Assembly (NCBI GenBank): GCA_019454145.1
Contig: CP075366.1
Span: forward strand, 2,645,564 to 2,709,563
Origin: Fimbriimonadaceae bacterium
GTDB taxonomy: Bacteria > Armatimonadota > Fimbriimonadia > Fimbriimonadales > Fimbriimonadaceae
Length of the DNA stretch: 64,000 bases
Direction of reading: 5' to 3'
Shown: in pieces, positions 1 to 64,000 of the stretch
Layout: each line of letters opens with the position of its first letter
How positions within the stretch are numbered: position 1 is the stretch's first letter
Translations under genes and position numbers: made by a program
Notes under the pieces: generated by a model
The model's database searches: none
What the model saw: the letters and a program-made list of their open reading frames with translations, nothing else
What the model was told of the DNA's origin: nothing

Positions 1-1
1 A

Positions 2-772
2 AGCACCGTCGCCGTAGCGTGTGTGATTGGAGTGATGGTCGGGCTTGCTTATCTGGTTTCGCCTCTTTTGCTCGGTGGAGGCCACGAACTCAGCGAAGCC
101 GCCCTTCACGGTGAGATTCTTCTTTGGCCCGCGATTGCTTATCTGATCATTCGGCTCTTGCTGGTGCATTTTTGCTACGCCACGGGTGCCCCAGGTGGCA
201 TTTTTGCCCCTCTGCTTTCACTGGGTGCAGTGATGGGAGTGGCAGGATTTCACATCACCCAGCTTATTGTGCCATCGGATGAGATAAGCGTCGCTGCATG
301 TGCAGTCGCGGGGATGTGTGCCTTATTCAGTGGCGTAGTGCGCGCACCTTTAACGGCGATCATCTTGATTGGCGAAATGACCGGAAGCTACGATTTACTC
401 TTGCCACTACTGATCGCCGCATTTACTGCATATTCGGTCTCTGAAGGTTTGAAGGACACCCCAATCTATGAAGCATTGCTTCAGCGAGACGCGGCTAAAA
501 ACGGCTGGAAACTCATAGACGACGAACCACTCACCGCCGAGTTTGAAGTGAGGTCAGGCGCACCTTATGAAGGAAAAGAAGTCAAGGATCTTGGATTGCC
601 AGAAGGGGTTCTAATTGTTCTCTGCAAAGCGGAAGGCAAAGAATTTGTGCCAAACGGTTCTACCGTTTTGCACCAGCACATGAAGGTCGTCGTTGCTACG
701 GGAACGCCGGAAGATTTGCATGAAGTTCAGCGCGGTGTGACTGGCCTGGGGCCTGAAGAACTCAGTTCGTAG
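2..772 (+). CDS. ClC-family chloride channel/antiporter, C-terminal part
   Basis: The reading frame is open from the window edge, so the N-terminus lies outside. The visible ~256 residues carry the ClC selectivity motif GGIFAP inside a run of hydrophobic helices, then the conserved IYEALL segment with the tyrosine that lines the ClC anion path. The last ~80 residues are soluble and look like a TrkA-C/RCK-C regulatory domain. The family moves chloride or other anions across the inner membrane, either passively or in exchange for protons. The gating glutamate of the GxExP motif would be upstream of the window, so channel versus antiporter cannot be decided here. Confidence 0.88.
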   Translation, partial: STVAVACVIGVMVGLAYLVSPLLLGGGHELSEAALHGEILLWPAIAYLIIRLLLVHFCYATGAPGGIFAPLLSLGAVMGVAGFHITQLIVPSDEISVAACAVAGMCALFSGVVRAPLTAIILIGEMTGSYDLLLPLLIAAFTAYSVSEGLKDTPIYEALLQRDAAKNGWKLIDDEPLTAEFEVRSGAPYEGKEVKDLGLPEGVLIVLCKAEGKEFVPNGSTVLHQHMKVVVATGTPEDLHEVQRGVTGLGPEELSS

Positions 773-799
773 GCCAGCACTGGGGAATATTCCTAGCTT

Positions 800-1840
800 T
801 TGATTCGCAAGGGAAATTTAGGCGTCAAAATCTTAATGATGTTGACTTTGGTTGCGGCTTCCGCTATAGCTATGGGTGTGTATCAGTTTGATGCCACAAC
901 AAAGCTGGACTACGACGTTGCGGTTGTATTTAACGGCTTTCTGCCTCTGCTTGGTGGCAATGAAGGCAAAGCCGAAGTCAATATGGGGGTCAAAGTCGCC
1001 GGACTCTCCAAAGACGCTGAGAACTTGAGAGCGTCAAGCGAACTTACGGCATTTGATATTAAGTTTAACGGTGCAAAGCTACCGCTTGATATTGAATCGG
1101 CTAAAGGGTATTTCCCAAAAACCACGGTGAGCATGACTCCCGGCGGAAAGGTTCTGAAGTCAGACGCGCCAAACATCATGCTTCCCGTAAGGCTTCCAGG
1201 TTTGGATGTCAAACGATTCCCCGATATCACTTATCTCCCGATTGAGTTGGATGGAAATGAACTCAAAGTCGGCGGCAAGTGGGAGTTCTCGCGGATGTTC
1301 GGTGATTCGCCGATGCAGTATTCCTGCACGGTTAGTGAGATGAAAGGCGACCTCGCCACTATTGCCGTTACCGTGAAGCAAGAGTACGAAGTTTTTGAAG
1401 ATGAATCGCTTGAGGTTGTCAAGAACGAAAAAGACGCGATCAGCCGAGTGAAAACCGTGCTGAATGGCTCTGGAACGGTGGTGTTCGATGCCGCAAAAGG
1501 GGCGGCACGAACTGTTGCGATGAAGAACTCTTCGGTTAGCACGGTGACGTCGATCAGCGACGGTTCAAAAACCGAACGCAAACTCGATTCCACGCTTAAT
1601 GTAAAACTCAAAGGAGTTGCCGATCCTGCGGTAAAACCTGCCGCGAACACAACCAAACCAGCAACCCCGCCGACTCTGATGGATCAAGCGGGCAACCTTT
1701 GGAACAATGCCGTGAAGGCCGGACAGAACGCTTGGCAAACTGGCGCGGGATATATTTCTCTAGCGCGGATGGCTTTCGGAATGTTCGCGGCTCAAATTCC
1801 AGGCTTACAGCCTTTTCTCAAGCAGATAATGGGCGGATAA
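800..1840 (+). CDS. secreted or membrane-anchored protein of unknown function
   Basis: A 346-residue protein with one N-terminal hydrophobic segment (about residues 8-28), readable as a signal peptide or anchor. The TTG at 800 is the longest start; an ATG at 837 would cut into the hydrophobic segment, so 800 is preferred. The middle is beta-rich and polar with no motif I recognise. A Pro/Ala/Thr-rich linker near residues 275-290 precedes a short tail with a hydrophobic stretch. It lies between the ClC gene and ligA on the same strand, but nothing links their functions. Confidence 0.7.
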   Translation: MIRKGNLGVKILMMLTLVAASAIAMGVYQFDATTKLDYDVAVVFNGFLPLLGGNEGKAEVNMGVKVAGLSKDAENLRASSELTAFDIKFNGAKLPLDIESAKGYFPKTTVSMTPGGKVLKSDAPNIMLPVRLPGLDVKRFPDITYLPIELDGNELKVGGKWEFSRMFGDSPMQYSCTVSEMKGDLATIAVTVKQEYEVFEDESLEVVKNEKDAISRVKTVLNGSGTVVFDAAKGAARTVAMKNSSVSTVTSISDGSKTERKLDSTLNVKLKGVADPAVKPAANTTKPATPPTLMDQAGNLWNNAVKAGQNAWQTGAGYISLARMAFGMFAAQIPGLQPFLKQIMGG

Positions 1841-4763
<2,923 letters not shown>

Positions 4764-4767
<4 letters not shown>

Positions 4768-5696
4768 TGCTTATTTTTCAAGTTAGCGAGAGCATTTCGC
4801 TCAATGCCAGATTTTCTTGCTCGGCGGATTGGTGATGACTGTGAAAGTTCATCCCAGTCATCATCTGAAGTTTGAGTCAGTTGTTGCAGGCTAGGGAATC
4901 GTCGTACCTTCAAGAAATCTGGCTCCTGAGTGATTTGCGCCCGAAGCGGCTGCGAATCACGCGGTTGGTTGAACGGGCAGACTTCCTGGCAGATATCGCA
5001 ACCGAACGTCCAATCGCCGATCTGCTCGGATTGCTTTTCGGAAAACTCTCCGCGTTTTTCGATGGTGAGGTAGCTGATGCAATTCCTTGCATCCACTTGC
5101 CAGTTGCCGTCTAATTGAACAATGGCGCCCGTCGGGCAAGCGTCAATGCAAGCGCGGCAAGTTCCGCATCCACCTTGAGCCGGGGAATCGTAGGGAAGCA
5201 CGGCGGTGGTCAACAAAGTGCCGATAAAAAACCATGATCCGCGATGAGAGTTGATGAGGCAAGTGTTCTTGCCAAACCATCCGAGCCCTGCGCGGTTGGC
5301 GTATTCGCGTTCCATGATTGGAGCCGAATCCACGGCGGGTCGCCACTGGTGATCGGGAAACTCTTGACTCAGAACTCCGGCGAGTTTTTTTAGCTTGCCA
5401 CGAATCACTTTGTGATAATCCCGCCCAAGCGCGTAGCGGGCGATTTTCACATCAGATTGTGGCGGTTCTTGGTAGTAATTCAATCCCACTGCGATCACCG
5501 ATTGCACCCCGGGAAGAATCGTATTCAGGTCGGCACGGAGCGGCAAACTGGTTGCCATGTATTCCATTTCCCCGTGCATGCCGTGGGCGATCCAATTTTC
5601 GAGCACAGGTAAGGATTGCGGGGGCGCGGCATCGCAGATGCCGACGAGATCGAATCCTAACGCCATTGCGACCTCATGCACCTTATGGCTCGGCAA
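4764..5696 (-). CDS. queG: epoxyqueuosine reductase QueG (short form)
   Basis: QueG performs the last step of queuosine synthesis, reducing epoxyqueuosine in tRNA with cobalamin and two 4Fe-4S clusters. Two ferredoxin-like motifs are visible: CGTCRACIDACPTG, and CDICQEVCPFN about 60 residues later. The conserved N-terminal block around REYANRAGLGWFGKN is also present. At 310 residues it ends soon after the second cluster, so it appears to lack the C-terminal HEAT-like domain of ~380-residue homologues. Its start overlaps the end of rsmA by 14 nt. Confidence 0.94.
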
Positions 5697-6525
5697 GGCT
5701 CACCCAGTGTTCGTAAGTTAGTTCATGCGGACGGATAGATGCGTGTAATCCTATGTCGGCTAAGCGTGAAGTCAGTTCTTCTTTGGCAAGAACGCCGCTG
5801 AGGTTGTTGAGCAGGGTTTTGCGCGGTTGGCTGAATCCTTGCCGGGCGAGTTTGAGTGCAGCTTGGTTCGGAGCCGAACGAGGGCGGAAATCCAGAACGA
5901 TGCTATCCACCTTGGGCGGTGGAGAAAAGCAGCCAGGGGGGACTTTAGAGACAATTGAAATATCAAATGTCGCCTGCATGACAACGCTCAAAGCTCCCCG
6001 ATTCCGGTCGCCTGGCTTGGCAAGAATCTTATCGCCGACCTCGCGTTGCATCATCAGAACCGCTCGGTCGATCAGATTCGCTTGCTGGCAAACTCTCTCT
6101 AGTAACGGGCCAGTGATGTTGTACGGCATATTGCTGACGATTCCAACTGGCTTAGGCAACCGTTCTAGAATTTGTGACCAATCAACAAGCAGGGCGTCGC
6201 CGAAAATGATCTCTGCACTCTGTGCATAAGCTTGTGCCGCGGGAATCATACGCTCGTCGTGCTCTATTGCGACGAGTTTTGATTGTTTCGCTAATCCCTG
6301 CGTAAGGATTCCCGGCCCAGGCCCGATCTCCAAAACGCCAGCAAGGCCATCGGCTTTGGCGAGAATCGCCACGATGACCTTGCTTGATGTGAGCCAGTGT
6401 TGACCGAATTTTTTATCTGCTTTTAACCCAAAAGCGCGGAGATGATCGCTTAGCGATATCTCTTGGCCATTCCCGCTGTGTGGCGATCCGTGAAGATGTG
6501 AACCTTCACTTTTCGTCGTCCCCAC
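5683..6525 (-). CDS. rsmA: 16S rRNA dimethyladenosine transferase RsmA/KsgA
   Basis: Dimethylates two adjacent adenosines near the 3' end of 16S rRNA with S-adenosylmethionine. The SAM motif EIGPGPGILT and the catalytic NMPY (usually NLPY) are visible. The family normally begins near the DHLRAFGLKADKKFGQ block, but no ATG, GTG or TTG lies just before it. The nearest usable starts are GTG at 6525 (used here, 280 residues) or ATG at 6555; both lie inside the upstream 3D-domain gene, so the overlap of at least 76 nt is real or an unusual start is used. Confidence 0.93.
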   Translation of the reverse strand: MGTTKSEGSHLHGSPHSGNGQEISLSDHLRAFGLKADKKFGQHWLTSSKVIVAILAKADGLAGVLEIGPGPGILTQGLAKQSKLVAIEHDERMIPAAQAYAQSAEIIFGDALLVDWSQILERLPKPVGIVSNMPYNITGPLLERVCQQANLIDRAVLMMQREVGDKILAKPGDRNRGALSVVMQATFDISIVSKVPPGCFSPPPKVDSIVLDFRPRSAPNQAALKLARQGFSQPRKTLLNNLSGVLAKEELTSRLADIGLHASIRPHELTYEHWVSLAEP

Positions 6526-7112
6526 TGCATGGCTGCGCTTCGGCTTTGAATGCACACGTCTATTTTGTTCCCTTTTATCGCTCCGCCTGTGTCCGCTGCG
6601 ACGGCGAGGCCGTATCCTTCCACGTAAACAAGGGTTCCGATCTTGATGACTTTAGGGTCAACGGCAACAATTCCGTGCTTGGCTTGGAGTCCGCTGGCCG
6701 TGCGACCAGTTCCGCTTCCATCACTAGGAAGGTAAGCGGTGGATTCCATAGTCAGCACTTTGGCGCGAGTAAACGAACCACGATCAGTGAGTTGCAAACC
6801 GGATTTGCCCATGTGGAAGACCGCATCAATAGCTGGCTCAACACTTTCTTCTTTTTTGGTGTCGATAACCTTGCCTTCTTCCAGGGTGTTGGTGATTGTG
6901 ATTGTTTTCAGACCGTCTTTGCCGTCGGTGACTTTCTTCACACGACCAGGAGTGATGTCTCGGTTAAAGATGTACTGAACATCGTAAGGGATCACTTCTG
7001 TCTTGACCTGGGTCTCAACCGTATTTTCTTTTTGTTCTTGTGCGAATGCGAGAACCGGGTGAATCATGATCACGGTCGCGCAAGCCAAGCTTGTGAGTAT
7101 TAATTTCCGCAT
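6450..7112 (-). CDS. secreted G5 + 3D domain protein, probable peptidoglycan-acting enzyme
   Basis: 220 residues with a signal peptide (about residues 1-24), a G5-like region (about 35-115) and a C-terminal 3D domain recognisable by MESTAYLPSDGSG and a later AADTGGAIKG segment with the conserved aspartates. Such proteins resemble Bacillus YuiC and the RpfB/MltA fold, which act on cell wall glycan as lytic transglycosylases. It is the first gene of a block with rsmA and queG. The 163 nt upstream is structured and may be a riboswitch leader. Confidence 0.88.
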   Translation of the reverse strand: MRKLILTSLACATVIMIHPVLAFAQEQKENTVETQVKTEVIPYDVQYIFNRDITPGRVKKVTDGKDGLKTITITNTLEEGKVIDTKKEESVEPAIDAVFHMGKSGLQLTDRGSFTRAKVLTMESTAYLPSDGSGTGRTASGLQAKHGIVAVDPKVIKIGTLVYVEGYGLAVAADTGGAIKGNKIDVCIQSRSAAMQWGRRKVKVHIFTDRHTAGMAKRYR

Positions 7113-7275
7113 TTGGTTGTGCCTCTTGCGTGCTAGCAGCAGACCTCTCCGCCGGGTAGCAATGGGTTTATACCCCTATCAATTTCGGTGCCGTCGGGTG
7201 CTGATGGCAGAGGGACAGGTAATTTTCTGGGTCAAACACCCCAGATTTGAACTGGGGAAAACTCGTTCTAGGACC
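7113..7275 (-). promoter_or_regulatory. structured leader, possible c-di-AMP (ydaO-type) riboswitch
   Basis: The 163 nt between the upstream stop and the 3D-domain gene holds several hairpins, including CCCCAG-N7-CTGGGG followed by GGGGTG, and later AGGGG...CCC and CTACCCGGCGG blocks. In other bacteria cell-wall hydrolases of this class are often controlled by ydaO c-di-AMP riboswitches, which have GGGGTG and ACCCG blocks in similar order. The match by eye is partial; the 3' conserved AGCTAACCTCG block is not clearly present. Confidence 0.28.
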
Positions 7276-8148
7276 TTACCTTGAGGTCCCAGAAGGAACA
7301 GCGAAAACAGAAATAGGGCATGGGGAGCCCTCGCTAGACGAAATGAGAAAGGCGTTATCGTTTGAAAAGCAGACTGCTTCCCCTTGCTTTTCGAGTGGGT
7401 ACTGAACAGGAATCGGCTTGGATTTCACCCAATCGCCAAATTCTTGATCAACTGAGTAGAGATAGCCGCCTGAGTAAGTTTTCAGAATAACTTTCTTGCC
7501 GTCCGGGCTGACTGATCCCCCTGTGATCAAGTTGCCCCCTAATCCGCCAGTATTGATCTTGAGATCATCAAATACGAGCTCCAGCTTTTGGACTGATCCA
7601 GGCTTTGGGTTCCGAGCCACATACACCGAAGACTTCTGATCCCTGGCTTTTGTTACGAACCAGATCGAGCCATCAGAGGGATTGACCAGCAACGCTTCGC
7701 AATCGTTTTTACGATCTGGATATACAAAAGTGTAGGTCTGAATGTTTTCAATCACTCCGGTTTCGTCGCGGAGTGAAGGTTCAGCTACACGGTGAACAAA
7801 AATTTCGTTCCTCGATCGGGCATTATCACCAGTATCTCCCAGATAGATAAAGTTTTTTCCGTTGACGGTGGCGACTTCCATATCTTCCCAGTCAATGGCT
7901 TTTACATTCGATAGTCGAAAAACTCCGGTGATGGTGCCGCGCTTATCGAATCTAAAGAAACGGGCGACATCACCGCTGTCGTTATGTGTGTAGTAGGTTG
8001 CAGGGGCAAGACGACTAGCACCCAATCCTGAGCTTTCGTCAACCGCTTTGTCGGTGATTTTCCAACTCGCCGCAAGTTTTGGTTCACCGGGTTCAACTTT
8101 AGGGGTTTGAAAAGGAGATATTCCTAATAACAAAGCGGCGAGTAGCAT
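7276..8148 (-). CDS. secreted beta-propeller-like protein with DWED motif, function unknown
   Basis: 290 residues beginning with a short signal peptide. The pattern ESSGLGAS, then YYTHNDSGD, then DWEDMEVA and IYLGDTGDN marks a widespread secreted family predicted to fold as a beta-propeller, with acidic loops that may bind metal. No enzyme activity is established that I can name. A TAAACT hexamer ends 6 nt before the ATG, suggesting a leaderless transcript, divergent from the aldo/keto reductase whose own start has the same arrangement. Confidence 0.7.
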   Translation of the reverse strand: MLLAALLLGISPFQTPKVEPGEPKLAASWKITDKAVDESSGLGASRLAPATYYTHNDSGDVARFFRFDKRGTITGVFRLSNVKAIDWEDMEVATVNGKNFIYLGDTGDNARSRNEIFVHRVAEPSLRDETGVIENIQTYTFVYPDRKNDCEALLVNPSDGSIWFVTKARDQKSSVYVARNPKPGSVQKLELVFDDLKINTGGLGGNLITGGSVSPDGKKVILKTYSGGYLYSVDQEFGDWVKSKPIPVQYPLEKQGEAVCFSNDNAFLISSSEGSPCPISVFAVPSGTSR

Positions 8149-8154
8149 GAAATA

Positions 8155-8160
8155 AGTTTA
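8155..8160 (-). promoter_or_regulatory. -10-like hexamer 6 nt from start
   Basis: On the minus strand TAAACT is separated by 6 nt from the ATG ending at 8148, fitting a leaderless mRNA. Confidence 0.45.
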
Positions 8161-8177
8161 CCGTTTACTAAGCTAGG

Positions 8178-8183
8178 TAACCT
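8178..8183 (+). promoter_or_regulatory. -10-like hexamer 6 nt from start
   Basis: TAACCT lies 6 nt before the aldo/keto reductase ATG at 8190. It is back to back with the minus-strand element at 8155-8160, forming a compact divergent promoter region. Confidence 0.4.
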
Positions 8184-8189
8184 GTTTTC

Positions 8190-9140
8190 ATGCAGTATCG
8201 AAAGCTTGGCAAGTATGGAATTAAAGTGAGCGCGGTGAGCCTGGGTGGGTGGTTGACCCACGGGCGGACTCTGGAAGACGACACTACCGCTGGAATTGTT
8301 GCCAAAGCCTTTGATCTGGGAATCAACTTTTTCGATACCGCCGACGTTTATCATGCTGGCGCGGCGGAGACCAGCCTCGCAAAAGCTATCTGCAAAATCC
8401 GTCGCGACGACTTGGTTTTGGCGACAAAGTGCTTCTTCCCAATGACCGACGGAGTCAACGACCGTGGGTTGAGCCGAAAGCATATTTTTGAATCAGTTCA
8501 CCATTCATTAAAACGGTTGAGGACGGACTACATAGACGTCATGCAGTTCCACCGGTTTGACCCGGAAACTCCGACCGAAGAAACAGTTCGGGCGATCGAT
8601 GACCTAATCCGGCAGGGCAAAGTTTTGTATTGGGGAACCAGCATGTGGAGTGCCGACCAAATTGTTCGCGCTTGCCATATGGCAAAGGAACTGAACTGCG
8701 TGCCTCCGGCGAGCAACCAGCCGCGATACAACATGCTTGATCGCGATATCGAATCGCACGTGATTCCCGCATGCGAGCAGTACGGGATTGGTCAAGTGGT
8801 GTTTTCACCTCTGGCTCAAGGGGTGCTGACGGGCAAATACGAACCGAAAAAAGCTCCGCCTAAAGGAAGCCGTGCCGCCGACGACAAAAGCAATATGTTT
8901 ATGGCTAAGGATATGGAAGCTGAAACTTTGCAACGCGTGAATCAACTCGGAGCAATCGCAAAAGAGCACGGCTGTACTATTGGCCAACTGGCTCTTGCCT
9001 GGTGTTTGCGCCAGCCCAATGTGAGTTCGGTTATTGTCGGAGCGACTAGCATTAAGCAAATCACAGAAAATGCTGGGTCCGCAGATTTGGACATACCGAT
9101 GTCCGTGTTCGAGCGGTGTAACGAGATATTGGCAAAATAA
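8190..9140 (+). CDS. aldo/keto reductase
   Basis: 316 residues with the AKR (alpha/beta)8 pattern. The catalytic tetrad can be read as Asp and Tyr in FFDTADVYHAG, Lys in VLATKCF and His in VMQFHRFD. The C-terminal SSVIVGATSIKQITENAG segment is the NADPH-binding part. It resembles the potassium-channel beta subunit/YghZ branch. These enzymes reduce aldehydes and ketones with NADPH in the cytoplasm; the physiological substrate cannot be inferred from the neighbours. Confidence 0.93.
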   Translation: MQYRKLGKYGIKVSAVSLGGWLTHGRTLEDDTTAGIVAKAFDLGINFFDTADVYHAGAAETSLAKAICKIRRDDLVLATKCFFPMTDGVNDRGLSRKHIFESVHHSLKRLRTDYIDVMQFHRFDPETPTEETVRAIDDLIRQGKVLYWGTSMWSADQIVRACHMAKELNCVPPASNQPRYNMLDRDIESHVIPACEQYGIGQVVFSPLAQGVLTGKYEPKKAPPKGSRAADDKSNMFMAKDMEAETLQRVNQLGAIAKEHGCTIGQLALAWCLRQPNVSSVIVGATSIKQITENAGSADLDIPMSVFERCNEILAK

Positions 9141-9157
9141 GCTGGCTAAAGGATAAA
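9129..9157 (+). promoter_or_regulatory. possible promoter of the DUF4062 gene
   Basis: TTGGCA is separated by 17 nt from GATAAA (overlapping TAAAAT), about 25 nt before the ATG at 9182. It would leave a normal leader, unlike many neighbours. Confidence 0.3.
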
Positions 9158-9181
9158 ATAAGCAAAGACGAAGAAGCTAAA

Positions 9182-10354
9182 ATGTCGAAACTGCCAGCAA
9201 TATTCATATCGTCTACTTACTATGACCTGAAGCAAGTCCGTGCTGCCTTACGCGAATCTCTTGAAAAGTGCGGATATCGTATCCTAGCTTCGGAACACGA
9301 GTCATTTCCTGTTGACCCATCTCTAGATACTATTCAGAATTGTGTAAGAAATGTTGATAATAGTGCAGATATTTTTGTCCTTGTCATTGGAGGAAGGTAT
9401 GGTTGCGTAGATGACTCAACAAGTAAATCTATTACTAATATTGAATATGAAGCAGCGAGAAGAAAAGGTATTCCTGTATACGCGTTTATAGACAGAAATG
9501 TACTTCATAATTTAAATACATACGTAGATAACCCATCTGGAGATTTTAGTTCAGTTGTTGATTCTGTTGATGTATTCAAATTTATTCAAAAAGTTAGAAA
9601 TACAGATAAGGTTTGGACACGTGAATTTGACTCACCTGAAGATATATTGGGATACTTAGTAATGCAATTGGGCTACTTATTTAGTGACCTCTTGTGCTCT
9701 AAATTGATTATCAATGACCCTAGTAATGAATGGTTAAGATCGCTTAGTCCAAATTCGTTAAAAATTGCAACTACCCAAGGTCGACACTGGGAAAATTATT
9801 TGCTGTTTCAAGTGATGATGGATGAAATCGAAAAACTGCATGAGCTGAGATCTTCGCATAAAGCCGGAATAGTATTTGGAAGTGGTGATGTGGTTACTTT
9901 ATCAGGCTTTAGTGGATGGGTTAAAAAGAAGATGAATGTATTAGATAGAATAGTAGACAATCTTAAGAAGATTATGGAGGTTGAGCTACCTCGTGCAATG
10001 GGAGAGCCTGGGGTACCCGGCAATCCAAAGGAAATAGTATTTGTAGGACGTCAGCTAGCAACAGCATACAAAGAGGCAATGCTTTGGAGTCAAGATATTC
10101 AAAGAGCATCTGCAGAAGAGGAACTTTGCCGAGCAGTCAGAGCGATGAGTAGATTCCCCGAACAAATGATTACTGAGCTAGAAAGTTTTGGGGCGAGGAA
10201 TTACGCTTTGGTGCAGGCGAACCATAATGTAGGTACTAGAGAGAACCCTTTGACATTAGATATGAAAATGACTATAAATTTATTTAACCATGAAGAATAT
10301 CAGAATGCAATGAAAGAACTAGAAGAGCGTTTTTCGCGCGGAACAGTTAAATGA
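9182..10354 (+). CDS. DUF4062 domain protein, possible defence-related gene
   Basis: 390 residues. The first ~110 match the DUF4062 pattern: IFISSTYYDL at the N-terminus, then ADIFVLVIGGRYG and NIEYEAARRKGIPVYAFI, a Rossmann-like fold related to TIR/SLOG-type sensor domains. The remaining ~270 residues are mostly helical and unassigned. DUF4062 is often found fused to NTPases or in defence gene sets, but here it stands alone. Its base composition and codons are clearly more AT-rich than both neighbours (frequent ATA, AGA, TTA), suggesting horizontal acquisition. No integrase, direct repeat or partner gene was found beside it. Confidence 0.8.
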   Translation: MSKLPAIFISSTYYDLKQVRAALRESLEKCGYRILASEHESFPVDPSLDTIQNCVRNVDNSADIFVLVIGGRYGCVDDSTSKSITNIEYEAARRKGIPVYAFIDRNVLHNLNTYVDNPSGDFSSVVDSVDVFKFIQKVRNTDKVWTREFDSPEDILGYLVMQLGYLFSDLLCSKLIINDPSNEWLRSLSPNSLKIATTQGRHWENYLLFQVMMDEIEKLHELRSSHKAGIVFGSGDVVTLSGFSGWVKKKMNVLDRIVDNLKKIMEVELPRAMGEPGVPGNPKEIVFVGRQLATAYKEAMLWSQDIQRASAEEELCRAVRAMSRFPEQMITELESFGARNYALVQANHNVGTRENPLTLDMKMTINLFNHEEYQNAMKELEERFSRGTVK

Positions 10355-10394
10355 ATTCCTCAAATATAGGCCCGGTAAGATAAATAATGCACCG

Positions 10395-10400
10395 TATAAT
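10395..10400 (+). promoter_or_regulatory. -10 element for the ACT-aspartokinase pair
   Basis: A perfect TATAAT lies 23 nt before the GTG start at 10424. No convincing -35 box is seen 17 nt upstream. Confidence 0.4.
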
Positions 10401-10423
10401 TCAGCTTCGGGCAACGTGGCCCG

Positions 10424-10993
10424 GTGCTGAGAACAACATTGGCGGAAGAAACACGACCAAACGATTTAGGAAACGCTCCATTTGGTAAGCACTTGGCGAA
10501 CGCCGAGAACCTGCCCGTTGCTCTGGGCGAAACCGATTTTGAAAAAGCCAGAGGCGTCAACAAAATAGAAATCCGAACTGGATTTGCTAGCGCCCGGATT
10601 ACGGGCTTGGATGGAGACGTTTCCAAACACCGGCTCAGGATTCTCAATCAGGTTTATCAACAAGAAATCAGTCTCGACTTCCTCAAATTCTCGGGCGATG
10701 GAATGAGCTTTGTTGTTCCTGATTACCGCCGCGACGAACTCATTAAAGTCCTTGAAGAATGCGGCAGTTCTTTTGAGGTCAAACCAGATCGTGCCGTTCT
10801 CATTGTTCATGCGGTGAATATGCGCGACGAAGAAGGCTTAGTTGCCAGTATCGTCAGCCAAGTTATTGAATTCGGAGCAAACATTGAGCACCTCGGTGAA
10901 ATGCACGACCGGCTGCTGATGTTGATGGGCGTAAGCGGTGCCGAAAAAGCTCGTGATGGATTGAAAGCGCGTTATCCGGGAGCGCAAGCCTGA
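10424..10993 (+). CDS. ACT-domain regulatory protein, partner of aspartokinase
   Basis: 189 residues, cytoplasmic. The region from about residue 45 resembles the paired ACT domains at the C-terminus of aspartokinases (ITGLDGDVSKHRL, then FVVPDYRRDEL, then a second repeat ending near LLMLMGVSG). It could sense an amino acid and control the adjacent kinase, but that is inference. The GTG at 10424 is the longest start downstream of the TATAAT; a TTG at 10439 is possible. Its TGA overlaps the aspartokinase ATG by 1 nt (TGATG), implying translational coupling. Confidence 0.75.
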   Translation: MLRTTLAEETRPNDLGNAPFGKHLANAENLPVALGETDFEKARGVNKIEIRTGFASARITGLDGDVSKHRLRILNQVYQQEISLDFLKFSGDGMSFVVPDYRRDELIKVLEECGSSFEVKPDRAVLIVHAVNMRDEEGLVASIVSQVIEFGANIEHLGEMHDRLLMLMGVSGAEKARDGLKARYPGAQA

Positions 10994-12342
10994 TGCGATA
11001 CAAAGTTCTTAAGTTTGGCGGTACGAGTGTTCGCACACCCGAAGCGAGACATCAAGCGGCTCTCAAAGTAATTTCAGCCAAGGAAGCAGGCTTTCAACCA
11101 GTCGTGGTTGTGAGCGCGGTTGGTCGCAAAGGCGAACCGTATGCTACCGACACACTCAGCAAACTTCTCCTTGACGTCGATTTAGCCACCGAGCCAGACC
11201 CGCGCGAAATGGATTTGGTGATGGCGTGCGGAGAAATCCTTTCCGCTTCTATTTTTGCCACCCTTCTAAAAAGCATGGGGTGCCCGAGCATGAGCTTGCG
11301 AGGTGGTCAAGCCGGTATTCGCACGGACGGCGTTTACGGAAACGCACGCATATTGGGGATCAACCCGCTGGGCGTTGTGGAAGCCTGCGAGCGTGGATTT
11401 GTGCCGATTGTTTGCGGGTTTCAAGGGGTATGGGTGCAGGGCGGTTTGCCTGGGGCAGAACTCACCACTCTCGGGCGGGGAGGATCGGATACAACGGCAA
11501 GTGCGCTCGGGGCGGCTTTGCGGGCGACCTCGGTTGAAATTTACACGGACGTAGATGGTGTGAAGACCGCTGACCCCGATTTTGTTCCAGAAGCACCAAC
11601 TCTCCGCCGAGTGACGTACGACGAAGTAGCAGAAATCGCGCATTTAGGCGCGAAGGTTCTTCACCCGCGGGCGGCCGAAATCGCAATGAAGTTCGATATC
11701 CCACTTTGGGTTAAGAGCACTTTTAGCGAAGAACCAGGTACCGAAGTTGTTCCAGTGAGGAATCTCCCAGGTCGCCGCGTGACGGGGATCACTCACTCCG
11801 GGAAATTGGTTTATCTGCAGGTTGATCTCACGAGCAGTTTGCCCGAGCATCGCCGGGAACTCCAAGCGCGGTTTTACGATGCCTTGGCGCGGTATCAGAT
11901 CAATGTTTACATGACCAACCTTGGGCCAACGAGCATTGGGTTTGCGGTGGCCCGCGAGAAGTATCCCGAAGTGCAGGATATGTTGGATGCCTTGGTTCTC
12001 CCAATGCCCGGAGACAAAACCACTGTGTATTTGGTGCAGAGCAGTAATGAACCGACTAAAGCATTAGAAACTCAGCGCAAGCTGTTAGAGCCGATGGGCG
12101 AGGTTCGAGAACTGAAGTTCAAGGTCACAGAGGGCTGCACGATGGTTTCCATGATCGCCTACGACTTTTTGCAGCAACCTGGAGTGTTCTTGAGAGTGCT
12201 GAGCTTGCTGGAAGACGAAGGCATTCCGGTTTTGCAAACCAACGACAGCGACTTTTCGTTGAGTTGCTTGATTCCTGAAAGCGAACTGCGTCGCGCCGTT
12301 TCTATTCTACACGCCGAATTTGGACTGACAGAATTAGTCTAG
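10993..12342 (+). CDS. aspartate kinase
   Basis: 449 residues. KFGGTSV at residues 7-13 and GRGGSDTTASALGAALRA are the phosphate and substrate motifs of aspartokinase, which phosphorylates aspartate as the first step to lysine, threonine and methionine. VKTADPDFVPEA and HLGAKVLHPRAAEIA are family blocks. The C-terminal ~150 residues form tandem ACT domains, so feedback control is likely. It is monofunctional, without homoserine dehydrogenase. It is coupled to the upstream free ACT protein, so the enzyme may be controlled in cis and in trans. Confidence 0.95.
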   Translation: MRYKVLKFGGTSVRTPEARHQAALKVISAKEAGFQPVVVVSAVGRKGEPYATDTLSKLLLDVDLATEPDPREMDLVMACGEILSASIFATLLKSMGCPSMSLRGGQAGIRTDGVYGNARILGINPLGVVEACERGFVPIVCGFQGVWVQGGLPGAELTTLGRGGSDTTASALGAALRATSVEIYTDVDGVKTADPDFVPEAPTLRRVTYDEVAEIAHLGAKVLHPRAAEIAMKFDIPLWVKSTFSEEPGTEVVPVRNLPGRRVTGITHSGKLVYLQVDLTSSLPEHRRELQARFYDALARYQINVYMTNLGPTSIGFAVAREKYPEVQDMLDALVLPMPGDKTTVYLVQSSNEPTKALETQRKLLEPMGEVRELKFKVTEGCTMVSMIAYDFLQQPGVFLRVLSLLEDEGIPVLQTNDSDFSLSCLIPESELRRAVSILHAEFGLTELV

Positions 12343-12478
12343 CTAGACTGGAAATTAGGGTTCAAATCACCGACATATTTGAGGGATGTCCTTGCTTGGG
12401 CGAGGTTCAAAACCGAAGGTACACTGACCGAAGCAATTCTTTGCTGCGGATTTGTGCAAAGAAGTTGGTTGAAGTTAC

Positions 12479-13534
12479 ATGAAGACGGCACTTATCACCG
12501 GTATCACGGGGCAAGATGGCTCCTATCTTGCGGAGCAATTGTTAGAGAAAGGTTATGTCGTTCATGGCATGATGCGCCGATCTTCATCTTTTAACACCGC
12601 GCGGATAGACCACCTTTACCAAAATCCCGAGATTCTAGATCAGCGTCTTTTTCTGCATTACGGAGATCTCACCGACAGCAGTAATCTCAACCGGCTGCTG
12701 GAAAAAACTGCTCCAGACGAGATCTATAATCTCGCTGCCCAAAGCCACGTTAAGGTGAGTTTTGAAGTGCCGGAATACACAGCCGAAGTTGATGGCGTCG
12801 GCACACTCAGATTTCTCGATGCGATCAAAGAAGTTGGCTTGAAGGATAAAACTCGGTTTTATCAGGCAAGCACTAGCGAACTATACGGCAAAGTGCAAGA
12901 AGTTCCGCAAAGCGAAACCACTCCGTTTTATCCCAGGTCGCCTTACGGAGTTGCCAAGCTGTACGGTTATTGGATCGTGGTCAATTACCGCGAAAGTTAC
13001 GATCTGTTTGCGGTGAATGGAATTCTGTTCAACCACGAAAGTCCGCGTAGAGGTGGCACGTTCGTCACTCGCAAAATCACGCAAGCGGCGGCGAAGATCA
13101 AGCTGGGTATGCAAGATTCACTTAGCCTCGGGAATCTTGACGCATTGCGCGACTGGGGTTATGCACCGGAATACACAGAAGGCATGTGGCAAATGCTGCA
13201 ACACAACAAGCCAGAGGACTTCGTGCTTGCAACCGGAGAAATGCACACAGTACGGAGATTTGTGGAAGTTGCTTTCCAAGAACTGGGCATCGAATTGGCA
13301 TTTGAAGGTTCTGGAGTGAAAGAACGAGGAATTGACAAAGCAACCGGAAAGACTCTTGTCTCGGTGGATGAAAAGTATTTCCGCCCGGCCGAAGTGGAAC
13401 AGCTTCTTGGAAATCCAGCCAAAGCCAAAAACCTATTAGGTTGGGAAGCTAAGACGAAATTCGACGATCTTGCCCGGCTGATGGCAAAAGCAGACTACGA
13501 TACTGCCAAAGAAACTGGCGGAGTTTTCTCGTAA
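12479..13534 (+). CDS. gmd: GDP-mannose 4,6-dehydratase
   Basis: 351 residues, an extended short-chain dehydrogenase. The NADP motif [13 protein letters not shown] and the following [15 protein letters not shown] are diagnostic for Gmd. The catalytic SELYG and the YGVAK tyrosine-lysine pair are present. It converts GDP-D-mannose to GDP-4-keto-6-deoxymannose in the cytoplasm. It is followed after 1 nt by fcl and then a glycosyltransferase, so the three form a GDP-fucose and glycan-transfer operon. The 136 nt upstream hold no clear promoter. Confidence 0.97.
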
Positions 13535-13535
13535 A

Positions 13536-14492
13536 ATGGGCTTAACCGCCGACAGTTTGATTTATGTAGCTGGCCATCGAGGAATGGTCGGATCGGCGGT
13601 TGTCCGCGCCCTGAACCGACACGGACTTAATAATATTCTCACCGCGACCCGCGAGAAGCTTGATCTCACTGACCAGATGGATGTCTTTGACTTTTTGCAA
13701 AGTCATAAACCGGAGGCAGTTGTCATCGCCGCGGCGAAAGTAGGCGGTATCTATGCGAACAGCACGTACCCGGCAGAGTTCATTTACGAGAACTTGACCC
13801 TTCAATCCAACTTGATCGAAGGTAGCTACCGATCAGGTGTGAAAAAACTATGTTTTCTGGGTAGTTCTTGCATTTATCCAAAAGAGGCTTCCCAGCCAAT
13901 GCACGAAGACGCATTACTAACCGGGCCGCTTGAGGAAACAAACGAAGCGTACGCAATTGCGAAAATCGCCGGGCTCAAGATGTGCGATTACTACCGAAAG
14001 CAGTACGGAGTTACCTACCACAGTGCGATGCCAACGAATCTTTACGGCACGGGCGACAACTACCATCCCGAAAACTCCCACGTTTTGCCGGCATTGATTC
14101 GCCGATTCCATGAAGCCAAAATTGCCAATGCACCATCGGTAGTGATGTGGGGAACGGGCAATCCTTTACGCGAATTTCTCCATGCGGATGACTGCGCCGA
14201 GGGAATCGTGCACCTGCTCCTGATGGAAAACCCGCCGAATCTAGTCAATATAGGTAGTGGACACGAAATTTCAATCAAAGACCTTGCCCATTTGGTCGCA
14301 AAAGTGATCGGATACACCGGAAGTATTGAGCATGACTTGACCAAACCGGATGGAACGATGAGGAAGCTGATGGATAGTTCGATACTGCGGTCAACTGGAT
14401 GGGTGCCCAAAATTGAACTTGAGCAAGGGATTGGAATGGCATATAAAGAATTCCTTGCCGCAGAATCAGCCGGGCAGGTGCGCCAACAATGA
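13536..14492 (+). CDS. fcl: GDP-L-fucose synthase
   Basis: 318 residues. The epimerase/reductase finishes GDP-L-fucose synthesis from the Gmd product. It has the GHRGMVGSA dinucleotide motif, the GSSCIYP catalytic serine and cysteine region, and the [11 protein letters not shown] Tyr-x3-Lys pair. It starts 2 nt after the gmd stop and its TGA overlaps the next gene's ATG by 4 nt. The product could feed a surface glycan; a GH29 alpha-L-fucosidase near the other end of the window acts on the same sugar but is not linked by position. Confidence 0.96.
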
Positions 14493-15688
14493 GGATTCTT
14501 GTTCACGACTATGCAGGGCACGCGTTCACAGTTCAACTCTCCCGTGAATTGGCTAGCCAAGGGCATGAGGTGATGCACTGCTTTAGCGTGAATCTTCCCA
14601 GCACGCCGCAAGGAGTCAACCAGAAACTTCCAGGCGATCCACCGAACTTTTATTCGCAACCCATTGATCTCGGGCGGATGATGGATCGGCAGAATTATAA
14701 ACAGCTGTTTTTTAAGGATGATCCGCAGCACGCGGCCATCGTCTGCGAAGTGATTGAGGCGTTTCATCCGGACGTGGTTTTATCGGGCAACGCATCGCCA
14801 GTTGTGAATAGTCGGCTGATTCAAGCCTGCTGGCGCGAGAACATCAAGTTTGTGAACTGGGTGCAGGATTTGTTCGGGCACTCAGCCGGGGCGATTCTGC
14901 CTGCTAAACTCGGAAAGCTGGTCGGTGGCACCGCCGCCAAATATGTAGATAAATTAGAGCAATCCACTTTTGCCAAAGCCGACCACGTGGTGGTAATCGC
15001 CGAAGCTTTCCGTCCCTTTATCCGCAATCCCAAAGGCGACGTTACGGTGATTGAAAACTGGGCGCCGTTGGAGGAAATGCCCCTGACCAACCGTGTGAAC
15101 AGTTGGGGCAAAAAGCACGGACTCGATAAAACCCGCAACTTCATTTACAGCGGCACCATCGGCATGAAGCACAACCCAGAACTCTTGGTGAAGGTTGCCG
15201 AGGCGTTCCGAGCCGAAGCCGATGTCCGTACGGTCGTGATCAGCCAGGGCCGGGGGATGGACTACCTCAAACAGCGCAAAGAAGAGTTGGGATTAGAAAA
15301 CCTGGTGCTCCTGCCTTTCCAACCGTTCGAGGATCTGCCTAAAGTGATGGGTTCAGCGGATGTTCTGGTCGCGATTTTGGAACCGGATGCGGGTGTGTTC
15401 AGCGTTCCGAGCAAGGTCCTGAGCTACCTTTGCGCGGGTCGCGGGGTGTTGCTCGCTGTTCCGCCAGAAAACCTGGCGGCGCGAATCGTTGCCGATAATG
15501 GCGCAGGCCGGGTGGTCGCTCCGACTGATGCGGATGGGTTTGTTTCCGCGGCGCGGGAAATGATGTCGGATGCGGATGGCTTGAAAACGATGGGTTCTAA
15601 AGCCCGCGCTTACGCCGAGCGGACATTCGATATTCAGGCGATTGGCGAGCGGTTTGTAGACATATTCAAAAACATTGCGAAGCGCTAA
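14489..15688 (+). CDS. GT4-type glycosyltransferase (WbuB-like)
   Basis: 399 residues with two Rossmann-like halves. The N-terminus [21 protein letters not shown] and the C-terminal [19 protein letters not shown] block followed by [22 protein letters not shown] are typical of GT-B family 4 transferases in capsule and O-antigen clusters. Because it overlaps fcl by 4 nt it probably adds fucose or a deoxysugar to a lipid-linked glycan; the true donor is inferred from context only. It ends overlapping the convergent MATE gene by 4 nt. Confidence 0.88.
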
Positions 15689-17163
15689 ACCTTCGCGAAA
15701 GCCCACTTGCCCTGTTGCCAAAGAACGATACACGCAATCCCTTGAACCGCCTGCGTGATTGCCAGCGTTGTCCAAGCTCCGTCGGCTCCCATTCCCAGCC
15801 CGGGGATTGCGACCACTCCTAGCTTGATAACTTCCAGGGACATGAACATCGCGAGCGGAACCCGGATAATCCACATGCCGATGAGGGTGAGCCAGAATGG
15901 GCGTTTGGTGTCACCCGCCCCTTGCATCGCGCTCAGTAGAACCATTGCGTAACCAAAAAGGGTTTCGGTGGTGCAGACGTGACGCAGGTAACTGGCGGCC
16001 TGAGCCGCATATTCCGGCTGACCTTGAAGCACGTTGTGGGTGATCGGGTCGGCGAAGATAAAAATGAAGATCGCCGCAACTGTGCTCACAATTCCTGCCT
16101 GGTGGGCGGCAATCCAACCGAGTTTCTTCGCGCGCGCGGGGTCTTTGGCTCCCAGGGATTGACCAACCAACGCAGACGCGGCAATCGCCAAACCAAACGA
16201 GGGCATAAAAGCAAGAGCTTCGATACTGAACCCTGGCCGGATTGCGCCGATCGCGAATTTGCCGTTGGGAACCTGCGTGAGGATGCTGGTGAATGCCATC
16301 AGCGAAGTCACACGGACAACGGACATGAGGCCAGCGGGAGCCGCAAGATTGAAAATGCGCTTCACCCAATCCATGCCCGGGAACTTGATGCGCCAGACTT
16401 CGCCGAGCGGGGTTCGCGTGGTGGAGATGAGATAAATTAGCGCAGAAATCCACGCGGAGAGAACCAGGGCAAGGGCGGCACCGTTGAGCCCCATTCCCGC
16501 TCCGGGAGTGGTGAAAAAGAAACTAATCTCCGGAAAGGTTACGTTGCCGAAGATACTTTTTGGAATGTGAAAGTGGTAGCGCGTGGTGGAAAAAATCAGC
16601 AGGTAATTCAGAACTATATGCAGTCCGATTTGCAGACCGGAGATCACCATCGGCGATTTGGTATCCCCAATGCCGCGCAACGATCCGGCGAGCGTTTGAA
16701 TGATAAACGATGGGATTAAAACCAGAGTGACGATTCCCAAGTATTGAGCCATCAACCGAGCGGCGTGAGGCGCATCGCCGGGAATCAAAAATGCCGCAGC
16801 GGTCGGAGCAAATGGAACCGCGACAATCGTCAGAATGAGTGCGGAAAGGATCGCAAACCCAAGGCATTTGCGGTTAGCTTCTCGGTATTTGGTGGGGTCG
16901 CCTTCTCCATAAGCCCGTGCAACCATAGCGGTGGAGGCAACCCCAACCGCCATGCTGAGCGAAATCAGCAGGAACAAAGTTGTCGTGGCCGCACCAATCG
17001 CGGTGAGGGCATCGCCTTCTAGGTGGCTAACAAAATAGCTGTCGAGCAGAGAGTTAATGGTTTGGAGGGCGTTGAGCGCAACGGCGGGCCAGGCGAGTTT
17101 CCATACTGTGCTGAGCGGGCTTTCTTCCGCTTGTTTGATAATCTCTGGCTCGTCGTTAGACAC
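15685..17163 (-). CDS. MATE-family efflux transporter
   Basis: 492 residues with about twelve predicted membrane helices in two similar halves. The first helix block (WPAVALNALQTINSLLDSYFVSHL) and the GAATTTLFLLISLSMAVGVASTAMVARAYG segment are characteristic of MATE exporters, which expel cationic drugs or metabolites using a sodium or proton gradient. The start is GTG at 17163, preceded 8 nt away by TAGACT. It is transcribed towards the glycosyltransferase gene and has no obvious link to it. Confidence 0.93.
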   Translation of the reverse strand: MSNDEPEIIKQAEESPLSTVWKLAWPAVALNALQTINSLLDSYFVSHLEGDALTAIGAATTTLFLLISLSMAVGVASTAMVARAYGEGDPTKYREANRKCLGFAILSALILTIVAVPFAPTAAAFLIPGDAPHAARLMAQYLGIVTLVLIPSFIIQTLAGSLRGIGDTKSPMVISGLQIGLHIVLNYLLIFSTTRYHFHIPKSIFGNVTFPEISFFFTTPGAGMGLNGAALALVLSAWISALIYLISTTRTPLGEVWRIKFPGMDWVKRIFNLAAPAGLMSVVRVTSLMAFTSILTQVPNGKFAIGAIRPGFSIEALAFMPSFGLAIAASALVGQSLGAKDPARAKKLGWIAAHQAGIVSTVAAIFIFIFADPITHNVLQGQPEYAAQAASYLRHVCTTETLFGYAMVLLSAMQGAGDTKRPFWLTLIGMWIIRVPLAMFMSLEVIKLGVVAIPGLGMGADGAWTTLAITQAVQGIACIVLWQQGKWAFAKV

Positions 17164-17171
17164 GTATTTTT

Positions 17172-17177
17172 AGTCTA
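17172..17177 (-). promoter_or_regulatory. -10-like hexamer 8 nt from the MATE start
   Basis: On the minus strand TAGACT is 8 nt from the GTG start; part of the recurring short-leader pattern. Confidence 0.35.
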
Positions 17178-17223
17178 CGTCGTTTGTGATTTTTTAATTT
17201 GTGACTTGGCGGGATTCCTGTTG

Positions 17224-17229
17224 TAAAAT
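17224..17229 (+). promoter_or_regulatory. -10-like hexamer 6 nt from start
   Basis: TAAAAT preceded by TG ends 6 nt before ATG 17236. The paralogue at 18935 has the same arrangement, as does the gene at 20579. Confidence 0.5.
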
Positions 17230-17235
17230 CTGATC

Positions 17236-18879
17236 ATGCTAAGCATTTTATTGGCGAGCGTAATGGTTCAGCAAATTACGCCTGAACCAAAATTAGAATG
17301 GTCTACTTTTGGTGACTTTGCCGCGAAGCAGTTTGAAGGCTCGGAATATCGTCTGGTGATGGATCGAGAGATAGGCGAGAGGCCAGTGGTTTATTATTTT
17401 TCGAATCCAGGCACTGACAAATTGGCTTTACTCAAACGAACCTGTAAAGAACTTTGCCTGAACTTTGAAGTAGACGAAAAACTGAAGAAGATTTTTATTG
17501 TCGGCCCTAATGCAGATGCGGGTCGGAGTCTTTCGGTAAGGCTATCTGTGGCATTTACCCGATTACAAAAGTTAACAAGAGAATATTGGAGGCTCTCGAA
17601 TAAAGAACTCGATAATATTCTGGATGCAGCAACGCGTCAAGAAAGCGAGGCAGAGAATCCGATTCAGGCGTCAGATGCTATTTTTGAGCAGGAAATTGCT
17701 ATAAATTTGAAGTCCCCTGCAAGTCGGGCGATTATGTCCGTGCTTAATAATGTTCCTGTTAATCAACTCGTATCTGCGGTTTTGAAAGGGCATCAATCAG
17801 CAGGGTTACCCTTGGATGGACGAGCCCGCCAAATTGTGATGGAGAGCATGAGAGCGGGATTATCAATGTCCGTTCCGAAAAATCAGGACGACGCATTTGC
17901 TGCAAATCAGAAATTGCAGACACAGCGAACAATATCGATGCTTGATTCGGGTGCAGATGTTCTTCTTACTGGCTCGGTTTCTGCCAGCGGGGAGGTCAGT
18001 TTTTATCTCAAAATTGTTTCGGATAGTGAAGAAATACAGGCAGGGACGTTTAGTTGCGTAGTGCCAATCACCCAGCCTGATATAGCTGAAATGTATAGAG
18101 GGGTCAGTTTTCCGGAAGACCTGCTGAATTACACACCAAAGCTAAAACATAAATTTGCTTGGGATATAGATACACTTAATATTTACCAATCAATCGGAGT
18201 GCAAAAGAAATGGAACACCGTGGAGTGGCTTGATACGCAGCTAGTGTATCCGAATGAAGAATCCCTCAAGATTTCAGAGCAAATGATCCAGTTACCCATG
18301 CTTCGATTTGCAACAAGTGAAAATGGGTGGCTCGTTCCCTATGCGATGTTGAATCGGTACCCTACTTACAGTGGCAATTGGTCGGGCATTATTAAGGCTT
18401 ACAAGATGCTCAAACGCCGACCATCGCGCGAAGATATAGGAGCATATTTTGATTCTTTGACCGATCAAGAGATAACCAATATGCCAAGTAATCCTGATTT
18501 GTGGGTGTGCAGGGAATATTTCTGTTCAATGTTGTTCTATCCTCGGCTAATGAGAGCAGCTTTGCGAGAGGCTAAAGAACGTGGAGTGAAGGAGTTTGAT
18601 CTGCCCGTACATGAGCTTTCAATTGAAGCCAATTCCGATATCGCTCAATTTTGGGTAGAGACATTTCATCCACGTTTGAAACGGCGTGGCATAGCAAATT
18701 TAAGAGGACAGGCTCGTCTAGTCCTCCAAGACAGAGTTTTTAAAGATGAAGAACTTGCTGATCGCATTGCGGAACGAACCCTAAAAGTCGTTTTGGTTAT
18801 TCCCGGGGCATCAGTTTCTCAAAATGGTGAGAGGGTTGACTATAAGATTGATTGCTATGCTGTGCTAGCAAAAGAGTAG
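17236..18879 (+). CDS. secreted protein of unknown function, tandem paralogue 1
   Basis: 547 residues with a short N-terminal hydrophobic segment that may be a signal peptide. Residues ~20-95 resemble the STN/secretin N-terminal domain pattern (FGDFAAKQFEGSEYRLVMD, then LNFEVDEKLKKIFIVGP), but this is a by-eye guess. The rest is unassigned. The next gene is homologous along its length: both share KWNTV.WLD and the block W.VPY...RYP..(S/T)GNW. The first ~285 bp of the two are almost identical while the remainder has diverged. Its 3' two thirds are visibly more AT-rich than those of the second copy. Confidence 0.75.
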   Translation: MLSILLASVMVQQITPEPKLEWSTFGDFAAKQFEGSEYRLVMDREIGERPVVYYFSNPGTDKLALLKRTCKELCLNFEVDEKLKKIFIVGPNADAGRSLSVRLSVAFTRLQKLTREYWRLSNKELDNILDAATRQESEAENPIQASDAIFEQEIAINLKSPASRAIMSVLNNVPVNQLVSAVLKGHQSAGLPLDGRARQIVMESMRAGLSMSVPKNQDDAFAANQKLQTQRTISMLDSGADVLLTGSVSASGEVSFYLKIVSDSEEIQAGTFSCVVPITQPDIAEMYRGVSFPEDLLNYTPKLKHKFAWDIDTLNIYQSIGVQKKWNTVEWLDTQLVYPNEESLKISEQMIQLPMLRFATSENGWLVPYAMLNRYPTYSGNWSGIIKAYKMLKRRPSREDIGAYFDSLTDQEITNMPSNPDLWVCREYFCSMLFYPRLMRAALREAKERGVKEFDLPVHELSIEANSDIAQFWVETFHPRLKRRGIANLRGQARLVLQDRVFKDEELADRIAERTLKVVLVIPGASVSQNGERVDYKIDCYAVLAKE

Positions 18880-18922
18880 CAAGCAAAATGTTCCTGGGCC
18901 AACTAGAATTAGATTAGTGCTG

Positions 18923-18928
18923 TAAACT
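18923..18928 (+). promoter_or_regulatory. -10-like hexamer 6 nt from start
   Basis: TGTAAACT ends 6 nt before the GTG at 18935. Together with the matching elements at 17224 and 20567 this suggests separate leaderless transcripts for three successive genes. Confidence 0.5.
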
Positions 18929-18934
18929 CTAAGG

Positions 18935-20548
18935 GTGCTGAGCATTTTATTAGCGAGCGTTTTGGTTCAGCAAACTACGCCTGAACCAAAATTAGAATGG
19001 TCTACTTTTGGTGACTTTGCCGCGAAGCAGTTTGAGGGCTCGGAATACCGCCTTGTGATGGATCGGGCGATCGGCGAACGCCCAATGGTTTATTATTTTT
19101 CGAACCCAGGCACCGATAAATTGGCCTTGCTCAAACGAACCTGCAAAGAGCTTTGCCTGAACTTTGAAGTAGACGAGAAACTGAAGAAGATTTTTATCGC
19201 CGGGCCGAATTCCGATGCCGGGTTGACCTTGCGAGCGAAATTGCAGATTGGCATTCAAAAGATGCAGGAAATTGCGCGCGCGAATTGGTCGAAATCCACA
19301 ACGAAACTGAACAACGAAGCGAACCGGTTACTTCAACTTTCGATGGATCAAATTCCGGCAAAAGAACGGGAACTCCTTATGTTCGAGCGGAGTGTTCTCG
19401 TTTCTCTTGTTCGTCCGGAAAGCCGAGCAGTGATGTCCTGTTTACTCAGTATCGATGCGGGATCACTCGCGACTCGCATGGCGCAATCTCAATCGGGTGA
19501 GGGGGCTTTGCCCGTGACAGGCGAAGCGCGAAACATCCTCGCAAATGCGTTCAAAGGCGCTCCTCCTAGCGATAAAGATGAACTGATGTGGTGGACGGAA
19601 ATCAAAAAAATCTACGACGAGATGGTCGTGGATGGGGCAGTTCCAACGATTACTTATTCAGTCGCTAAGTCCGGGGCGGCATCTATTTTCCTTAGGCTTG
19701 ATGGGAAAACAAAATCAAGAGCCTTAGGGGCGGTATCCATTAGCACGTATGGGTGGCTGGATGATCCCGACGAAAGCAAAGACTTCGTTCCCGACTCGCT
19801 AGCAAAAGAAGAATTCAATCCCAAGCAAACGATTTTCTGGGGAGTTGAAGGGATGAATATTTTTCAGACGCTTGCCATCAAACACAAGTGGAACACAGTG
19901 GCCTGGCTTGATGTTGGTCGAAACCACCCTGAATACACAAAAACGCTCGAAGGCTTCAACAAGTTGAAAAAAGTGAGGGTCAAGCTCACGGATGACGGTT
20001 GGATGGTGCCTTATTTGTATGGACAGCGATATCCCGAATTCACTGGCAACTGGCGAGGCGTGATGAAAATGGAAGGCAAGATTGAGCCTGAAACTGACAT
20101 CAAAAAACTGCGCGAATATTTGGAAAGCCTCACCTTTGAAGAGATCAACGGCATGGCGGAAATAGAAGGTGAGATGTTTGATTATCGATTAACCAGTCTG
20201 CTTTCCTCCGCTCGATTGATTAGAACCGCATTGAGGATTTCTGAAGCGACAAAGCTCAAGGAGTTCGATCTAAAACTCAGCCAAGTTGATCTGAACATCG
20301 GCGGTGAGATTTCGCACTATTGGCCATACGTGGTTAACGAACAACTCAAAACCCCAGCGTTAGTACAAATGCGAGGGCTCGCCCATATTGGAATGCTGGA
20401 TCGGGAATTGGCTGACCCAGACTTTGATGAACTGCCAACTGCGAGAACTCTGATTGTGATACTCGCCGTTCCATCCGGCAAGTTTGTGGAAGGCAAAGAA
20501 GTCTTCGTGCAAGAAATGTGTTCGGTCGTTTTGAAAAAGGAAAAATAA
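18935..20548 (+). CDS. secreted protein of unknown function, tandem paralogue 2
   Basis: 537 residues, starting at GTG (the equivalent of the ATG of the preceding paralogue). It has the same short signal-like N-terminus and STN-like region to about residue 95, then a longer region with only moderate similarity to paralogue 1. The near identity of the first ~285 bp against weak similarity afterwards points to recent gene conversion or selection on the N-terminal part. No catalytic motif is evident. Confidence 0.75.
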   Translation: MLSILLASVLVQQTTPEPKLEWSTFGDFAAKQFEGSEYRLVMDRAIGERPMVYYFSNPGTDKLALLKRTCKELCLNFEVDEKLKKIFIAGPNSDAGLTLRAKLQIGIQKMQEIARANWSKSTTKLNNEANRLLQLSMDQIPAKERELLMFERSVLVSLVRPESRAVMSCLLSIDAGSLATRMAQSQSGEGALPVTGEARNILANAFKGAPPSDKDELMWWTEIKKIYDEMVVDGAVPTITYSVAKSGAASIFLRLDGKTKSRALGAVSISTYGWLDDPDESKDFVPDSLAKEEFNPKQTIFWGVEGMNIFQTLAIKHKWNTVAWLDVGRNHPEYTKTLEGFNKLKKVRVKLTDDGWMVPYLYGQRYPEFTGNWRGVMKMEGKIEPETDIKKLREYLESLTFEEINGMAEIEGEMFDYRLTSLLSSARLIRTALRISEATKLKEFDLKLSQVDLNIGGEISHYWPYVVNEQLKTPALVQMRGLAHIGMLDRELADPDFDELPTARTLIVILAVPSGKFVEGKEVFVQEMCSVVLKKEK

Positions 20549-20566
20549 TCTTCGTCCGCATAACTG

Positions 20567-20572
20567 TAAACT
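20567..20572 (+). promoter_or_regulatory. -10-like hexamer 6 nt from start
   Basis: TGTAAACT ends 6 nt before the ATG at 20579, the same spacing and sequence as at 18923. Confidence 0.5.
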
Positions 20573-20578
20573 GACGGA

Positions 20579-21238
20579 ATGCAGCATGAGATTTTATTTA
20601 AGCCGGAATTCGCGGTAGCGCGAATTATGCTCGAAGCCAGTGAAACGATCCGTGCCGAAAGCGGCTCGATGATGAGCATGTCGGCAAACGTGCATTTAGA
20701 TTCAAAAATCAGCGGTGGACTGGGCAAAATGTTTGGTCGTTTGCTTACTGGTGAAAGTGCTTTTCAGACTACCTTTACCGCCCAAAACGGACCAGGGGAA
20801 GTGATTTTAGCTCCAGGCTTTCCAGGAGACATCGTACAGGTGGACGTTTCTTCTCGACCATTGATAGTCACAAGTGGTGCTTTTTTGGCAGGTGATGTGC
20901 GACTGGATTACCAAACGCAAGCAAGCATGAAAGGATTCTTTGGCGGGGAGGGAATGTTCATGTCGCAGATCAGCGGGCCGGGATTACTACTTTTAAGTAG
21001 TTACGGAGCCATTCATCCGATTGAACTCGCTGGTGGTCAGCCATATATCGTGGATACCGGACACTTGGTCGCGTTTTCGGCGGGAATGGGCTACAACCTG
21101 CGCAAAGCAACGAGAAGCCTGATCGGTTCTGTAACGAGCGGTGAAGGCATCGTTGCGGAAATGGTAGGCCCTGGCACGGTTTACACCCAAACAAGAACCC
21201 TTTCTGCATTGATCGCCATGATGCCAACAAGGGGCTAA
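20579..21238 (+). CDS. TIGR00266/AIM24 family protein
   Basis: 219 residues matching the AIM24 (TIGR00266) beta-roll family: an N-terminal segment with RAESGSMMSMSANV, a central glycine-rich GGLGKMFGRLLTGES, and a C-terminal block with VDTGHLVAFSAGMGYNLRKA. The family is widespread in bacteria and named after a yeast mitochondrial protein, but its biochemical role is not settled. There is no signal peptide, so it is probably cytoplasmic or membrane-associated. The next gene begins 4 nt after its stop. Confidence 0.9.
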   Translation: MQHEILFKPEFAVARIMLEASETIRAESGSMMSMSANVHLDSKISGGLGKMFGRLLTGESAFQTTFTAQNGPGEVILAPGFPGDIVQVDVSSRPLIVTSGAFLAGDVRLDYQTQASMKGFFGGEGMFMSQISGPGLLLLSSYGAIHPIELAGGQPYIVDTGHLVAFSAGMGYNLRKATRSLIGSVTSGEGIVAEMVGPGTVYTQTRTLSALIAMMPTRG

Positions 21239-21242
21239 GATC

Positions 21243-21623
21243 ATGCTTTGGCGTAAAGGTTATGTGACGGAACGAGTCACGGGTTTTTGCGCCAAATGGG
21301 ATGGCTCATTGCAAACTATTCCAGAAGTAGTGATTGGCTTTTATCATGCTGATCAACTCACCAACGTGGAACTATGGTGTCGCCTTCTCCGGGCCGACTT
21401 CGGCGACGACAGTGACTGGCGCTTGCTGAATCTTGGGGTTTCATCAGAAGAACTTGAGTCAGCTTTCCCTCCGAGCCTTTCAAAAAGAGTGATACAGGGA
21501 AATCCAGAGGATTGGCCGTTTGACCGAGAGTTTGCATGGCGGGCCGACCTTGTAATGGTCGGCCCGCCAACGGAAGATGCCTGGGAAGAGTTTTCCGACT
21601 GTTTATTTTCCTTGGAAAATTGA
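21243..21623 (+). CDS. small hypothetical protein
   Basis: 126 residues, acidic and rich in tryptophan, with no signal peptide or membrane segment. It begins 4 nt after the AIM24 gene, with AAGGGG as a plausible ribosome binding site inside the end of that gene. I do not recognise the family. Its last 21 nt overlap the end of the convergent secreted protein gene. Confidence 0.6.
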   Translation: MLWRKGYVTERVTGFCAKWDGSLQTIPEVVIGFYHADQLTNVELWCRLLRADFGDDSDWRLLNLGVSSEELESAFPPSLSKRVIQGNPEDWPFDREFAWRADLVMVGPPTEDAWEEFSDCLFSLEN

Positions 21624-22412
21624 GTTCGCCATAGGTTTGGCGGTTCCAGGATTAAACGTAAAGTTCACAGTTGTTGGCAAACTGGATTCATACACTGCTA
21701 TTGACCAATCAGTAATCAGCAAAGCCGCTCCGCCCGGACGTTCTCCATAGAAATCAACTCGGCTGAGATGATAGTCACCAGGAGTTGGTTCGTTGATTGC
21801 ATAGTTGTGCTCGTTGTATTTCGCCCCCGAACTCAAAACAGCCTGAATATTTCCGGTTGACGTTGCTACGGTTGCGAGTGATAGAAACGGTCGCCATCGA
21901 GAAACTGCTGCGGAAACTCCGTTAGCCGCCGCATATTCAGATTCTTCGGCAAGCTGCGCCAATATCGCATCGTCTGGTCGAACGACTTTCTTCAAGGTTT
22001 GAAGCATGGAAATATCTGCTTTAGCTCCAAGATGACCGTAGCTCCAAATCGCATATGTATTGCGTGTAGCATCGTAGTAGCAGAGCCGACGTTCTAATAC
22101 TTTGGGGTCAGAAGTAGGCGAAATTTCGGTGACTACGCGAGTTTGAAGAGCCGTTCCTTTGTAAGATTTGTATTCGATTTCAGTATAAACATCACCCGAG
22201 ACCAAACCTCGTCGAATAGCTAAAGTAGAGGTGTAATCTGTTCTGAATCCATTGGATTCTTCATAACCAATCTTTTCAAAAGTTGTTCTTGTTAGTTGCC
22301 CCAAGCCGTTCAACGCCCATCCCATTTGAGTTTGGGCACTTGCCAGGCTTTGTGCTTGAACCAGAACCGCAGAAGCAATCGCGGCACCTGTGAGAATGCG
22401 TCGAAGTATCAC
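21603..22412 (-). CDS. secreted protein of unknown function
   Basis: 269 residues with a clear signal peptide (charged N-terminus, hydrophobic core, ending near ASA at about residue 26). The mature part looks beta-rich and contains no motif I recognise. It is divergent from thrS, whose promoter region adjoins its start. Confidence 0.7.
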   Translation of the reverse strand: MILRRILTGAAIASAVLVQAQSLASAQTQMGWALNGLGQLTRTTFEKIGYEESNGFRTDYTSTLAIRRGLVSGDVYTEIEYKSYKGTALQTRVVTEISPTSDPKVLERRLCYYDATRNTYAIWSYGHLGAKADISMLQTLKKVVRPDDAILAQLAEESEYAAANGVSAAVSRWRPFLSLATVATSTGNIQAVLSSGAKYNEHNYAINEPTPGDYHLSRVDFYGERPGGAALLITDWSIAVYESSLPTTVNFTFNPGTAKPMANSIFQGK

Positions 22413-22430
22413 GTTCAGTTAGACGACGAA

Positions 22431-22460
22431 TTGGGCCGCTGGGTTCTCAGAATGTATAAT
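22431..22460 (+). promoter_or_regulatory. sigma-70-like promoter of thrS
   Basis: TTGGGC and a perfect TATAAT are separated by 18 nt. The resulting ~35 nt leader contains GGGAGG upstream of the thrS ATG at 22503, so this gene has a normal Shine-Dalgarno leader. Confidence 0.55.
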
Positions 22461-22502
22461 TGGGCCGACAACTTGTTCCCATTGTATGGGAGGGAAACGC
22501 TT

Positions 22503-24362
22503 ATGGCACAACAATCTTACGAAGAATCAGCCCTATATCGCTTGCGGCACTCCGCCGCCCACCTCATGGCTCAGGCCGTTACAGAACTCTATCCTGGTTC
22601 AAAATTAGCGATCGGCCCCCCAATCGAAAACGGTTTTTATTACGATATTGAATTCGATGAGCCGCTAAAAGAGGAAGAACTCAGCAAAATCGAGCACCGC
22701 ATGCGCGAGCTTGCCAACCTTGACCAGCCTATCGTTCGCAAAGTAGCGAAGGATGTCGAAGAAGCTCGCCGAATCGTGCTAGAAGAGTGCACCTTAGGCC
22801 AAGGGGAAGCAACTGCGCTCTACAAGCTCCAGCTCTTGGATGCGATTCCGCCCGGTGAGGAAGTTAGCTTTTACGAACAGCGCGCAATGGATAAACAAGG
22901 CAAGGAACACTTATTCATTGATCTTTGCCGCGGCCCGCATATTGAATCCACCAAGCCTATTAAGCATTTCAAACTCATGCATCTCGCAGGTGCTTATTGG
23001 CGCGGTGACGTGAAGAACAAACAGCTCACGCGGATTTATGGAACGGCGTTTGAAACCAAAGAGGAGCTTGCGCTTTATTTACACAATCTTGAAGAAGCTA
23101 AAAAGCGGGATCACCGGATTCTCGGTCGAGAGCTTGGTTTATTTATGTTCAGTCCGCGAGTCGGGCCGGGGCTTGCGTTGTGGTTGCCGAAGGGTGCAAT
23201 TCTCCGCGACGTTCTGATGGACTTCTTGAAAGAGGAACAAGTGCGGCGAGGCTATGAGGGAGTCGTGACTCCGAACATTGCCAGCCACCGGCTCTACGAA
23301 AAGTCAGGGCACATCTTAACCTATCGAGAAAAGATGTTCCCGTTCATGGAAGACGAGGAAAAAGAAACGTTTATCCTTAAGCCGATGAACTGCCCGTTTC
23401 ATATTGAAATATATAGCTCTACGCTTAGAAGTTATCGAGAACTGCCAGTTCGGTTAGCGGAATTCGGAACCGTTTACCGTTACGAACAGAGCGGAGAATT
23501 GGCGGGAATGCTCCGGGTTAGAGGCTTCACTCAAGACGACGCCCACCTGTTCGTGAGGCCAGATCAACTACTGGATGAGTTCAAAGGAGTTGTTGATCTC
23601 ATGATGGTCGTGCTCAAAAAACTTGGCCTTTCTGAATACCGGGTTCGAGTTGGAACCAAGGATCCAGAAAGCGACAAGTATGTTGGTCACCAAGACAATT
23701 GGAAGCAAGCCGAGGCGGCAATTATGCAGGCTTGTAATGAACTCGGTCTGGACTACGAAGTTTCGCCGGGAGATGCTGCGTTCTACGGGCCGAAGCTCGA
23801 CCTCATTATCAAGGATGCGTTAGGTCGTGAATGGCAGATGGGAACTGTACAAGTTGACTACAATCTTCCTGAACGTTTCGATCTGGAATACATTGGCGAA
23901 GACAGCAAACCGCACCGTCCGATCATGATTCACCGTGCTCCGTTTGGCTCGCTAGAGCGGATGATTGGATTGATCACTGAGCAGTATGCAGGTGCGTTCC
24001 CACTTTGGTTATCACCAGTTCAAGTTGCAATCTTGCCCATCGCAGATCGACACGTCGGTTATGCGGCTCACATTGCAAGTCAACTGTTGGGTTACGATTC
24101 ACGACAGGAAGTTGAGGGTGAGCAGGTTCCGTTTAAGTCAGACCAAGTTGACTCTCCTCAACTACGGGTAAACATTGATGATTCACGTCAGACACTTGGA
24201 AAGAAGATTCGAGAAAGCCAGCGGCAAAAAGTGCCTTATATGCTGATCATTGGGGACAATGATGCGGAAGCGGGCACGGTCGGAGTTCGATCTCGCGAAG
24301 ACGGTGACCTTGGTGCAATGACTCTTGCCGAGTTCGTTGCAAAAGTAAAAGCAGAACTCTAA
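22503..24362 (+). CDS. thrS: threonyl-tRNA synthetase lacking the TGS domain
   Basis: 619 residues. The open frame extends upstream, but the ATG at 22503 follows GGGAGG and a promoter, so it is chosen. The protein begins directly with the N2 editing domain (HSAAH and later DLCRGPH, the metal-like editing site). The class II core follows with the zinc ligands in MNCPFH, DDAHLF and IHRAPFG, motif 2 at RYEQSGELAGMLRVRGF, and the anticodon-binding domain at the end. It charges tRNA-Thr. The N-terminal TGS (N1) domain found in E. coli ThrS is absent. Confidence 0.96.
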   Translation: MAQQSYEESALYRLRHSAAHLMAQAVTELYPGSKLAIGPPIENGFYYDIEFDEPLKEEELSKIEHRMRELANLDQPIVRKVAKDVEEARRIVLEECTLGQGEATALYKLQLLDAIPPGEEVSFYEQRAMDKQGKEHLFIDLCRGPHIESTKPIKHFKLMHLAGAYWRGDVKNKQLTRIYGTAFETKEELALYLHNLEEAKKRDHRILGRELGLFMFSPRVGPGLALWLPKGAILRDVLMDFLKEEQVRRGYEGVVTPNIASHRLYEKSGHILTYREKMFPFMEDEEKETFILKPMNCPFHIEIYSSTLRSYRELPVRLAEFGTVYRYEQSGELAGMLRVRGFTQDDAHLFVRPDQLLDEFKGVVDLMMVVLKKLGLSEYRVRVGTKDPESDKYVGHQDNWKQAEAAIMQACNELGLDYEVSPGDAAFYGPKLDLIIKDALGREWQMGTVQVDYNLPERFDLEYIGEDSKPHRPIMIHRAPFGSLERMIGLITEQYAGAFPLWLSPVQVAILPIADRHVGYAAHIASQLLGYDSRQEVEGEQVPFKSDQVDSPQLRVNIDDSRQTLGKKIRESQRQKVPYMLIIGDNDAEAGTVGVRSREDGDLGAMTLAEFVAKVKAEL

Positions 24363-24371
24363 CCAACTAAG

Positions 24372-24409
24372 AATCCCACAATTTTCTTGCAATTATTGTG
24401 GGATTTTTT
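24372..24409 (+). terminator. thrS rho-independent terminator
   Basis: AATCCCACAAT and ATTGTGGGATT form a perfect 11 bp stem with a 12 nt loop, followed directly by T residues, starting 9 nt after the thrS stop. Confidence 0.9.
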
Positions 24410-24442
24410 GGCGATTCGTGGAAGAAGGAGTGTAGGTGCCGT

Positions 24443-24763
24443 ATGCGTCGAGGATTTACACTGGTTGAAATCATGATCGTCATCCTGATTATCGGGATGC
24501 TTCTTGCAATCGCAGTTCCCGGTTGGGTGAAAATGCGAACTACTTCGCAAGAAAAAGCTTGTTGGGAAAACTTGCGCGTGATTGACGACGCAAAGCAGCA
24601 ATGGGCAATGGATAAAGGACAAGCTACAGGGACAACTCCGACTGAAGCTGATCTTGTGCCCGCTTACCTTAAAAAAATGCCAACTTGCTCCGGCGGTGGA
24701 ACGATCACGATTGGTAGTAACGATCAAAAAGCCACCGACAGCGTTTTCGGTCCATCCCCATAG
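24443..24763 (+). CDS. type IV pilin/GspG-like pseudopilin
   Basis: 106 residues. The short prepilin leader MRRG precedes FTLVEIMIVILIIGMLLAIAV, with glutamate at mature position 5, so it should be processed by a prepilin peptidase and inserted in the inner membrane. Residues 25-60 continue as the usual amphipathic helix with KACWENLRVIDDAKQQW, and the tail is short. The ATG at 24443 lies behind AAGGAG and is preferred to an upstream start. It differs from the six ~300-residue prepilins that follow and is not paired with a lipoprotein. Confidence 0.9.
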   Translation: MRRGFTLVEIMIVILIIGMLLAIAVPGWVKMRTTSQEKACWENLRVIDDAKQQWAMDKGQATGTTPTEADLVPAYLKKMPTCSGGGTITIGSNDQKATDSVFGPSP

Positions 24764-25945
24764 CTACTCGTTTCTGAGTGCTTCAACAGGGTGCAGTCGA
24801 GCGGCTTTCAACGCCGGAATGACACCAAAAATACAGCCTAACCCAATTCCGACGCAGAAGGTTAGGCTGATTGTTTGTATTGTCACCAGCGGTTTAATGC
24901 TTGTTGTTTGGCCAATAATTTGAAGAATTATCAAGCTAACCACGAGACCAATTGCAACGCCACCTAAACCAATTAGCCCGGCTTCGGTTAAAAAATGCTT
25001 GAACACGGCTTTGCGAGAAGCTCCCACTGCCATTCGAATTCCAATTTCTTTCGTGCGTTCTCCCACTGACATCAGCATCACAGTCATGATCCCAAGTCCA
25101 CCAACGGCTAGGGCTATGCTTGTGAGGCCAATCACCAGAGTTCCAAGAATTCCGAGGACGTCGAATACGAGTTTAAGGAGATCCTCCTGAGTGAGAACGG
25201 AATACTGCGTGTCCTGTAATCGTTGCCCTAGAGTCTGAGAAACAGAAGCAACAAGCTGTTTGGGTTCTGCTTTGTTATCTATTTGAATAAGAATCCGATC
25301 TACTTGAACGTTACTTTCATTTTTGCGAATGTGAGCGATTGGGATGTAAACAACGTTGACCAAACTAAAAGCAGAGAACGGACTGCTTTCCGCTTTTTCA
25401 TCCTTGATCACCCCGGTAACTTTGAATTTCTCCCCGTTGATCGTTACTGTTTGCCCGACCGCGTTTTTATTCGGGAACAGTTCTTCGGCGGCTATTGAAC
25501 CGAGAACACAAACTGCCTCCAGTTCGTTGTCCGTTGTGAAATAGTTGCCCTCTGCGAGCTTGGATGGTTGCATGTTGAACCACGAAGGAGTCGCTCCAAT
25601 GATGATGGGATACGCATCCATTTCGCCGGACTGAATGCCTCCGCCTGCAAATGAAAACTGCGCGACTTGCTTGACTCCGGGTAAGGCGGCGACGTCGGAG
25701 GCATTTTCTTCAGTGAGGAACGATTTTCCCGCGAAATTTGGGTTGAACGAACCAAGATCAACCTTGCCGGGAACAACGATCAGCAGGTCGGCGCCGAGCG
25801 AATCAATTTGCCCAGTGATATCTTTTTGTACACCAAGCCCAATGCTAACGAGCAAAAGTATTGCCATAGATGCCACAGCAATCCCAACCATGGCTAAAAA
25901 GGATGATCTAACGTTTTCGAGTAAGGATTCAAGCGCAGCGACCAT
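24764..25945 (-). CDS. MacB-type ABC transporter permease
   Basis: About 393 residues from the ATG at 25945; the frame is open further upstream but the family begins near LENVRSSFLAMVGIAVASM. It has an N-terminal membrane helix, a large periplasmic MacB-like domain with Gly-rich turns (GADLLIVVPGKVD), and three C-terminal helices of the FtsX fold with the MSVGERTKEIGIRMAVGA motif. It likely works with an ATPase encoded elsewhere to export or act mechanically across the envelope. It is convergent with the pseudopilin gene, ending on the adjacent base. Confidence 0.92.
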   Translation of the reverse strand: MVAALESLLENVRSSFLAMVGIAVASMAILLLVSIGLGVQKDITGQIDSLGADLLIVVPGKVDLGSFNPNFAGKSFLTEENASDVAALPGVKQVAQFSFAGGGIQSGEMDAYPIIIGATPSWFNMQPSKLAEGNYFTTDNELEAVCVLGSIAAEELFPNKNAVGQTVTINGEKFKVTGVIKDEKAESSPFSAFSLVNVVYIPIAHIRKNESNVQVDRILIQIDNKAEPKQLVASVSQTLGQRLQDTQYSVLTQEDLLKLVFDVLGILGTLVIGLTSIALAVGGLGIMTVMLMSVGERTKEIGIRMAVGASRKAVFKHFLTEAGLIGLGGVAIGLVVSLIILQIIGQTTSIKPLVTIQTISLTFCVGIGLGCIFGVIPALKAARLHPVEALRNE

Positions 25946-26014
25946 CCTTATGAGTGTCGCACACAGAGGGAGAGTAGCTTGGGAATTAATTAGCGGGTTA
26001 TATAAATGGGGTAT

Positions 26015-26047
26015 AAAAAAGTCGGTCTGATTCTTAATCAGACCGAC
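26015..26047 (-). terminator. terminator of prepilin-lipoprotein unit 1
   Basis: GTCGGTCTGATT and its complement form a near-perfect 11-12 bp hairpin followed on the minus strand by six T residues, about 20 nt after the lipoprotein stop. Confidence 0.9.
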
Positions 26048-26065
26048 CAAATGTATTTTCCTTAG

Positions 26066-26266
26066 TTAGTGGCCGTCCGGGGTTTCGACTTTTCCTGGAC
26101 CAGCGTTTGCTTGTTCCCGCAATGCTTTTGCTGGCGGGTTAGTATTCGCAGGTGTATCCTTGATAATCGCAGCGTCTCCTTCAGTTGGCTGGGGTTCAGA
26201 TGAACATCCAACCATGCCTACGCAGAGAATCCCTACAATTGCCAACAGTGCTAAGAAATTTTTCAA
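26066..26266 (-). CDS. small lipoprotein, unit 1
   Basis: 66 residues from the TTG at 26266, which begins 1 nt after the prepilin stop; an earlier TTG at 26287 is also open. It has a hydrophobic signal and the lipobox VGMVGC, with cysteine as the first mature residue, so lipidation is expected. The mature tail is about 45 residues, rich in Pro, Ala and Asn and probably disordered. It shares the phrase NPPAKALREQ with the lipoprotein of unit 4. It would be co-transcribed with prepilin 1. Confidence 0.8.
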   Translation of the reverse strand: MKNFLALLAIVGILCVGMVGCSSEPQPTEGDAAIIKDTPANTNPPAKALREQANAGPGKVETPDGH

Positions 26267-26267
26267 C

Positions 26268-27194
26268 TTAGTACCAAACCTCTTCAACAGGAGCGGTTGG
26301 TGCTACGCCATCCCAGTCTGGGGTGAAAGCGAAGAGGTGGCAGTAGTACTGATCGTACCAGCCGCCGCCTGGCTTAGCATCTTTGTTGTATCGGCTCCAA
26401 GGATCGTTTCGATAGTCGGAAGCACCATTGAGTTGCATGCCGAGTTTCTTGAACTTAGCTGAGGAATCAGTGTAAACATAGTTTTCACCGTTTCCATAAA
26501 TGTGGTGGGTTCCAAACTGAGCTTGGGTGTTCATGATAATGACAACTGTCCAAGCACCGTTGGTAGTACCGCCATTACAAGTTGCCGTAGCAGGAGTGTA
26601 TGTACATGACCCTGGCAGGGTGCAGTAAAGTGCTGGGCTTGAAATGTTGAAGCCCTTTACGTTCAGGTTGCCCCAATAGGAATGCCACATCGGCGTGCTA
26701 CTGACTTGGTTGACACCAGATGCACTGTAGCTGGAGAGAAGACCGTTGTAAGTGTAGTTGACTTCAAATGGAGTCTTACCAGGTGCAGGAGTTTCGTTTA
26801 CAACGATGTACTGGTTGCCACCATCAATTCGAGTCATTTGGTAGTTTTTGCGGTAAGGCTGAGTTGAGTTAATTGGGTTTTGTGATTGTCGTTGATAGTA
26901 ATCAGCGCTAAAACCAGCTCTCCAATCGTTAGGCACAGCATGCCAGTAGTTAAAACAGTGTCCACTGTTTTCAGGGCAAGCAGTTGGCGATGAACCGAAT
27001 GCGCGTGGCATGAGGTCATCGTAGTCAGCTTCGTAGATGATGGTTGCAGTACCCATTTGCTTGACTTCAACCAAGCTTTTAGCTTTTTTAGCTGCAACCT
27101 TCGCCTGGGCGAAGACCGGGAATAAGATTGCTGCGAGAATTGCGATAATCGCAATCACCACAAGCAGTTCAATCAATGTAAATGCACGTTTCAT
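26268..27194 (-). CDS. H-type prepilin-like protein, unit 1
   Basis: 308 residues beginning [13 protein letters not shown], a prepilin peptidase site with the usual glutamate at +5 and a ~20-residue hydrophobic helix, followed by FPVFAQAK. It has the family blocks seen in all six copies: IYEADYDDLMP, a cysteine pair around residues 195-205 followed by a third cysteine, VYTDSSAKFKKLG, and a C-terminal FTPD. The globular domain is probably exported and anchored or assembled into a pilus-like fibre. Role unknown. Confidence 0.92.
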   Translation of the reverse strand: MKRAFTLIELLVVIAIIAILAAILFPVFAQAKVAAKKAKSLVEVKQMGTATIIYEADYDDLMPRAFGSSPTACPENSGHCFNYWHAVPNDWRAGFSADYYQRQSQNPINSTQPYRKNYQMTRIDGGNQYIVVNETPAPGKTPFEVNYTYNGLLSSYSASGVNQVSSTPMWHSYWGNLNVKGFNISSPALYCTLPGSCTYTPATATCNGGTTNGAWTVVIIMNTQAQFGTHHIYGNGENYVYTDSSAKFKKLGMQLNGASDYRNDPWSRYNKDAKPGGGWYDQYYCHLFAFTPDWDGVAPTAPVEEVWY

Positions 27195-27202
27195 ATTGGC
27201 AT
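27191..27202 (-). CDS. possible leader mini-ORF overlapping the prepilin 1 start
   Basis: ATG CCA ATA TGA encodes M-P-I and its TGA overlaps the prepilin ATG as ATGA. AGGAGG lies 3 nt before it, but that site could equally serve the prepilin ATG 11 nt away. Unit 6 has a similar mini-ORF. Confidence 0.3.
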   Translation of the reverse strand: MPI

Positions 27203-27203
27203 G

Positions 27204-27217
27204 ACCCTCCTAAGGGT
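27204..27217 (-). promoter_or_regulatory. hairpin enclosing the ribosome binding site, unit 1
   Basis: ACCCT-TAGG-AGGGT on the minus strand folds the AGGAGGG ribosome binding site into a stem at the predicted mRNA 5' end. Confidence 0.35.
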
Positions 27218-27224
27218 TCACTAC

Positions 27225-27253
27225 AGTATACGGCAAAATTCCTCTGACTCCAA
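27225..27253 (-). promoter_or_regulatory. sigma-70-like promoter of unit 1
   Basis: On the minus strand TTGGAG and TATACT are separated by 17 nt; transcription would begin near 27218. Confidence 0.55.
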
Positions 27254-27256
27254 AAA

Positions 27257-27276
27257 GTTTCTAAAAATTGTGGAAC
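27257..27276. repeat. imperfect GTTnCC-N8-GGAAC inverted repeat, unit 1
   Basis: GTTTCT-N8-TGGAAC abuts the -35 box of unit 1 and has the same 8 nt A/T-rich spacer as the repeats at units 2 and 4. Confidence 0.4.
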
Positions 27277-27340
27277 TCAATTTTTAAGTTAAAAATAAAT
27301 CAAAATTAGGGCCTTTTCCTAGCGGTCTGGGGTAATGGGC

Positions 27341-28645
27341 CTACGAAAGTAAGCCGCTCGAATAAGCGAAGTCAGTGACGTTTGCATTAATAATTAATTC
27401 TTTGGCACCGATTTCGCGAGACAGTGTTAATCCCTGTAAAGATCGGCATCGTGACAAAGCGACATAGATTTGTCCGTGGCTAAAAGCTGGGCGGTCAAGT
27501 TCAATATGAATCTGGTCAAAAGTCAGCCCCTGAGATTTATGAATCGTGACCGCCCATGCCAACCGTAGCGGGTATTGCGTAAAACTTCCGACTGGCTCGG
27601 TGACGATCTGCCCGCGACTTCGATCCCACGAATAGCGATTTTTTTCCCAGACCTCCCGCCCAACTTCAACAGTTTTGCCTTCATCAAGCCGAACAGAGAT
27701 GGTTTCGTTGGTGGGCTGGATAACGGTTCCAAGTGACCCGTTCACCCACTCGGTGGAGTTTTTGATAAACATTACGCGTGCTCCTGGTTTCAATCTTAAA
27801 ATTTCTTCGGCGGGTAGTTCTCGCCCAAACTGTCCTTCGATCTTTGCTTCGTAATGGTGCTCGGGAGTATTGATTTGGAGCAATCGCAGGTTATTAATTG
27901 CGCCCGCCTTTGCATTGGTGACTGTAAGGTTGAGGATGCCTTCGTCAGGTGCGGGGGCAACCTTTGCATTGATGTGCTCAAGTTCGTTTGTATTGCCTTC
28001 GCGGATTTGGTCAAGCAACCATAAGAATTCTTGATCGTTTGCCTGGCGGTGAACAGTTTTTAACTCAATGATGTCGATGCCGATTGATTTGATCACAGCG
28101 GAATCGAAGAAAAACGGACTGTTGTAATGGTGGGCGAGGAATTCTTGTTCCGCGTTGCCAGCAACAACCGGCTCAAGCTGCCAGATGTCTCCGAACGCCA
28201 CAATGGGAACCCCTCCGAACGGCTGATCCGATTCTCGGTTTTTACGGAGGCTGATATCAATGGCATCGAGCAGGTCGGCGCGAACCATTGAAATTTCATC
28301 AATGAAAATGGCTTCTAGATTTCTTATGAGTCGGGATTTAGGCGCGCCGGATCGAAACAACGGAATCTCCGCAGTAGCAGGATCAAGCGGGCCAAGGGGG
28401 AAGTTAAAAAAACTATGAATAGTCTGCCCGCCTGCATTGACGGCGGCAAGCCCCGTCGGGGCAAGAATCACGGCCTTTCCAGGGAAAGTGGACTTCAATG
28501 CACGGAGTAATGTGGATTTTCCTGTTCCGGCGCGACCTGTCACAAAAATCAGCCGACCGCCCATCGCGTAATGTGCAATCTGGTCGAGAGCATTCATCTG
28601 CTCCTGGCTAAGTTGCATCTTGTCGGGGAGGAACGGGCTGAGCAT
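27341..28645 (-). CDS. Pif1/RecD-like superfamily 1 helicase
   Basis: 434 residues. Walker A GRAGTGKST lies at about 37-45, Walker B IFIDEISMV at about 109-117, and GDIWQLEPV is the Pif1-type motif. The C-terminal AWAVTIHKSQGLTFDQIHIEL carries motifs V-VI. It is a 5'-3' DNA helicase of the Pif1/RecD branch acting on recombination or replication intermediates. A TAAACT lies 10 nt before the ATG. An internal ATG nine codons later also fits the family start. Confidence 0.9.
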   Translation of the reverse strand: MLSPFLPDKMQLSQEQMNALDQIAHYAMGGRLIFVTGRAGTGKSTLLRALKSTFPGKAVILAPTGLAAVNAGGQTIHSFFNFPLGPLDPATAEIPLFRSGAPKSRLIRNLEAIFIDEISMVRADLLDAIDISLRKNRESDQPFGGVPIVAFGDIWQLEPVVAGNAEQEFLAHHYNSPFFFDSAVIKSIGIDIIELKTVHRQANDQEFLWLLDQIREGNTNELEHINAKVAPAPDEGILNLTVTNAKAGAINNLRLLQINTPEHHYEAKIEGQFGRELPAEEILRLKPGARVMFIKNSTEWVNGSLGTVIQPTNETISVRLDEGKTVEVGREVWEKNRYSWDRSRGQIVTEPVGSFTQYPLRLAWAVTIHKSQGLTFDQIHIELDRPAFSHGQIYVALSRCRSLQGLTLSREIGAKELIINANVTDFAYSSGLLS

Positions 28646-28690
28646 TCGTACCTCTAGTTTAGATTGAATTAGGTCAACGCGCTGGGTTGG

Positions 28691-29269
28691 TTACTCGTGG
28701 TGCAGGGTGCGTTCAATCCGTTTATCGGGCACAAACCACATGATTGCGACAATGGCAAAAATTGCCATAGCTATCCATTGGTTAACAAAGGCAAGTGGCA
28801 TAGAAATGATATAAAAAACGAGAGAGGCTTTTCCTTTCCAATCCTTGCCAACTGCTGCTTTCAAGGAAGAATCCGGGCCGTGTTCCTGAATAATCGCACC
28901 TTGAAGCACGAAGTATGCAACTGCACACATCAGCAAATTAAAGCCGTAAACGGCGGCTGGCAGTTCCGCAAAATGGTTCTCACCCATCCATCCCGTGCTG
29001 AAGGGTATCAAGGATAGCCAAAACAATAAGTGCAGGTTTGACCAAAGAATTTTGCCGTTAACATGATGAACAGTGTGGAGCATGTGATGGTGGTTGTTCC
29101 AGTAAATGCCTATATAAACAAAGCTCAAAACATAACTGAGAAATATGGGCAAGAGGGGTTTGAGGGTTTCGATATCCGCGCCATGGGGCACTTTGAGTTC
29201 CAGCACCATGATCGTGATAACGATGGCGAGAACTCCATCGGAAAACGCCTCCATGCGGTTTTTGGTCAT
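28691..29269 (-). CDS. TMEM175-family (DUF1211) potassium channel
   Basis: 192 residues with about six membrane helices. The opening RMEAFSDGVLAIVITIMVLEL contains the RxxxFSDGVxAI signature of the bacterial TMEM175 channels, which conduct potassium without a classic filter. It starts at ATG 29269, with a perfect TATAAT only 7 nt upstream. It sits alone between the helicase and nuoF. Confidence 0.92.
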   Translation of the reverse strand: MTKNRMEAFSDGVLAIVITIMVLELKVPHGADIETLKPLLPIFLSYVLSFVYIGIYWNNHHHMLHTVHHVNGKILWSNLHLLFWLSLIPFSTGWMGENHFAELPAAVYGFNLLMCAVAYFVLQGAIIQEHGPDSSLKAAVGKDWKGKASLVFYIISMPLAFVNQWIAMAIFAIVAIMWFVPDKRIERTLHHE

Positions 29270-29276
29270 GGAGAGG

Positions 29277-29282
29277 ATTATA
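29277..29282 (-). promoter_or_regulatory. perfect -10 element 7 nt from start
   Basis: On the minus strand TATAAT is 7 nt from the ATG of the TMEM175 gene, a strong case for a leaderless transcript. Confidence 0.5.
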
Positions 29283-29317
29283 GATTGAGGAAGCTCAATC
29301 CGGCACTATATTTCTCT

Positions 29318-30646
29318 TTAGGCAAGCACAGGCTGTTGCCAAGCGGGTGCCATGGCTTTGCTTTCGGCGGATTTGACCATCGAAGTTCCGTGTTTGATGT
29401 AGTACTCAAACTCCTCAGGGAAGACTCGGAGAGCAGCTGCGACCGGCCAGGCGGCGGCGTCACCTAATCCACAGAACGACCGACCATCAATCTGTTCAGT
29501 GATCTGCAGGAGCAGTTCCATATCTCCTGGCTGACCGTTGCCCATCACGATGCGGCGGAGGATTTGCTCCATCCACTTGGTGCCTTCGCGGCAAGGAGTG
29601 CACTTACCGCACGATTCGTTGGCGTAAAACAGTGCGGTTCGCCAAATAAAACTGACGATGCAAGTGTGTTCGTTCAGGAACATACAGGCACCGGAACCGA
29701 CCATGGTTTTAACCTCAGCCATTTCTTCGTAGCCGATCACTGCGATTTCCGTATCTGTAGCGTTGATGATCGGAACCGAAGAACCTCCAGGAACGCAGGC
29801 TTTGAGCTTGCCGCCCTTCATTCCGCCTGAGAGTTCCAGCAGTTCCATGAGCGTGGTGCCGAATTCGATTTCGTAGTTGCCGGGCTTGTTCACATGACCC
29901 GAAACAGAGAAGAGCTTGGTTCCGCGGGAATTTTTGGTCGATGCGCCGAGGGTTGCGTACCACTCGCCGCCGCGATCCACGATGTATGGGGCACAGCAGT
30001 AAGTTTCGACGTTGTTGATGACGGTTGGTCGGTCGAACAAACCAGCAATGGTTGGCAAAGGGGCGTGAGGGAATTTGAGCCGAGGCATCCCACGTTCGCC
30101 CATCAGTGATGACATGAGGGCGGATTCTTCGCCACATTCGTAGGAGCCAGCTCCCAGGTGGATGTATAGATCGAAATCGAATCCTGATCCTTGGATGTTT
30201 TTGCCGAGATAACCACCGGCGTAGGCTTCATCGATCGCGTTACGGAGCGAACGAGCGGCATCTACGAATTCGCCGCGGATGTAGATGTAGCCAACCTCAG
30301 CTTGAGTGCAGAAGCCAGCGATGGTCATGCCTTCGATCAGTTCAAAGGGGCATTCTTCCATCAGTTGCTTATCTTTAAAGGTGCCAGGCTCGCCTTCGTC
30401 GGCGTTGCACAAAATGTAGTGGGGTTGGGTTTTATCTTTGGGGATGCCGTTCCACTTGATCCAAGTAGGGAAGCCAGCCCCGCCGCGACCTCGAAGACCG
30501 GATGCTTTGACTTCATCAATGATCGCTTGCTTTTCCATTTTCAGGGATTTCTTTAACCCTTTGTAGCCGTCATTTGCCAGATACCCCTTGAGGGTACGAA
30601 AATCGGGCTTATGAGCGTGTTCGAAAAGCAATTTGAGTTCGGCCAT
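29318..30646 (-). CDS. nuoF: NADH-quinone oxidoreductase subunit F
   Basis: 442 residues. NuoF oxidises NADH with FMN and passes electrons to the first 4Fe-4S cluster in the peripheral arm of complex I. The FMN and NADH motifs RGRGGAGFPTWIKW and NADEGEPGTFKD and the cluster motif CGKCTPCREG with a later cysteine (FCGLGD) are present. It is the last of the minus-strand nuo series and is separated from nuoE by two plus-strand prepilin units. Its own upstream region faces the promoter of unit 2. Confidence 0.97.
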   Translation of the reverse strand: MAELKLLFEHAHKPDFRTLKGYLANDGYKGLKKSLKMEKQAIIDEVKASGLRGRGGAGFPTWIKWNGIPKDKTQPHYILCNADEGEPGTFKDKQLMEECPFELIEGMTIAGFCTQAEVGYIYIRGEFVDAARSLRNAIDEAYAGGYLGKNIQGSGFDFDLYIHLGAGSYECGEESALMSSLMGERGMPRLKFPHAPLPTIAGLFDRPTVINNVETYCCAPYIVDRGGEWYATLGASTKNSRGTKLFSVSGHVNKPGNYEIEFGTTLMELLELSGGMKGGKLKACVPGGSSVPIINATDTEIAVIGYEEMAEVKTMVGSGACMFLNEHTCIVSFIWRTALFYANESCGKCTPCREGTKWMEQILRRIVMGNGQPGDMELLLQITEQIDGRSFCGLGDAAAWPVAAALRVFPEEFEYYIKHGTSMVKSAESKAMAPAWQQPVLA

Positions 30647-30723
30647 GACGCACCTTAGATTCTACTCAGAATGAAGAATGCAGTTTCAGGCTTAGCACAA
30701 AATAATCGGCTGACGTGTTTTGC

Positions 30724-30752
30724 TTGCTTTTCATCACGACATTCTATATAAT
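30724..30752 (+). promoter_or_regulatory. sigma-70 promoter of unit 2
   Basis: TTGCTT, 17 nt, then a perfect TATAAT, 46 nt before the prepilin ATG. This is the best-matching promoter in the window. Confidence 0.75.
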
Positions 30753-30767
30753 TAGGTCTGAAGGCCT

Positions 30768-30787
30768 GTTTCCAAATAATTGGGAAC
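30768..30787. repeat. GTTnCC-N8-GGGAAC inverted repeat, unit 2
   Basis: GTTTCC, 8 A/T-rich nt, GGGAAC. It begins about 9 nt after the expected transcription start and ends 11 nt before the prepilin ATG, so it could act as an operator or an RNA hairpin. Confidence 0.55.
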
Positions 30788-30798
30788 TTGAAATTCAA

Positions 30799-31686
30799 AT
30801 GAAAAAACGAGCATTCACATTGATTGAACTGCTGGTTGTTATCGCAATCATTGCAATCCTAGCAGCCATTCTCTTCCCAGTCTTTGCTCAGGCAAAGGTA
30901 GCTGCGAAGAAAACTCAAGCACTCTCTAACATCAAGCAACAAGGTACTGGAACCATGATTTACCTGGCGGACTACGACGATAAGTTTCCATCTGCATGGG
31001 CAACTTACAACAGCGCAGGAAGTTTCGCTTACTGGTGGTCCTATGGTGCAACGGTTCCGGCAGGTTGGGCCGATCCATCTACTTTGTATCTGGAAGAAGA
31101 AGATAAGATCCAATGGGCCAACTCAACCCAACCTTATCGCAAGAATTTTCAAATGCTGGAAATGCCCGGGCAAGTTTCAGTTCCCGTCAACTTCCCATTC
31201 GCACCTGGCAAGAAATCAAAATCCAAAGTCGGTTTCTCGATGAACGGTTTCTTGAATAACTACGATCACACTGCAATTGCGCAAGTCAGTAGAACACCCC
31301 TTTTCTGGCAGGATGATGATAACTGGGATGGTCTAGCATGGGCTAACCCATATATGCAGTGTACTGGAACTGGTCCTTGCAGATACAGTTCGATTGATGA
31401 CTGTAACATTCAAAGTGGAGTTGGCAACCCAGCCTTCTGCACCAATATGTGGGCGGGTCTAAAATTCTTTAGATATGGTCGAGGTGCGGTTGTTGTCTAT
31501 TCAGATACATCAGCACGGTCAGTCATTTATGGTCATAAAATTGGTGCACCAGCTGCTCCAACAACGCCATATCACAAAACGAACCCACACCGTTACTACT
31601 CAGCAGATGGTACGGGCAACTCGCCATACTACTGCGGTACCAAGCTTGTCGAATGTCTTTTCGCTCCGGATATAGAGGACAAATGA
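30799..31686 (+). CDS. H-type prepilin-like protein, unit 2
   Basis: 295 residues from the ATG at 30799 (the frame is open upstream but the prepilin leader begins here: MKKRA|FTLIE). Hydrophobic helix about residues 6-26, then IYLADYDDKFPSAW, the C-x6-C pair near GTGPCRY, VYSDTSARS in place of the usual D-S-A-K-F, and a C-terminal FAPD. Its TGA overlaps the start of the lipoprotein gene (ATGA). It is on the plus strand, back to back with nuoF. Function unknown. Confidence 0.92.
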   Translation: MKKRAFTLIELLVVIAIIAILAAILFPVFAQAKVAAKKTQALSNIKQQGTGTMIYLADYDDKFPSAWATYNSAGSFAYWWSYGATVPAGWADPSTLYLEEEDKIQWANSTQPYRKNFQMLEMPGQVSVPVNFPFAPGKKSKSKVGFSMNGFLNNYDHTAIAQVSRTPLFWQDDDNWDGLAWANPYMQCTGTGPCRYSSIDDCNIQSGVGNPAFCTNMWAGLKFFRYGRGAVVVYSDTSARSVIYGHKIGAPAAPTTPYHKTNPHRYYSADGTGNSPYYCGTKLVECLFAPDIEDK

Positions 31687-31883
31687 AACGGCTTACCATT
31701 GCAGTTGTGTCAGTAATTTTCCTGGGCCTTGCGGTTGGTTGTTCAAGCTCAGAACCGACCCCGAACAAGGCTTCGGATTACGCGTCGCCCGACTCTGCAT
31801 CAGCTCCAGACGAAGCAGTGATGCAGCAGAAGTTGGATGCTCAGCAATCGGCTGGTGGTCGTAGTGCGGCGCCAGGAAAGTAG
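31683..31883 (+). CDS. small lipoprotein, unit 2
   Basis: 66 residues, starting at the ATG that overlaps the prepilin stop by 4 nt. Signal peptide with lipobox LAVGC; the mature tail is Ser/Ala/Pro/Gln-rich and predicted disordered, ending GGRSAAPGK. The same length as the lipoproteins of units 1, 4 and 5. Confidence 0.85.
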   Translation: MKRLTIAVVSVIFLGLAVGCSSSEPTPNKASDYASPDSASAPDEAVMQQKLDAQQSAGGRSAAPGK

Positions 31884-31919
31884 CAATTCTACAGACCTGC
31901 GGTAGAAAAGTAACAAAGC

Positions 31920-31957
31920 GACCGATCACTGATAACTTCAGAGATCGGTCACTTATT
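31920..31957 (+). terminator. probable terminator of unit 2
   Basis: GACCGATC and GATCGGTC form an 8 bp stem with a 15 nt loop, 36 nt after the lipoprotein stop. The T tract is weak. Confidence 0.5.
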
Positions 31958-31986
31958 TGGTCGAAGAATAGAAGATTGATTGATAA

Positions 31987-32700
31987 TCAGTCTATGGGGC
32001 TATTGTTGAAGCTGGAAACGACGAATTTCGTACCAATTTCTGAATTGCCCTGAATACCTTCAATGCCTGCATGGCTAGTGATATCAATATCTTGGTCAAA
32101 TCCTCCTGCGATAGTAAGAATCCAGTAGGGGCCTGAAGCATCCGAACCATAGATCGCTGTGCCAGCGGTTCCGCTTACGTAAGCATAGTCAGGGTTGCTA
32201 GAGTTGTGGTGAATCGGATAGGAGGTGTTTTGATCAATATATTCGTCATACACACCAATTCCGTAACTATGTAGAACGTTGTACCCGTATGACCCCCAGC
32301 CTATATTTGCGACTGAGCAAAAGCCTTGCGGCAACTGGCTGACACCAAAAATGAAAGAAGCTGCTCTCCCCACTTGATATACATCAACAGTTGCACCAAA
32401 TGATCGAGCAGCAGGTGGTGACCCGGCACCTATGTATCGGATTTTAAACTTCGCATCATAGTTGGATAGCTTTGATTCGTTTGGAGTTAAATCGCCATGT
32501 GATGTGGCAACACCTATGGCATCTGTAACAATAAGTGACTTGCCAACTGAACTATATAAAGGATCAACGAAAGTTACTGGTGAACCATTGTGTGTGTGGC
32601 TACCAGTTACGTTTTCAACCCAAGAGGTTTCTACTTGCCAGTCGGCCGTTGTCTTCGGCGAGAGGAGCATGCTTGCGAGTAATGTTGTGAGAAGCATCAA
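31987..32700 (-). CDS. secreted protein of unknown function within the prepilin array
   Basis: 237 residues with a short signal peptide. The mature part is beta-rich, with YDAKFKIRYIG near residue 80 and several Gly/Tyr-rich turns. The minus-strand protein at 36820-37581 has a comparable signal, size and IKFKIRWTG segment, so the two may be distantly related. It lies between units 2 and 3 on the opposite strand and is not paired with a lipoprotein. Confidence 0.65.
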   Translation of the reverse strand: MMLLTTLLASMLLSPKTTADWQVETSWVENVTGSHTHNGSPVTFVDPLYSSVGKSLIVTDAIGVATSHGDLTPNESKLSNYDAKFKIRYIGAGSPPAARSFGATVDVYQVGRAASFIFGVSQLPQGFCSVANIGWGSYGYNVLHSYGIGVYDEYIDQNTSYPIHHNSSNPDYAYVSGTAGTAIYGSDASGPYWILTIAGGFDQDIDITSHAGIEGIQGNSEIGTKFVVSSFNNSPID

Positions 32701-32849
32701 TATCTGAGATCACGGTCTTTACATTGTTTTGTTACAGGCAAAAATAATCATCTCCCAATTGATTGCGAATGATATCAAAGGGTTGGGTTACATAAAGGAG
32801 TCCGGAAGTGTGTCTTCCATTCAACTGTGCGTGAAAATTCATTAATTAA

Positions 32850-32878
32850 GGGAACTCGCAAAAACCGAATTTGAGTAG
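32850..32878 (+). promoter_or_regulatory. possible ECF-like promoter of unit 3
   Basis: GGGAACTC, exactly 15 nt, then GAGTAG. Unit 6 has GGGAACTC-15 nt-GCGTAG and unit 4 GGGAACTT-15 nt-GAATAA. GGAAC is the usual core of ECF sigma -35 elements. Each pair is followed within ~10 nt by a hairpin. Confidence 0.45.
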
Positions 32879-32887
32879 CGCTTAGTG

Positions 32888-32939
32888 GAGACAGCTAGGC
32901 CTTTGCGAATTCGCGGAGGTTGGCTGTCTCTTTTTCTTT
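32888..32939 (+). terminator. terminator-like hairpin in the leader of unit 3
   Basis: GAGACAGC and GCTGTCTC flank an inner helix around GCGAATTCGC and are followed by TTTTTCTTT. The only upstream gene is divergent, so this is either an attenuator or a stabilising 5' structure of the prepilin mRNA. The ATG is 22 nt further on. Confidence 0.65.
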
Positions 32940-32961
32940 CTCGAGAAAAGGAAATTAAGCT

Positions 32962-33852
32962 ATGAAAAAAGCATTTACATTGATTGAACTGCTGGTCGTC
33001 ATCGCGATCATTGCAATTCTAGCGGCAATCTTATTCCCAGTTTTCGCGCAAGCCAAAGTTGCGGCCAAGAAAACTCAAGACATATCAAACGAAAAGCAAA
33101 TTGCTACATCCGTTATGATTTACTCAACGGACTACGATGATCTCTATCCCCTCGCATTTGCTTCGGATAGCACGGGCACATTCACATTTTCGTACATCGA
33201 TACACCGGCGGATTGGGATCCAACGGTATCTGCGACTTATCATAATCGAAGAAGGCATGTCTTCCCCAACTCGACAATGTCTTACATCAAAAACAAGCAA
33301 ATTTTTGCTTCGCCTGGTGGAAACGAAGAGCCATTAAGCGGTTGGGTGTACACAGCAGGATTGCCATTTTTTAATAACGGCTATCACTTTAACGGCCTGC
33401 TCACAGCATATTCCCAAACAGCAGTAAATGATGTCGCTAAATTACGGATGCTGACCATGACCCAAGGCAACCATAACGTTAAGGGTGCAACATACGCACA
33501 GCCTTCTTTGATCTGCAACGTGACCACTTCACCTTGCCAATATGTGCCTTCTACTGCTACCTGCTCAAGTGCGCGCAACGGAGAGTGGAGTGAATTAACT
33601 GATCCAGCTGGCCGCAGTATGTGGGTTTTTGGACAAGGTGTTAATGCAGTATATGCAGATACTCACGCCAAATTCACTCGTGTGGCAGGGGCAGCAGTGC
33701 AATTTAGTGATTATCGCAATGACTTCTGGGCACGATATAACGCTGGCGGAAAACCAACTTGGAATGAATGGCAAGATAACAATTTCTGCCACACAATGCT
33801 ATTCATGCCCGACTTTGACTTCGAAAACTTTGGGACGCCAAACTTCTACTAA
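32962..33852 (+). CDS. H-type prepilin-like protein, unit 3
   Basis: 296 residues: [13 protein letters not shown] leader and helix, [25 protein letters not shown], cysteine pair within SLICNVTTSPCQYVPS, VYADTHAKF, and a C-terminal FMPDFDF. AAGGA lies 10 nt before the ATG. The lipoprotein gene begins 1 nt after its stop. Homologous to the other five prepilins, but with replaced residues at several conserved positions, so the copies have diverged considerably. Confidence 0.92.
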   Translation: MKKAFTLIELLVVIAIIAILAAILFPVFAQAKVAAKKTQDISNEKQIATSVMIYSTDYDDLYPLAFASDSTGTFTFSYIDTPADWDPTVSATYHNRRRHVFPNSTMSYIKNKQIFASPGGNEEPLSGWVYTAGLPFFNNGYHFNGLLTAYSQTAVNDVAKLRMLTMTQGNHNVKGATYAQPSLICNVTTSPCQYVPSTATCSSARNGEWSELTDPAGRSMWVFGQGVNAVYADTHAKFTRVAGAAVQFSDYRNDFWARYNAGGKPTWNEWQDNNFCHTMLFMPDFDFENFGTPNFY

Positions 33853-33853
33853 G

Positions 33854-34039
33854 ATGAAATATGTGATTCTTATAGCAGGAGTTTTGAGCACTTGTCTTTT
33901 CGCAGGTTGTTCTCAAGATGATTCAGGAGCAGGGGAGTACAAAGAACCTGCCGCTGGCACTTACAATGCTGGTGAAGCGGCTCCGGCAAACGGCAAAGCC
34001 CGTGGTAACACTATGGGCATGGGCACCGAAGAAAAATAA
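33854..34039 (+). CDS. small lipoprotein, unit 3
   Basis: 61 residues from the ATG at 33854, just after the prepilin stop. Signal segment with lipobox LFAGC; a short mature tail rich in Gly, Ala, Pro and Glu. The shortest of the six partners. Confidence 0.82.
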   Translation: MKYVILIAGVLSTCLFAGCSQDDSGAGEYKEPAAGTYNAGEAAPANGKARGNTMGMGTEEK

Positions 34040-34046
34040 ATAAGAG

Positions 34047-34076
34047 GGTGCGCCCCATTGGGGCGCACCGCATTTA
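34047..34076. terminator. bidirectional terminator between unit 3 and nuoE
   Basis: GGTGCGCCCC and GGGGCGCACC form a perfect 10 bp stem with a 3 nt loop between the convergent unit 3 and nuoE genes. T-rich sequence follows on both strands. Confidence 0.8.
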
Positions 34077-34685
34077 GTTCTTACCGTCTTTCAAATGAAC
34101 TTTGACGATTTCGTCTGCAAGTTTCACGACCGTAGATTCTTGGCTTTTAAGAGTGTCGATGAGCTTGTCAATGTAAGCGGCGTCCACGGGGCCGTGGTAT
34201 TCGTCGCCTATTTGAAGCAATGGTGCTCGGTCGCAAGCGTTGAGACATTCCACTTCGTGCAACGTAAATAATCCGTCGGCAGTAGTTTCGCCGAATTCTA
34301 CGCCGAGCTTTGCTTTGAGGTGATCGGCAATTCGGTACGCCCCACACACATGGCAGGAAAGGCAAGTGCACACCTCGATCATGTGCTTGCCCACAGCGTG
34401 AGCGGTGTTATACATACTGTAAAACGTCGCGACACCTTCAACTTCAGCGTAGGATCGTTCTAATCGGTGGGCAACTTCGGCAATTGCGTTGGCACTCAAG
34501 TATCCGCCATATTCGCGCTGAGCGATCCAAAGGCCTGGCAGAATACACGCCTTTTCCTCTGGATAATGAGTTTTGAGTGCGTTGAGTTGGTCAATCGCGG
34601 TTTGCGAAAACTTCAGCTCCAAGTCTTCAGGACGGGGAGCCTTGGGTCGTTCATTGACCGCGCCGAGTTGGATGAGGTCGCTCAT
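34074..34685 (-). CDS. nuoE: NADH-quinone oxidoreductase subunit E
   Basis: 203 residues. NuoE carries the 2Fe-2S cluster N1a next to NuoF. Its four cysteines lie in CTCLSC (Cys-x4-Cys) and, about 35 residues later, CLNAC (Cys-x3-Cys). The upstream helical region EYGGYLSANAIAEVAHRLERSYAEVEGVATFYSMY is typical. It is cut off from nuoF by units 2 and 3 and from nuoD by unit 4, a GNAT gene and a secreted protein gene. Confidence 0.96.
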   Translation of the reverse strand: MSDLIQLGAVNERPKAPRPEDLELKFSQTAIDQLNALKTHYPEEKACILPGLWIAQREYGGYLSANAIAEVAHRLERSYAEVEGVATFYSMYNTAHAVGKHMIEVCTCLSCHVCGAYRIADHLKAKLGVEFGETTADGLFTLHEVECLNACDRAPLLQIGDEYHGPVDAAYIDKLIDTLKSQESTVVKLADEIVKVHLKDGKN

Positions 34686-34765
34686 CGGTAGGTTCTATTC
34701 TACTGAATTTTGGTGAGCTGGCCCAGGGTTTATATCTCCCATTTAGGCTAAAAATTAGAGAATGA

Positions 34766-34804
34766 AAATGGAATCTGGCTCGTAACGTGCAAACGAGCCA
34801 GATT
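34766..34804 (-). terminator. terminator of unit 4
   Basis: AATCTGGCTCG and CGAGCCAGATT form a perfect 11 bp stem immediately after the lipoprotein gene on the minus strand, followed by CCATTTTC. Confidence 0.8.
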
Positions 34805-34811
34805 ATTTTTC

Positions 34812-35012
34812 TTATTGTCCTCGGAGGTCTGAAGGTGCAGTTCGAGGCTTTGCTTCAGATTGCTCTCGAAGAGCTTTTGCCGGAGGATTGGTTGTTTCCA
34901 TCCCCTTGGCGGCTTCAGCATCCCCTGCCGTCGGTGCAGGTTCTCCAGAACAACCAACAACTGCAATAGCCGCGATTGCCGCGAAGAGAGCCAGGACAAA
35001 CTTTGTCTTCAT
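34812..35012 (-). CDS. small lipoprotein, unit 4
   Basis: 66 residues from the ATG at 35012, overlapping the prepilin stop (TAATG). Signal peptide and lipobox IAVVGC. The tail shares NPPAKALREQ with the unit 1 lipoprotein, showing that these two arose by duplication. Confidence 0.85.
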   Translation of the reverse strand: MKTKFVLALFAAIAAIAVVGCSGEPAPTAGDAEAAKGMETTNPPAKALREQSEAKPRTAPSDLRGQ

Positions 35013-35917
35013 TACGGCCAAAGTTCCTCAACCGGAGTGCCAACAATTGTGCCGTCCCAGTCTGGGGCGAAGTGGTACATGTGGCAGTAGTTGGCATCGT
35101 ACCAACCGCCGCCAGGAGTTCCATCTTGCTTGTATTGGGTGTATGGGTCGTTGTTGAAGTCAGAAGCTCCACCGTAGCTCATGCCAAGCTTTTTGAACTT
35201 AGCTGAAGTATCGGCATGAACCCAGTTTTCGCCGTTCCCATAAATATGGTGGCTTCCCATCGGATCCAGAGTGATGGCATATGTCCAGGCTCCGTTTTGC
35301 GCATCGCCATCGCAGGTAGGGGTGGTAGGCACATAAGTGCATCCAGCCGCGCTGTTTGGGCAATAAAGCTGCGGATCGGAAAGTCCATAGCCTTGGATGT
35401 TAATGTTGCCGTAGAACGAAGTCCACATTGGAACGTTGCTGATTCTTTCCATTGCCGTTGAGCTATACGACTGCAGCAGTCCGTTGAACGTATAGCCAAC
35501 TTCTCCGACTGACTTTACAGCAATGCTGAAATCATCTCCGGTGATATTCGAAGTCCGTCCATCCACTTTGAGCAGCTGCATATTCTTGCGATATGGCTCG
35601 GTGGAGTTAGCGGGATGGGCACCGACAAATGATAGGTAAGCAGAGCTATTGCCTGGATACCAATCAGCGGGTACGTCGTGCAAGTATGTGTGGCCCCATC
35701 CGATAGAAGGATGCCACCCATAGGCGAGCGGGTAAAGGTCATCGTAGTCACCAAGGTAGATCGCAGTTGCGGTACCGACTTGCTTAAGCTCTGCCAGACT
35801 CTTTGTCTTCTTGGCGGCAACTTTCGCTTGGGCGAACACAGGGAAAAGGATTGCTGCCAGGATTGCGATGATGGCAATGACCACGAGCAGTTCAATCAAT
35901 GTGAAGGCTTTCTTCAT
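35012..35917 (-). CDS. H-type prepilin-like protein, unit 4
   Basis: 301 residues: [44 protein letters not shown], cysteine pair in YCPNSAAGCTYVP, VHADTSAKFKKLG and FAPDWDG near the C-terminus. It is closest to prepilin 1 by eye: they share GGASDF/NGASDY and the CHxxxFxPDWDG ending. Its partner lipoprotein is also closest to that of unit 1. Confidence 0.92.
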   Translation of the reverse strand: MKKAFTLIELLVVIAIIAILAAILFPVFAQAKVAAKKTKSLAELKQVGTATAIYLGDYDDLYPLAYGWHPSIGWGHTYLHDVPADWYPGNSSAYLSFVGAHPANSTEPYRKNMQLLKVDGRTSNITGDDFSIAVKSVGEVGYTFNGLLQSYSSTAMERISNVPMWTSFYGNINIQGYGLSDPQLYCPNSAAGCTYVPTTPTCDGDAQNGAWTYAITLDPMGSHHIYGNGENWVHADTSAKFKKLGMSYGGASDFNNDPYTQYKQDGTPGGGWYDANYCHMYHFAPDWDGTIVGTPVEELWP

Positions 35918-35981
35918 TATTCTTTCTGTTTATCCTCAAGGCCGAATCCAATGATTGCGGACTCTAATCAGCGAGAAAACT

Positions 35982-35994
35982 CCCGCCTACCGGG
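35982..35994 (-). promoter_or_regulatory. leader hairpin of unit 4
   Basis: On the minus strand CCCG-GTAGG-CGGG is followed by AGTTTTCT, about 6 nt after the expected transcription start. Short stem, so weaker than those of units 3 and 6. Confidence 0.3.
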
Positions 35995-36006
35995 TGGACG
36001 GAACGA

Positions 36007-36035
36007 TTATTCGGGATCGTTCAAATAAAGTTCCC
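36007..36035 (-). promoter_or_regulatory. possible ECF-like promoter of unit 4
   Basis: On the minus strand GGGAACTT, exactly 15 nt, then GAATAA; the spacing equals that of units 3 and 6. Confidence 0.4.
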
Positions 36036-36049
36036 AAAAATTTGGCAAC
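36030..36049. repeat. GTTnCC-N8-GGGAAC inverted repeat, unit 4
   Basis: On the minus strand GTTGCC, 8 A/T nt, GGGAAC. Its right arm is also the proposed -35 box, so a bound repressor would occlude the promoter. Confidence 0.5.
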
Positions 36050-36224
36050 ACAATAGAAAGAGGAAATAACACATAAAAAAAAGTGGTATTCAACTAATAA
36101 TAGACAACTAATTAAGTTCAAAGGTGCACATAGGGTGGTGCTTTTCTTTATACAACGAATCTAAGGGCGGATTATTGCATTTGCAATTTGTTGTAAGGCT
36201 TTGGGCCTGTTATCAGTTGTTCCG

Positions 36225-36743
36225 CTACCGAGCAGTTAGGGCTAGAAGATCGTTAAATGCGTAAATTTCATCGGGGTAAGGAATGCCCCCGACTTCAAAA
36301 GTGCCCGAGCAGAAGAATTCGGCACCTAAATGGATGTAAAGCGATTTTGCGCGAGCGTTTTCTGCGAACACTCCGATCATCATTCCCGAGAATCCTTGAC
36401 TGAGCGAATGCGCCGCGTTCTCACGGATCAAGGAGGTTGCAATCCCTTGGCCTTCATATTCCGGCAGTACATACAAACTGGCCAACATATTTTTGTGCGG
36501 CCAATCTTCGTTAAATGGATAAGGCATCCAGAGGGAATAGGCGACAACTTTGGAATTTGAGTCTGCAACAAGCAGGTGATCACCCTGCTCAATTCGGGTT
36601 CTGAATTTTTCTGCCTCGACTTCAATGCTGAGGGATGAAAGGTGCTCGGCAGAAATGATGTTGGCATAGCCCTTGCGCCAGGATTGGATTTTGACTTGAG
36701 CAAGAGGTACGGCGTCTGAATCTATTGCTAACCGAATTAACAT
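36225..36743 (-). CDS. GNAT-family N-acetyltransferase
   Basis: 172 residues from the ATG at 36743; a longer frame would begin inside the preceding terminator. The acetyl-CoA motif is LYVLPEYEGQGIATSLI at about residues 90-106, with the C-terminal NARAKSLYIHLGAEFFCSG typical of GNATs. The substrate is unknown. Confidence 0.88.
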   Translation of the reverse strand: MLIRLAIDSDAVPLAQVKIQSWRKGYANIISAEHLSSLSIEVEAEKFRTRIEQGDHLLVADSNSKVVAYSLWMPYPFNEDWPHKNMLASLYVLPEYEGQGIATSLIRENAAHSLSQGFSGMMIGVFAENARAKSLYIHLGAEFFCSGTFEVGGIPYPDEIYAFNDLLALTAR

Positions 36744-36750
36744 ACTGCCA

Positions 36751-36783
36751 CAAAAAGAATACAATCTCCAAAACCGGAGATTG
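36751..36783 (-). terminator. terminator of the secreted-protein gene at 36820
   Basis: CAATCTCC and GGAGATTG form an 8 bp stem with a 6 nt loop, followed on the minus strand by a T-rich run. Confidence 0.8.
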
Positions 36784-36819
36784 CATTCACAAGGGAAATT
36801 ATTGAGGTTTTTCTAGATT

Positions 36820-37581
36820 TTAGATACTAGAGCCATTCACCAGCTTAAGCTTATGGAACCATTCCACTTGCATTGAAGCAGCAGTCCAGGGATCAATTTG
36901 TGTAGCTAGTAATTCAACATCAAATTCTTCAGGTGTCCCAGTATCATAAAGTGAAACAGTGGCCTCGGCTTCCCACTGATTAGTACCAACTACGCTCCAA
37001 GATCCAAAAGTAACATTGATATCTCGATAAACAAGCGGGGTAGAGGAACCCAAATAGTAAGTAGCACTGATTGGCATTGTAGGATCAACCTGCAAGATAT
37101 TGAGACCATACCAACTCGAATCATAGGGCACGCTGATGTCGTCTCTCAATACTGTCTTCGCACTACCATTGACATAACCGTTCATACCGCTCGGGGTCTG
37201 ACAAAACTCATTGATTAGATAAGAAGTTTCAACAACACCAGTAGTGTTTGCTGGTGGCGTATCCAGTGCGTTATTACCCGTCCATCTAATTTTGAACTTG
37301 ATAGTAATGTCATCCCGATCAAGGAAGAAGGATGTTCCAGGATAAGTAATTGTATAACCAGGGCGATCAACCTGAAATCCACCTTCTGCTTCATATTGAA
37401 CGATGCGGTTTGGATAATCACTGTAAGTGCTCGATTGCCAGAGACATCCGCGGTTAATTTGTACTCTAGGCCAAGTACCTGCCGAGTGAGTAGCTTGACC
37501 ACTCACGTAGCTCATAGTTCCAGCTTGAGAGACTGCTGCTGCGATAACACAAAGTGCGGTTGCGAATAGTTTTCGTACCAT
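36820..37581 (-). CDS. secreted protein of unknown function within the array
   Basis: 253 residues with a clear signal peptide ending near SQA (about residue 20). The mature part is beta-rich with many aromatic and Asn/Thr residues and contains ITIKFKIRWTGNN near residue 95. No catalytic motif is seen. It may be distantly related to the protein at 31987-32700. It has its own terminator and lies between the GNAT gene and nuoD. Confidence 0.65.
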   Translation of the reverse strand: MVRKLFATALCVIAAAVSQAGTMSYVSGQATHSAGTWPRVQINRGCLWQSSTYSDYPNRIVQYEAEGGFQVDRPGYTITYPGTSFFLDRDDITIKFKIRWTGNNALDTPPANTTGVVETSYLINEFCQTPSGMNGYVNGSAKTVLRDDISVPYDSSWYGLNILQVDPTMPISATYYLGSSTPLVYRDINVTFGSWSVVGTNQWEAEATVSLYDTGTPEEFDVELLATQIDPWTAASMQVEWFHKLKLVNGSSI

Positions 37582-37626
37582 TTCAGCTAGGGAGACCGAA
37601 ATGATGGATTGATTGTAACGAATTGG

Positions 37627-38841
37627 CTACCGATCAATCTCGCCGAGCACGATGTCAATAGAACCGATAATCGCAATGACATCGGCAATCAAGCGACCAA
37701 CTGCCAAGACCTCAAGTGACTTCAGATTCATGAAGCTTGAAGGGCGTTCGTGCCAGCGGTAAGGTCGGTTGGAACCATCGCCAATAACATAAAAACCGAG
37801 TTCACCTTTAGAACCCTCAATCCCCGCGTAAGCTTCGCCAGCGGGAGCGCGGAATCCTTCCGTATACAGTTTGAAGTGGTGGATCACCGATTCCATACTG
37901 CTATCTAATTCGTGGCGTGGTGGCGGAGCGACTTTTCGGTCGAGCGTATTGTACGGCCCTTCGGGCAATCCATCAATACATTGCTGAAGAATCTTGCAGG
38001 ATTCCTTCATTTCGGCAATCCGAACCAAGAATCGATCGTACACATCGCCGACATGACCGATGGGGATATCAAAATCAAAATCTTCGTAACTGCTGTACGG
38101 TTTTGCTTTGCGGAGATCAAATGCAACGCCGGATGCTCGAGCGATTGGGCCGGAGCAACCAAGCGCAAGTGCTTCGGCACCGGTGAGGATTCCAACGTCT
38201 TGCGTGCGCTCTTTCCAAATCGGATTTTCGACTAGGAGGTTCTCACAAACCTGAAGTTCCTTAGGGAATTCTAGTAGGAACTTGCGGAGTTTGACTTCTA
38301 AACCAGCGGGAATATCCCCACGCAGACCACCCGGAACAATCCAAGACGGCATCATACGAACACCTGAGAACATCTCGAACATATCGAGAATCATTTCTCG
38401 CTGTTGCATGATGTAGAAAAATGGAGTCATCGCACCGAGATCAAGTGCATGAGTTCCCAACCAGACGCAGTGGCTGGCGATTCGGGAAAGTTCGGCGAGC
38501 ATGACTCGCAAGTATTGACCTCGCTTCGGAACTTCACAACCGATCAGCTTTTCAACTGCCAAGGCATGAGCGAGGTTGTTTCCGTTTGCGTTAAGGTAAT
38601 CCATGCGGTCGGTCATGACCACACATTTATGATAAGTCTGGTATTCGGCTTCTTTTTCCATCCCTGTGTGGAGATAGCCGATCACGCATTTGGCGCGAAC
38701 AATGGTTTCGCCTTCTAGTTCGCAAATCACCCGAAGCACGCCGTGAGTAGAGGGGTGTTGCGGACCCATGTTCACGATCATCGTGTTCTCGCCAGTTTTT
38801 TCGAACACGGTTTCGGTGCTTGGAATGAAGGTCTGACTCAT
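37627..38841 (-). CDS. nuoD: NADH-quinone oxidoreductase subunit D
   Basis: 404 residues. NuoD is the 49 kDa-type subunit lining the quinone pocket of complex I. The start block NMGPQHPSTHGVLRV with the quinone-binding histidine, the HTGMEK and YLNANGNNLAHALAVEKL segments, and the C-terminal GEIDR ending are all present. A TAAACT lies 8 nt before the ATG, so it can be transcribed separately from nuoC, from which two prepilin units separate it. Confidence 0.97.
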   Translation of the reverse strand: MSQTFIPSTETVFEKTGENTMIVNMGPQHPSTHGVLRVICELEGETIVRAKCVIGYLHTGMEKEAEYQTYHKCVVMTDRMDYLNANGNNLAHALAVEKLIGCEVPKRGQYLRVMLAELSRIASHCVWLGTHALDLGAMTPFFYIMQQREMILDMFEMFSGVRMMPSWIVPGGLRGDIPAGLEVKLRKFLLEFPKELQVCENLLVENPIWKERTQDVGILTGAEALALGCSGPIARASGVAFDLRKAKPYSSYEDFDFDIPIGHVGDVYDRFLVRIAEMKESCKILQQCIDGLPEGPYNTLDRKVAPPPRHELDSSMESVIHHFKLYTEGFRAPAGEAYAGIEGSKGELGFYVIGDGSNRPYRWHERPSSFMNLKSLEVLAVGRLIADVIAIIGSIDIVLGEIDR

Positions 38842-38849
38842 GCCGCTTT

Positions 38850-38855
38850 AGTTTA
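38850..38855 (-). promoter_or_regulatory. -10-like hexamer 8 nt from the nuoD start
   Basis: TAAACT on the minus strand. An own promoter would be needed because the units 5 and 6 terminators separate nuoD from nuoC. Confidence 0.4.
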
Positions 38856-38923
38856 CAGCCTTTACGAAACTGCTTACGTACCTTTCGGTGATTTTTGAGG
38901 AGTGAATCAAGGCAATTAACTGC

Positions 38924-38963
38924 AAAAATAGAAATAGGTTGCCCAGATTCTGGACAACCTATT
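38924..38963 (-). terminator. terminator of unit 5
   Basis: AATAGGTTG-CCAG and CTGG-CAACCTATT form a long stem with a single mismatch and a 3 nt loop, followed by T-rich sequence on the minus strand. Confidence 0.85.
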
Positions 38964-38986
38964 TTGTTTATGTCATTGACCTTAGA

Positions 38987-39187
38987 CTATGGACCGGTTT
39001 GCATTTCTGCTTGTCCGGCTCCACCACCGCCACCACCTGCATTCGTGGATGATTCCGGTTGAATCGGTGATTCACTTTGCTTTACAATGTGCGAATCGTC
39101 AGCCGGCGGCTCTGCAGGAGCACATCCGATGAGTAGCATCGACCCAATGAGGGTCAGGGGCAGCAGGATAGTTGCGATCTTTTTCAT
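38987..39187 (-). CDS. small lipoprotein, unit 5
   Basis: 66 residues from the ATG at 39187, 4 nt after the prepilin stop. Signal peptide with lipobox MLLIGC; the mature tail includes a run of six glycines and ends with Gln, Met and Pro residues. Confidence 0.85.
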   Translation of the reverse strand: MKKIATILLPLTLIGSMLLIGCAPAEPPADDSHIVKQSESPIQPESSTNAGGGGGGAGQAEMQTGP

Positions 39188-39191
39188 GTGA

Positions 39192-40163
39192 TTAGTCTTG
39201 TCGGTCAGGTCGGAAGAAGCAGACGTAGCGATATCCACCAGTTGTGTTGGTGGTGGTCAAGTTACCGCAGTCTCCATCGTTGGTTGCCCAGTAGGAGAAT
39301 CCGCTGCCCATTGGACCATAAGCACTGGTGTTAGCAAATGCGTATGCGTCGTTTCGAGCTTCGTTGTTTTGGTTAGGAGCTTGTGCAGCACCTGCGCGTT
39401 GGAACTTAGCAGAGCTGTCAACTCGGGTGTAGATAACACCGCCGCCACCGTTCACGCCACCGAATGTCCAGAGGCGATAACCACCGGAGAAGTTACCGTA
39501 ACCAAAGAACAGACCGTAGTTTGCAGCACCGCTGTCGGTACCTGGTGCTCCACCTGGGTTGAATCGGCAGTTACCAACAAATGTGGTTCCGCAGTTCATG
39601 GATGGGTTTGCACTTGCACGACCGTTGAACTTGAGGTTACCGGTACCGGACCAGAACAATGGGGTAGCAGAAACTGCAGTGACTGCGGTTCCGCTGTAGG
39701 TGTTCAATTGACCGTTCATGGTAACGCCCATTTGCCAAGGTTTTGGAGCGCCAGTGTTGGTGCTGAAGACTTCACCTGGGATGGTGGTCAAGTTTTGGTT
39801 AGGCGATTGCATGATTTGGCTGTTCTTCATGTATGGATACATGGACATGTGCCACATCGCGTTCACTTCACCAATGATTTGTGCGGAGTCCCAACCGGAA
39901 CCGATAGATCCTGATGGTGCTGGGTGGATGGTGCTGAAGCGGTGAGTACCGTCAGCCCGCACTGACCAAGCAGCCATGAGGTTGTCATCGTAGTCAGCCA
40001 TGTAGATGTTGGCTGAGGTACCCATTTGCTTAATGTTGCTCAATGCTTGGGTCTTCTTAGCTGCTTCTTTTGCTTGTGCAAAAACAGGGAAGAGGATGGC
40101 AGCAAGGATTGCGATGATCGCGATAACGACCAGCAGTTCAATCAGCGTAAATGCTTTTTTCAT
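39192..40163 (-). CDS. H-type prepilin-like protein, unit 5
   Basis: 323 residues, the longest copy: [42 protein letters not shown], cysteine pair in MNCGTTFVGNCRFNPGG, RVDSSAKFQRAG and a C-terminal FFRPD. It shares [18 protein letters not shown] and CRFNPG with prepilin 6, its upstream neighbour, so these two seem a recent pair. Codon use is notably regular (CGTA, GGT), perhaps reflecting high expression. Confidence 0.92.
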   Translation of the reverse strand: MKKAFTLIELLVVIAIIAILAAILFPVFAQAKEAAKKTQALSNIKQMGTSANIYMADYDDNLMAAWSVRADGTHRFSTIHPAPSGSIGSGWDSAQIIGEVNAMWHMSMYPYMKNSQIMQSPNQNLTTIPGEVFSTNTGAPKPWQMGVTMNGQLNTYSGTAVTAVSATPLFWSGTGNLKFNGRASANPSMNCGTTFVGNCRFNPGGAPGTDSGAANYGLFFGYGNFSGGYRLWTFGGVNGGGGVIYTRVDSSAKFQRAGAAQAPNQNNEARNDAYAFANTSAYGPMGSGFSYWATNDGDCGNLTTTNTTGGYRYVCFFRPDRQD

Positions 40164-40179
40164 TGTATTAGTGCTCCGA

Positions 40180-40199
40180 GTTCCTGCAAATACAGGAAC
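40180..40199. repeat. GTTCCTG-N6-CAGGAAC inverted repeat, unit 5
   Basis: A perfect 7 bp inverted repeat ending 17 nt before the prepilin 5 ATG. It resembles the GTTnCC/GGGAAC repeats of the other units. Confidence 0.5.
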
Positions 40200-40257
40200 A
40201 AGATAGTCATAGGCACAACGAACCAGGCTAATGGCCTTAATACCTACGTCATTACTT

Positions 40258-40286
40258 TGTACCTCAAGTTGCGTGCCTTTGTTCCC
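40258..40286 (-). promoter_or_regulatory. weak ECF-like promoter match, unit 5
   Basis: On the minus strand GGGAACAA, 15 nt, then GGTACA. The -10 part matches units 3 and 6 only if shifted by 1 nt. Confidence 0.25.
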
Positions 40287-40529
40287 ACATTTTTATTTTT
40301 TTTAAGGAACTGCAAAAATACTCATAAAAATAGGATTAATTTACGAGAAACAAATCTAAGGTGCCGGAATCCTAGGGAATCCTCTCGTTCAATACTGTTC
40401 CCAAGAATGCATAAAATAATGGAACTCACCTTTATTTTATAGTTGAATTGTGCCAGACGCCAAAATAAGTAGAAAGTGGGCCGAAGGGCCTATGCCTGTC
40501 TTGTGCGGAGATGGGGAATGAGTTTTAAC

Positions 40530-40567
40530 AAAAAACGGAGCCGGCTTGTTTGACCAAACCGGCTCCG
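40530..40567 (-). terminator. terminator of unit 6
   Basis: CGGAGCCGG and CCGGCTCCG form a perfect 9 bp stem followed on the minus strand by six T residues, about 26 nt after the lipoprotein stop. Confidence 0.92.
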
Positions 40568-40592
40568 AGAAGTGGATAGAAATGAAGTTCAG

Positions 40593-40804
40593 CTACTTTC
40601 CAGAATTACCGCTATCACCTACGGATGAAGGAACTGAACTATTGTTGAGACTGCTTTCGGGTACAGCAGTCATTCCGCTGGTGTTTTCCGTTGACGTAGG
40701 ATTCGCGCCTGGAGTTTCTGCATCAGGTTGAGCACATCCAGTCACCAATACCAAAACGGCGAGAGCCACGATGCCAGTAATTAGCTGGAAGAATCCTCTC
40801 ACCA

Positions 40805-40808
<4 letters not shown>
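40593..40808 (-). CDS. small lipoprotein, unit 6
   Basis: 71 residues from the ATG at 40808, which overlaps the prepilin stop (ATGA). Signal peptide with lipobox LVTGC; the mature tail is rich in Ser, Thr, Asn, Pro and Gly. The longest of the six partners. Confidence 0.84.
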
Positions 40809-41706
<898 letters not shown>

Positions 41707-41710
<4 letters not shown>

Positions 41711-41727
41711 GATATGAATTGCTCCAT
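41707..41727 (-). CDS. possible leader mini-ORF overlapping the prepilin 6 start
   Basis: ATG GAG CAA TTC ATA TCA TGA encodes M-E-Q-F-I-S; its TGA overlaps the prepilin ATG as ATGA. AGGAGG lies at the ideal 6 nt before this ATG but ~24 nt before the prepilin ATG, so coupling is plausible. Confidence 0.4.
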
Positions 41728-41749
41728 GCGAACCCTCCTAGGGGGCCGC

Positions 41750-41802
41750 AAAAAAGAAAAGACAGGCAACGACAAGCTTTCACTCGCCGGATGACTGTCT
41801 CT
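41750..41802 (-). terminator. terminator-like hairpin in the leader of unit 6
   Basis: On the minus strand AGACAG and CTGTCT enclose an inner helix (CGGCGAG/CTTGTCG with wobbles) and are followed by TTTTCTTTTTT. The outer stem and T tract closely match the leader hairpin of unit 3. Confidence 0.6.
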
Positions 41803-41811
41803 TGCTGGGAA

Positions 41812-41840
41812 CTACGCAAAATTAGACAAAAAGAGTTCCC
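41812..41840 (-). promoter_or_regulatory. possible ECF-like promoter of unit 6
   Basis: On the minus strand GGGAACTC, exactly 15 nt, then GCGTAG. The expected start coincides with the beginning of the leader hairpin, as at unit 3. Confidence 0.45.
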
Positions 41841-41889
41841 AAATTTAGGTTCAAATGGGAACTTTCTAGGTTCAAAAGAAACTTGCTGG

Positions 41890-41908
41890 GTTCCCAATTT
41901 TAGGGAAC
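41890..41908. repeat. perfect GTTCCC-N7-GGGAAC inverted repeat, unit 6
   Basis: Lies 5 bp from the nuoC stop. Further half-sites GGGAAC or GTTCCC occur at 41807, 41835 and 41857, giving five in about 100 bp. Confidence 0.6.
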
Positions 41909-41912
41909 TCAA

Positions 41913-42506
41913 TTATCGTCCAGAGATTTCTTCTGAGCCAGTTACGCCTTCAAACGATTCGCCAGCATGGGGCATCTGAATATCTTCGACCGCTGGCCCT
42001 TCAGTTCCAGCGTGGAACACAACATCTTCGCCGCCGAGGGGAACTTCTTTGCGCAAGGGGAATCCGATCCAGTCGTCGGGCAAAAGGAATCGTTCGCCGG
42101 GTTCTGCCTCGTTGCCTTCAAATACAACTCCATAAAGGTCTTGGATTTCGCGTTCGGGATATTCGGCGCCAAGAAATATGTCTTTCAGAGTTGGAATGGA
42201 TTCACCGTCATTCACTGCCACTTTGACGAACAAGCGTTCGTTGATGTGAGTGCTGAACAGGTTGTAAACAACCTCGAACCGGCCTTCTAAATCTCGGGCA
42301 TGTTGCCAAGTGGAATAATCAACCCCGACGCATTCGACAAAATAATCGTATTTTGTGTTGGGATCACTCTTTAGCGCTTCGACAATGGCGGGCAGATCGC
42401 TGGGTGCGACACATACATAAGTGTCACCGCGGTTTTCAAACTGCTTGATAATCTTCTTCGAGAATTTTTTATCGAGCAGGGCAAGATCAGCACGTACTGT
42501 GGTCAT
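41913..42506 (-). CDS. nuoC: NADH-quinone oxidoreductase subunit C
   Basis: 197 residues. NuoC (30 kDa type) joins the peripheral arm of complex I. The signature block YPEREIQDLYGVVFEGNEAEPGERFLLPDDWIGFPLRKE is clear. The ATG overlaps the nuoA stop by 1 nt (TAATG), with no nuoB between. It is not fused to NuoD. Confidence 0.96.
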   Translation of the reverse strand: MTTVRADLALLDKKFSKKIIKQFENRGDTYVCVAPSDLPAIVEALKSDPNTKYDYFVECVGVDYSTWQHARDLEGRFEVVYNLFSTHINERLFVKVAVNDGESIPTLKDIFLGAEYPEREIQDLYGVVFEGNEAEPGERFLLPDDWIGFPLRKEVPLGGEDVVFHAGTEGPAVEDIQMPHAGESFEGVTGSEEISGR

Positions 42507-42970
42507 TACGAAGTCGCCTCCTTATTGAACACCGCGTCACCAATCGGCTCAGAAATTGTGAGATTGGAATCCTGGAGTTTTTCTGGCGCGAGGGATACTG
42601 CTTCGTCCCAATCAAGCGCGCCGACTTTGATGATGTAGAGATAACCGATGATCCATATCACCAAGAACACGAGAATATCGACTCCCGTGAAGATTTGAAA
42701 TGCCGTAGATCCGTGTTTGAAGACAGTAAACCAACTCCAAAGGAAGACAACTTCAATATCAAAAAGTACAAAAATAATTGCGACCAGATAGAATTTGATC
42801 GGAATTCGTTCTAGTGCTTGGCCCAATGGTTCGACGCCGCATTCGTAAGCGGATGATTTGTAGCTTGTGATTCGTTTTGGGCCAAGAATGTAGCTGCCCA
42901 AAACCATGACCGTGCAGACCACGGCGGCAAGGCCCATCATCATCAGGATGGGAATGTATTCGCCGAACAT
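42506..42970 (-). CDS. nuoA: NADH-quinone oxidoreductase subunit A
   Basis: 154 residues with three predicted membrane helices. The loop YECGVEPLGQA between helices 1 and 2 is the NuoA signature, near the quinone channel. It also has the ILFDIEVVFLWSW helix. It heads the minus-strand nuo series; a TAACAT lies 7 nt before the ATG. The C-terminal ~35-residue tail is longer than usual. Confidence 0.95.
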   Translation of the reverse strand: MFGEYIPILMMMGLAAVVCTVMVLGSYILGPKRITSYKSSAYECGVEPLGQALERIPIKFYLVAIIFVLFDIEVVFLWSWFTVFKHGSTAFQIFTGVDILVFLVIWIIGYLYIIKVGALDWDEAVSLAPEKLQDSNLTISEPIGDAVFNKEATS

Positions 42971-42977
42971 AGTTCCG

Positions 42978-42983
42978 ATGTTA
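42978..42983 (-). promoter_or_regulatory. -10-like hexamer 7 nt from the nuoA start
   Basis: TAACAT on the minus strand, divergent from the trpD element at 43006. Confidence 0.4.
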
Positions 42984-43005
42984 CCAGCATGAGAATCATC
43001 GGAAG

Positions 43006-43011
43006 TAAACT
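43006..43011 (+). promoter_or_regulatory. -10-like hexamer that decides the trpD start
   Basis: TAAACT is 8 nt before ATG 43020 and overlaps the TTG at 43011, so the TTG could not be translated from this promoter. Confidence 0.4.
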
Positions 43012-43019
43012 TGTCCTTG

Positions 43020-44024
43020 ATGAACGTTCAAGAAGCTCTCGCAAGAATAGTTGACGGTGGAAATCTCACCGCCGAAGAAGCCGAGCAAGTGATGGCTTTC
43101 TTAATGTTGGGCGAAGTTCATCACGGCTTGATTGGCGGATTTCTTGCGGCTATGCAGGTAAAAGGAGTCACTGGGGCAGAGTTAGCGGGGTTTGCCCGAG
43201 AAATGCGGAAACACGCGGTTCAGTTTAAGTTTGATTCACAAAACTTAGTTGATACCTGTGGAACCGGAGGTGGGCGACCAACGTTTAATCTTTCTACTGG
43301 AGCGGCAATTCTAGCCGCTGCTTGCGGAGCTAAAGTTGCAAAGCATGGAAATCGAGCCGTCACCAGTAAATGCGGCAGCGCAGATGTGCTAGAAGCTTTG
43401 GGAGTTCCAATTGAAGGGAATGAGGCTGATCAGAAAGCAAGATTCGAAAAGTCTGGATTAGTGTTCTTGTATGCCCCGAGCCATCACCCAGCGGTTCGGC
43501 ACGTTGCGCCAGTCCGCAAAGCAATGGGGATTCGAACGTTATTCAATCTTCTTGGGCCGTTAGCTAATCCAGCAGGTGCCTCGCGACAAATGGTTGGAGT
43601 ATTTAATCCTAATTCAATGGTTCCAGTTGCGGAAGCATTAGTCGAACTTGGAACCGAACACGCCTTTGTAGTTCATGGCGAGGACGGAATGGACGAAGTC
43701 ACGCCGTGTGCAGCTACACAATATGTAGAGGTTAAGGCAGGAAATATTAGCAAAGGGAAATGGGAGCCGAGCGATTTTGGTATCTCAACTCTTGATGAAA
43801 GCGCGTTAGCTCATGGCGACGGTGTTGAAGGCAACGCAAAAATTCTGCGAGAAGCATTGAGTGATCCCGAATCTCCAAAATCAATGGCCTTGATTCCTAA
43901 CACGGCGGTGACACTGGTGCTCGCTGGGATAGCAAACGATGTCGCTAGTGGGGCAAAAATTGCCCAGGATGCCGTGAGAACTGGAAAAGCAATCGCCTTA
44001 CTTAACCAACTGGCGGGCGCATGA
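43020..44024 (+). CDS. trpD: anthranilate phosphoribosyltransferase
   Basis: 334 residues from the ATG at 43020. TrpD joins anthranilate to PRPP in tryptophan synthesis. The PRPP-binding GTGGGRPTFNLST motif, KHGNRAVTSKCGSADVLEALG and the HHPAVRHVAPVRK region are diagnostic. It overlaps trpC by 4 nt. The anthranilate synthase and trpAB genes are not nearby. Confidence 0.96.
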   Translation: MNVQEALARIVDGGNLTAEEAEQVMAFLMLGEVHHGLIGGFLAAMQVKGVTGAELAGFAREMRKHAVQFKFDSQNLVDTCGTGGGRPTFNLSTGAAILAAACGAKVAKHGNRAVTSKCGSADVLEALGVPIEGNEADQKARFEKSGLVFLYAPSHHPAVRHVAPVRKAMGIRTLFNLLGPLANPAGASRQMVGVFNPNSMVPVAEALVELGTEHAFVVHGEDGMDEVTPCAATQYVEVKAGNISKGKWEPSDFGISTLDESALAHGDGVEGNAKILREALSDPESPKSMALIPNTAVTLVLAGIANDVASGAKIAQDAVRTGKAIALLNQLAGA

Positions 44025-44818
44025 CGATCCTTGATCAGATTTTTGCCGAGAAACGGGCAACAATCAACGCAATCAACACTCACTCATATTTGAGCGAACT
44101 GAAATCAAAAGCCCACGATCAGGCACCAACGCGAGGGTTTCGGAAAGCTTTGGCGAATAGCAAGCATCCGGTTTCCCTGATTGCAGAAGTCAAAAAGGCG
44201 AGTCCAAGCCAGGGTGTAATTCGTAAAAACTTTGACCCGGCTTCGGTGGCAACTTCATACAACCAAGCGGGAGTTGATTGCTTGAGTGTGCTCACGGACG
44301 AAAAATACTTTCAGGGAAGTCAACAGAATCTCGAAATCTGCCATCTCGCCTGTGACTTGCCGATTCTGCGCAAAGACTTCACGACTCACGAACTGGACGT
44401 GTACGCGGCAAGGGCGATGGGGGCCGATGCAATTCTTCTCATTGTCTCGGGATTAACGAAGCCTGAACTCGTTGATCTTCAATCACTGGCTTGGGAGTTA
44501 GGATTGGATGTATTAGTAGAAGTCCACACGATTGCGGAAGCAGAGATCGCAATCGTAATCGGGGCCAATTTGATAGGCGTCAACAATCGAGATTTACACT
44601 CATTTAACGAGAACTTAACTACGAGCGAGGGAATTTTCCCACTGCTCAAAGATAAAGCGCTGTTAGTGAGTGAAAGCTCGCTAAAGTCACACGAAGATGT
44701 GAAGCGTGTAAGCGAAGCAGGCGCAAGGGCTGTTTTAATCGGAACTGCATTTTGCCGTGAGCCAGACATAACTGCCGCCGTGAACCGGATCATGGGTTGG
44801 GAGAATGTGGCGAGTTAA
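44021..44818 (+). CDS. trpC: indole-3-glycerol phosphate synthase
   Basis: 265 residues, a TIM barrel. EVKKASPSQGVI near residue 55, LRKDFTTHELDVY and the GVNNRDLHSF block carry the catalytic lysines and glutamates. It closes the pyrrole ring to make indole-glycerol phosphate. It overlaps trpD by 4 nt and trpF by 14 nt, so the three are translationally coupled. Confidence 0.96.
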   Translation: MTILDQIFAEKRATINAINTHSYLSELKSKAHDQAPTRGFRKALANSKHPVSLIAEVKKASPSQGVIRKNFDPASVATSYNQAGVDCLSVLTDEKYFQGSQQNLEICHLACDLPILRKDFTTHELDVYAARAMGADAILLIVSGLTKPELVDLQSLAWELGLDVLVEVHTIAEAEIAIVIGANLIGVNNRDLHSFNENLTTSEGIFPLLKDKALLVSESSLKSHEDVKRVSEAGARAVLIGTAFCREPDITAAVNRIMGWENVAS

Positions 44819-45404
44819 AGTTTGCGGGCTTACCCGCGCCGAAGACGCTATTTTTGCCGCCCAGCACGGTGCAGAAGCACTCGGTTTTGTGCTCGAACCT
44901 AAAAGCCCAAGATTTTTGAACGACCACGAGTTACCTGCGTTGGTGAGGGCAAGCAACGTTTCCATTCCACTGATAGGAGTCTTTGCAAAATATGAATCTG
45001 AATACCTTTTGCCGGGCTTCGATGCTTATCAAGGCGAAGGAACCGCACCTTCAGAAATCAGCAGTTGGATTCCGGTTTTTCGGCCTAAACCTCAAGACTC
45101 GGTTCAAGATTGGATCAAAGCCACCGAGGGGTGGTCGGTTGCTCTGCTTGATCCTTTCCATGAGTTCCTAGGGGGTGGCACAGGTCAACAGCTTGATTTA
45201 GGGAGATCCGCAGAGTTTGTCAGAGAGTTTTCTGGGAAAGTGATCTTGGCTGGAGGAATTAACGCCGGAAATGTCGCCAACCTCATAAAAACTGTTAAAC
45301 CGTGGGGAGTGGATGCAAGTAGTGGGTTGGAAACTTCACCCGGAGTAAAGAGCACTGCCCTGGTTGAGCGGTATATCGGCGAGGCTCTTTCGGCATTCGG
45401 CTAA
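44805..45404 (+). CDS. trpF: phosphoribosylanthranilate isomerase
   Basis: 199 residues, a TIM barrel. KVCGLTRAEDA at the N-terminus holds the catalytic cysteine, and the C-terminal LAGGINAGNV and GVDASSGLETSPGVK are the phosphate site and the catalytic aspartate region. It carries out the Amadori step before TrpC. It is a separate gene rather than fused to trpC. Confidence 0.95.
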   Translation: MWRVKVCGLTRAEDAIFAAQHGAEALGFVLEPKSPRFLNDHELPALVRASNVSIPLIGVFAKYESEYLLPGFDAYQGEGTAPSEISSWIPVFRPKPQDSVQDWIKATEGWSVALLDPFHEFLGGGTGQQLDLGRSAEFVREFSGKVILAGGINAGNVANLIKTVKPWGVDASSGLETSPGVKSTALVERYIGEALSAFG

Positions 45405-45490
45405 AAAACTTCAAAGTTCGGGCACGGCTGGCGCAAACATTGCGTTATATGGGTGGGCGGATCGTTTGGGTCTGCTGTTAGTGGGATTGG

Positions 45491-45496
45491 TATAAT
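45491..45496 (+). promoter_or_regulatory. -10 element of the ABC exporter operon
   Basis: A perfect TATAAT about 33 nt before the TTG start at 45529; GGAGG lies 9 nt before that start. The -35 region is poor. Confidence 0.45.
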
Positions 45497-45528
45497 CCGG
45501 TCGCACTTTTCCGTGGAGGCTTGCTCTC

Positions 45529-46512
45529 TTGAACCTGGCTATTGAAACAAAAAAACTGACAAAGACATACAAGACAAGCTCTGGTATGCAGAGTGTGGTT
45601 AAAGACCTTGACTTGGAAGTTGAGAAAGGCGAGATTTTCGGCTTTCTTGGCCCCAACGGTGCAGGGAAAACCACAACTATTAAGATTCTTCTTGGCATTA
45701 TCGATGGAACTTCGGGCGAGGCAAACGTTCTTGGCCGCCCAGCTGGTGACATCGAAAGCCACAAGCGATTGAGCTATCTGCCTGAAAAGCCGTACTACTA
45801 CGAGCACATGACCGGGTTGGAAATCACTCAGTTCTACGCAAGCTTGTTTGGAATTAAAGACAAAGAACTTTGCGTTAACTTGCTCAACCGCGTGAACTTG
45901 GGCAACGACTATAACCGCCCAATTAGCCAGTATTCAAAAGGGATGCAACAACGGGTCGGGTTGGCTCAAAGCTTGTTGAACGATCCTGAACTTTTGTTCC
46001 TTGACGAGCCAACGGGTGGTCTTGACCCTATCGCTCACATCGAAATTCGTGACTTGATCCTCAAGTTCCGAGATGAAGGACGAACCGTTTTTATTAGTAG
46101 CCACGAACTTAGCGACGTTGAACGCATTTGCGACCGCGTTGCGATTATCAACAAGGGTGAAATGGTTCACCAAGGCCGTTTGGATGATCTCTTGAGCGGT
46201 GGTCGTATTGAAGTTACGGCGGACGGAGTTCCAGAAAACTTAGCGGATAAGTTCAAGGGAGACGACATGACACTCAGCCTTCGTGCTGGACGACTGATCG
46301 CTGACTTGCCAGACACGATGAGCCCGAACGAAATGATTGATGCAATTCGCACAAGCGGTGGCTCGGTTGTGAGTGTTATCCCGCGGAGAAAGCGACTCGA
46401 AGACTTGTTCCTTGAATCGGTTTCAGGTGACAACTTGGCTAAGGGCCGTGTGACAGGAAAAATGACAGACGATAAGAAAGCGGATACTAAAGAAGAAGAG
46501 GTGAGTTCGTGA
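45529..46512 (+). CDS. ABC transporter ATP-binding protein
   Basis: 327 residues. Walker A GPNGAGKTT at 41-49, signature YSKGMQQ at 135-141, Walker B LLFLDEP at 155-161, and the H-loop histidine in SSHELSDVE. The C-terminal ~90 residues are the regulatory tail common in ABC-2 exporters. It starts at TTG behind GGAGG and overlaps the permease gene by 4 nt. The exported substrate is unknown. Confidence 0.94.
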   Translation: MNLAIETKKLTKTYKTSSGMQSVVKDLDLEVEKGEIFGFLGPNGAGKTTTIKILLGIIDGTSGEANVLGRPAGDIESHKRLSYLPEKPYYYEHMTGLEITQFYASLFGIKDKELCVNLLNRVNLGNDYNRPISQYSKGMQQRVGLAQSLLNDPELLFLDEPTGGLDPIAHIEIRDLILKFRDEGRTVFISSHELSDVERICDRVAIINKGEMVHQGRLDDLLSGGRIEVTADGVPENLADKFKGDDMTLSLRAGRLIADLPDTMSPNEMIDAIRTSGGSVVSVIPRRKRLEDLFLESVSGDNLAKGRVTGKMTDDKKADTKEEEVSS

Positions 46513-47300
46513 ACGTAATTCTCTCCATTGCAAAAACGACAATCGGTGAAGCAATTCGCCGACGCGTTTTGCTCATCATCCTTCTGATCGGGGTTTTGTT
46601 CCTGGTTATTGCTCCCGGCTTGAGTGTTCTCTCGGCTCGGTCAAGCTACACAGTTCTTGTTAGCTTTACCCTCGGGGTTATCCAGCTCACAAGCGCAGTC
46701 ATTGCGATTGTTCTAACGGTTTATTTGCTCCCTAACGAAGTTGAACGGCGCACGATTTACACGATTCTAAGTAAGCCGGTTTATCGCTGGCAATTCTTGC
46801 TTGGAAAGTATCTCGGAGCAGTAGGCGCACTTGGCTTGATGATGGCCTTGATGACGGGCATCTTGGTTCTGGTCTTCAAGATCATGCAGGCAGAAGCTGG
46901 TATGGACGTTGTCATGACTCTGGCCCGCGCGCCGATGATGTACTTCGTCCAAATGAGCTTACTTGCGGCGGTTGCGATGTTTTTCTCAACATTTGCATCG
47001 CCAATCGTGAACTTCTTCTTGACTGGCGGTGTTTATTTGGTTGGGACTTTGTTTAGTCCGGTATTCCAAGATATCGCTGGAAACAACAGTGTAAACGCGA
47101 TGGTTAAAACTGCCGCAACTGTGATCCACACTTTGGTGCCGAACTTCGCACAGTTCAACGTTCAAAACACGATCATTAACTCAGGCTCACAATTGAGAAG
47201 CGAGCAGATGTACTACCTTCAGATGGTGGCGTATGCAATTGCTTATGTAGCCGTGTTCTTGATTGGTGGAATGATGATTTTCGACCGAAAAGAGGTCTGA
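46509..47300 (+). CDS. ABC-2 type transporter permease
   Basis: 263 residues with about six membrane helices. The NVILSIAKTTIGEAIRRRVLLIILLIGVLFL start and the ERRTIYTILSKPVYRWQFLLGKYLG elbow are typical of ABC-2 permeases paired with the preceding ATPase. GTG start overlapping the ATPase stop. The TPR-like gene begins 4 nt after its end. Confidence 0.92.
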   Translation: MNVILSIAKTTIGEAIRRRVLLIILLIGVLFLVIAPGLSVLSARSSYTVLVSFTLGVIQLTSAVIAIVLTVYLLPNEVERRTIYTILSKPVYRWQFLLGKYLGAVGALGLMMALMTGILVLVFKIMQAEAGMDVVMTLARAPMMYFVQMSLLAAVAMFFSTFASPIVNFFLTGGVYLVGTLFSPVFQDIAGNNSVNAMVKTAATVIHTLVPNFAQFNVQNTIINSGSQLRSEQMYYLQMVAYAIAYVAVFLIGGMMIFDRKEV

Positions 47301-47304
47301 CAAT

Positions 47305-48669
47305 ATGAAACTCAAACGCGCTCCGATGTTCGCAGTAATGGCCTTGTGCTTAGTAGTGCAAGGAGCCATTGCCCGAATCAATTATCCAGTTTGGGAGAAA
47401 AACTATTCTCCCAGAATTGGAAGTGACCTTCGTGGACTGAGCGGCGACCAATTGCTGATTGCATTGGCAGGATTCCGTGAGATGGTTGCGGGAATTCTGT
47501 GGGTTCGTGCTGACACCTATTTTGATGAAGGGAACTATGACGCGATCTTGCCAGTTATTCGATTGGTTACGATGCTTGATCCTAAGCAGATCGATGTCTA
47601 TGCCACTGGTATGTGGCACATTGCCTACAACTTTACGGACGAGCAAAATCGTTCTGACCGCCGTTATATTCCCAGTGCGCTCGCGCTCGGAGAAGAAGGC
47701 GCGCGAAACAATAGCTACACGTACGAATTGTTCTTCGAAACCGGTTGGCTTTGGTATCACAAAATCGATGACGATTACGATAATGCGGTTAAGTGGTGGG
47801 AACAAGCAAACGAAGTAAAAGATATGCAGGCCGCGAGAAAGAACATTCTCGCTATGGCACTCTTGCGCGACGGCAAGCTAATGGAAGCAGCCGAGCACTA
47901 TCAATCTTTGCTGGACAAAGCAGAAGTTGAGTTCAATAAAAACCCAACTGAGTATCAAAATCGGCAGAATCGCGACACCATTGAGTCCAACCTAGATAAC
48001 ACGCTTGTTCGTATGGCTCAACGAGGAAACTTTGCCTTGCTGGGCGGTTACTACGATGAGTGGAACTACGACACTAAGCCTCCTTACGACGTTGGGTTCA
48101 GTGCTCAAGTGGTTGTAGAAGACAGTCGCGTTTTGCGGGTTGAAGGCACTTGGAACGTTCAACCGGTTGGTACTCGCGTGCGCATCACCCTACGTGACGC
48201 AGACAACCCGAATGGCGTACCAGCAGGGATGAAATGGGATCGAAGCGATACAGTTGACCTGGATCCTGAAAAAGACGTCACCTTCATGCAAGATGCGCTC
48301 TTCGTCAAGAACCAGTCGTTCTACCGACGTATAGACATGTCCCGTGATCCCGTAATGTATCCGTTTACAACGGATAAGTATTACGTCGAGTTTTATTACA
48401 ATCCTCGCTCGGGCCCGCCTCACATCCAAGACCGATTTGGCTTCAATGGCGAAGGAATGACCGATTCAAACTTCTTGAATACAGAAATCCGAAATGGTCA
48501 GCGCGTCGTCTATTGCCGACTTGAGCTCACTCGCGATCAGCTGTTGCGAACCGGGGAATGGTCAACCAAAACCCCAGTTGTGAAAACCAAGAACTTTGTA
48601 CCAACTGGTGCTCGCACGGCTGACGACATCATTGATGTCCCTGGCATGCGCAGCGATACCGGTAACTAA
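47305..48669 (+). CDS. membrane-anchored TPR-like protein, partner of the ABC exporter
   Basis: 454 residues with one N-terminal hydrophobic segment (about residues 8-24). Residues ~70-220 form helical repeats resembling TPRs (YDAILPVIRLVTMLDP, and DGKLMEAAEHYQSLLDKA later). The C-terminal half is beta-rich and unassigned. It forms an operon with the ATPase and permease, so it may be an extracytoplasmic component of that system. I do not recognise a named family. Confidence 0.75.
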   Translation: MKLKRAPMFAVMALCLVVQGAIARINYPVWEKNYSPRIGSDLRGLSGDQLLIALAGFREMVAGILWVRADTYFDEGNYDAILPVIRLVTMLDPKQIDVYATGMWHIAYNFTDEQNRSDRRYIPSALALGEEGARNNSYTYELFFETGWLWYHKIDDDYDNAVKWWEQANEVKDMQAARKNILAMALLRDGKLMEAAEHYQSLLDKAEVEFNKNPTEYQNRQNRDTIESNLDNTLVRMAQRGNFALLGGYYDEWNYDTKPPYDVGFSAQVVVEDSRVLRVEGTWNVQPVGTRVRITLRDADNPNGVPAGMKWDRSDTVDLDPEKDVTFMQDALFVKNQSFYRRIDMSRDPVMYPFTTDKYYVEFYYNPRSGPPHIQDRFGFNGEGMTDSNFLNTEIRNGQRVVYCRLELTRDQLLRTGEWSTKTPVVKTKNFVPTGARTADDIIDVPGMRSDTGN

Positions 48670-48672
48670 TCA

Positions 48673-48807
48673 GTCAAGCGCTTGGCGGCAGTTCTAAGGA
48701 ACTGCCGCCGGGAACTGCGCGGCAGGAATTTGGTGAACCCCGTCAGGGCCGGAAGGCAGCAGCGGTAAATCAGAGGACTGGGCGATGCAGCCCTCCCGGC
48801 GCTTGAC
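48673..48807 (+). ncRNA. ffs: signal recognition particle RNA (small bacterial type) with an extra hairpin
   Basis: The conserved SRP tip GTCAGGGCCGGAAGGCAGCAGC lies at 48742-48763. The ends GTCAAGCGC and GCGCTTGAC pair perfectly, and GGGAACTGC pairs with GCAGCCCTCCC inside. Between these two helices on the 5' side is a perfect 10 bp hairpin, GGCGGCAGTT-CTAAGG-AACTGCCGCC (48684-48709), absent from E. coli 4.5S RNA. The RNA binds Ffh in co-translational targeting. A short T-rich run follows. It lies just before dnaX, as in many Firmicutes. Confidence 0.92.
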
Positions 48808-48878
48808 TCTATTTTTAGAAATGAAGCCCAAATTCCTCCCGTTTTGGGCTGGATTCAGATAAAGTTGATGAGACCGAA

Positions 48879-50555
48879 GTGAGTTATCTAGCCCTGTTCC
48901 GAAAGTATCGAAGCCAGTCGTTTGAAGATTTGGTTGGGCAGGATCACGTCGTTCGCACCCTTAAGAATTCCATCACTCAGGGCAAAATCGCACAGGCATA
49001 TTTGTTTACCGGCCCACGGGGCACAGGTAAGACATCAACTGCACGTCTTTTAGCCAAAGCTGTGAACTGCACTGGCGGGCCAAGCGGTGAAATCCCCGCA
49101 GATTGTCCGATTTGTGCTGAAATTACTTCTGGAAGTTGCATGGATGTAATCGAACTAGATGCCGCCAGTGAATCCGGCGTACAGCAAGTTCGCGATCATA
49201 TTGTCGAAGCAAGTGAATATCAGCCAGCGCAGTGCCGATACAAGGTTTTTATCATTGACGAGGTTCACGATCTCAGCCGCCAAGCTTTTGATGCGTTACT
49301 CAAAACCATTGAAGAACCGCCGCCTCACGTTATTTTTATTCTTGCGACTACCGAGTTTCATAAGGTTCCGCCTACCATTCGGAGTCGCTGCCAGAAGTTT
49401 GAATTCCACCGTGGTTCAATGCAAAACCTGGTTTCCCGCTTGAACTACGTGATTGAGCAAGAAAACTTGAATGCTGAACCAGCGGCAGTCACGGCTATCG
49501 CTCGGCTGAGTGATGGAGGCTATCGAGATGCGCTGACCTTGCTTGAGCAAGCGATAGTTACGGCCGATGGCAAACTCACGCTGGAGCATGTTTACGATCA
49601 ACTTGGCTTGTTAAATGACGAGGTCACAGATTCACTGATCCTGGCGATGGTGGAGGGAAACCTCGAAGCGATTATCGGTGGGCTTGAAGAAATCTATCAG
49701 CGAGGTCGCGATCCGCAGTCCATTCTGGAATCTTTGATGTACCGCCTAGCTGACTTAACACGAGCGCTATTGCAAGCGGGCAGCAATGGCAATGATGCGG
49801 CGATGGAAGCCGGATTGACGGCAAAAGCGAGCCGCATTGGCGCTGAGAAACTGCTGAAAATTAGGTCTGAAATCTCCATTCGGCATAAGTCAGTGCGTGA
49901 AGTAAGCATTCCAAGAATTTGGCTAGAGGCCGAATGTTTGAAGGTGGCCTTGCTTTTGCAAGAGTCCGCGCCGATCCCTGCGCCAGTTCAGCGACCAGTG
50001 ATGAAGGAGGCAAAGCCAGTAGAACGAGTCACTTCATCCCCAAGCGCAGTTGCAGAAGTGCGAGAACCAGTAGCGCAGAAAGAAGCGGAACCCTCGCCCT
50101 CCGTTGAGACTGAATCCAATCAAGAGCCATTTGAGGTCGAAGAAGTTAAAACGGAAGAGCCGCAAACTCAAACGGCTACTGCTGGCCCGGAAGATGAAGT
50201 TTGGCAACGGGTGAGCGCAGAAATGTGCGCGAAATCACCCACAGCGGCTATCCACTTGCCCGGAAGTGTTGCCACCGGAAAAGACAGCGGAGTGGTCACA
50301 GTAGAGTTTGAGAAAGCGGTTCACTCAGATTGGGTGACTGGAAAAACTGCGCTGGTAAAGGCGTTGCGGGAATCGTGGCAAGCGATTACTGGCGAAGAAG
50401 TGATGTTTAAGTTCATTTCTAACGGCAAAGTGACCCGCCGCACACCGAAAATGGAGAAGGCTTCGGTAGAATCTCCACTAGAAGGTGATCGCCTAGCCGA
50501 TGCGGCAAAACGCATTTTTGGCACGGCAAATGAAGCACCAAATGATGTCTCATGA
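48879..50555 (+). CDS. dnaX: DNA polymerase III gamma/tau subunit
   Basis: 558 residues. Walker A GPRGTGKT at 45-52, zinc cysteines at about 64, 76, 79 and 87, Walker B VFIIDEVHD, and the SRC arginine motif at TIRSRCQKF. After domain III come a Pro/Glu/Val-rich linker (about 365-440) and a short C-terminal domain. It loads the sliding clamp. GTG start. It overlaps ybaB by 4 nt in the dnaX-ybaB-recR order known from many bacteria. No programmed frameshift slippery A-run was noticed. Confidence 0.96.
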   Translation: MSYLALFRKYRSQSFEDLVGQDHVVRTLKNSITQGKIAQAYLFTGPRGTGKTSTARLLAKAVNCTGGPSGEIPADCPICAEITSGSCMDVIELDAASESGVQQVRDHIVEASEYQPAQCRYKVFIIDEVHDLSRQAFDALLKTIEEPPPHVIFILATTEFHKVPPTIRSRCQKFEFHRGSMQNLVSRLNYVIEQENLNAEPAAVTAIARLSDGGYRDALTLLEQAIVTADGKLTLEHVYDQLGLLNDEVTDSLILAMVEGNLEAIIGGLEEIYQRGRDPQSILESLMYRLADLTRALLQAGSNGNDAAMEAGLTAKASRIGAEKLLKIRSEISIRHKSVREVSIPRIWLEAECLKVALLLQESAPIPAPVQRPVMKEAKPVERVTSSPSAVAEVREPVAQKEAEPSPSVETESNQEPFEVEEVKTEEPQTQTATAGPEDEVWQRVSAEMCAKSPTAAIHLPGSVATGKDSGVVTVEFEKAVHSDWVTGKTALVKALRESWQAITGEEVMFKFISNGKVTRRTPKMEKASVESPLEGDRLADAAKRIFGTANEAPNDVS

Positions 50556-50893
50556 AACTCCCTAAGAATTTTGGTGGTCAGAACATGGGTGGCGGCAACC
50601 TCATGGCCCAAGCTCAAAGCGCAATGGCTCGCGCTCAAAACCTTGATGCTGAACTTGCCGCAGAGCGATTCAGCATTGAAAAAGGCGCAATCCAGTGCGA
50701 GTTCAATGGTCTGGGCGAACTGCAATCCCTTAAGATTGACCCGAGCGCAGTTGATCCAGAAGATGTTGAAATGCTTGAAGATATGATCGTTGCGGCGGTA
50801 AAGGATGGCTTTGCAAAGGCCACCGAAACTCGCGACGCTAAAGTTCAAGAAATCATGCCCAATATCCCCGGGCTTGATAAGCTTGGGTTCTAA
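50552..50893 (+). CDS. ybaB: YbaB/EbfC nucleoid-associated protein
   Basis: 113 residues of the YbaB family: a Met/Gly/Gln-rich N-terminus, the GLGELQSLKIDPSAVDPEDVEMLEDMIVAAVKDGFAKA core and a short C-terminus. It forms tweezer-like dimers that bind DNA. The ATG overlaps the dnaX stop by 4 nt and recR begins 3 nt after its stop. Confidence 0.94.
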   Translation: MKLPKNFGGQNMGGGNLMAQAQSAMARAQNLDAELAAERFSIEKGAIQCEFNGLGELQSLKIDPSAVDPEDVEMLEDMIVAAVKDGFAKATETRDAKVQEIMPNIPGLDKLGF

Positions 50894-50896
50894 TTT

Positions 50897-51490
50897 ATGC
50901 AGTACGCCCGCCCACTGGCGGAGCTTATTGCTCAGTTAGAACGATTGCCAGGAGTTGGCCCGAAATCGGCGCAACGCCTGGCATTTCACGTTTTGCGGAT
51001 GCCAGAAGATGATGTCCGCCGATTATCAGAATCTCTGATCACGGCTAAGCGGAGCCTACAACTATGTTCTATCTGCCAGAACGTAAGCGAAGCCGATAGA
51101 TGCGAACTGTGCAACGATCCTCGCCGGTCTGGTGATGTGATATGCGTTGTGGCAGAACCACGCGACATTGCCGCAATGGAACGGCTCAATGAATTTCGAG
51201 GGCTTTACCATGTTCTGCACGGTTTGCTGAACCCTATGGATGGTATCGGGCCGGAGCAACTTAAGGTTCGAGAACTCGTTTCTCGTTTAGTTGAAGGGGT
51301 TGACGAGGTTATTATCGCAACGAATCCAACTGTTGAAGGCGATACGACTGCGTTTTATTTAGCTAAGCTCATCAAACCACTAGGCGTTAAAGTCACAAGG
51401 CTTGCTCACGGTATGCCCGTTGGTGGAGAATTGGATTACGCCGACACGGCGACTTTGCTCAGCGCACTTGAATACAGAAGGGAAATCTAG
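50897..51490 (+). CDS. recR: recombination protein RecR
   Basis: 197 residues. Helix-hairpin-helix at LPGVGPKSAQRLAFH, zinc cysteines in CSICQNVSEADRCELC, then a Toprim domain with VVAEPRDIAAMER and the C-terminal ATNPTVEGDTTAFYL and RLAHGMPVGGELDYAD blocks. It works with RecO and RecF to load RecA at gaps. It ends 2 nt before purD. Confidence 0.97.
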   Translation: MQYARPLAELIAQLERLPGVGPKSAQRLAFHVLRMPEDDVRRLSESLITAKRSLQLCSICQNVSEADRCELCNDPRRSGDVICVVAEPRDIAAMERLNEFRGLYHVLHGLLNPMDGIGPEQLKVRELVSRLVEGVDEVIIATNPTVEGDTTAFYLAKLIKPLGVKVTRLAHGMPVGGELDYADTATLLSALEYRREI

Positions 51491-51492
51491 GC

Positions 51493-52740
51493 ATGAAAAT
51501 ATTGGTTATTGGTGGTGGTGGTCGCGAACATGCTCTTTGCTGGAAGTTAGCGGGAGAAGGGCATGAACTTTTTTGTGCCCCTGGGAATCCGGGCATTGCA
51601 GAAGTTGCCGTTTGCAACCAAATCAAAATCAATGATCGCAAAGGATTGCTCGATTGGGCCAAAGAGGTGCAAGCCGAATTAGTAGTTGTTGGCCCCGAAG
51701 ATCCGCTGATTTCTGGGATGGCAGATATGTTTCGCGAGAACGGTTTTCTTGTGTTCGGCCCAGGGCAAGATGCAGCCCGACTTGAGGGAAGCAAGGCGTT
51801 CAGCAAAGATATGATGAAGCGGGCGGGAGTTCCTACGGCCCGACATCAAGTATTCAGTGATCCCGGCGCAGCCAAAGAATTTGCCGCCCAGTTATGTGCC
51901 TCAGATGAAGGAGTGGTCATCAAAGCAAGCGGAGCCGCCCTCGGGAAAGGGGTTGTCGTTTGCGATGACTTTGAGCACGCAGAAATTGTGATCGAAGAAA
52001 TGTTGGTCGGCGGAATCATGGGCGATGCAGGACGCACGATTGTTGTTGAAGAACGACTGCGAGGAAAGGAATTCAGCTTACTTACACTGGTGAGCCGATC
52101 GCAAATCCGAAGTTTGCCAGTTGCTCAAGATTACAAGCGCATTGGCGATGGCGACACGGGGCTAAACACGGGTGGAATGGGGAGCTATTCGCCAGTTAAT
52201 TGGGTGTCGGATGATTTAGTCGCTCAAGTTGAAGAGGAAGTCGTCAAGCCGATTCTCGCCAGCTTGGCAGAGTTAGATATTGATTTTCGAGGTGTACTGT
52301 TTAGCGGCCTGATGCTGGTGGGCGAGCACCCTTACTGCCTGGAATACAATGTCCGGTTCGGTGATCCGGAAATTCAAACAATTGTTTCGCGGCTGGGCGA
52401 TGGCTTTGCGGAAGCCTTGCTTGCTTGCGCAAAGGGTGAAGCCATTCCTGAAATCAGTGTGCAAAACAACGCGGCTTGTACGGTCGTAGTTGCTAGTGGC
52501 GGTTATCCGGGCGAATATGAAAAAGGGAACAAGATTTCCGTAAAATCGGTTCCAGATTCAGTTACCCACTTTCACGCAGGCACGGCAAATTCCGGTGGCG
52601 ATTTAGTAACGGCGGGCGGCCGAGTCATCGCCGTTTGCGGAGTGGGTTCAGATTTAGAATCAGCACGAGAACATGCTTACGCCGGGGTAGATGGCGTTTC
52701 CTTTTCTGGCAAGCAGTTCCGCAGTGATATTGCCAAATAG
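51493..52740 (+). CDS. purD: phosphoribosylamine-glycine ligase
   Basis: 415 residues, ATP-grasp. GGGGREHALCWKL at the N-terminus, the KASGAALGKGVVV loop, TGGMGSYSP and the metal-binding EYNVRFGDPE are family blocks. It catalyses the second step of purine synthesis. It follows recR by 2 nt, so it may be the last gene of the dnaX operon. It ends 3 nt before the convergent DUF4870 gene. Confidence 0.96.
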   Translation: MKILVIGGGGREHALCWKLAGEGHELFCAPGNPGIAEVAVCNQIKINDRKGLLDWAKEVQAELVVVGPEDPLISGMADMFRENGFLVFGPGQDAARLEGSKAFSKDMMKRAGVPTARHQVFSDPGAAKEFAAQLCASDEGVVIKASGAALGKGVVVCDDFEHAEIVIEEMLVGGIMGDAGRTIVVEERLRGKEFSLLTLVSRSQIRSLPVAQDYKRIGDGDTGLNTGGMGSYSPVNWVSDDLVAQVEEEVVKPILASLAELDIDFRGVLFSGLMLVGEHPYCLEYNVRFGDPEIQTIVSRLGDGFAEALLACAKGEAIPEISVQNNAACTVVVASGGYPGEYEKGNKISVKSVPDSVTHFHAGTANSGGDLVTAGGRVIAVCGVGSDLESAREHAYAGVDGVSFSGKQFRSDIAK

Positions 52741-52743
52741 AAG

Positions 52744-53175
52744 CTAGGGCAAGGTGTTTTCGGCGGAGGCTTTGGCGAGTTTTTTGAGTTCTCGCTTAGG
52801 CCACTGACCTTTCCACGCTTTGCGCGCCTGATTGAAAGCTTGTAGCAGATTCCAGATGAAGAGACTCAAGAAGACAACAACGCTGATGATCAGTCTTGTA
52901 GCGACTTCTTGCCATTCAAATGTGGCCCAGTTAGTTTGGAAGTGATAAACCAACCGCACGATTGTCCAAGTGAGGCTAATCACCATCACTACCAAGAGCA
53001 ATGCCTTCCAAACAATGCCTTCAATAGCTTCTTGCCATGCGTGAGAAGAGATGAATTTCGATGTGTTTTTTGTCACAAAATAAGCGACAAACGGTACCCA
53101 CAGCGGAGCAAATATCCCGGCGATATGGATTGCGGCGGCAACGTTCTTTTCGTGCTTGGTGGGTTCTGGCAACAC
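52744..53175 (-). CDS. DUF4870-like membrane protein
   Basis: 143 residues with about three hydrophobic segments. The start HEKNVAAAIHIAGIFAPLWVPFVAYF and then SSHAWQEAIEGIVWK are typical of DUF4870 (Tic20-like) inner membrane proteins of unknown function. The start is TTG at 53175. It is convergent with purD. Confidence 0.75.
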   Translation of the reverse strand: MLPEPTKHEKNVAAAIHIAGIFAPLWVPFVAYFVTKNTSKFISSHAWQEAIEGIVWKALLLVVMVISLTWTIVRLVYHFQTNWATFEWQEVATRLIISVVVFLSLFIWNLLQAFNQARKAWKGQWPKRELKKLAKASAENTLP

Positions 53176-53376
53176 AGTTGTAGGTTAAGACTGGAAGCAT
53201 CAAATAATGGTTGCAGAGTCCCGAATTGTCAACTTCCTATATGCAATCTGTGATGCCGCATAGAGGAACCATAAAGATCGGATTTATAGAGAACTTAATG
53301 GCGTACCACGAAATATAACGTTCATCGATTCACTCGATGAGGGCATTCACCTTTTGGTGAGATGAGAGAAAAATCA

Positions 53377-54096
53377 ATGAAAAAAACAACACTTACGATT
53401 TTGGCGGTTTTGGCAAGTGCGGCAACTTTTGCAACGGGAAACACCGAACTGAATTTTAAATTAGACCCTGCAATGAGAGAAAAATCTACAACGCTCGGGC
53501 AAAGCAGTACGATCTCACCCGGTTACGGCAAAACTCTATGGGGGCCCACAGGGTTAATCTTTATTCCCACTGCCTTTGTAACAAGTGCGGGCCAAATGAA
53601 TTGGGGCGCGGCTTTCAGCGAAGATTTCAACACGATTACCTTCAATTACGGATTGGTAAAAGATGTGGAAGTCGGTGTAGGCTATCTAGATCGAGATGGC
53701 GGTGACAATAAGCTCATTGCTAACGCAAAGCTGTATATCGTTCCCGCAAATTTAGAGCAGTTTCGGCTTGCGGTTGGCGTCATGGATGTGGCTCATGCAG
53801 TTGACCAGTCACTTTATGTTGTGGGCTCAATTCCTCTCGTAACACCAGACTTTGCCGTGGATCAAGGTGCAATCGGATTGATAGCCCACGTTGGTATTGG
53901 ATCTGGCTATTTCGACGGCGAACCGTTCTTTGGCGCGGAATTGTACTTTGCGCAAGGCTTCTCACTTGCTGGCGAATGGGATACCAAGAATTTCAATCTT
54001 GGCCTGCGGTACGACTTCAATCCTGAGTTTTCGATTCAAGTCGGTAGCTATTCTTCAGCCGCGTTCTTCAAGTTTGGATACACCAAGCGGTTCTAG
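53377..54096 (+). CDS. exported beta-rich, possibly outer-membrane protein
   Basis: 239 residues from the ATG at 53377. Signal peptide ending near ATFA (about residue 20). The mature part alternates polar and hydrophobic residues in strands, with YGLVKDVEVGVGYLDRDG and terminal aromatic residues (KFGYTKRF), as in outer-membrane beta-barrels. The phrase MREKS occurs twice, just upstream of the start and again near residue 35. Function unknown. It is convergent with the SMP-30-like gene. Confidence 0.7.
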   Translation: MKKTTLTILAVLASAATFATGNTELNFKLDPAMREKSTTLGQSSTISPGYGKTLWGPTGLIFIPTAFVTSAGQMNWGAAFSEDFNTITFNYGLVKDVEVGVGYLDRDGGDNKLIANAKLYIVPANLEQFRLAVGVMDVAHAVDQSLYVVGSIPLVTPDFAVDQGAIGLIAHVGIGSGYFDGEPFFGAELYFAQGFSLAGEWDTKNFNLGLRYDFNPEFSIQVGSYSSAAFFKFGYTKRF

Positions 54097-54953
54097 TTAG
54101 AGAAACCCGGCATCACTCCAGCTACATATAGCTGGAGTGAATAAACTCCGGTGCGTGCTGTCACGTACAGTGTTTTGCCATCGGCTCCGCCAAAACAAAG
54201 GTTTGCGGGTTGTTCAGGAAATTTTATATTTTGCAGTCGCTTGCCCTCTGTTGAATAAACGTTGATGCCGTCCCCGCAGGCGGCCCAGATTCTGCCTTCG
54301 CGATCAACTCTAATTCCATCCGGGCCAGGAGAATCGAACTTGAATTTTGGAGTAAGAAGTTTGTTCGGTTCGTAATCAAAAACGTCGATCCCTCCGTCGC
54401 CAGAATCAGCAACGTACAGGGTTTTGCCATCAGGAGAGAATACTAAACCGTTTGGTTGATTACGCCCCTTATAGACTTGTTCCAATCGGTTAGTTTTAGG
54501 TTCAATTTGATAAACAAACTTGAATTCCTGCTCCATCTGCTCCGGTCGAATGCCGTACGTTGGATCAGTAAACAGAATCAGGCCGGATGGATGAATAGCA
54601 ATGTCATTCGGAGAATTCAACCGCTTTCCGTCGAACACGCTGGCAATAGGGGTGGTGACTCCATTCACGGTTTTTGTCACGCTTCGCGAGGTGTGTTCAC
54701 AACTGTAAACATTGCCTTCACGATCAATCGTGTTACCGTTGGTTCCATTTGTGCTTTCCCGCCACTTGGTGACCTCTTTGCCGTTATATTCGTAAATCGT
54801 ATTTGCTGGAATATCAGAAAAGATAAGAGTTCCACGTTGCGTCCAAGTTGGCCCTTCGGTGAATTTGTAAGTTCCCGGAAGCTTGACAATGGTTGCATCC
54901 GGCGCGACGAAATCGTAGGGTTGAGTCATGAGCAAGTAGATCAGGGCCAACAT
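54093..54953 (-). CDS. SMP-30/gluconolactonase-like secreted beta-propeller
   Basis: 286 residues with a short signal peptide. The SGL/LRE family blocks TEGPTWTQRGTLIFSDIPANTIYEYNG, DREGNVYSCEH, LNSPNDIAIHPSG and FTDPTYG are present; the metal ligands Glu, Asn and Asp can be placed in these. Family members hydrolyse lactones. The substrate is not inferable. It ends 4 nt inside the convergent exported protein gene. Confidence 0.9.
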   Translation of the reverse strand: MLALIYLLMTQPYDFVAPDATIVKLPGTYKFTEGPTWTQRGTLIFSDIPANTIYEYNGKEVTKWRESTNGTNGNTIDREGNVYSCEHTSRSVTKTVNGVTTPIASVFDGKRLNSPNDIAIHPSGLILFTDPTYGIRPEQMEQEFKFVYQIEPKTNRLEQVYKGRNQPNGLVFSPDGKTLYVADSGDGGIDVFDYEPNKLLTPKFKFDSPGPDGIRVDREGRIWAACGDGINVYSTEGKRLQNIKFPEQPANLCFGGADGKTLYVTARTGVYSLQLYVAGVMPGFSN

Positions 54954-54956
54954 GGC

Positions 54957-55514
54957 TTACACCAAAGGATAGCCGTTCACGTCGGTTTCTTTGTCACAAA
55001 GAATCAGGATGAAATCAACAAACGCCCAAATAGAAACAACTATTGAGGCTATTCCACACGTCAAAATGCCAAGCCCAATACTTGTTACCAGCATGATAAT
55101 TCCGAGAGTATTTTTGCCTAAATAGAACTTATGAACACCTAATCCGCCGAGGAAGAAAGCTAAAAGTGCGGCAACAATTTTTTGTTTCGGATAATGGTTA
55201 ACTCCACCCGGCATTCCGGGACGCGGATATTGTGCATACGGATTTGGAGGTTGGGTGTACGCTCCCACTTGTGGATATTGTCCGCCTGGCTGATGCACTT
55301 GATTAATGACTTGCGGCTGGTAGGGGGCAGGAGCGGAACCTTGATTTAGGTGTGGAGCGATCAGAGGAAATTGTGATGCAGGGCCACGATTCCCCGTGAC
55401 TCCATCCAAAATCACGGTATCAGGCACGACGCGCCCTTCTCGAATCCACTGTTGAATAGTGTTCAAATCTACTGGACCGTATTGGTTTCCATCGCTGGAA
55501 AGAACTGTATACAT
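54957..55514 (-). CDS. GYF_2 (DUF4339) plus TM2 domain membrane protein
   Basis: 185 residues: an N-terminal GYF_2-like domain (YGPVDLNTIQQWIREGRVVPDT), a Pro/Gln/Tyr-rich linker (about 75-110), then a TM2 domain with two helices and the KFYLGK and GILTCG region, ending in VDFILIL. Such proteins are common in bacteria and poorly understood. It lies 3 nt upstream of the SMP-30-like gene and may be co-transcribed with it. Confidence 0.88.
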   Translation of the reverse strand: MYTVLSSDGNQYGPVDLNTIQQWIREGRVVPDTVILDGVTGNRGPASQFPLIAPHLNQGSAPAPYQPQVINQVHQPGGQYPQVGAYTQPPNPYAQYPRPGMPGGVNHYPKQKIVAALLAFFLGGLGVHKFYLGKNTLGIIMLVTSIGLGILTCGIASIVVSIWAFVDFILILCDKETDVNGYPLV

Positions 55515-55573
55515 TGAATGTGCCTTAACGCAGTTTGCGGAAGACGATCAATTATTGTCAAGCGGCGAGAATA

Positions 55574-58387
55574 TTAACCCACCTTCGTTTGTTCGGCAAG
55601 ACCCTTTGAGAGAATGAACGATTCGATATCTTGGCTGCTTTGAGGGCGACAGAATAAATAACCTTGCCCATAACGGCAGTTCACGGATGAAAGGTAATTC
55701 CGTTGCTCCTGGGTTTCAATTCCTTCTGCCACGACCGCCAAGTTCAGATCTTCCGCTAATCCCGTAATCGCGCGAACAAGAGCTCGTGCGTCTTCATCCT
55801 GCAATACGTTTGATATAAACGATCGGTCAAGCTTAATGCAATGAATTGGCCATTGCGGAATACAAGCGAGCGAAGATAGCCCGGTGCCAAAATCATCCAA
55901 ACTAATTTGAATACCGTGTGCAGCGAGCCGATTGAGAACTTGTACGGTGATTTCAGGGCTTTCCATCACTCCAGTTTCCGTTACTTCAATGTGCAGACTG
56001 CTGGGTGCGATTCCGTTGCGTTCAATAGTTTGAAGCACCATATCCACAAAGCCTTCACGCAGCATTTGCTGGCGAGCGACGTTAACATTGATGGCGGGTA
56101 CTACATCAGCGCCAAACTGCTTCTGCCATTGTGCGAGTTGGCGGCAAGATTCTTCTAGAACAAACTGACCGATGTGCACGATCATTCCAGTTTCTTCGGC
56201 TACTGGAATAAAGTCATTCGGCGGGATCAACCCTTTGGTTGGACTTTGCCAACGCACAAGAGCTTCTAGACTGCATATCGCCCCAGTGTTCATATCAAAA
56301 ATAGGCTGGTAATTAACAATGAACTGATTATTATCGAGCGCGTCTTGCATCGTCATTTCGATCTTGAGACGTTCTTGAATTCGAGTGTGCATAGATGTAT
56401 CAAAAATCACATACTGAGCTTTGCCATTGCGTTTAGCTTCGTACATTGCGGTATCGGCATCCCGCAAAAAGTCGCCGGGAGCAGTCAGCCCCATTGCACT
56501 TGTCACAATTCCCATGCTCGCGGTGGAAATCACCAAGTTTTCATCTACTTGATGCGGTTTTGCAAGCGCGACCAGCAACTTGTCGGCAACGCTTGCGGCT
56601 GCTTCAGGAGTGGCAAGTCCGTCAACAAGAATAACAAACTCATCGCCGCCCAGCCTGGCCGCAGTTGACATTTCGCTTGGGTATGCGATTACATCTGAAT
56701 CTCGCAAGGTGTGCCGCAAACGGGTAGCGATAGATTGGAGTAACAGATCTCCACAGGCATGGCCTAAGCTGTCATTGATTACCTTAAACCGGTCGAAATC
56801 TAAAAAGAAAACGGCAAAGTGGTAGTCAGGATCTGCTTGAGATTTGTGAATTGCAGCATGGATCAAATGCAACACCTGAGCACGGTTCGGAAGACCAGTG
56901 AGTTGATCAGTTTGTGCAGATTCTCTCAGCGCTTTTTCCAACGTCATCCGGTCAGTTACGTCTTGAACGGAGCCACAAATCTTAGTCGCTGCGCCATTTT
57001 CAAAAACCGTTCTGCCAATGCTACGCACCCATTTTTTGTTGCCTGCCGCCGTAACAAAGTAAAGTGTCATGTCAAATGGTTTGTTCTCGGATGCCACCTG
57101 TTCAAGTTCTTTAATGATTTCTTCGCGAGTATCAGGTGAAGTGTAGGCAAGGATTGATTCTAGGGTGAGGTCAAAATCTTCATCTACATCAAAGATGACA
57201 TAACCTTCTTTAGACCAGCTAATTTTTGAGGTTGCTAGATCAAGCTCCCAGGCACCGACCTGGGCAATTTCCGATGACATTTCAAGCATCGCCTGACTAT
57301 GCGCGAGTTCATTTTTAAGTTTGATATGCTCGGTCATATCAACTTCAATTGAGAAGTATCCAACGTGGTTATGATCTTCGTCAAACTGAGGCTCAATGGT
57401 GAGATCAATCCAATAGGATTCGCCATTCTTATTGATATTTTCTAGCTGAACTCTGGCAGGTTCTTTACTGTTAAGAGCATTTCGCAGTTGCTCAACTACC
57501 TCTTGATCAACATGTGGAGGTTGCATGAACGAAGCTGGGTTTTTGCCCTTCACTTCTTCAAACGTATATCCAGTCAATCGCGTAAAAGCATCGTTGACAT
57601 AAGTGATTTTCCGGTTGATATCCGTCATTACAACGACGTTTACAGTGCGTTTTACAACTAAAGCGAGAGCCGCATGTTCTGCTCCCAATGCTTTAAGTTC
57701 TGCGAGCTTGTTACGGAGTTGAATGACGCTGGGAGCGAGTACAAGCACCATGAGGAGAACGGTACTCATCATTAGAATGTAATCGTTGTACATCTGAGCG
57801 CGATGATCATCTAGTTGGGAATCTTCGGTACTTCGCAAGAGGGCAGCATTCACCAGATCAACAGATTTAAGATAGTTCGCTTCGGTGTGTCGTAGTCGTG
57901 CGATATCAATTGAATCGTTACTCGGATCCTTTAAAAAGTCACCGACTGAAGTTGAAATAACGGAAAAAGAAGGCTGTGATGAGCGATATGAACTGGAAAG
58001 TTTGTGGTCGCTCAAATAGTTCTTGTTATCTTCAAGCTCAGACTCCAGGCGAGCATTAAGGACGCGAAACTCTGTGAGTTGCTGCCGAAGACTGCTGCGC
58101 GCTTGTACACGAACAGTGCTAGGCGAATTAGCATTGTTTAACAAGAGAATATTTTCAACCATACTCTGGCTGAGGATTCTTAGTTGCCCCGTGATTTGCC
58201 GGGTGCTGCCAAAAAATTGAATAACCTTTGTTTCATGCGCCCGACCTTGGTAGTTCCGGATAACACACCAAACAATAATAGAAGTGAGTATTACGCCAAC
58301 AAGAACAGACCTAAATATGTTTCCCTTGTTGGTTTCCTGGCTTTGCATTTTCTCCTCTGCACTGAGCGTTATCATGGATACCTTCAT
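55574..58387 (-). CDS. PAS-containing GGDEF/EAL c-di-GMP signalling protein
   Basis: About 937 residues. An N-terminal sensor region lies between two membrane helices (about 28-46 and 205-228). A PAS domain (about 250-350) and a second PAS/PAC (about 370-490) follow, then a GGDEF domain with the intact RLGGDEF active site, and an EAL domain with SLEALVRW and DDFGTGLSSL. All core motifs are intact, so it may both make and break c-di-GMP. Several starts (58390, 58387, 58375, 58348) are possible. c-di-GMP often controls pili, but no link to the prepilin array is shown. Confidence 0.95.
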   Translation of the reverse strand: MKVSMITLSAEEKMQSQETNKGNIFRSVLVGVILTSIIVWCVIRNYQGRAHETKVIQFFGSTRQITGQLRILSQSMVENILLLNNANSPSTVRVQARSSLRQQLTEFRVLNARLESELEDNKNYLSDHKLSSSYRSSQPSFSVISTSVGDFLKDPSNDSIDIARLRHTEANYLKSVDLVNAALLRSTEDSQLDDHRAQMYNDYILMMSTVLLMVLVLAPSVIQLRNKLAELKALGAEHAALALVVKRTVNVVVMTDINRKITYVNDAFTRLTGYTFEEVKGKNPASFMQPPHVDQEVVEQLRNALNSKEPARVQLENINKNGESYWIDLTIEPQFDEDHNHVGYFSIEVDMTEHIKLKNELAHSQAMLEMSSEIAQVGAWELDLATSKISWSKEGYVIFDVDEDFDLTLESILAYTSPDTREEIIKELEQVASENKPFDMTLYFVTAAGNKKWVRSIGRTVFENGAATKICGSVQDVTDRMTLEKALRESAQTDQLTGLPNRAQVLHLIHAAIHKSQADPDYHFAVFFLDFDRFKVINDSLGHACGDLLLQSIATRLRHTLRDSDVIAYPSEMSTAARLGGDEFVILVDGLATPEAAASVADKLLVALAKPHQVDENLVISTASMGIVTSAMGLTAPGDFLRDADTAMYEAKRNGKAQYVIFDTSMHTRIQERLKIEMTMQDALDNNQFIVNYQPIFDMNTGAICSLEALVRWQSPTKGLIPPNDFIPVAEETGMIVHIGQFVLEESCRQLAQWQKQFGADVVPAINVNVARQQMLREGFVDMVLQTIERNGIAPSSLHIEVTETGVMESPEITVQVLNRLAAHGIQISLDDFGTGLSSLACIPQWPIHCIKLDRSFISNVLQDEDARALVRAITGLAEDLNLAVVAEGIETQEQRNYLSSVNCRYGQGYLFCRPQSSQDIESFILSKGLAEQTKVG

Positions 58388-58584
58388 CAAGATATGAAGT
58401 CTTGATCAGCTAATTGCCCTTCAATTACTAAGCGACGAGGTCGCTGCCAGTAATTCTCGGAGCTATTGCCGATAAAGTAGAGGAGATTTACACATTGCGT
58501 AAGTCCCAAAAGTGAAATTGCGTTAACAACAACAAGTTTCAAAGCACAAAAGAGTAAAAAGGACTACTATCGTTTAGATTTGAG

Positions 58585-58607
58585 GGCATTTCCTGAACGG
58601 AAATGCC
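58585..58607. terminator. hairpin after the sugar isomerase-like gene
   Basis: GGCATTTCC and GGAAATGCC form a perfect 9 bp stem with a 5 nt loop, 36 nt beyond the minus-strand stop at 58643. There is no T tract, so termination is uncertain. Confidence 0.4.
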
Positions 58608-58642
58608 GTGATAACGATCTTGGATTTTGAAAATTGGTTGAT

Positions 58643-59539
58643 TTATTTTGGATTTGGAATGAAATCTCCGCCTCGGCATTGCTTGAGATAGTTCAGCGAA
58701 TAAACCTGACCCGTCATTTCTAAGTCATCTCGATAAACCGGATCGTGCCAGCCTTCAATATCGATACAACCTGTCCAGCCACGGTGGCGGAGAATAGAAA
58801 TGAGATCAGTCCAGTTCGTATCACCGAAACCAGGCGTGCGGTGATGCACAAACCACTCTCCGCACCGCAGACCATCTGTTTTCAGTTTGTCCCAGTTAAT
58901 CGAGGCATCTTTTCCGTGAATATGATAAATTTTGCCGATCCACTTGCGGAGTTGAGGCAATGGGTCAATCAGGCTAACCATTTGGTGGCAAGGCTCCCAT
59001 TCCAGGCCAATGTAATCTGAATCAACCGCATTGAACATCATCTCCCACGCGCGGGGGGAGTGGGCGATGTTCCAGTTCGGCTTTTCCCAAGTGCCGCCCA
59101 TGTCGCAGTTTTCAAACGCGATCTTCACACCGTTGTCTTCCGCGAGTTTGGTGAGGGGCGCAAAGATTTCCTTAAAACGATCAATGTTTTCATCGACTGG
59201 GGCTTCAATACAACCAGTAAATCCGCAGACCGTGGTTGCTCCAAAGGCGGGAGCGGCTTCAATGAGAATCGCCCAATGGTCAGCCGTGGTCTGATCGGTG
59301 AGTGGGTTACCGTAAATGCCAACACTATCAATGATCGCTTTTCCACCCAAAACATCTTTTGTTTTGGCGGCAAGTTCTTTCAGCCCGTCAACAGTATTTG
59401 CATCATCGGGCAGGGCCGCCCAGTTGGTGAGCTGGAAAGATTCAAAGCCGTGGGGAAGGATTTGCGGCAGATAATCTAAGCATCCGGGCATTTTGGCTAG
59501 GGTTCCGATGCGGATATCTTGGTGGTACGTGCGTGGCAT
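58643..59539 (-). CDS. sugar phosphate isomerase/epimerase family protein
   Basis: 298 residues, a xylose isomerase-like TIM barrel. Metal-ligand segments can be read as FENCDMGGTW, LEWEPCHQ and YHIHGKD, with a C-terminal GCIDIEGWHDP. The family isomerises or epimerises free sugars or inositol-like compounds. The substrate is unknown. Confidence 0.9.
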   Translation of the reverse strand: MPRTYHQDIRIGTLAKMPGCLDYLPQILPHGFESFQLTNWAALPDDANTVDGLKELAAKTKDVLGGKAIIDSVGIYGNPLTDQTTADHWAILIEAAPAFGATTVCGFTGCIEAPVDENIDRFKEIFAPLTKLAEDNGVKIAFENCDMGGTWEKPNWNIAHSPRAWEMMFNAVDSDYIGLEWEPCHQMVSLIDPLPQLRKWIGKIYHIHGKDASINWDKLKTDGLRCGEWFVHHRTPGFGDTNWTDLISILRHRGWTGCIDIEGWHDPVYRDDLEMTGQVYSLNYLKQCRGGDFIPNPK

Positions 59540-59600
59540 AAGCGTGAGTGGGGTTTACCTCATTCGTACTAGCTAATCTAAAACAGCACATTCGTGAGAG

Positions 59601-60950
59601 CTAAATTTTGCCTAAAAGCTTGTTTGCATCAATCGGCGGAGGAGAAAGCGCCGCCCTCAAAGTTTTGAACGCAACCTGGAGCATCAGCACTACAAACAGA
59701 CAGTAAAACACTGACGGGAAGTAGTGGTAGTGGCTAAAAAACTTAAGCCAGGCCATAGGCAAAAACGCAAAGAAACCCATCAGCAAACTCGCAAGCAAAA
59801 CCCACCTGTTACGCGATTGGAATGCTTCTTTGAGAGCAATGACGTTTCCAACCAACAGCGACCCGAGAGTAAGCGGCGTACCAGTGATGAGTGCCACTAC
59901 GCCAAGTTCGAGGGTAGACCACAGAATAGGTATTTGCGCGCCAACCGGAAATATATAGTTCGTCAGATCAAGCAGAACCCCTGGACCGGAGCGGAACTGC
60001 TGAGCCTGATAGCCGGATACGTCGCTCGGCACAAGTTGGCGCCGAACAAGGATGTAAGCAATAAGCAGTCCCCAAAAAGTGGCGAGGTTGGCCCAGTGCG
60101 GCTTTCGATTATTTAGAGCAAAAGTAATACAGATTCCTGTAATGAGAGCCGGAATCATAATCGCTTGCTCATAAGCACCGAGAGCAAGCGTTGTCGCAAT
60201 AATAGCGAAAACCACCCATATCCATGGTGCTCGACCGGGATTAGCGACAACGGTGCTTTTTGTTGCGGGGACATCGTAAGGCGTTGGCGGCTGTGGTTTC
60301 CGAGCCGCAGTGAGCCGCTCAAACCGTGTGTAGCTCGCAAGCGCGATCAACGCAAAAATCGTCATCGTGCTAGCGGTGCGACCGGGAAGCCAATCAACGA
60401 TTCGGCTCTTAAAGTCTAGCGGAGTATTTGGCAGGATCTGAGTAATAAATAGGCATGTAAAAAATGCGATCAGCACGCTCGGCAGCTTTTCTTTGAATTT
60501 CCCACGGGTGAAGCCAATCAAAGCAACGCAAGGCAGCACCCAGAAAACTGAGCCAATGGTGCGTAGCGGTTCAATCGTGATATGGCAAACACCAAACAGA
60601 GCCGTCGCCGCCCCGGTTGCAGGAGCATTATCTGTGAATTCGCGGAAAAACCAAAACGCTGCGAATATACAGATCGCGCAAATGATCGCGTTTGTCAGGC
60701 CGTAGCCTGCCGCGTTGTTGCCATACAGGGCGTTGTCTAATTCAAAGGGAAGGGTTGAAATCGGTCGGTAGAAGTGATTGAAGAGGGGCCAATCCCCGGC
60801 AAACCAACTCCAAGGATTGTTCCGCTCACGGATATTGGCAAGCAAAACGGCGGTGTCTGTATCCGAAAGCAGATTGCCCACCGCATGTTTCAGTACCACC
60901 CAAATACTGAAAAGGGTTGGAATCGCTAACCATGGCAACCACCGCTTCAT
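59601..60950 (-). CDS. polytopic membrane protein, possible GT-C glycosyltransferase
   Basis: 449 residues from the ATG at 60950, which is 8 nt after GATAAT; the longer frame from TTG 60959 would overlap that element. About ten membrane helices. The first loop DTDTAVLLANIRERNNPWSWFAGDWPLFNHFYRPI, with acidic residues and an FYRP motif, resembles the catalytic loop of GT-C transferases and of related Armatimonadota proteins. The assignment is tentative. Confidence 0.7.
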   Translation of the reverse strand: MKRWLPWLAIPTLFSIWVVLKHAVGNLLSDTDTAVLLANIRERNNPWSWFAGDWPLFNHFYRPISTLPFELDNALYGNNAAGYGLTNAIICAICIFAAFWFFREFTDNAPATGAATALFGVCHITIEPLRTIGSVFWVLPCVALIGFTRGKFKEKLPSVLIAFFTCLFITQILPNTPLDFKSRIVDWLPGRTASTMTIFALIALASYTRFERLTAARKPQPPTPYDVPATKSTVVANPGRAPWIWVVFAIIATTLALGAYEQAIMIPALITGICITFALNNRKPHWANLATFWGLLIAYILVRRQLVPSDVSGYQAQQFRSGPGVLLDLTNYIFPVGAQIPILWSTLELGVVALITGTPLTLGSLLVGNVIALKEAFQSRNRWVLLASLLMGFFAFLPMAWLKFFSHYHYFPSVFYCLFVVLMLQVAFKTLRAALSPPPIDANKLLGKI

Positions 60951-60958
60951 CACGGGCA

Positions 60959-60964
60959 ATTATC
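60959..60964 (-). promoter_or_regulatory. -10-like hexamer that decides the start of the membrane protein gene
   Basis: GATAAT on the minus strand is 8 nt from ATG 60950 and overlaps the alternative TTG start. Confidence 0.4.
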
Positions 60965-61024
60965 CCCCGCTTTGCCCAAAAAATGAACTCCTAACAGGTC
61001 TGAGACGTTAGAATTGTGAGAGTG

Positions 61025-61552
61025 ATGAATAAGAACTGGATGAGAATTGGAACCGCCGTGACCGCACTGCTCGTGGTCGGCGTGATGAGTGCAGTTGCTC
61101 AAAACAAGACTGCTACCTTGGAAGGAAAAACCGCTCCTTCCTTTAAAATGAAGACCACAGACGGCAAAACGCTGACGAATGCGAGCCTCAAAGGGAAAGT
61201 TGTTTTGCTCGATTTCTGGGCAACCTGGTGCGGCCCTTGCAAAAAGGCGAGCCCGACAATGCAGAGCCTGCATAGCTCGCTGAATTCCAAAGGGTTGACC
61301 GTTGTTGGCGTCAACGTGATGGAAGAAAGAGCCGGATCGGCAGCAGCCAAAAAATACAAAGCCGATCACAAATACGGCTTTACTTTTACTTACGATGCTG
61401 ACGACGTTGCGACTAAGATGAAGATTACGGGTGTTCCCCAGTTTGTTCTGATCAACCGCAAAGGCGTGATCGTAGAAACCTGGGAAGGATTCGACGACAC
61501 GATCAAAGCTGACATCGAGCGAACGGTCAAGGCCGAAGTCGCAAAGAAGTAA
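61025..61552 (+). CDS. TlpA/ResA-like thioredoxin
   Basis: 175 residues. An N-terminal signal or anchor segment (about 8-26) is followed by a thioredoxin fold with the WATWCGPCKKASP active site and the cis-proline region GVPQFVLINRKG. It likely reduces or isomerises disulfides outside the membrane. Start ATG 61025 is preferred because TAGAAT at 61009 almost touches the GTG at 61016. Confidence 0.92.
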   Translation: MNKNWMRIGTAVTALLVVGVMSAVAQNKTATLEGKTAPSFKMKTTDGKTLTNASLKGKVVLLDFWATWCGPCKKASPTMQSLHSSLNSKGLTVVGVNVMEERAGSAAAKKYKADHKYGFTFTYDADDVATKMKITGVPQFVLINRKGVIVETWEGFDDTIKADIERTVKAEVAKK

Positions 61553-61569
61553 ACTAAAAAACGTTTCTA

Positions 61570-61604
61570 AAGCCAGCGGATGACGTATTCGCTGGCTTAT
61601 TCAT
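61570..61604 (+). terminator. hairpin after the thioredoxin gene
   Basis: AAGCCAGCG and CGCTGGCTT form a perfect 9 bp stem with an 11 nt loop, followed by ATTCATT. Confidence 0.55.
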
Positions 61605-61614
61605 TGGAAAAAAT

Positions 61615-62583
61615 ATGAGCCTGCTTGCACTTGTTTTGGGATTATCCATCCGCGCTGACGAACCAGTTTGGAAGGAGTACCGCCTTGACCAATCCGGCAT
61701 GAAAATTAAATTGCCCGAGGCTCCAAAAGAAAGGCAACTGATTGATGGGTTAGAATTCACGCTTGATTACCAATCTGTCAAATTGAAGATATCAGCGAGC
61801 AAAAAAACTCCCGAAGAAGCCCAAAAACTAAGCGCAGCCTATACGGAAAAGTTCGGTCAGTTTAGCCAGCAATATGGTCGCAAAATTAAGAGCATTCTTA
61901 ACGAATCTCCAGTGCTTGAGGCTTACCAATTTGGGGCAACTGAATCAATAGGATTTGTGCTCGAAGTCGATGCCGATGGCGGAAAAGTCCATGCTTGGCA
62001 AAGGGTGCTCATAGATGGCTGGGAATATGATGTCAGTTTGGACTGCTCAAGAAAAGACCAGCCACTAATGGAGAAAATTCTGGGTTCGGTTATGTATGTG
62101 AACCCGTCAACCGGAGATTTCAAGATTGAAAATATCGGCGGAATGGGCCTGAAATCGTATTTGGGCATCGCTTTTCTGCCGACAAAAGGTGAAAGCCGAC
62201 CAGAAGCTCGTAGCTTACTTTTGGATTCAGATAATTTCCCTGCAATGATTGTGGGAACCGTGTGGGATCGCGCCGAGGTGATTTTTGAAGATCCAGACCA
62301 GTTCAAGGCAGCATTGACAAAATGGCTGGCGGGTTATGTTCAAGGGGCTAAATCAGAATTGATTCTGACGCAGCATAAAACTGATCGGGGGCTAGATTAC
62401 GATTTGACAGGAAAGGTTGTCATCCAAGGCATTGAGCTACAAATAGCTGGTCGTGCGCTTACAAATGATCAGGAAGCCAGAGCCGTGATCGCAGTTATTG
62501 ATCACCGCACTCCCGGCGCAATGGATTTTGCAACCAAGGTGCTCAAGTCTGTTCAATGGGTTGAATTAGAACGGAATCACTGA
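61615..62583 (+). CDS. secreted protein of unknown function
   Basis: 322 residues with a short signal peptide ending near residue 14. Two similar-looking halves: each has a MKIKLPEAPKE- or GMGLKSYLGIAF-type opening followed by strands, suggesting an internal duplication of a PsbP/Mog1-like fold; this is a by-eye guess. It ends overlapping the convergent fucosidase gene by 7 nt. Confidence 0.6.
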   Translation: MSLLALVLGLSIRADEPVWKEYRLDQSGMKIKLPEAPKERQLIDGLEFTLDYQSVKLKISASKKTPEEAQKLSAAYTEKFGQFSQQYGRKIKSILNESPVLEAYQFGATESIGFVLEVDADGGKVHAWQRVLIDGWEYDVSLDCSRKDQPLMEKILGSVMYVNPSTGDFKIENIGGMGLKSYLGIAFLPTKGESRPEARSLLLDSDNFPAMIVGTVWDRAEVIFEDPDQFKAALTKWLAGYVQGAKSELILTQHKTDRGLDYDLTGKVVIQGIELQIAGRALTNDQEARAVIAVIDHRTPGAMDFATKVLKSVQWVELERNH

Positions 62584-63917
62584 GTTAAGTGTGCGATGCG
62601 AACTACTGTATTCGTGCCGTACGGATATTTGGTTGCATGAAGCACAGATGATCCATTTTCATGCTCAAGTTTTAGTTCCTCGCCGCTATCAAGCCACCTT
62701 GCATTGACATAAGTAGGCGGGAGTCCAGTGAACTTCCTTGGCCCTGGCCCGCGTGAGTTAGTACCACTTGCTCGAGGATCAGCGGTTGCCGTGAGATCGA
62801 AAATGAACAAATAGGCTTCGTTGTTTACAATCAGCCCAAAGTCGTCATCTTCACCATTAATATCCTTTGGTTTGCCTCGATAAATCGGGTTGTTACTTCC
62901 ACCATGCAAATCAACCCACTTTCCAACAACTTCAAACATTGCTTGTTCGTAATCTGGGATTGCTCCGGTTCCGGTGGGGCCAAGATTCATAAGAAAGTTT
63001 GCTTCAACCGCTCTTGCCCGGCAGAGTTCCTCAATGACAGAAGCAGGGCTGAGCATATTAAAATCCCGGGTTGCAATTCCCCAGTGGTAATTTGCTGTGT
63101 GGCACATCTCTCCTGTGATGTACTTATTGGTTAGCTTGTTGGGGCTTACTCGTGTTGCCCGTCCGCGCTCAAAAGTAACAGCATCAATTTCAGAATGAAC
63201 AAGCTTGCCTTCTTCTCCAATACCAGTGTTGTTGATAATCATCGTTTCTGGCTGAAGTTTGCGGATCATCGAATAGAGGGCATCCAGTTCCCAATCTGCT
63301 TCTGGTTTGCTCCAGTTACCATCAAACCAAACTGCCCCGAGTTCGCCATAGTTAGAGCAAATGATTTCAACCGAATCGCGGAGATATTGTTGGTAGCCCT
63401 TCCAATCGCTCTTGAAACGGTCGTCCGACCAATCCAGAGTTGTGTGATACAGGCAAGGGACAATACCTTCGCTTCGGCACCCATCCACAAAGTCGCGAAT
63501 AATATCCCGCCTAGCGGGGGTTTTAGTGACATCCCACTTGCTCAGACCATGAGTGTCGTAAAGACTAAAGCCATCGTGATGTCGGCTTGTGAGCGTGACA
63601 TATTTGGCCCCAGCAGACTTTGCTAATTGCGCCAATTTTTGACCACTGAAATCCGGTACCGACCAACGTGACATGAGTTTCATATATTCATCCCGTGGAG
63701 TTCCGTGAGAGAACATTGTCCATTCTCCCTTTCCGACTAACGAGTACAGGCCAAAGTGAACAAAGATTCCGAAGGCAAGCTGTTCGAACTTTGCAATTCG
63801 AGGGTGAATGTGAGGAAATACTGGCTGATCCATAGCGGGAATAATTTTTGGGAGCGCTGGCAAAACAAGCCCAGCGGCGGTTGATTGAAGAAGCTGTCGG
63901 CGCGAAAGCTGGCGCAT
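62577..63917 (-). CDS. GH29 alpha-L-fucosidase
   Basis: 446 residues. The N-terminus SRRQLLQSTAAGLVLPAL is a twin-arginine-like export signal. The catalytic barrel shows FGIFVHFGLYS, YVTLTSRHHDGFSLYDT and AVWFDGNW, where the aspartate is the GH29 nucleophile. It releases L-fucose from glycans outside the cytoplasm. The conserved C-terminal domain is short. The window edge has the tail of another minus-strand gene ending 6 nt before this start, so they probably form an operon. Confidence 0.93.
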   Translation of the reverse strand: MRQLSRRQLLQSTAAGLVLPALPKIIPAMDQPVFPHIHPRIAKFEQLAFGIFVHFGLYSLVGKGEWTMFSHGTPRDEYMKLMSRWSVPDFSGQKLAQLAKSAGAKYVTLTSRHHDGFSLYDTHGLSKWDVTKTPARRDIIRDFVDGCRSEGIVPCLYHTTLDWSDDRFKSDWKGYQQYLRDSVEIICSNYGELGAVWFDGNWSKPEADWELDALYSMIRKLQPETMIINNTGIGEEGKLVHSEIDAVTFERGRATRVSPNKLTNKYITGEMCHTANYHWGIATRDFNMLSPASVIEELCRARAVEANFLMNLGPTGTGAIPDYEQAMFEVVGKWVDLHGGSNNPIYRGKPKDINGEDDDFGLIVNNEAYLFIFDLTATADPRASGTNSRGPGPRKFTGLPPTYVNARWLDSGEELKLEHENGSSVLHATKYPYGTNTVVRIAHLTQ

Positions 63918-63923
63918 GGCGAA

Positions 63924-64000
63924 TTACCGAGAAGAAACGGTTGCTTTAGATTTTGCCCGAGAATCGCGTTGCATTTTCTTGACAATTTCTGCAAACTGCT
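63924..64000 (-). CDS. C-terminal tail of an unidentified gene
   Basis: A minus-strand frame is open from the window edge to the TAA at 63924-63926, coding for about 24 basic residues ending AKSKATVSSR. It stops 6 nt before the fucosidase start, as expected for an operon partner. Too little is visible to name it. Confidence 0.45.
   Translation of the reverse strand, partial: QFAEIVKKMQRDSRAKSKATVSSR

Follow-up and report, generated by a model that had tools for sequence, protein, structure and literature searches.

A covarying leader/trailer structure around the rod of the small SRP RNA in Fimbriimonadales

The small SRP RNA gene of Fimbriimonadales often carries a covarying leader/trailer structure, with which the rod forms a three-way junction. 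In this work, we describe this structure in a window of 64,000 nucleotides (the whole stretch of DNA analyzed, from a genome that its DnaX relatives assign to the Fimbriimonadaceae, Armatimonadota, and whose closest DnaX among the matches listed is 95% identical) and follow it through the order. With moderate confidence, we read it from the sequences as a leader/trailer module of a co-transcribed SRP RNA, standing at the place formerly held by the Alu branch, which would guard the folding of the rod and its release.

Layout and predicted fold of the locus

The small SRP RNA gene sits between an ORF of 454 aa, which ends at 48669, and dnaX, which starts at 48879. The features are the following:

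47305-48669, + strand: upstream ORF, 454 aa, without a Pfam family at E 0.001
48672-48682, + strand: 5' strand of the terminal helix (leader), from fold and covariation
48683, + strand: junction linker; 48682-48683 are two pyrimidines able to pair with the GG of the rod
48684-48709, + strand: hairpin with an 11-bp stem (48684-48694/48699-48709) and a 4-nt loop, from sequence, fold, covariation and shuffles
48710-48797, + strand: SRP RNA rod, 88 nt, with the apical domain at its top, from the RF00169 match at 48706-48804
48798-48808, + strand: 3' strand of the terminal helix (trailer), from fold and covariation
48812-48816, + strand: run of five T 3' of the terminal helix, a possible termination signal, from sequence
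48879-50555, + strand: dnaX with a GTG start, then ybaB and recR (Pfam: DnaX, YbaB, RecR)

A preliminary description of this DNA had placed a perfect hairpin at 48684-48709, on the 5' side between a terminal helix and the rod, and both sequence and fold agree with it: an 11-nt arm and a 4-nt loop are followed by the perfect complement of the arm, and the GGG of the rod abuts at 48710. The terminal helix announced there also exists, with a small correction to its limits: its 11 bp join 48672-48682 to 48798-48808, and its first base lies 2 nt past the stop codon of the upstream ORF. What remains is a small SRP RNA, again as described: RF00169 (Bacteria_small_SRP) matches along its whole model (1-97) with 61.8 bits over 48706-48804, against a gathering threshold of 40, and the apical domain is the one that we take to bind Ffh. 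The build is likewise unlike that of the large Bacillus-type RNA, as had been noted, for RF01854 matches only in part (model 112-208; 45.3 bits against a gathering threshold of 60) and the Alu domain is absent. Membership in the large family was rejected on these grounds, namely that there is no full-length match with the Alu helices and that the score falls below gathering.

The predicted fold of 48670-48810 consists of the terminal helix, the hairpin and the rod (MFE -73.2 kcal/mol, z -4.65), and none of 200 shuffles reached the native value. Over 48660-48830, the three-way junction has an MFE of -74.7, compared with -64.9 for a forced linear rod and -70.6 for an alternative in which the hairpin grows into the GG of the rod. 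Pair probabilities in this stretch are 0.986 at the base of the hairpin and 0.998 at its top; in the terminal helix they amount to 0.997 and 0.995 for the two inner pairs and to 0.508 for the outermost one. Dinucleotide shuffles of the leader of this locus gave an equally good hairpin in 0 of 60 cases. A terminator scan over 48300-49000 found none, and a generic promoter scan over the same stretch found no sigma-70-like site; as such a scan can miss the sites of this group, the locus may still have a promoter of its own. A gene for RNase III is present in the genome. Elsewhere in the window, two paralogous pilin-like ORFs with a shared N-terminal start lie at 39192-41710 on the - strand; they stand between ORFs, also on the - strand, that we take to resemble nuoD (37627-38841) and nuoC/nuoA (41913-42970).

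Hairpin and terminal helix among relatives

From 95 loci of the order, 15 belonging to families f2-f4 were dropped, together with G078, G096 and G104, in which the motif was not found, and G071, leaving a parsed set of 76 small SRP loci in two families, f1 (that of the window) and f5. Genomes of f1 and f5 outside this set are G029 and G054, which had no match, and G061, G066, G081, G083, G084, G089, G090, G095, G100, G103 and G107, which had no RF01854 match. The preliminary description had offered a lineage-specific three-way junction as one of two possibilities, beside a minimal extra domain, and had named the lack of such a hairpin in relatives as a reason to give the idea up. A hairpin of -13 kcal/mol or lower that ends at the rod is present in 42 of the 76 loci, including all 8 of the genus of the window, and absent from 34; fold and covariation speak for the junction as well. 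The hairpin abuts the rod without a spare base in 40 of the 42 (0-2 bases were allowed) and is one base short in G025 and G105. Its mean energy is -18.9, against -8.9 in shuffled leaders, and 64 of 2520 shuffles of the 42 leaders were as low as native. Furthermore, the arms measure exactly 11/11 nt in 39 of the 42 loci, an arrangement found in 6 of 534 equally strong shuffled hairpins, and the loops vary from 3 to 10 nt. Even the near relatives G000 and G004 have very unlike loops and a closing pair altered on both sides, and a loop-specific contact is thus unlikely. With its length nearly fixed at 11 bp and its sequence and loop free to vary, the stem offers a clear example of selection acting on the length of a helix.

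Covariation in the extra stem, suggested earlier as a check, was found in the form of matching two-sided changes. Three nested sets of loci were used, and all the following values lean toward structure because folding served to select the arms and the loci share ancestry: (i) in 41 loci (without G025), the hairpin is 96.7% paired (shuffled mean 71.2, maximum 76.1), (ii) in 37 loci (also without G016, G027, G044 and G046), the terminal helix is 89.4% paired (shuffled mean 62.4, maximum 68.6), and (iii) in 31 distinct rows (further without G006, G077, G079, G093, G098 and G105), in which pairs were counted on joined arms, the 22 pairs of both helices show 93.1% standard pairs against a shuffled mean of 66.7%, two-sided changes at 18 of the 22 pairs against a shuffled mean of 14.1, with 1 of 500 shuffles as high, and a covariation score of 0.759 against 0.226 when shuffled and at most 0.209 with slid partners. 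A mispairing control, in which every wrong pairing of the terminal helix was re-optimized, is free of the bias from arm selection. Where the hairpin reaches -12 or lower (47 loci), the native terminal helix had -24.4 kcal/mol and the mispaired one -14.0; it beat all mispairings in 28 of them, ranked among the best 5% in 34 and fell outside the best 5% in 13. In the 29 loci without a hairpin, the values were -12.9 and -12.3 kcal/mol, as measured on a fixed stretch 23-55 nt 5' of the rod, where the insert-less extended rods of G009, G012 and G087 are invisible. The gap between native and mispaired energies appears in hairpin loci and not in the others, which indicates that hairpin and terminal helix mostly occur together. 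Besides, in 39 of 41 loci the hairpin is immediately preceded by two pyrimidines (background frequency of pyrimidines 0.42), and as they are complementary to the opening GG of the rod, the junction can slide. Taken together, these comparisons across loci show a conserved RNA structure around the rod in many small SRP RNA genes of the order.

Promoter-like box, upstream gene and competing readings

A -10-like box occurs near the rod in 43 of the 76 loci, in one of two forms. TGNTANNMT is found in 24 of the 34 loci without the hairpin, and in 19 of those 24 it ends 8-10 nt 5' of the rod; TGCTANNMT is found in 19 of the 42 hairpin loci, where it ends 12-15 nt 5' of the rod, within the upper stem and loop of the hairpin. 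All 8 loci of the genus of the window lack the box. It reads as a candidate -10 element of a bare-rod RNA. As judged by eye, a TANNNT element lies 5' of many of 30 listed tRNA genes, and a strict search for TGNTANNNT 5' of these genes gave 3 of 30 (0.02 expected per gene). Two expectations follow from the distribution of the box. In the loci whose hairpin encloses the box, at least part of the SRP RNA should start past the 5' arm, which approaches the other condition (a 5' end mapped past the hairpin) under which the preliminary description would have given its idea up; in the genus of the window, which has no recognizable box, the SRP RNA should start upstream and run through the structure, either as precursor or as product. 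Box spacing does not explain the arm length, because arms of 11/11 nt hold in 18 of 19 loci with the box and in 21 of 23 without it.

The upstream gene was sought within the available flanks, often 500 nt. A relative of this gene ends 36-86 nt 5' of the rod in 41 of the 42 hairpin loci, and it is nearby in these 41 of 42 as compared with 19 of the 34 others (Fisher p 7e-6). G025, counted among the 42 by its hairpin energy, has neither a nearby upstream gene nor a significant terminal helix. On the DnaX tree, in which many forks are weakly supported (26 of 73 starred), the link between hairpin and upstream gene comes to 6 supported independent pairs and is not significant (median p 0.5), with the opposite direction hardly ever seen; the counts cover 72 rows, with G036, G099, G102 and G106 outside the tree and G071 and the large-RNA rows uncounted. 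The hairpin is on every first branch of f1 and in two genera of f5, and at least 15 changes are required, so the hairpin is probably old in the group, to judge from the present distribution, and was repeatedly lost or gained. The gene for the 454-aa protein, which has no Pfam family, is the immediate 5' neighbor of the SRP RNA gene in many of the order's genomes, and it also adjoins the large SRP RNA of G038 (L015). The tie of hairpin and terminal helix to the adjacent upstream gene suggests a leader/trailer element, part of a precursor, no less than it suggests a domain.

In the mechanism that we propose, the three-way junction would be the precursor form of an SRP RNA co-transcribed with the upstream gene. 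Many members could start the RNA at the -10 box just 5' of the rod; in other members this box would have become enclosed in the hairpin, and the genus of the window would have lost it, its RNA coming from further upstream. By folding first, the hairpin would shield the rod against invasion by the leader, the terminal helix would join leader and trailer, and an RNase III-type endonuclease could cut the rod out of the operon mRNA. The terminal helix of certain species may, in addition, end transcription or cover the ribosome site of dnaX. In B. subtilis, RNase III reportedly cuts the scRNA precursor on either side (Oguro 1998). Several points count against this mechanism: a processing signal has no obvious need of a hairpin of exactly 11 bp, the link to the upstream gene loses its significance on the tree, the native terminal helix falls outside the best pairings in 13 of the 47 loci, the upstream gene is nearby in 19 loci that lack the 11-bp hairpin, and the locus may have its own promoter.

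Alternatively, and with somewhat lower probability, the mature SRP RNA might keep the three-way junction. A one-turn hairpin would then have taken the place of the Alu branch and serve, at the rod's foot, for spacing or docking. Such a retained junction would account well for a stem of constant length with free sequence and loop, for the direct abutment of hairpin and rod in 40 of the 42 loci, for the energetic advantage of the junction and for its persistence in the genus without the box; in addition, its topology equals that of RF01854 in the alignment (terminal helix, branch, rod), and sister families possess the large RNA. However, the loop is unconserved, unlike a contact loop, the alignment to RF01854 at model 112-208 only means that the lower helix 5 is gone, 19 of the 42 hairpins hold the -10-like box, and 34 of the 76 loci dispense with the hairpin altogether. 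Since a box within the hairpin of 19 relatives implies RNAs without the hairpin, and since the loops are free, we consider a precursor somewhat likelier than a retained domain. It is tempting to speculate, with still more reserve, that a promoter was turned into an RNA domain: once the Alu branch had gone, the promoter-bearing stretch would have been taken up into the transcript and closed into a one-turn hairpin. The genus of the window would have lost the promoter but kept the hairpin, now a functional branch of its mature SRP RNA, and this would add a third architecture to the small rod and the Alu-bearing form.

A control of dnaX is improbable as the main function. The terminal helix would here hide the ribosome site of dnaX in read-through transcripts, or end transcription, and transcripts from the rod-proximal box would leave the site free. 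Among the 28 hairpin loci in which dnaX follows at no more than 45 nt, 12 do have a Shine-Dalgarno-like word inside the trailer strand of the terminal helix, and 13 of the 42 hairpin loci, as compared with 4 of the 34 others, have a run of at least five U no further than 40 nt past the rod. Neither feature is general, though, and with counts of only 13 of 42 and 12 of 28 we rejected the idea that termination or dnaX control is the general function; in the window, dnaX starts 81 nt past the rod, beyond the terminal helix, and the hairpin would be left unexplained. We regard it as very unlikely that the inverted repeat is a palindrome acting in DNA, as an operator or cruciform around the SRP promoter, instead of an RNA structure. 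The position of the -10-like box in the upper part of the repeat in 19 of the 42 loci would fit such an element, but the arms vary among species with matching changes and tolerate G-U pairs, the terminal helix beyond the rod covaries too, and the arms are 11/11 in 21 of the 23 loci that have no box. Chance, or a mobile repeat palindrome, can practically be dismissed given the covariation, the scarcity of equally low energies among the shuffled leaders and the fact that, with up to 3 mismatches allowed, the palindrome has a single place in the genome of 2.76 Mb, on which ground an origin from a repeat element was rejected as well.

SRP RNAs of the order and phylum, and comparison with known forms

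Two forms of bacterial SRP RNA are usually distinguished, one a plain rod and the other bearing an Alu domain. The RF01854 cut-off is exceeded in 19 of 113 genomes of the order, all in families f2-f4. G047 (L012, family f2) has equal RF01854 and RF00169 scores; its RNA resembles an extended rod and shows no evident Alu domain, perhaps an independent loss of Alu. In a sample of the phylum, 60 of 70 loci were scanned with Rfam, of which 45 were large, 14 small and one (L205) below both cut-offs. When the 15 non-large phylum loci were folded and inspected by eye, none had a strong hairpin immediately at the foot of the rod inside a terminal helix. Families f11, f12, f21 and f26 have extended rods and f17 has shorter ones, and the leader hairpin of L213 lies further upstream. 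Within f17, L211, L212, L213 and L215 have short small SRP RNAs (RF00169 44.6 to 56 bits), two of them followed by strong terminator-like hairpins, and L214 has a large RNA; as this family mixes large and small RNAs, the loss of Alu seems to recur inside a family. Two genome bins gave two SRP RNA matches each, G201 (C198, C268) and G190 (C138, C324; the second partial), reflecting a duplicate gene, an assembly duplication or contamination.

Altogether, the order appears as a lineage in transition, with the Alu form in sister families and both plain rods and the three-way-junction form side by side. It permits a direct test of what stays useful after the loss of Alu, and of the way in which an essential RNA is excised from between protein genes. 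In the parts of the open-licence literature that our search covered, neither a branched small SRP RNA nor the structure of an Armatimonadota SRP RNA was described.

With the small SRP RNA of RF00169, the RNA of the window shares the 88-nt rod and the apical domain. RF00169 is a single rod, in contrast, and the locus adds below it a terminal helix that covaries and a hairpin of one turn; a strict E. coli-type 4.5S RNA, one unbranched rod, is thus not what is encoded here, as a three-way junction surrounds the rod. Fold and covariation, set against the consensus structure of RF01854, give the same helix order as in the large SRP RNA (terminal helix, 5'-side branch, rod), with the hairpin of the window where the Alu branch is, a likeness in topology alone. 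The large form, known here from families f2-f4 and from most of the phylum loci scanned, has the Alu helices 2-4 and the lower helix 5, as we presume these to be numbered, and the RNA of the window lacks both. Another comparison is with the extended-rod small SRP RNAs of other Armatimonadota (f11, f12, f21 and f26) and of G009, G012 and G087, which are also without Alu and whose rod is, in folds judged by eye, prolonged by a terminal helix; unlike that of the window, they have no hairpin inserted at the foot of the rod. Finally, the leader is complementary to the trailer, as in a precursor of the B. subtilis scRNA type, and the likeness to that precursor extends to a leader and a trailer and, as proposed here by analogy, to a putative cleavage in double-stranded RNA. 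It differs from the B. subtilis case in that the RNA lies between the 454-aa ORF and dnaX and carries, in addition, a hairpin of near-fixed length.
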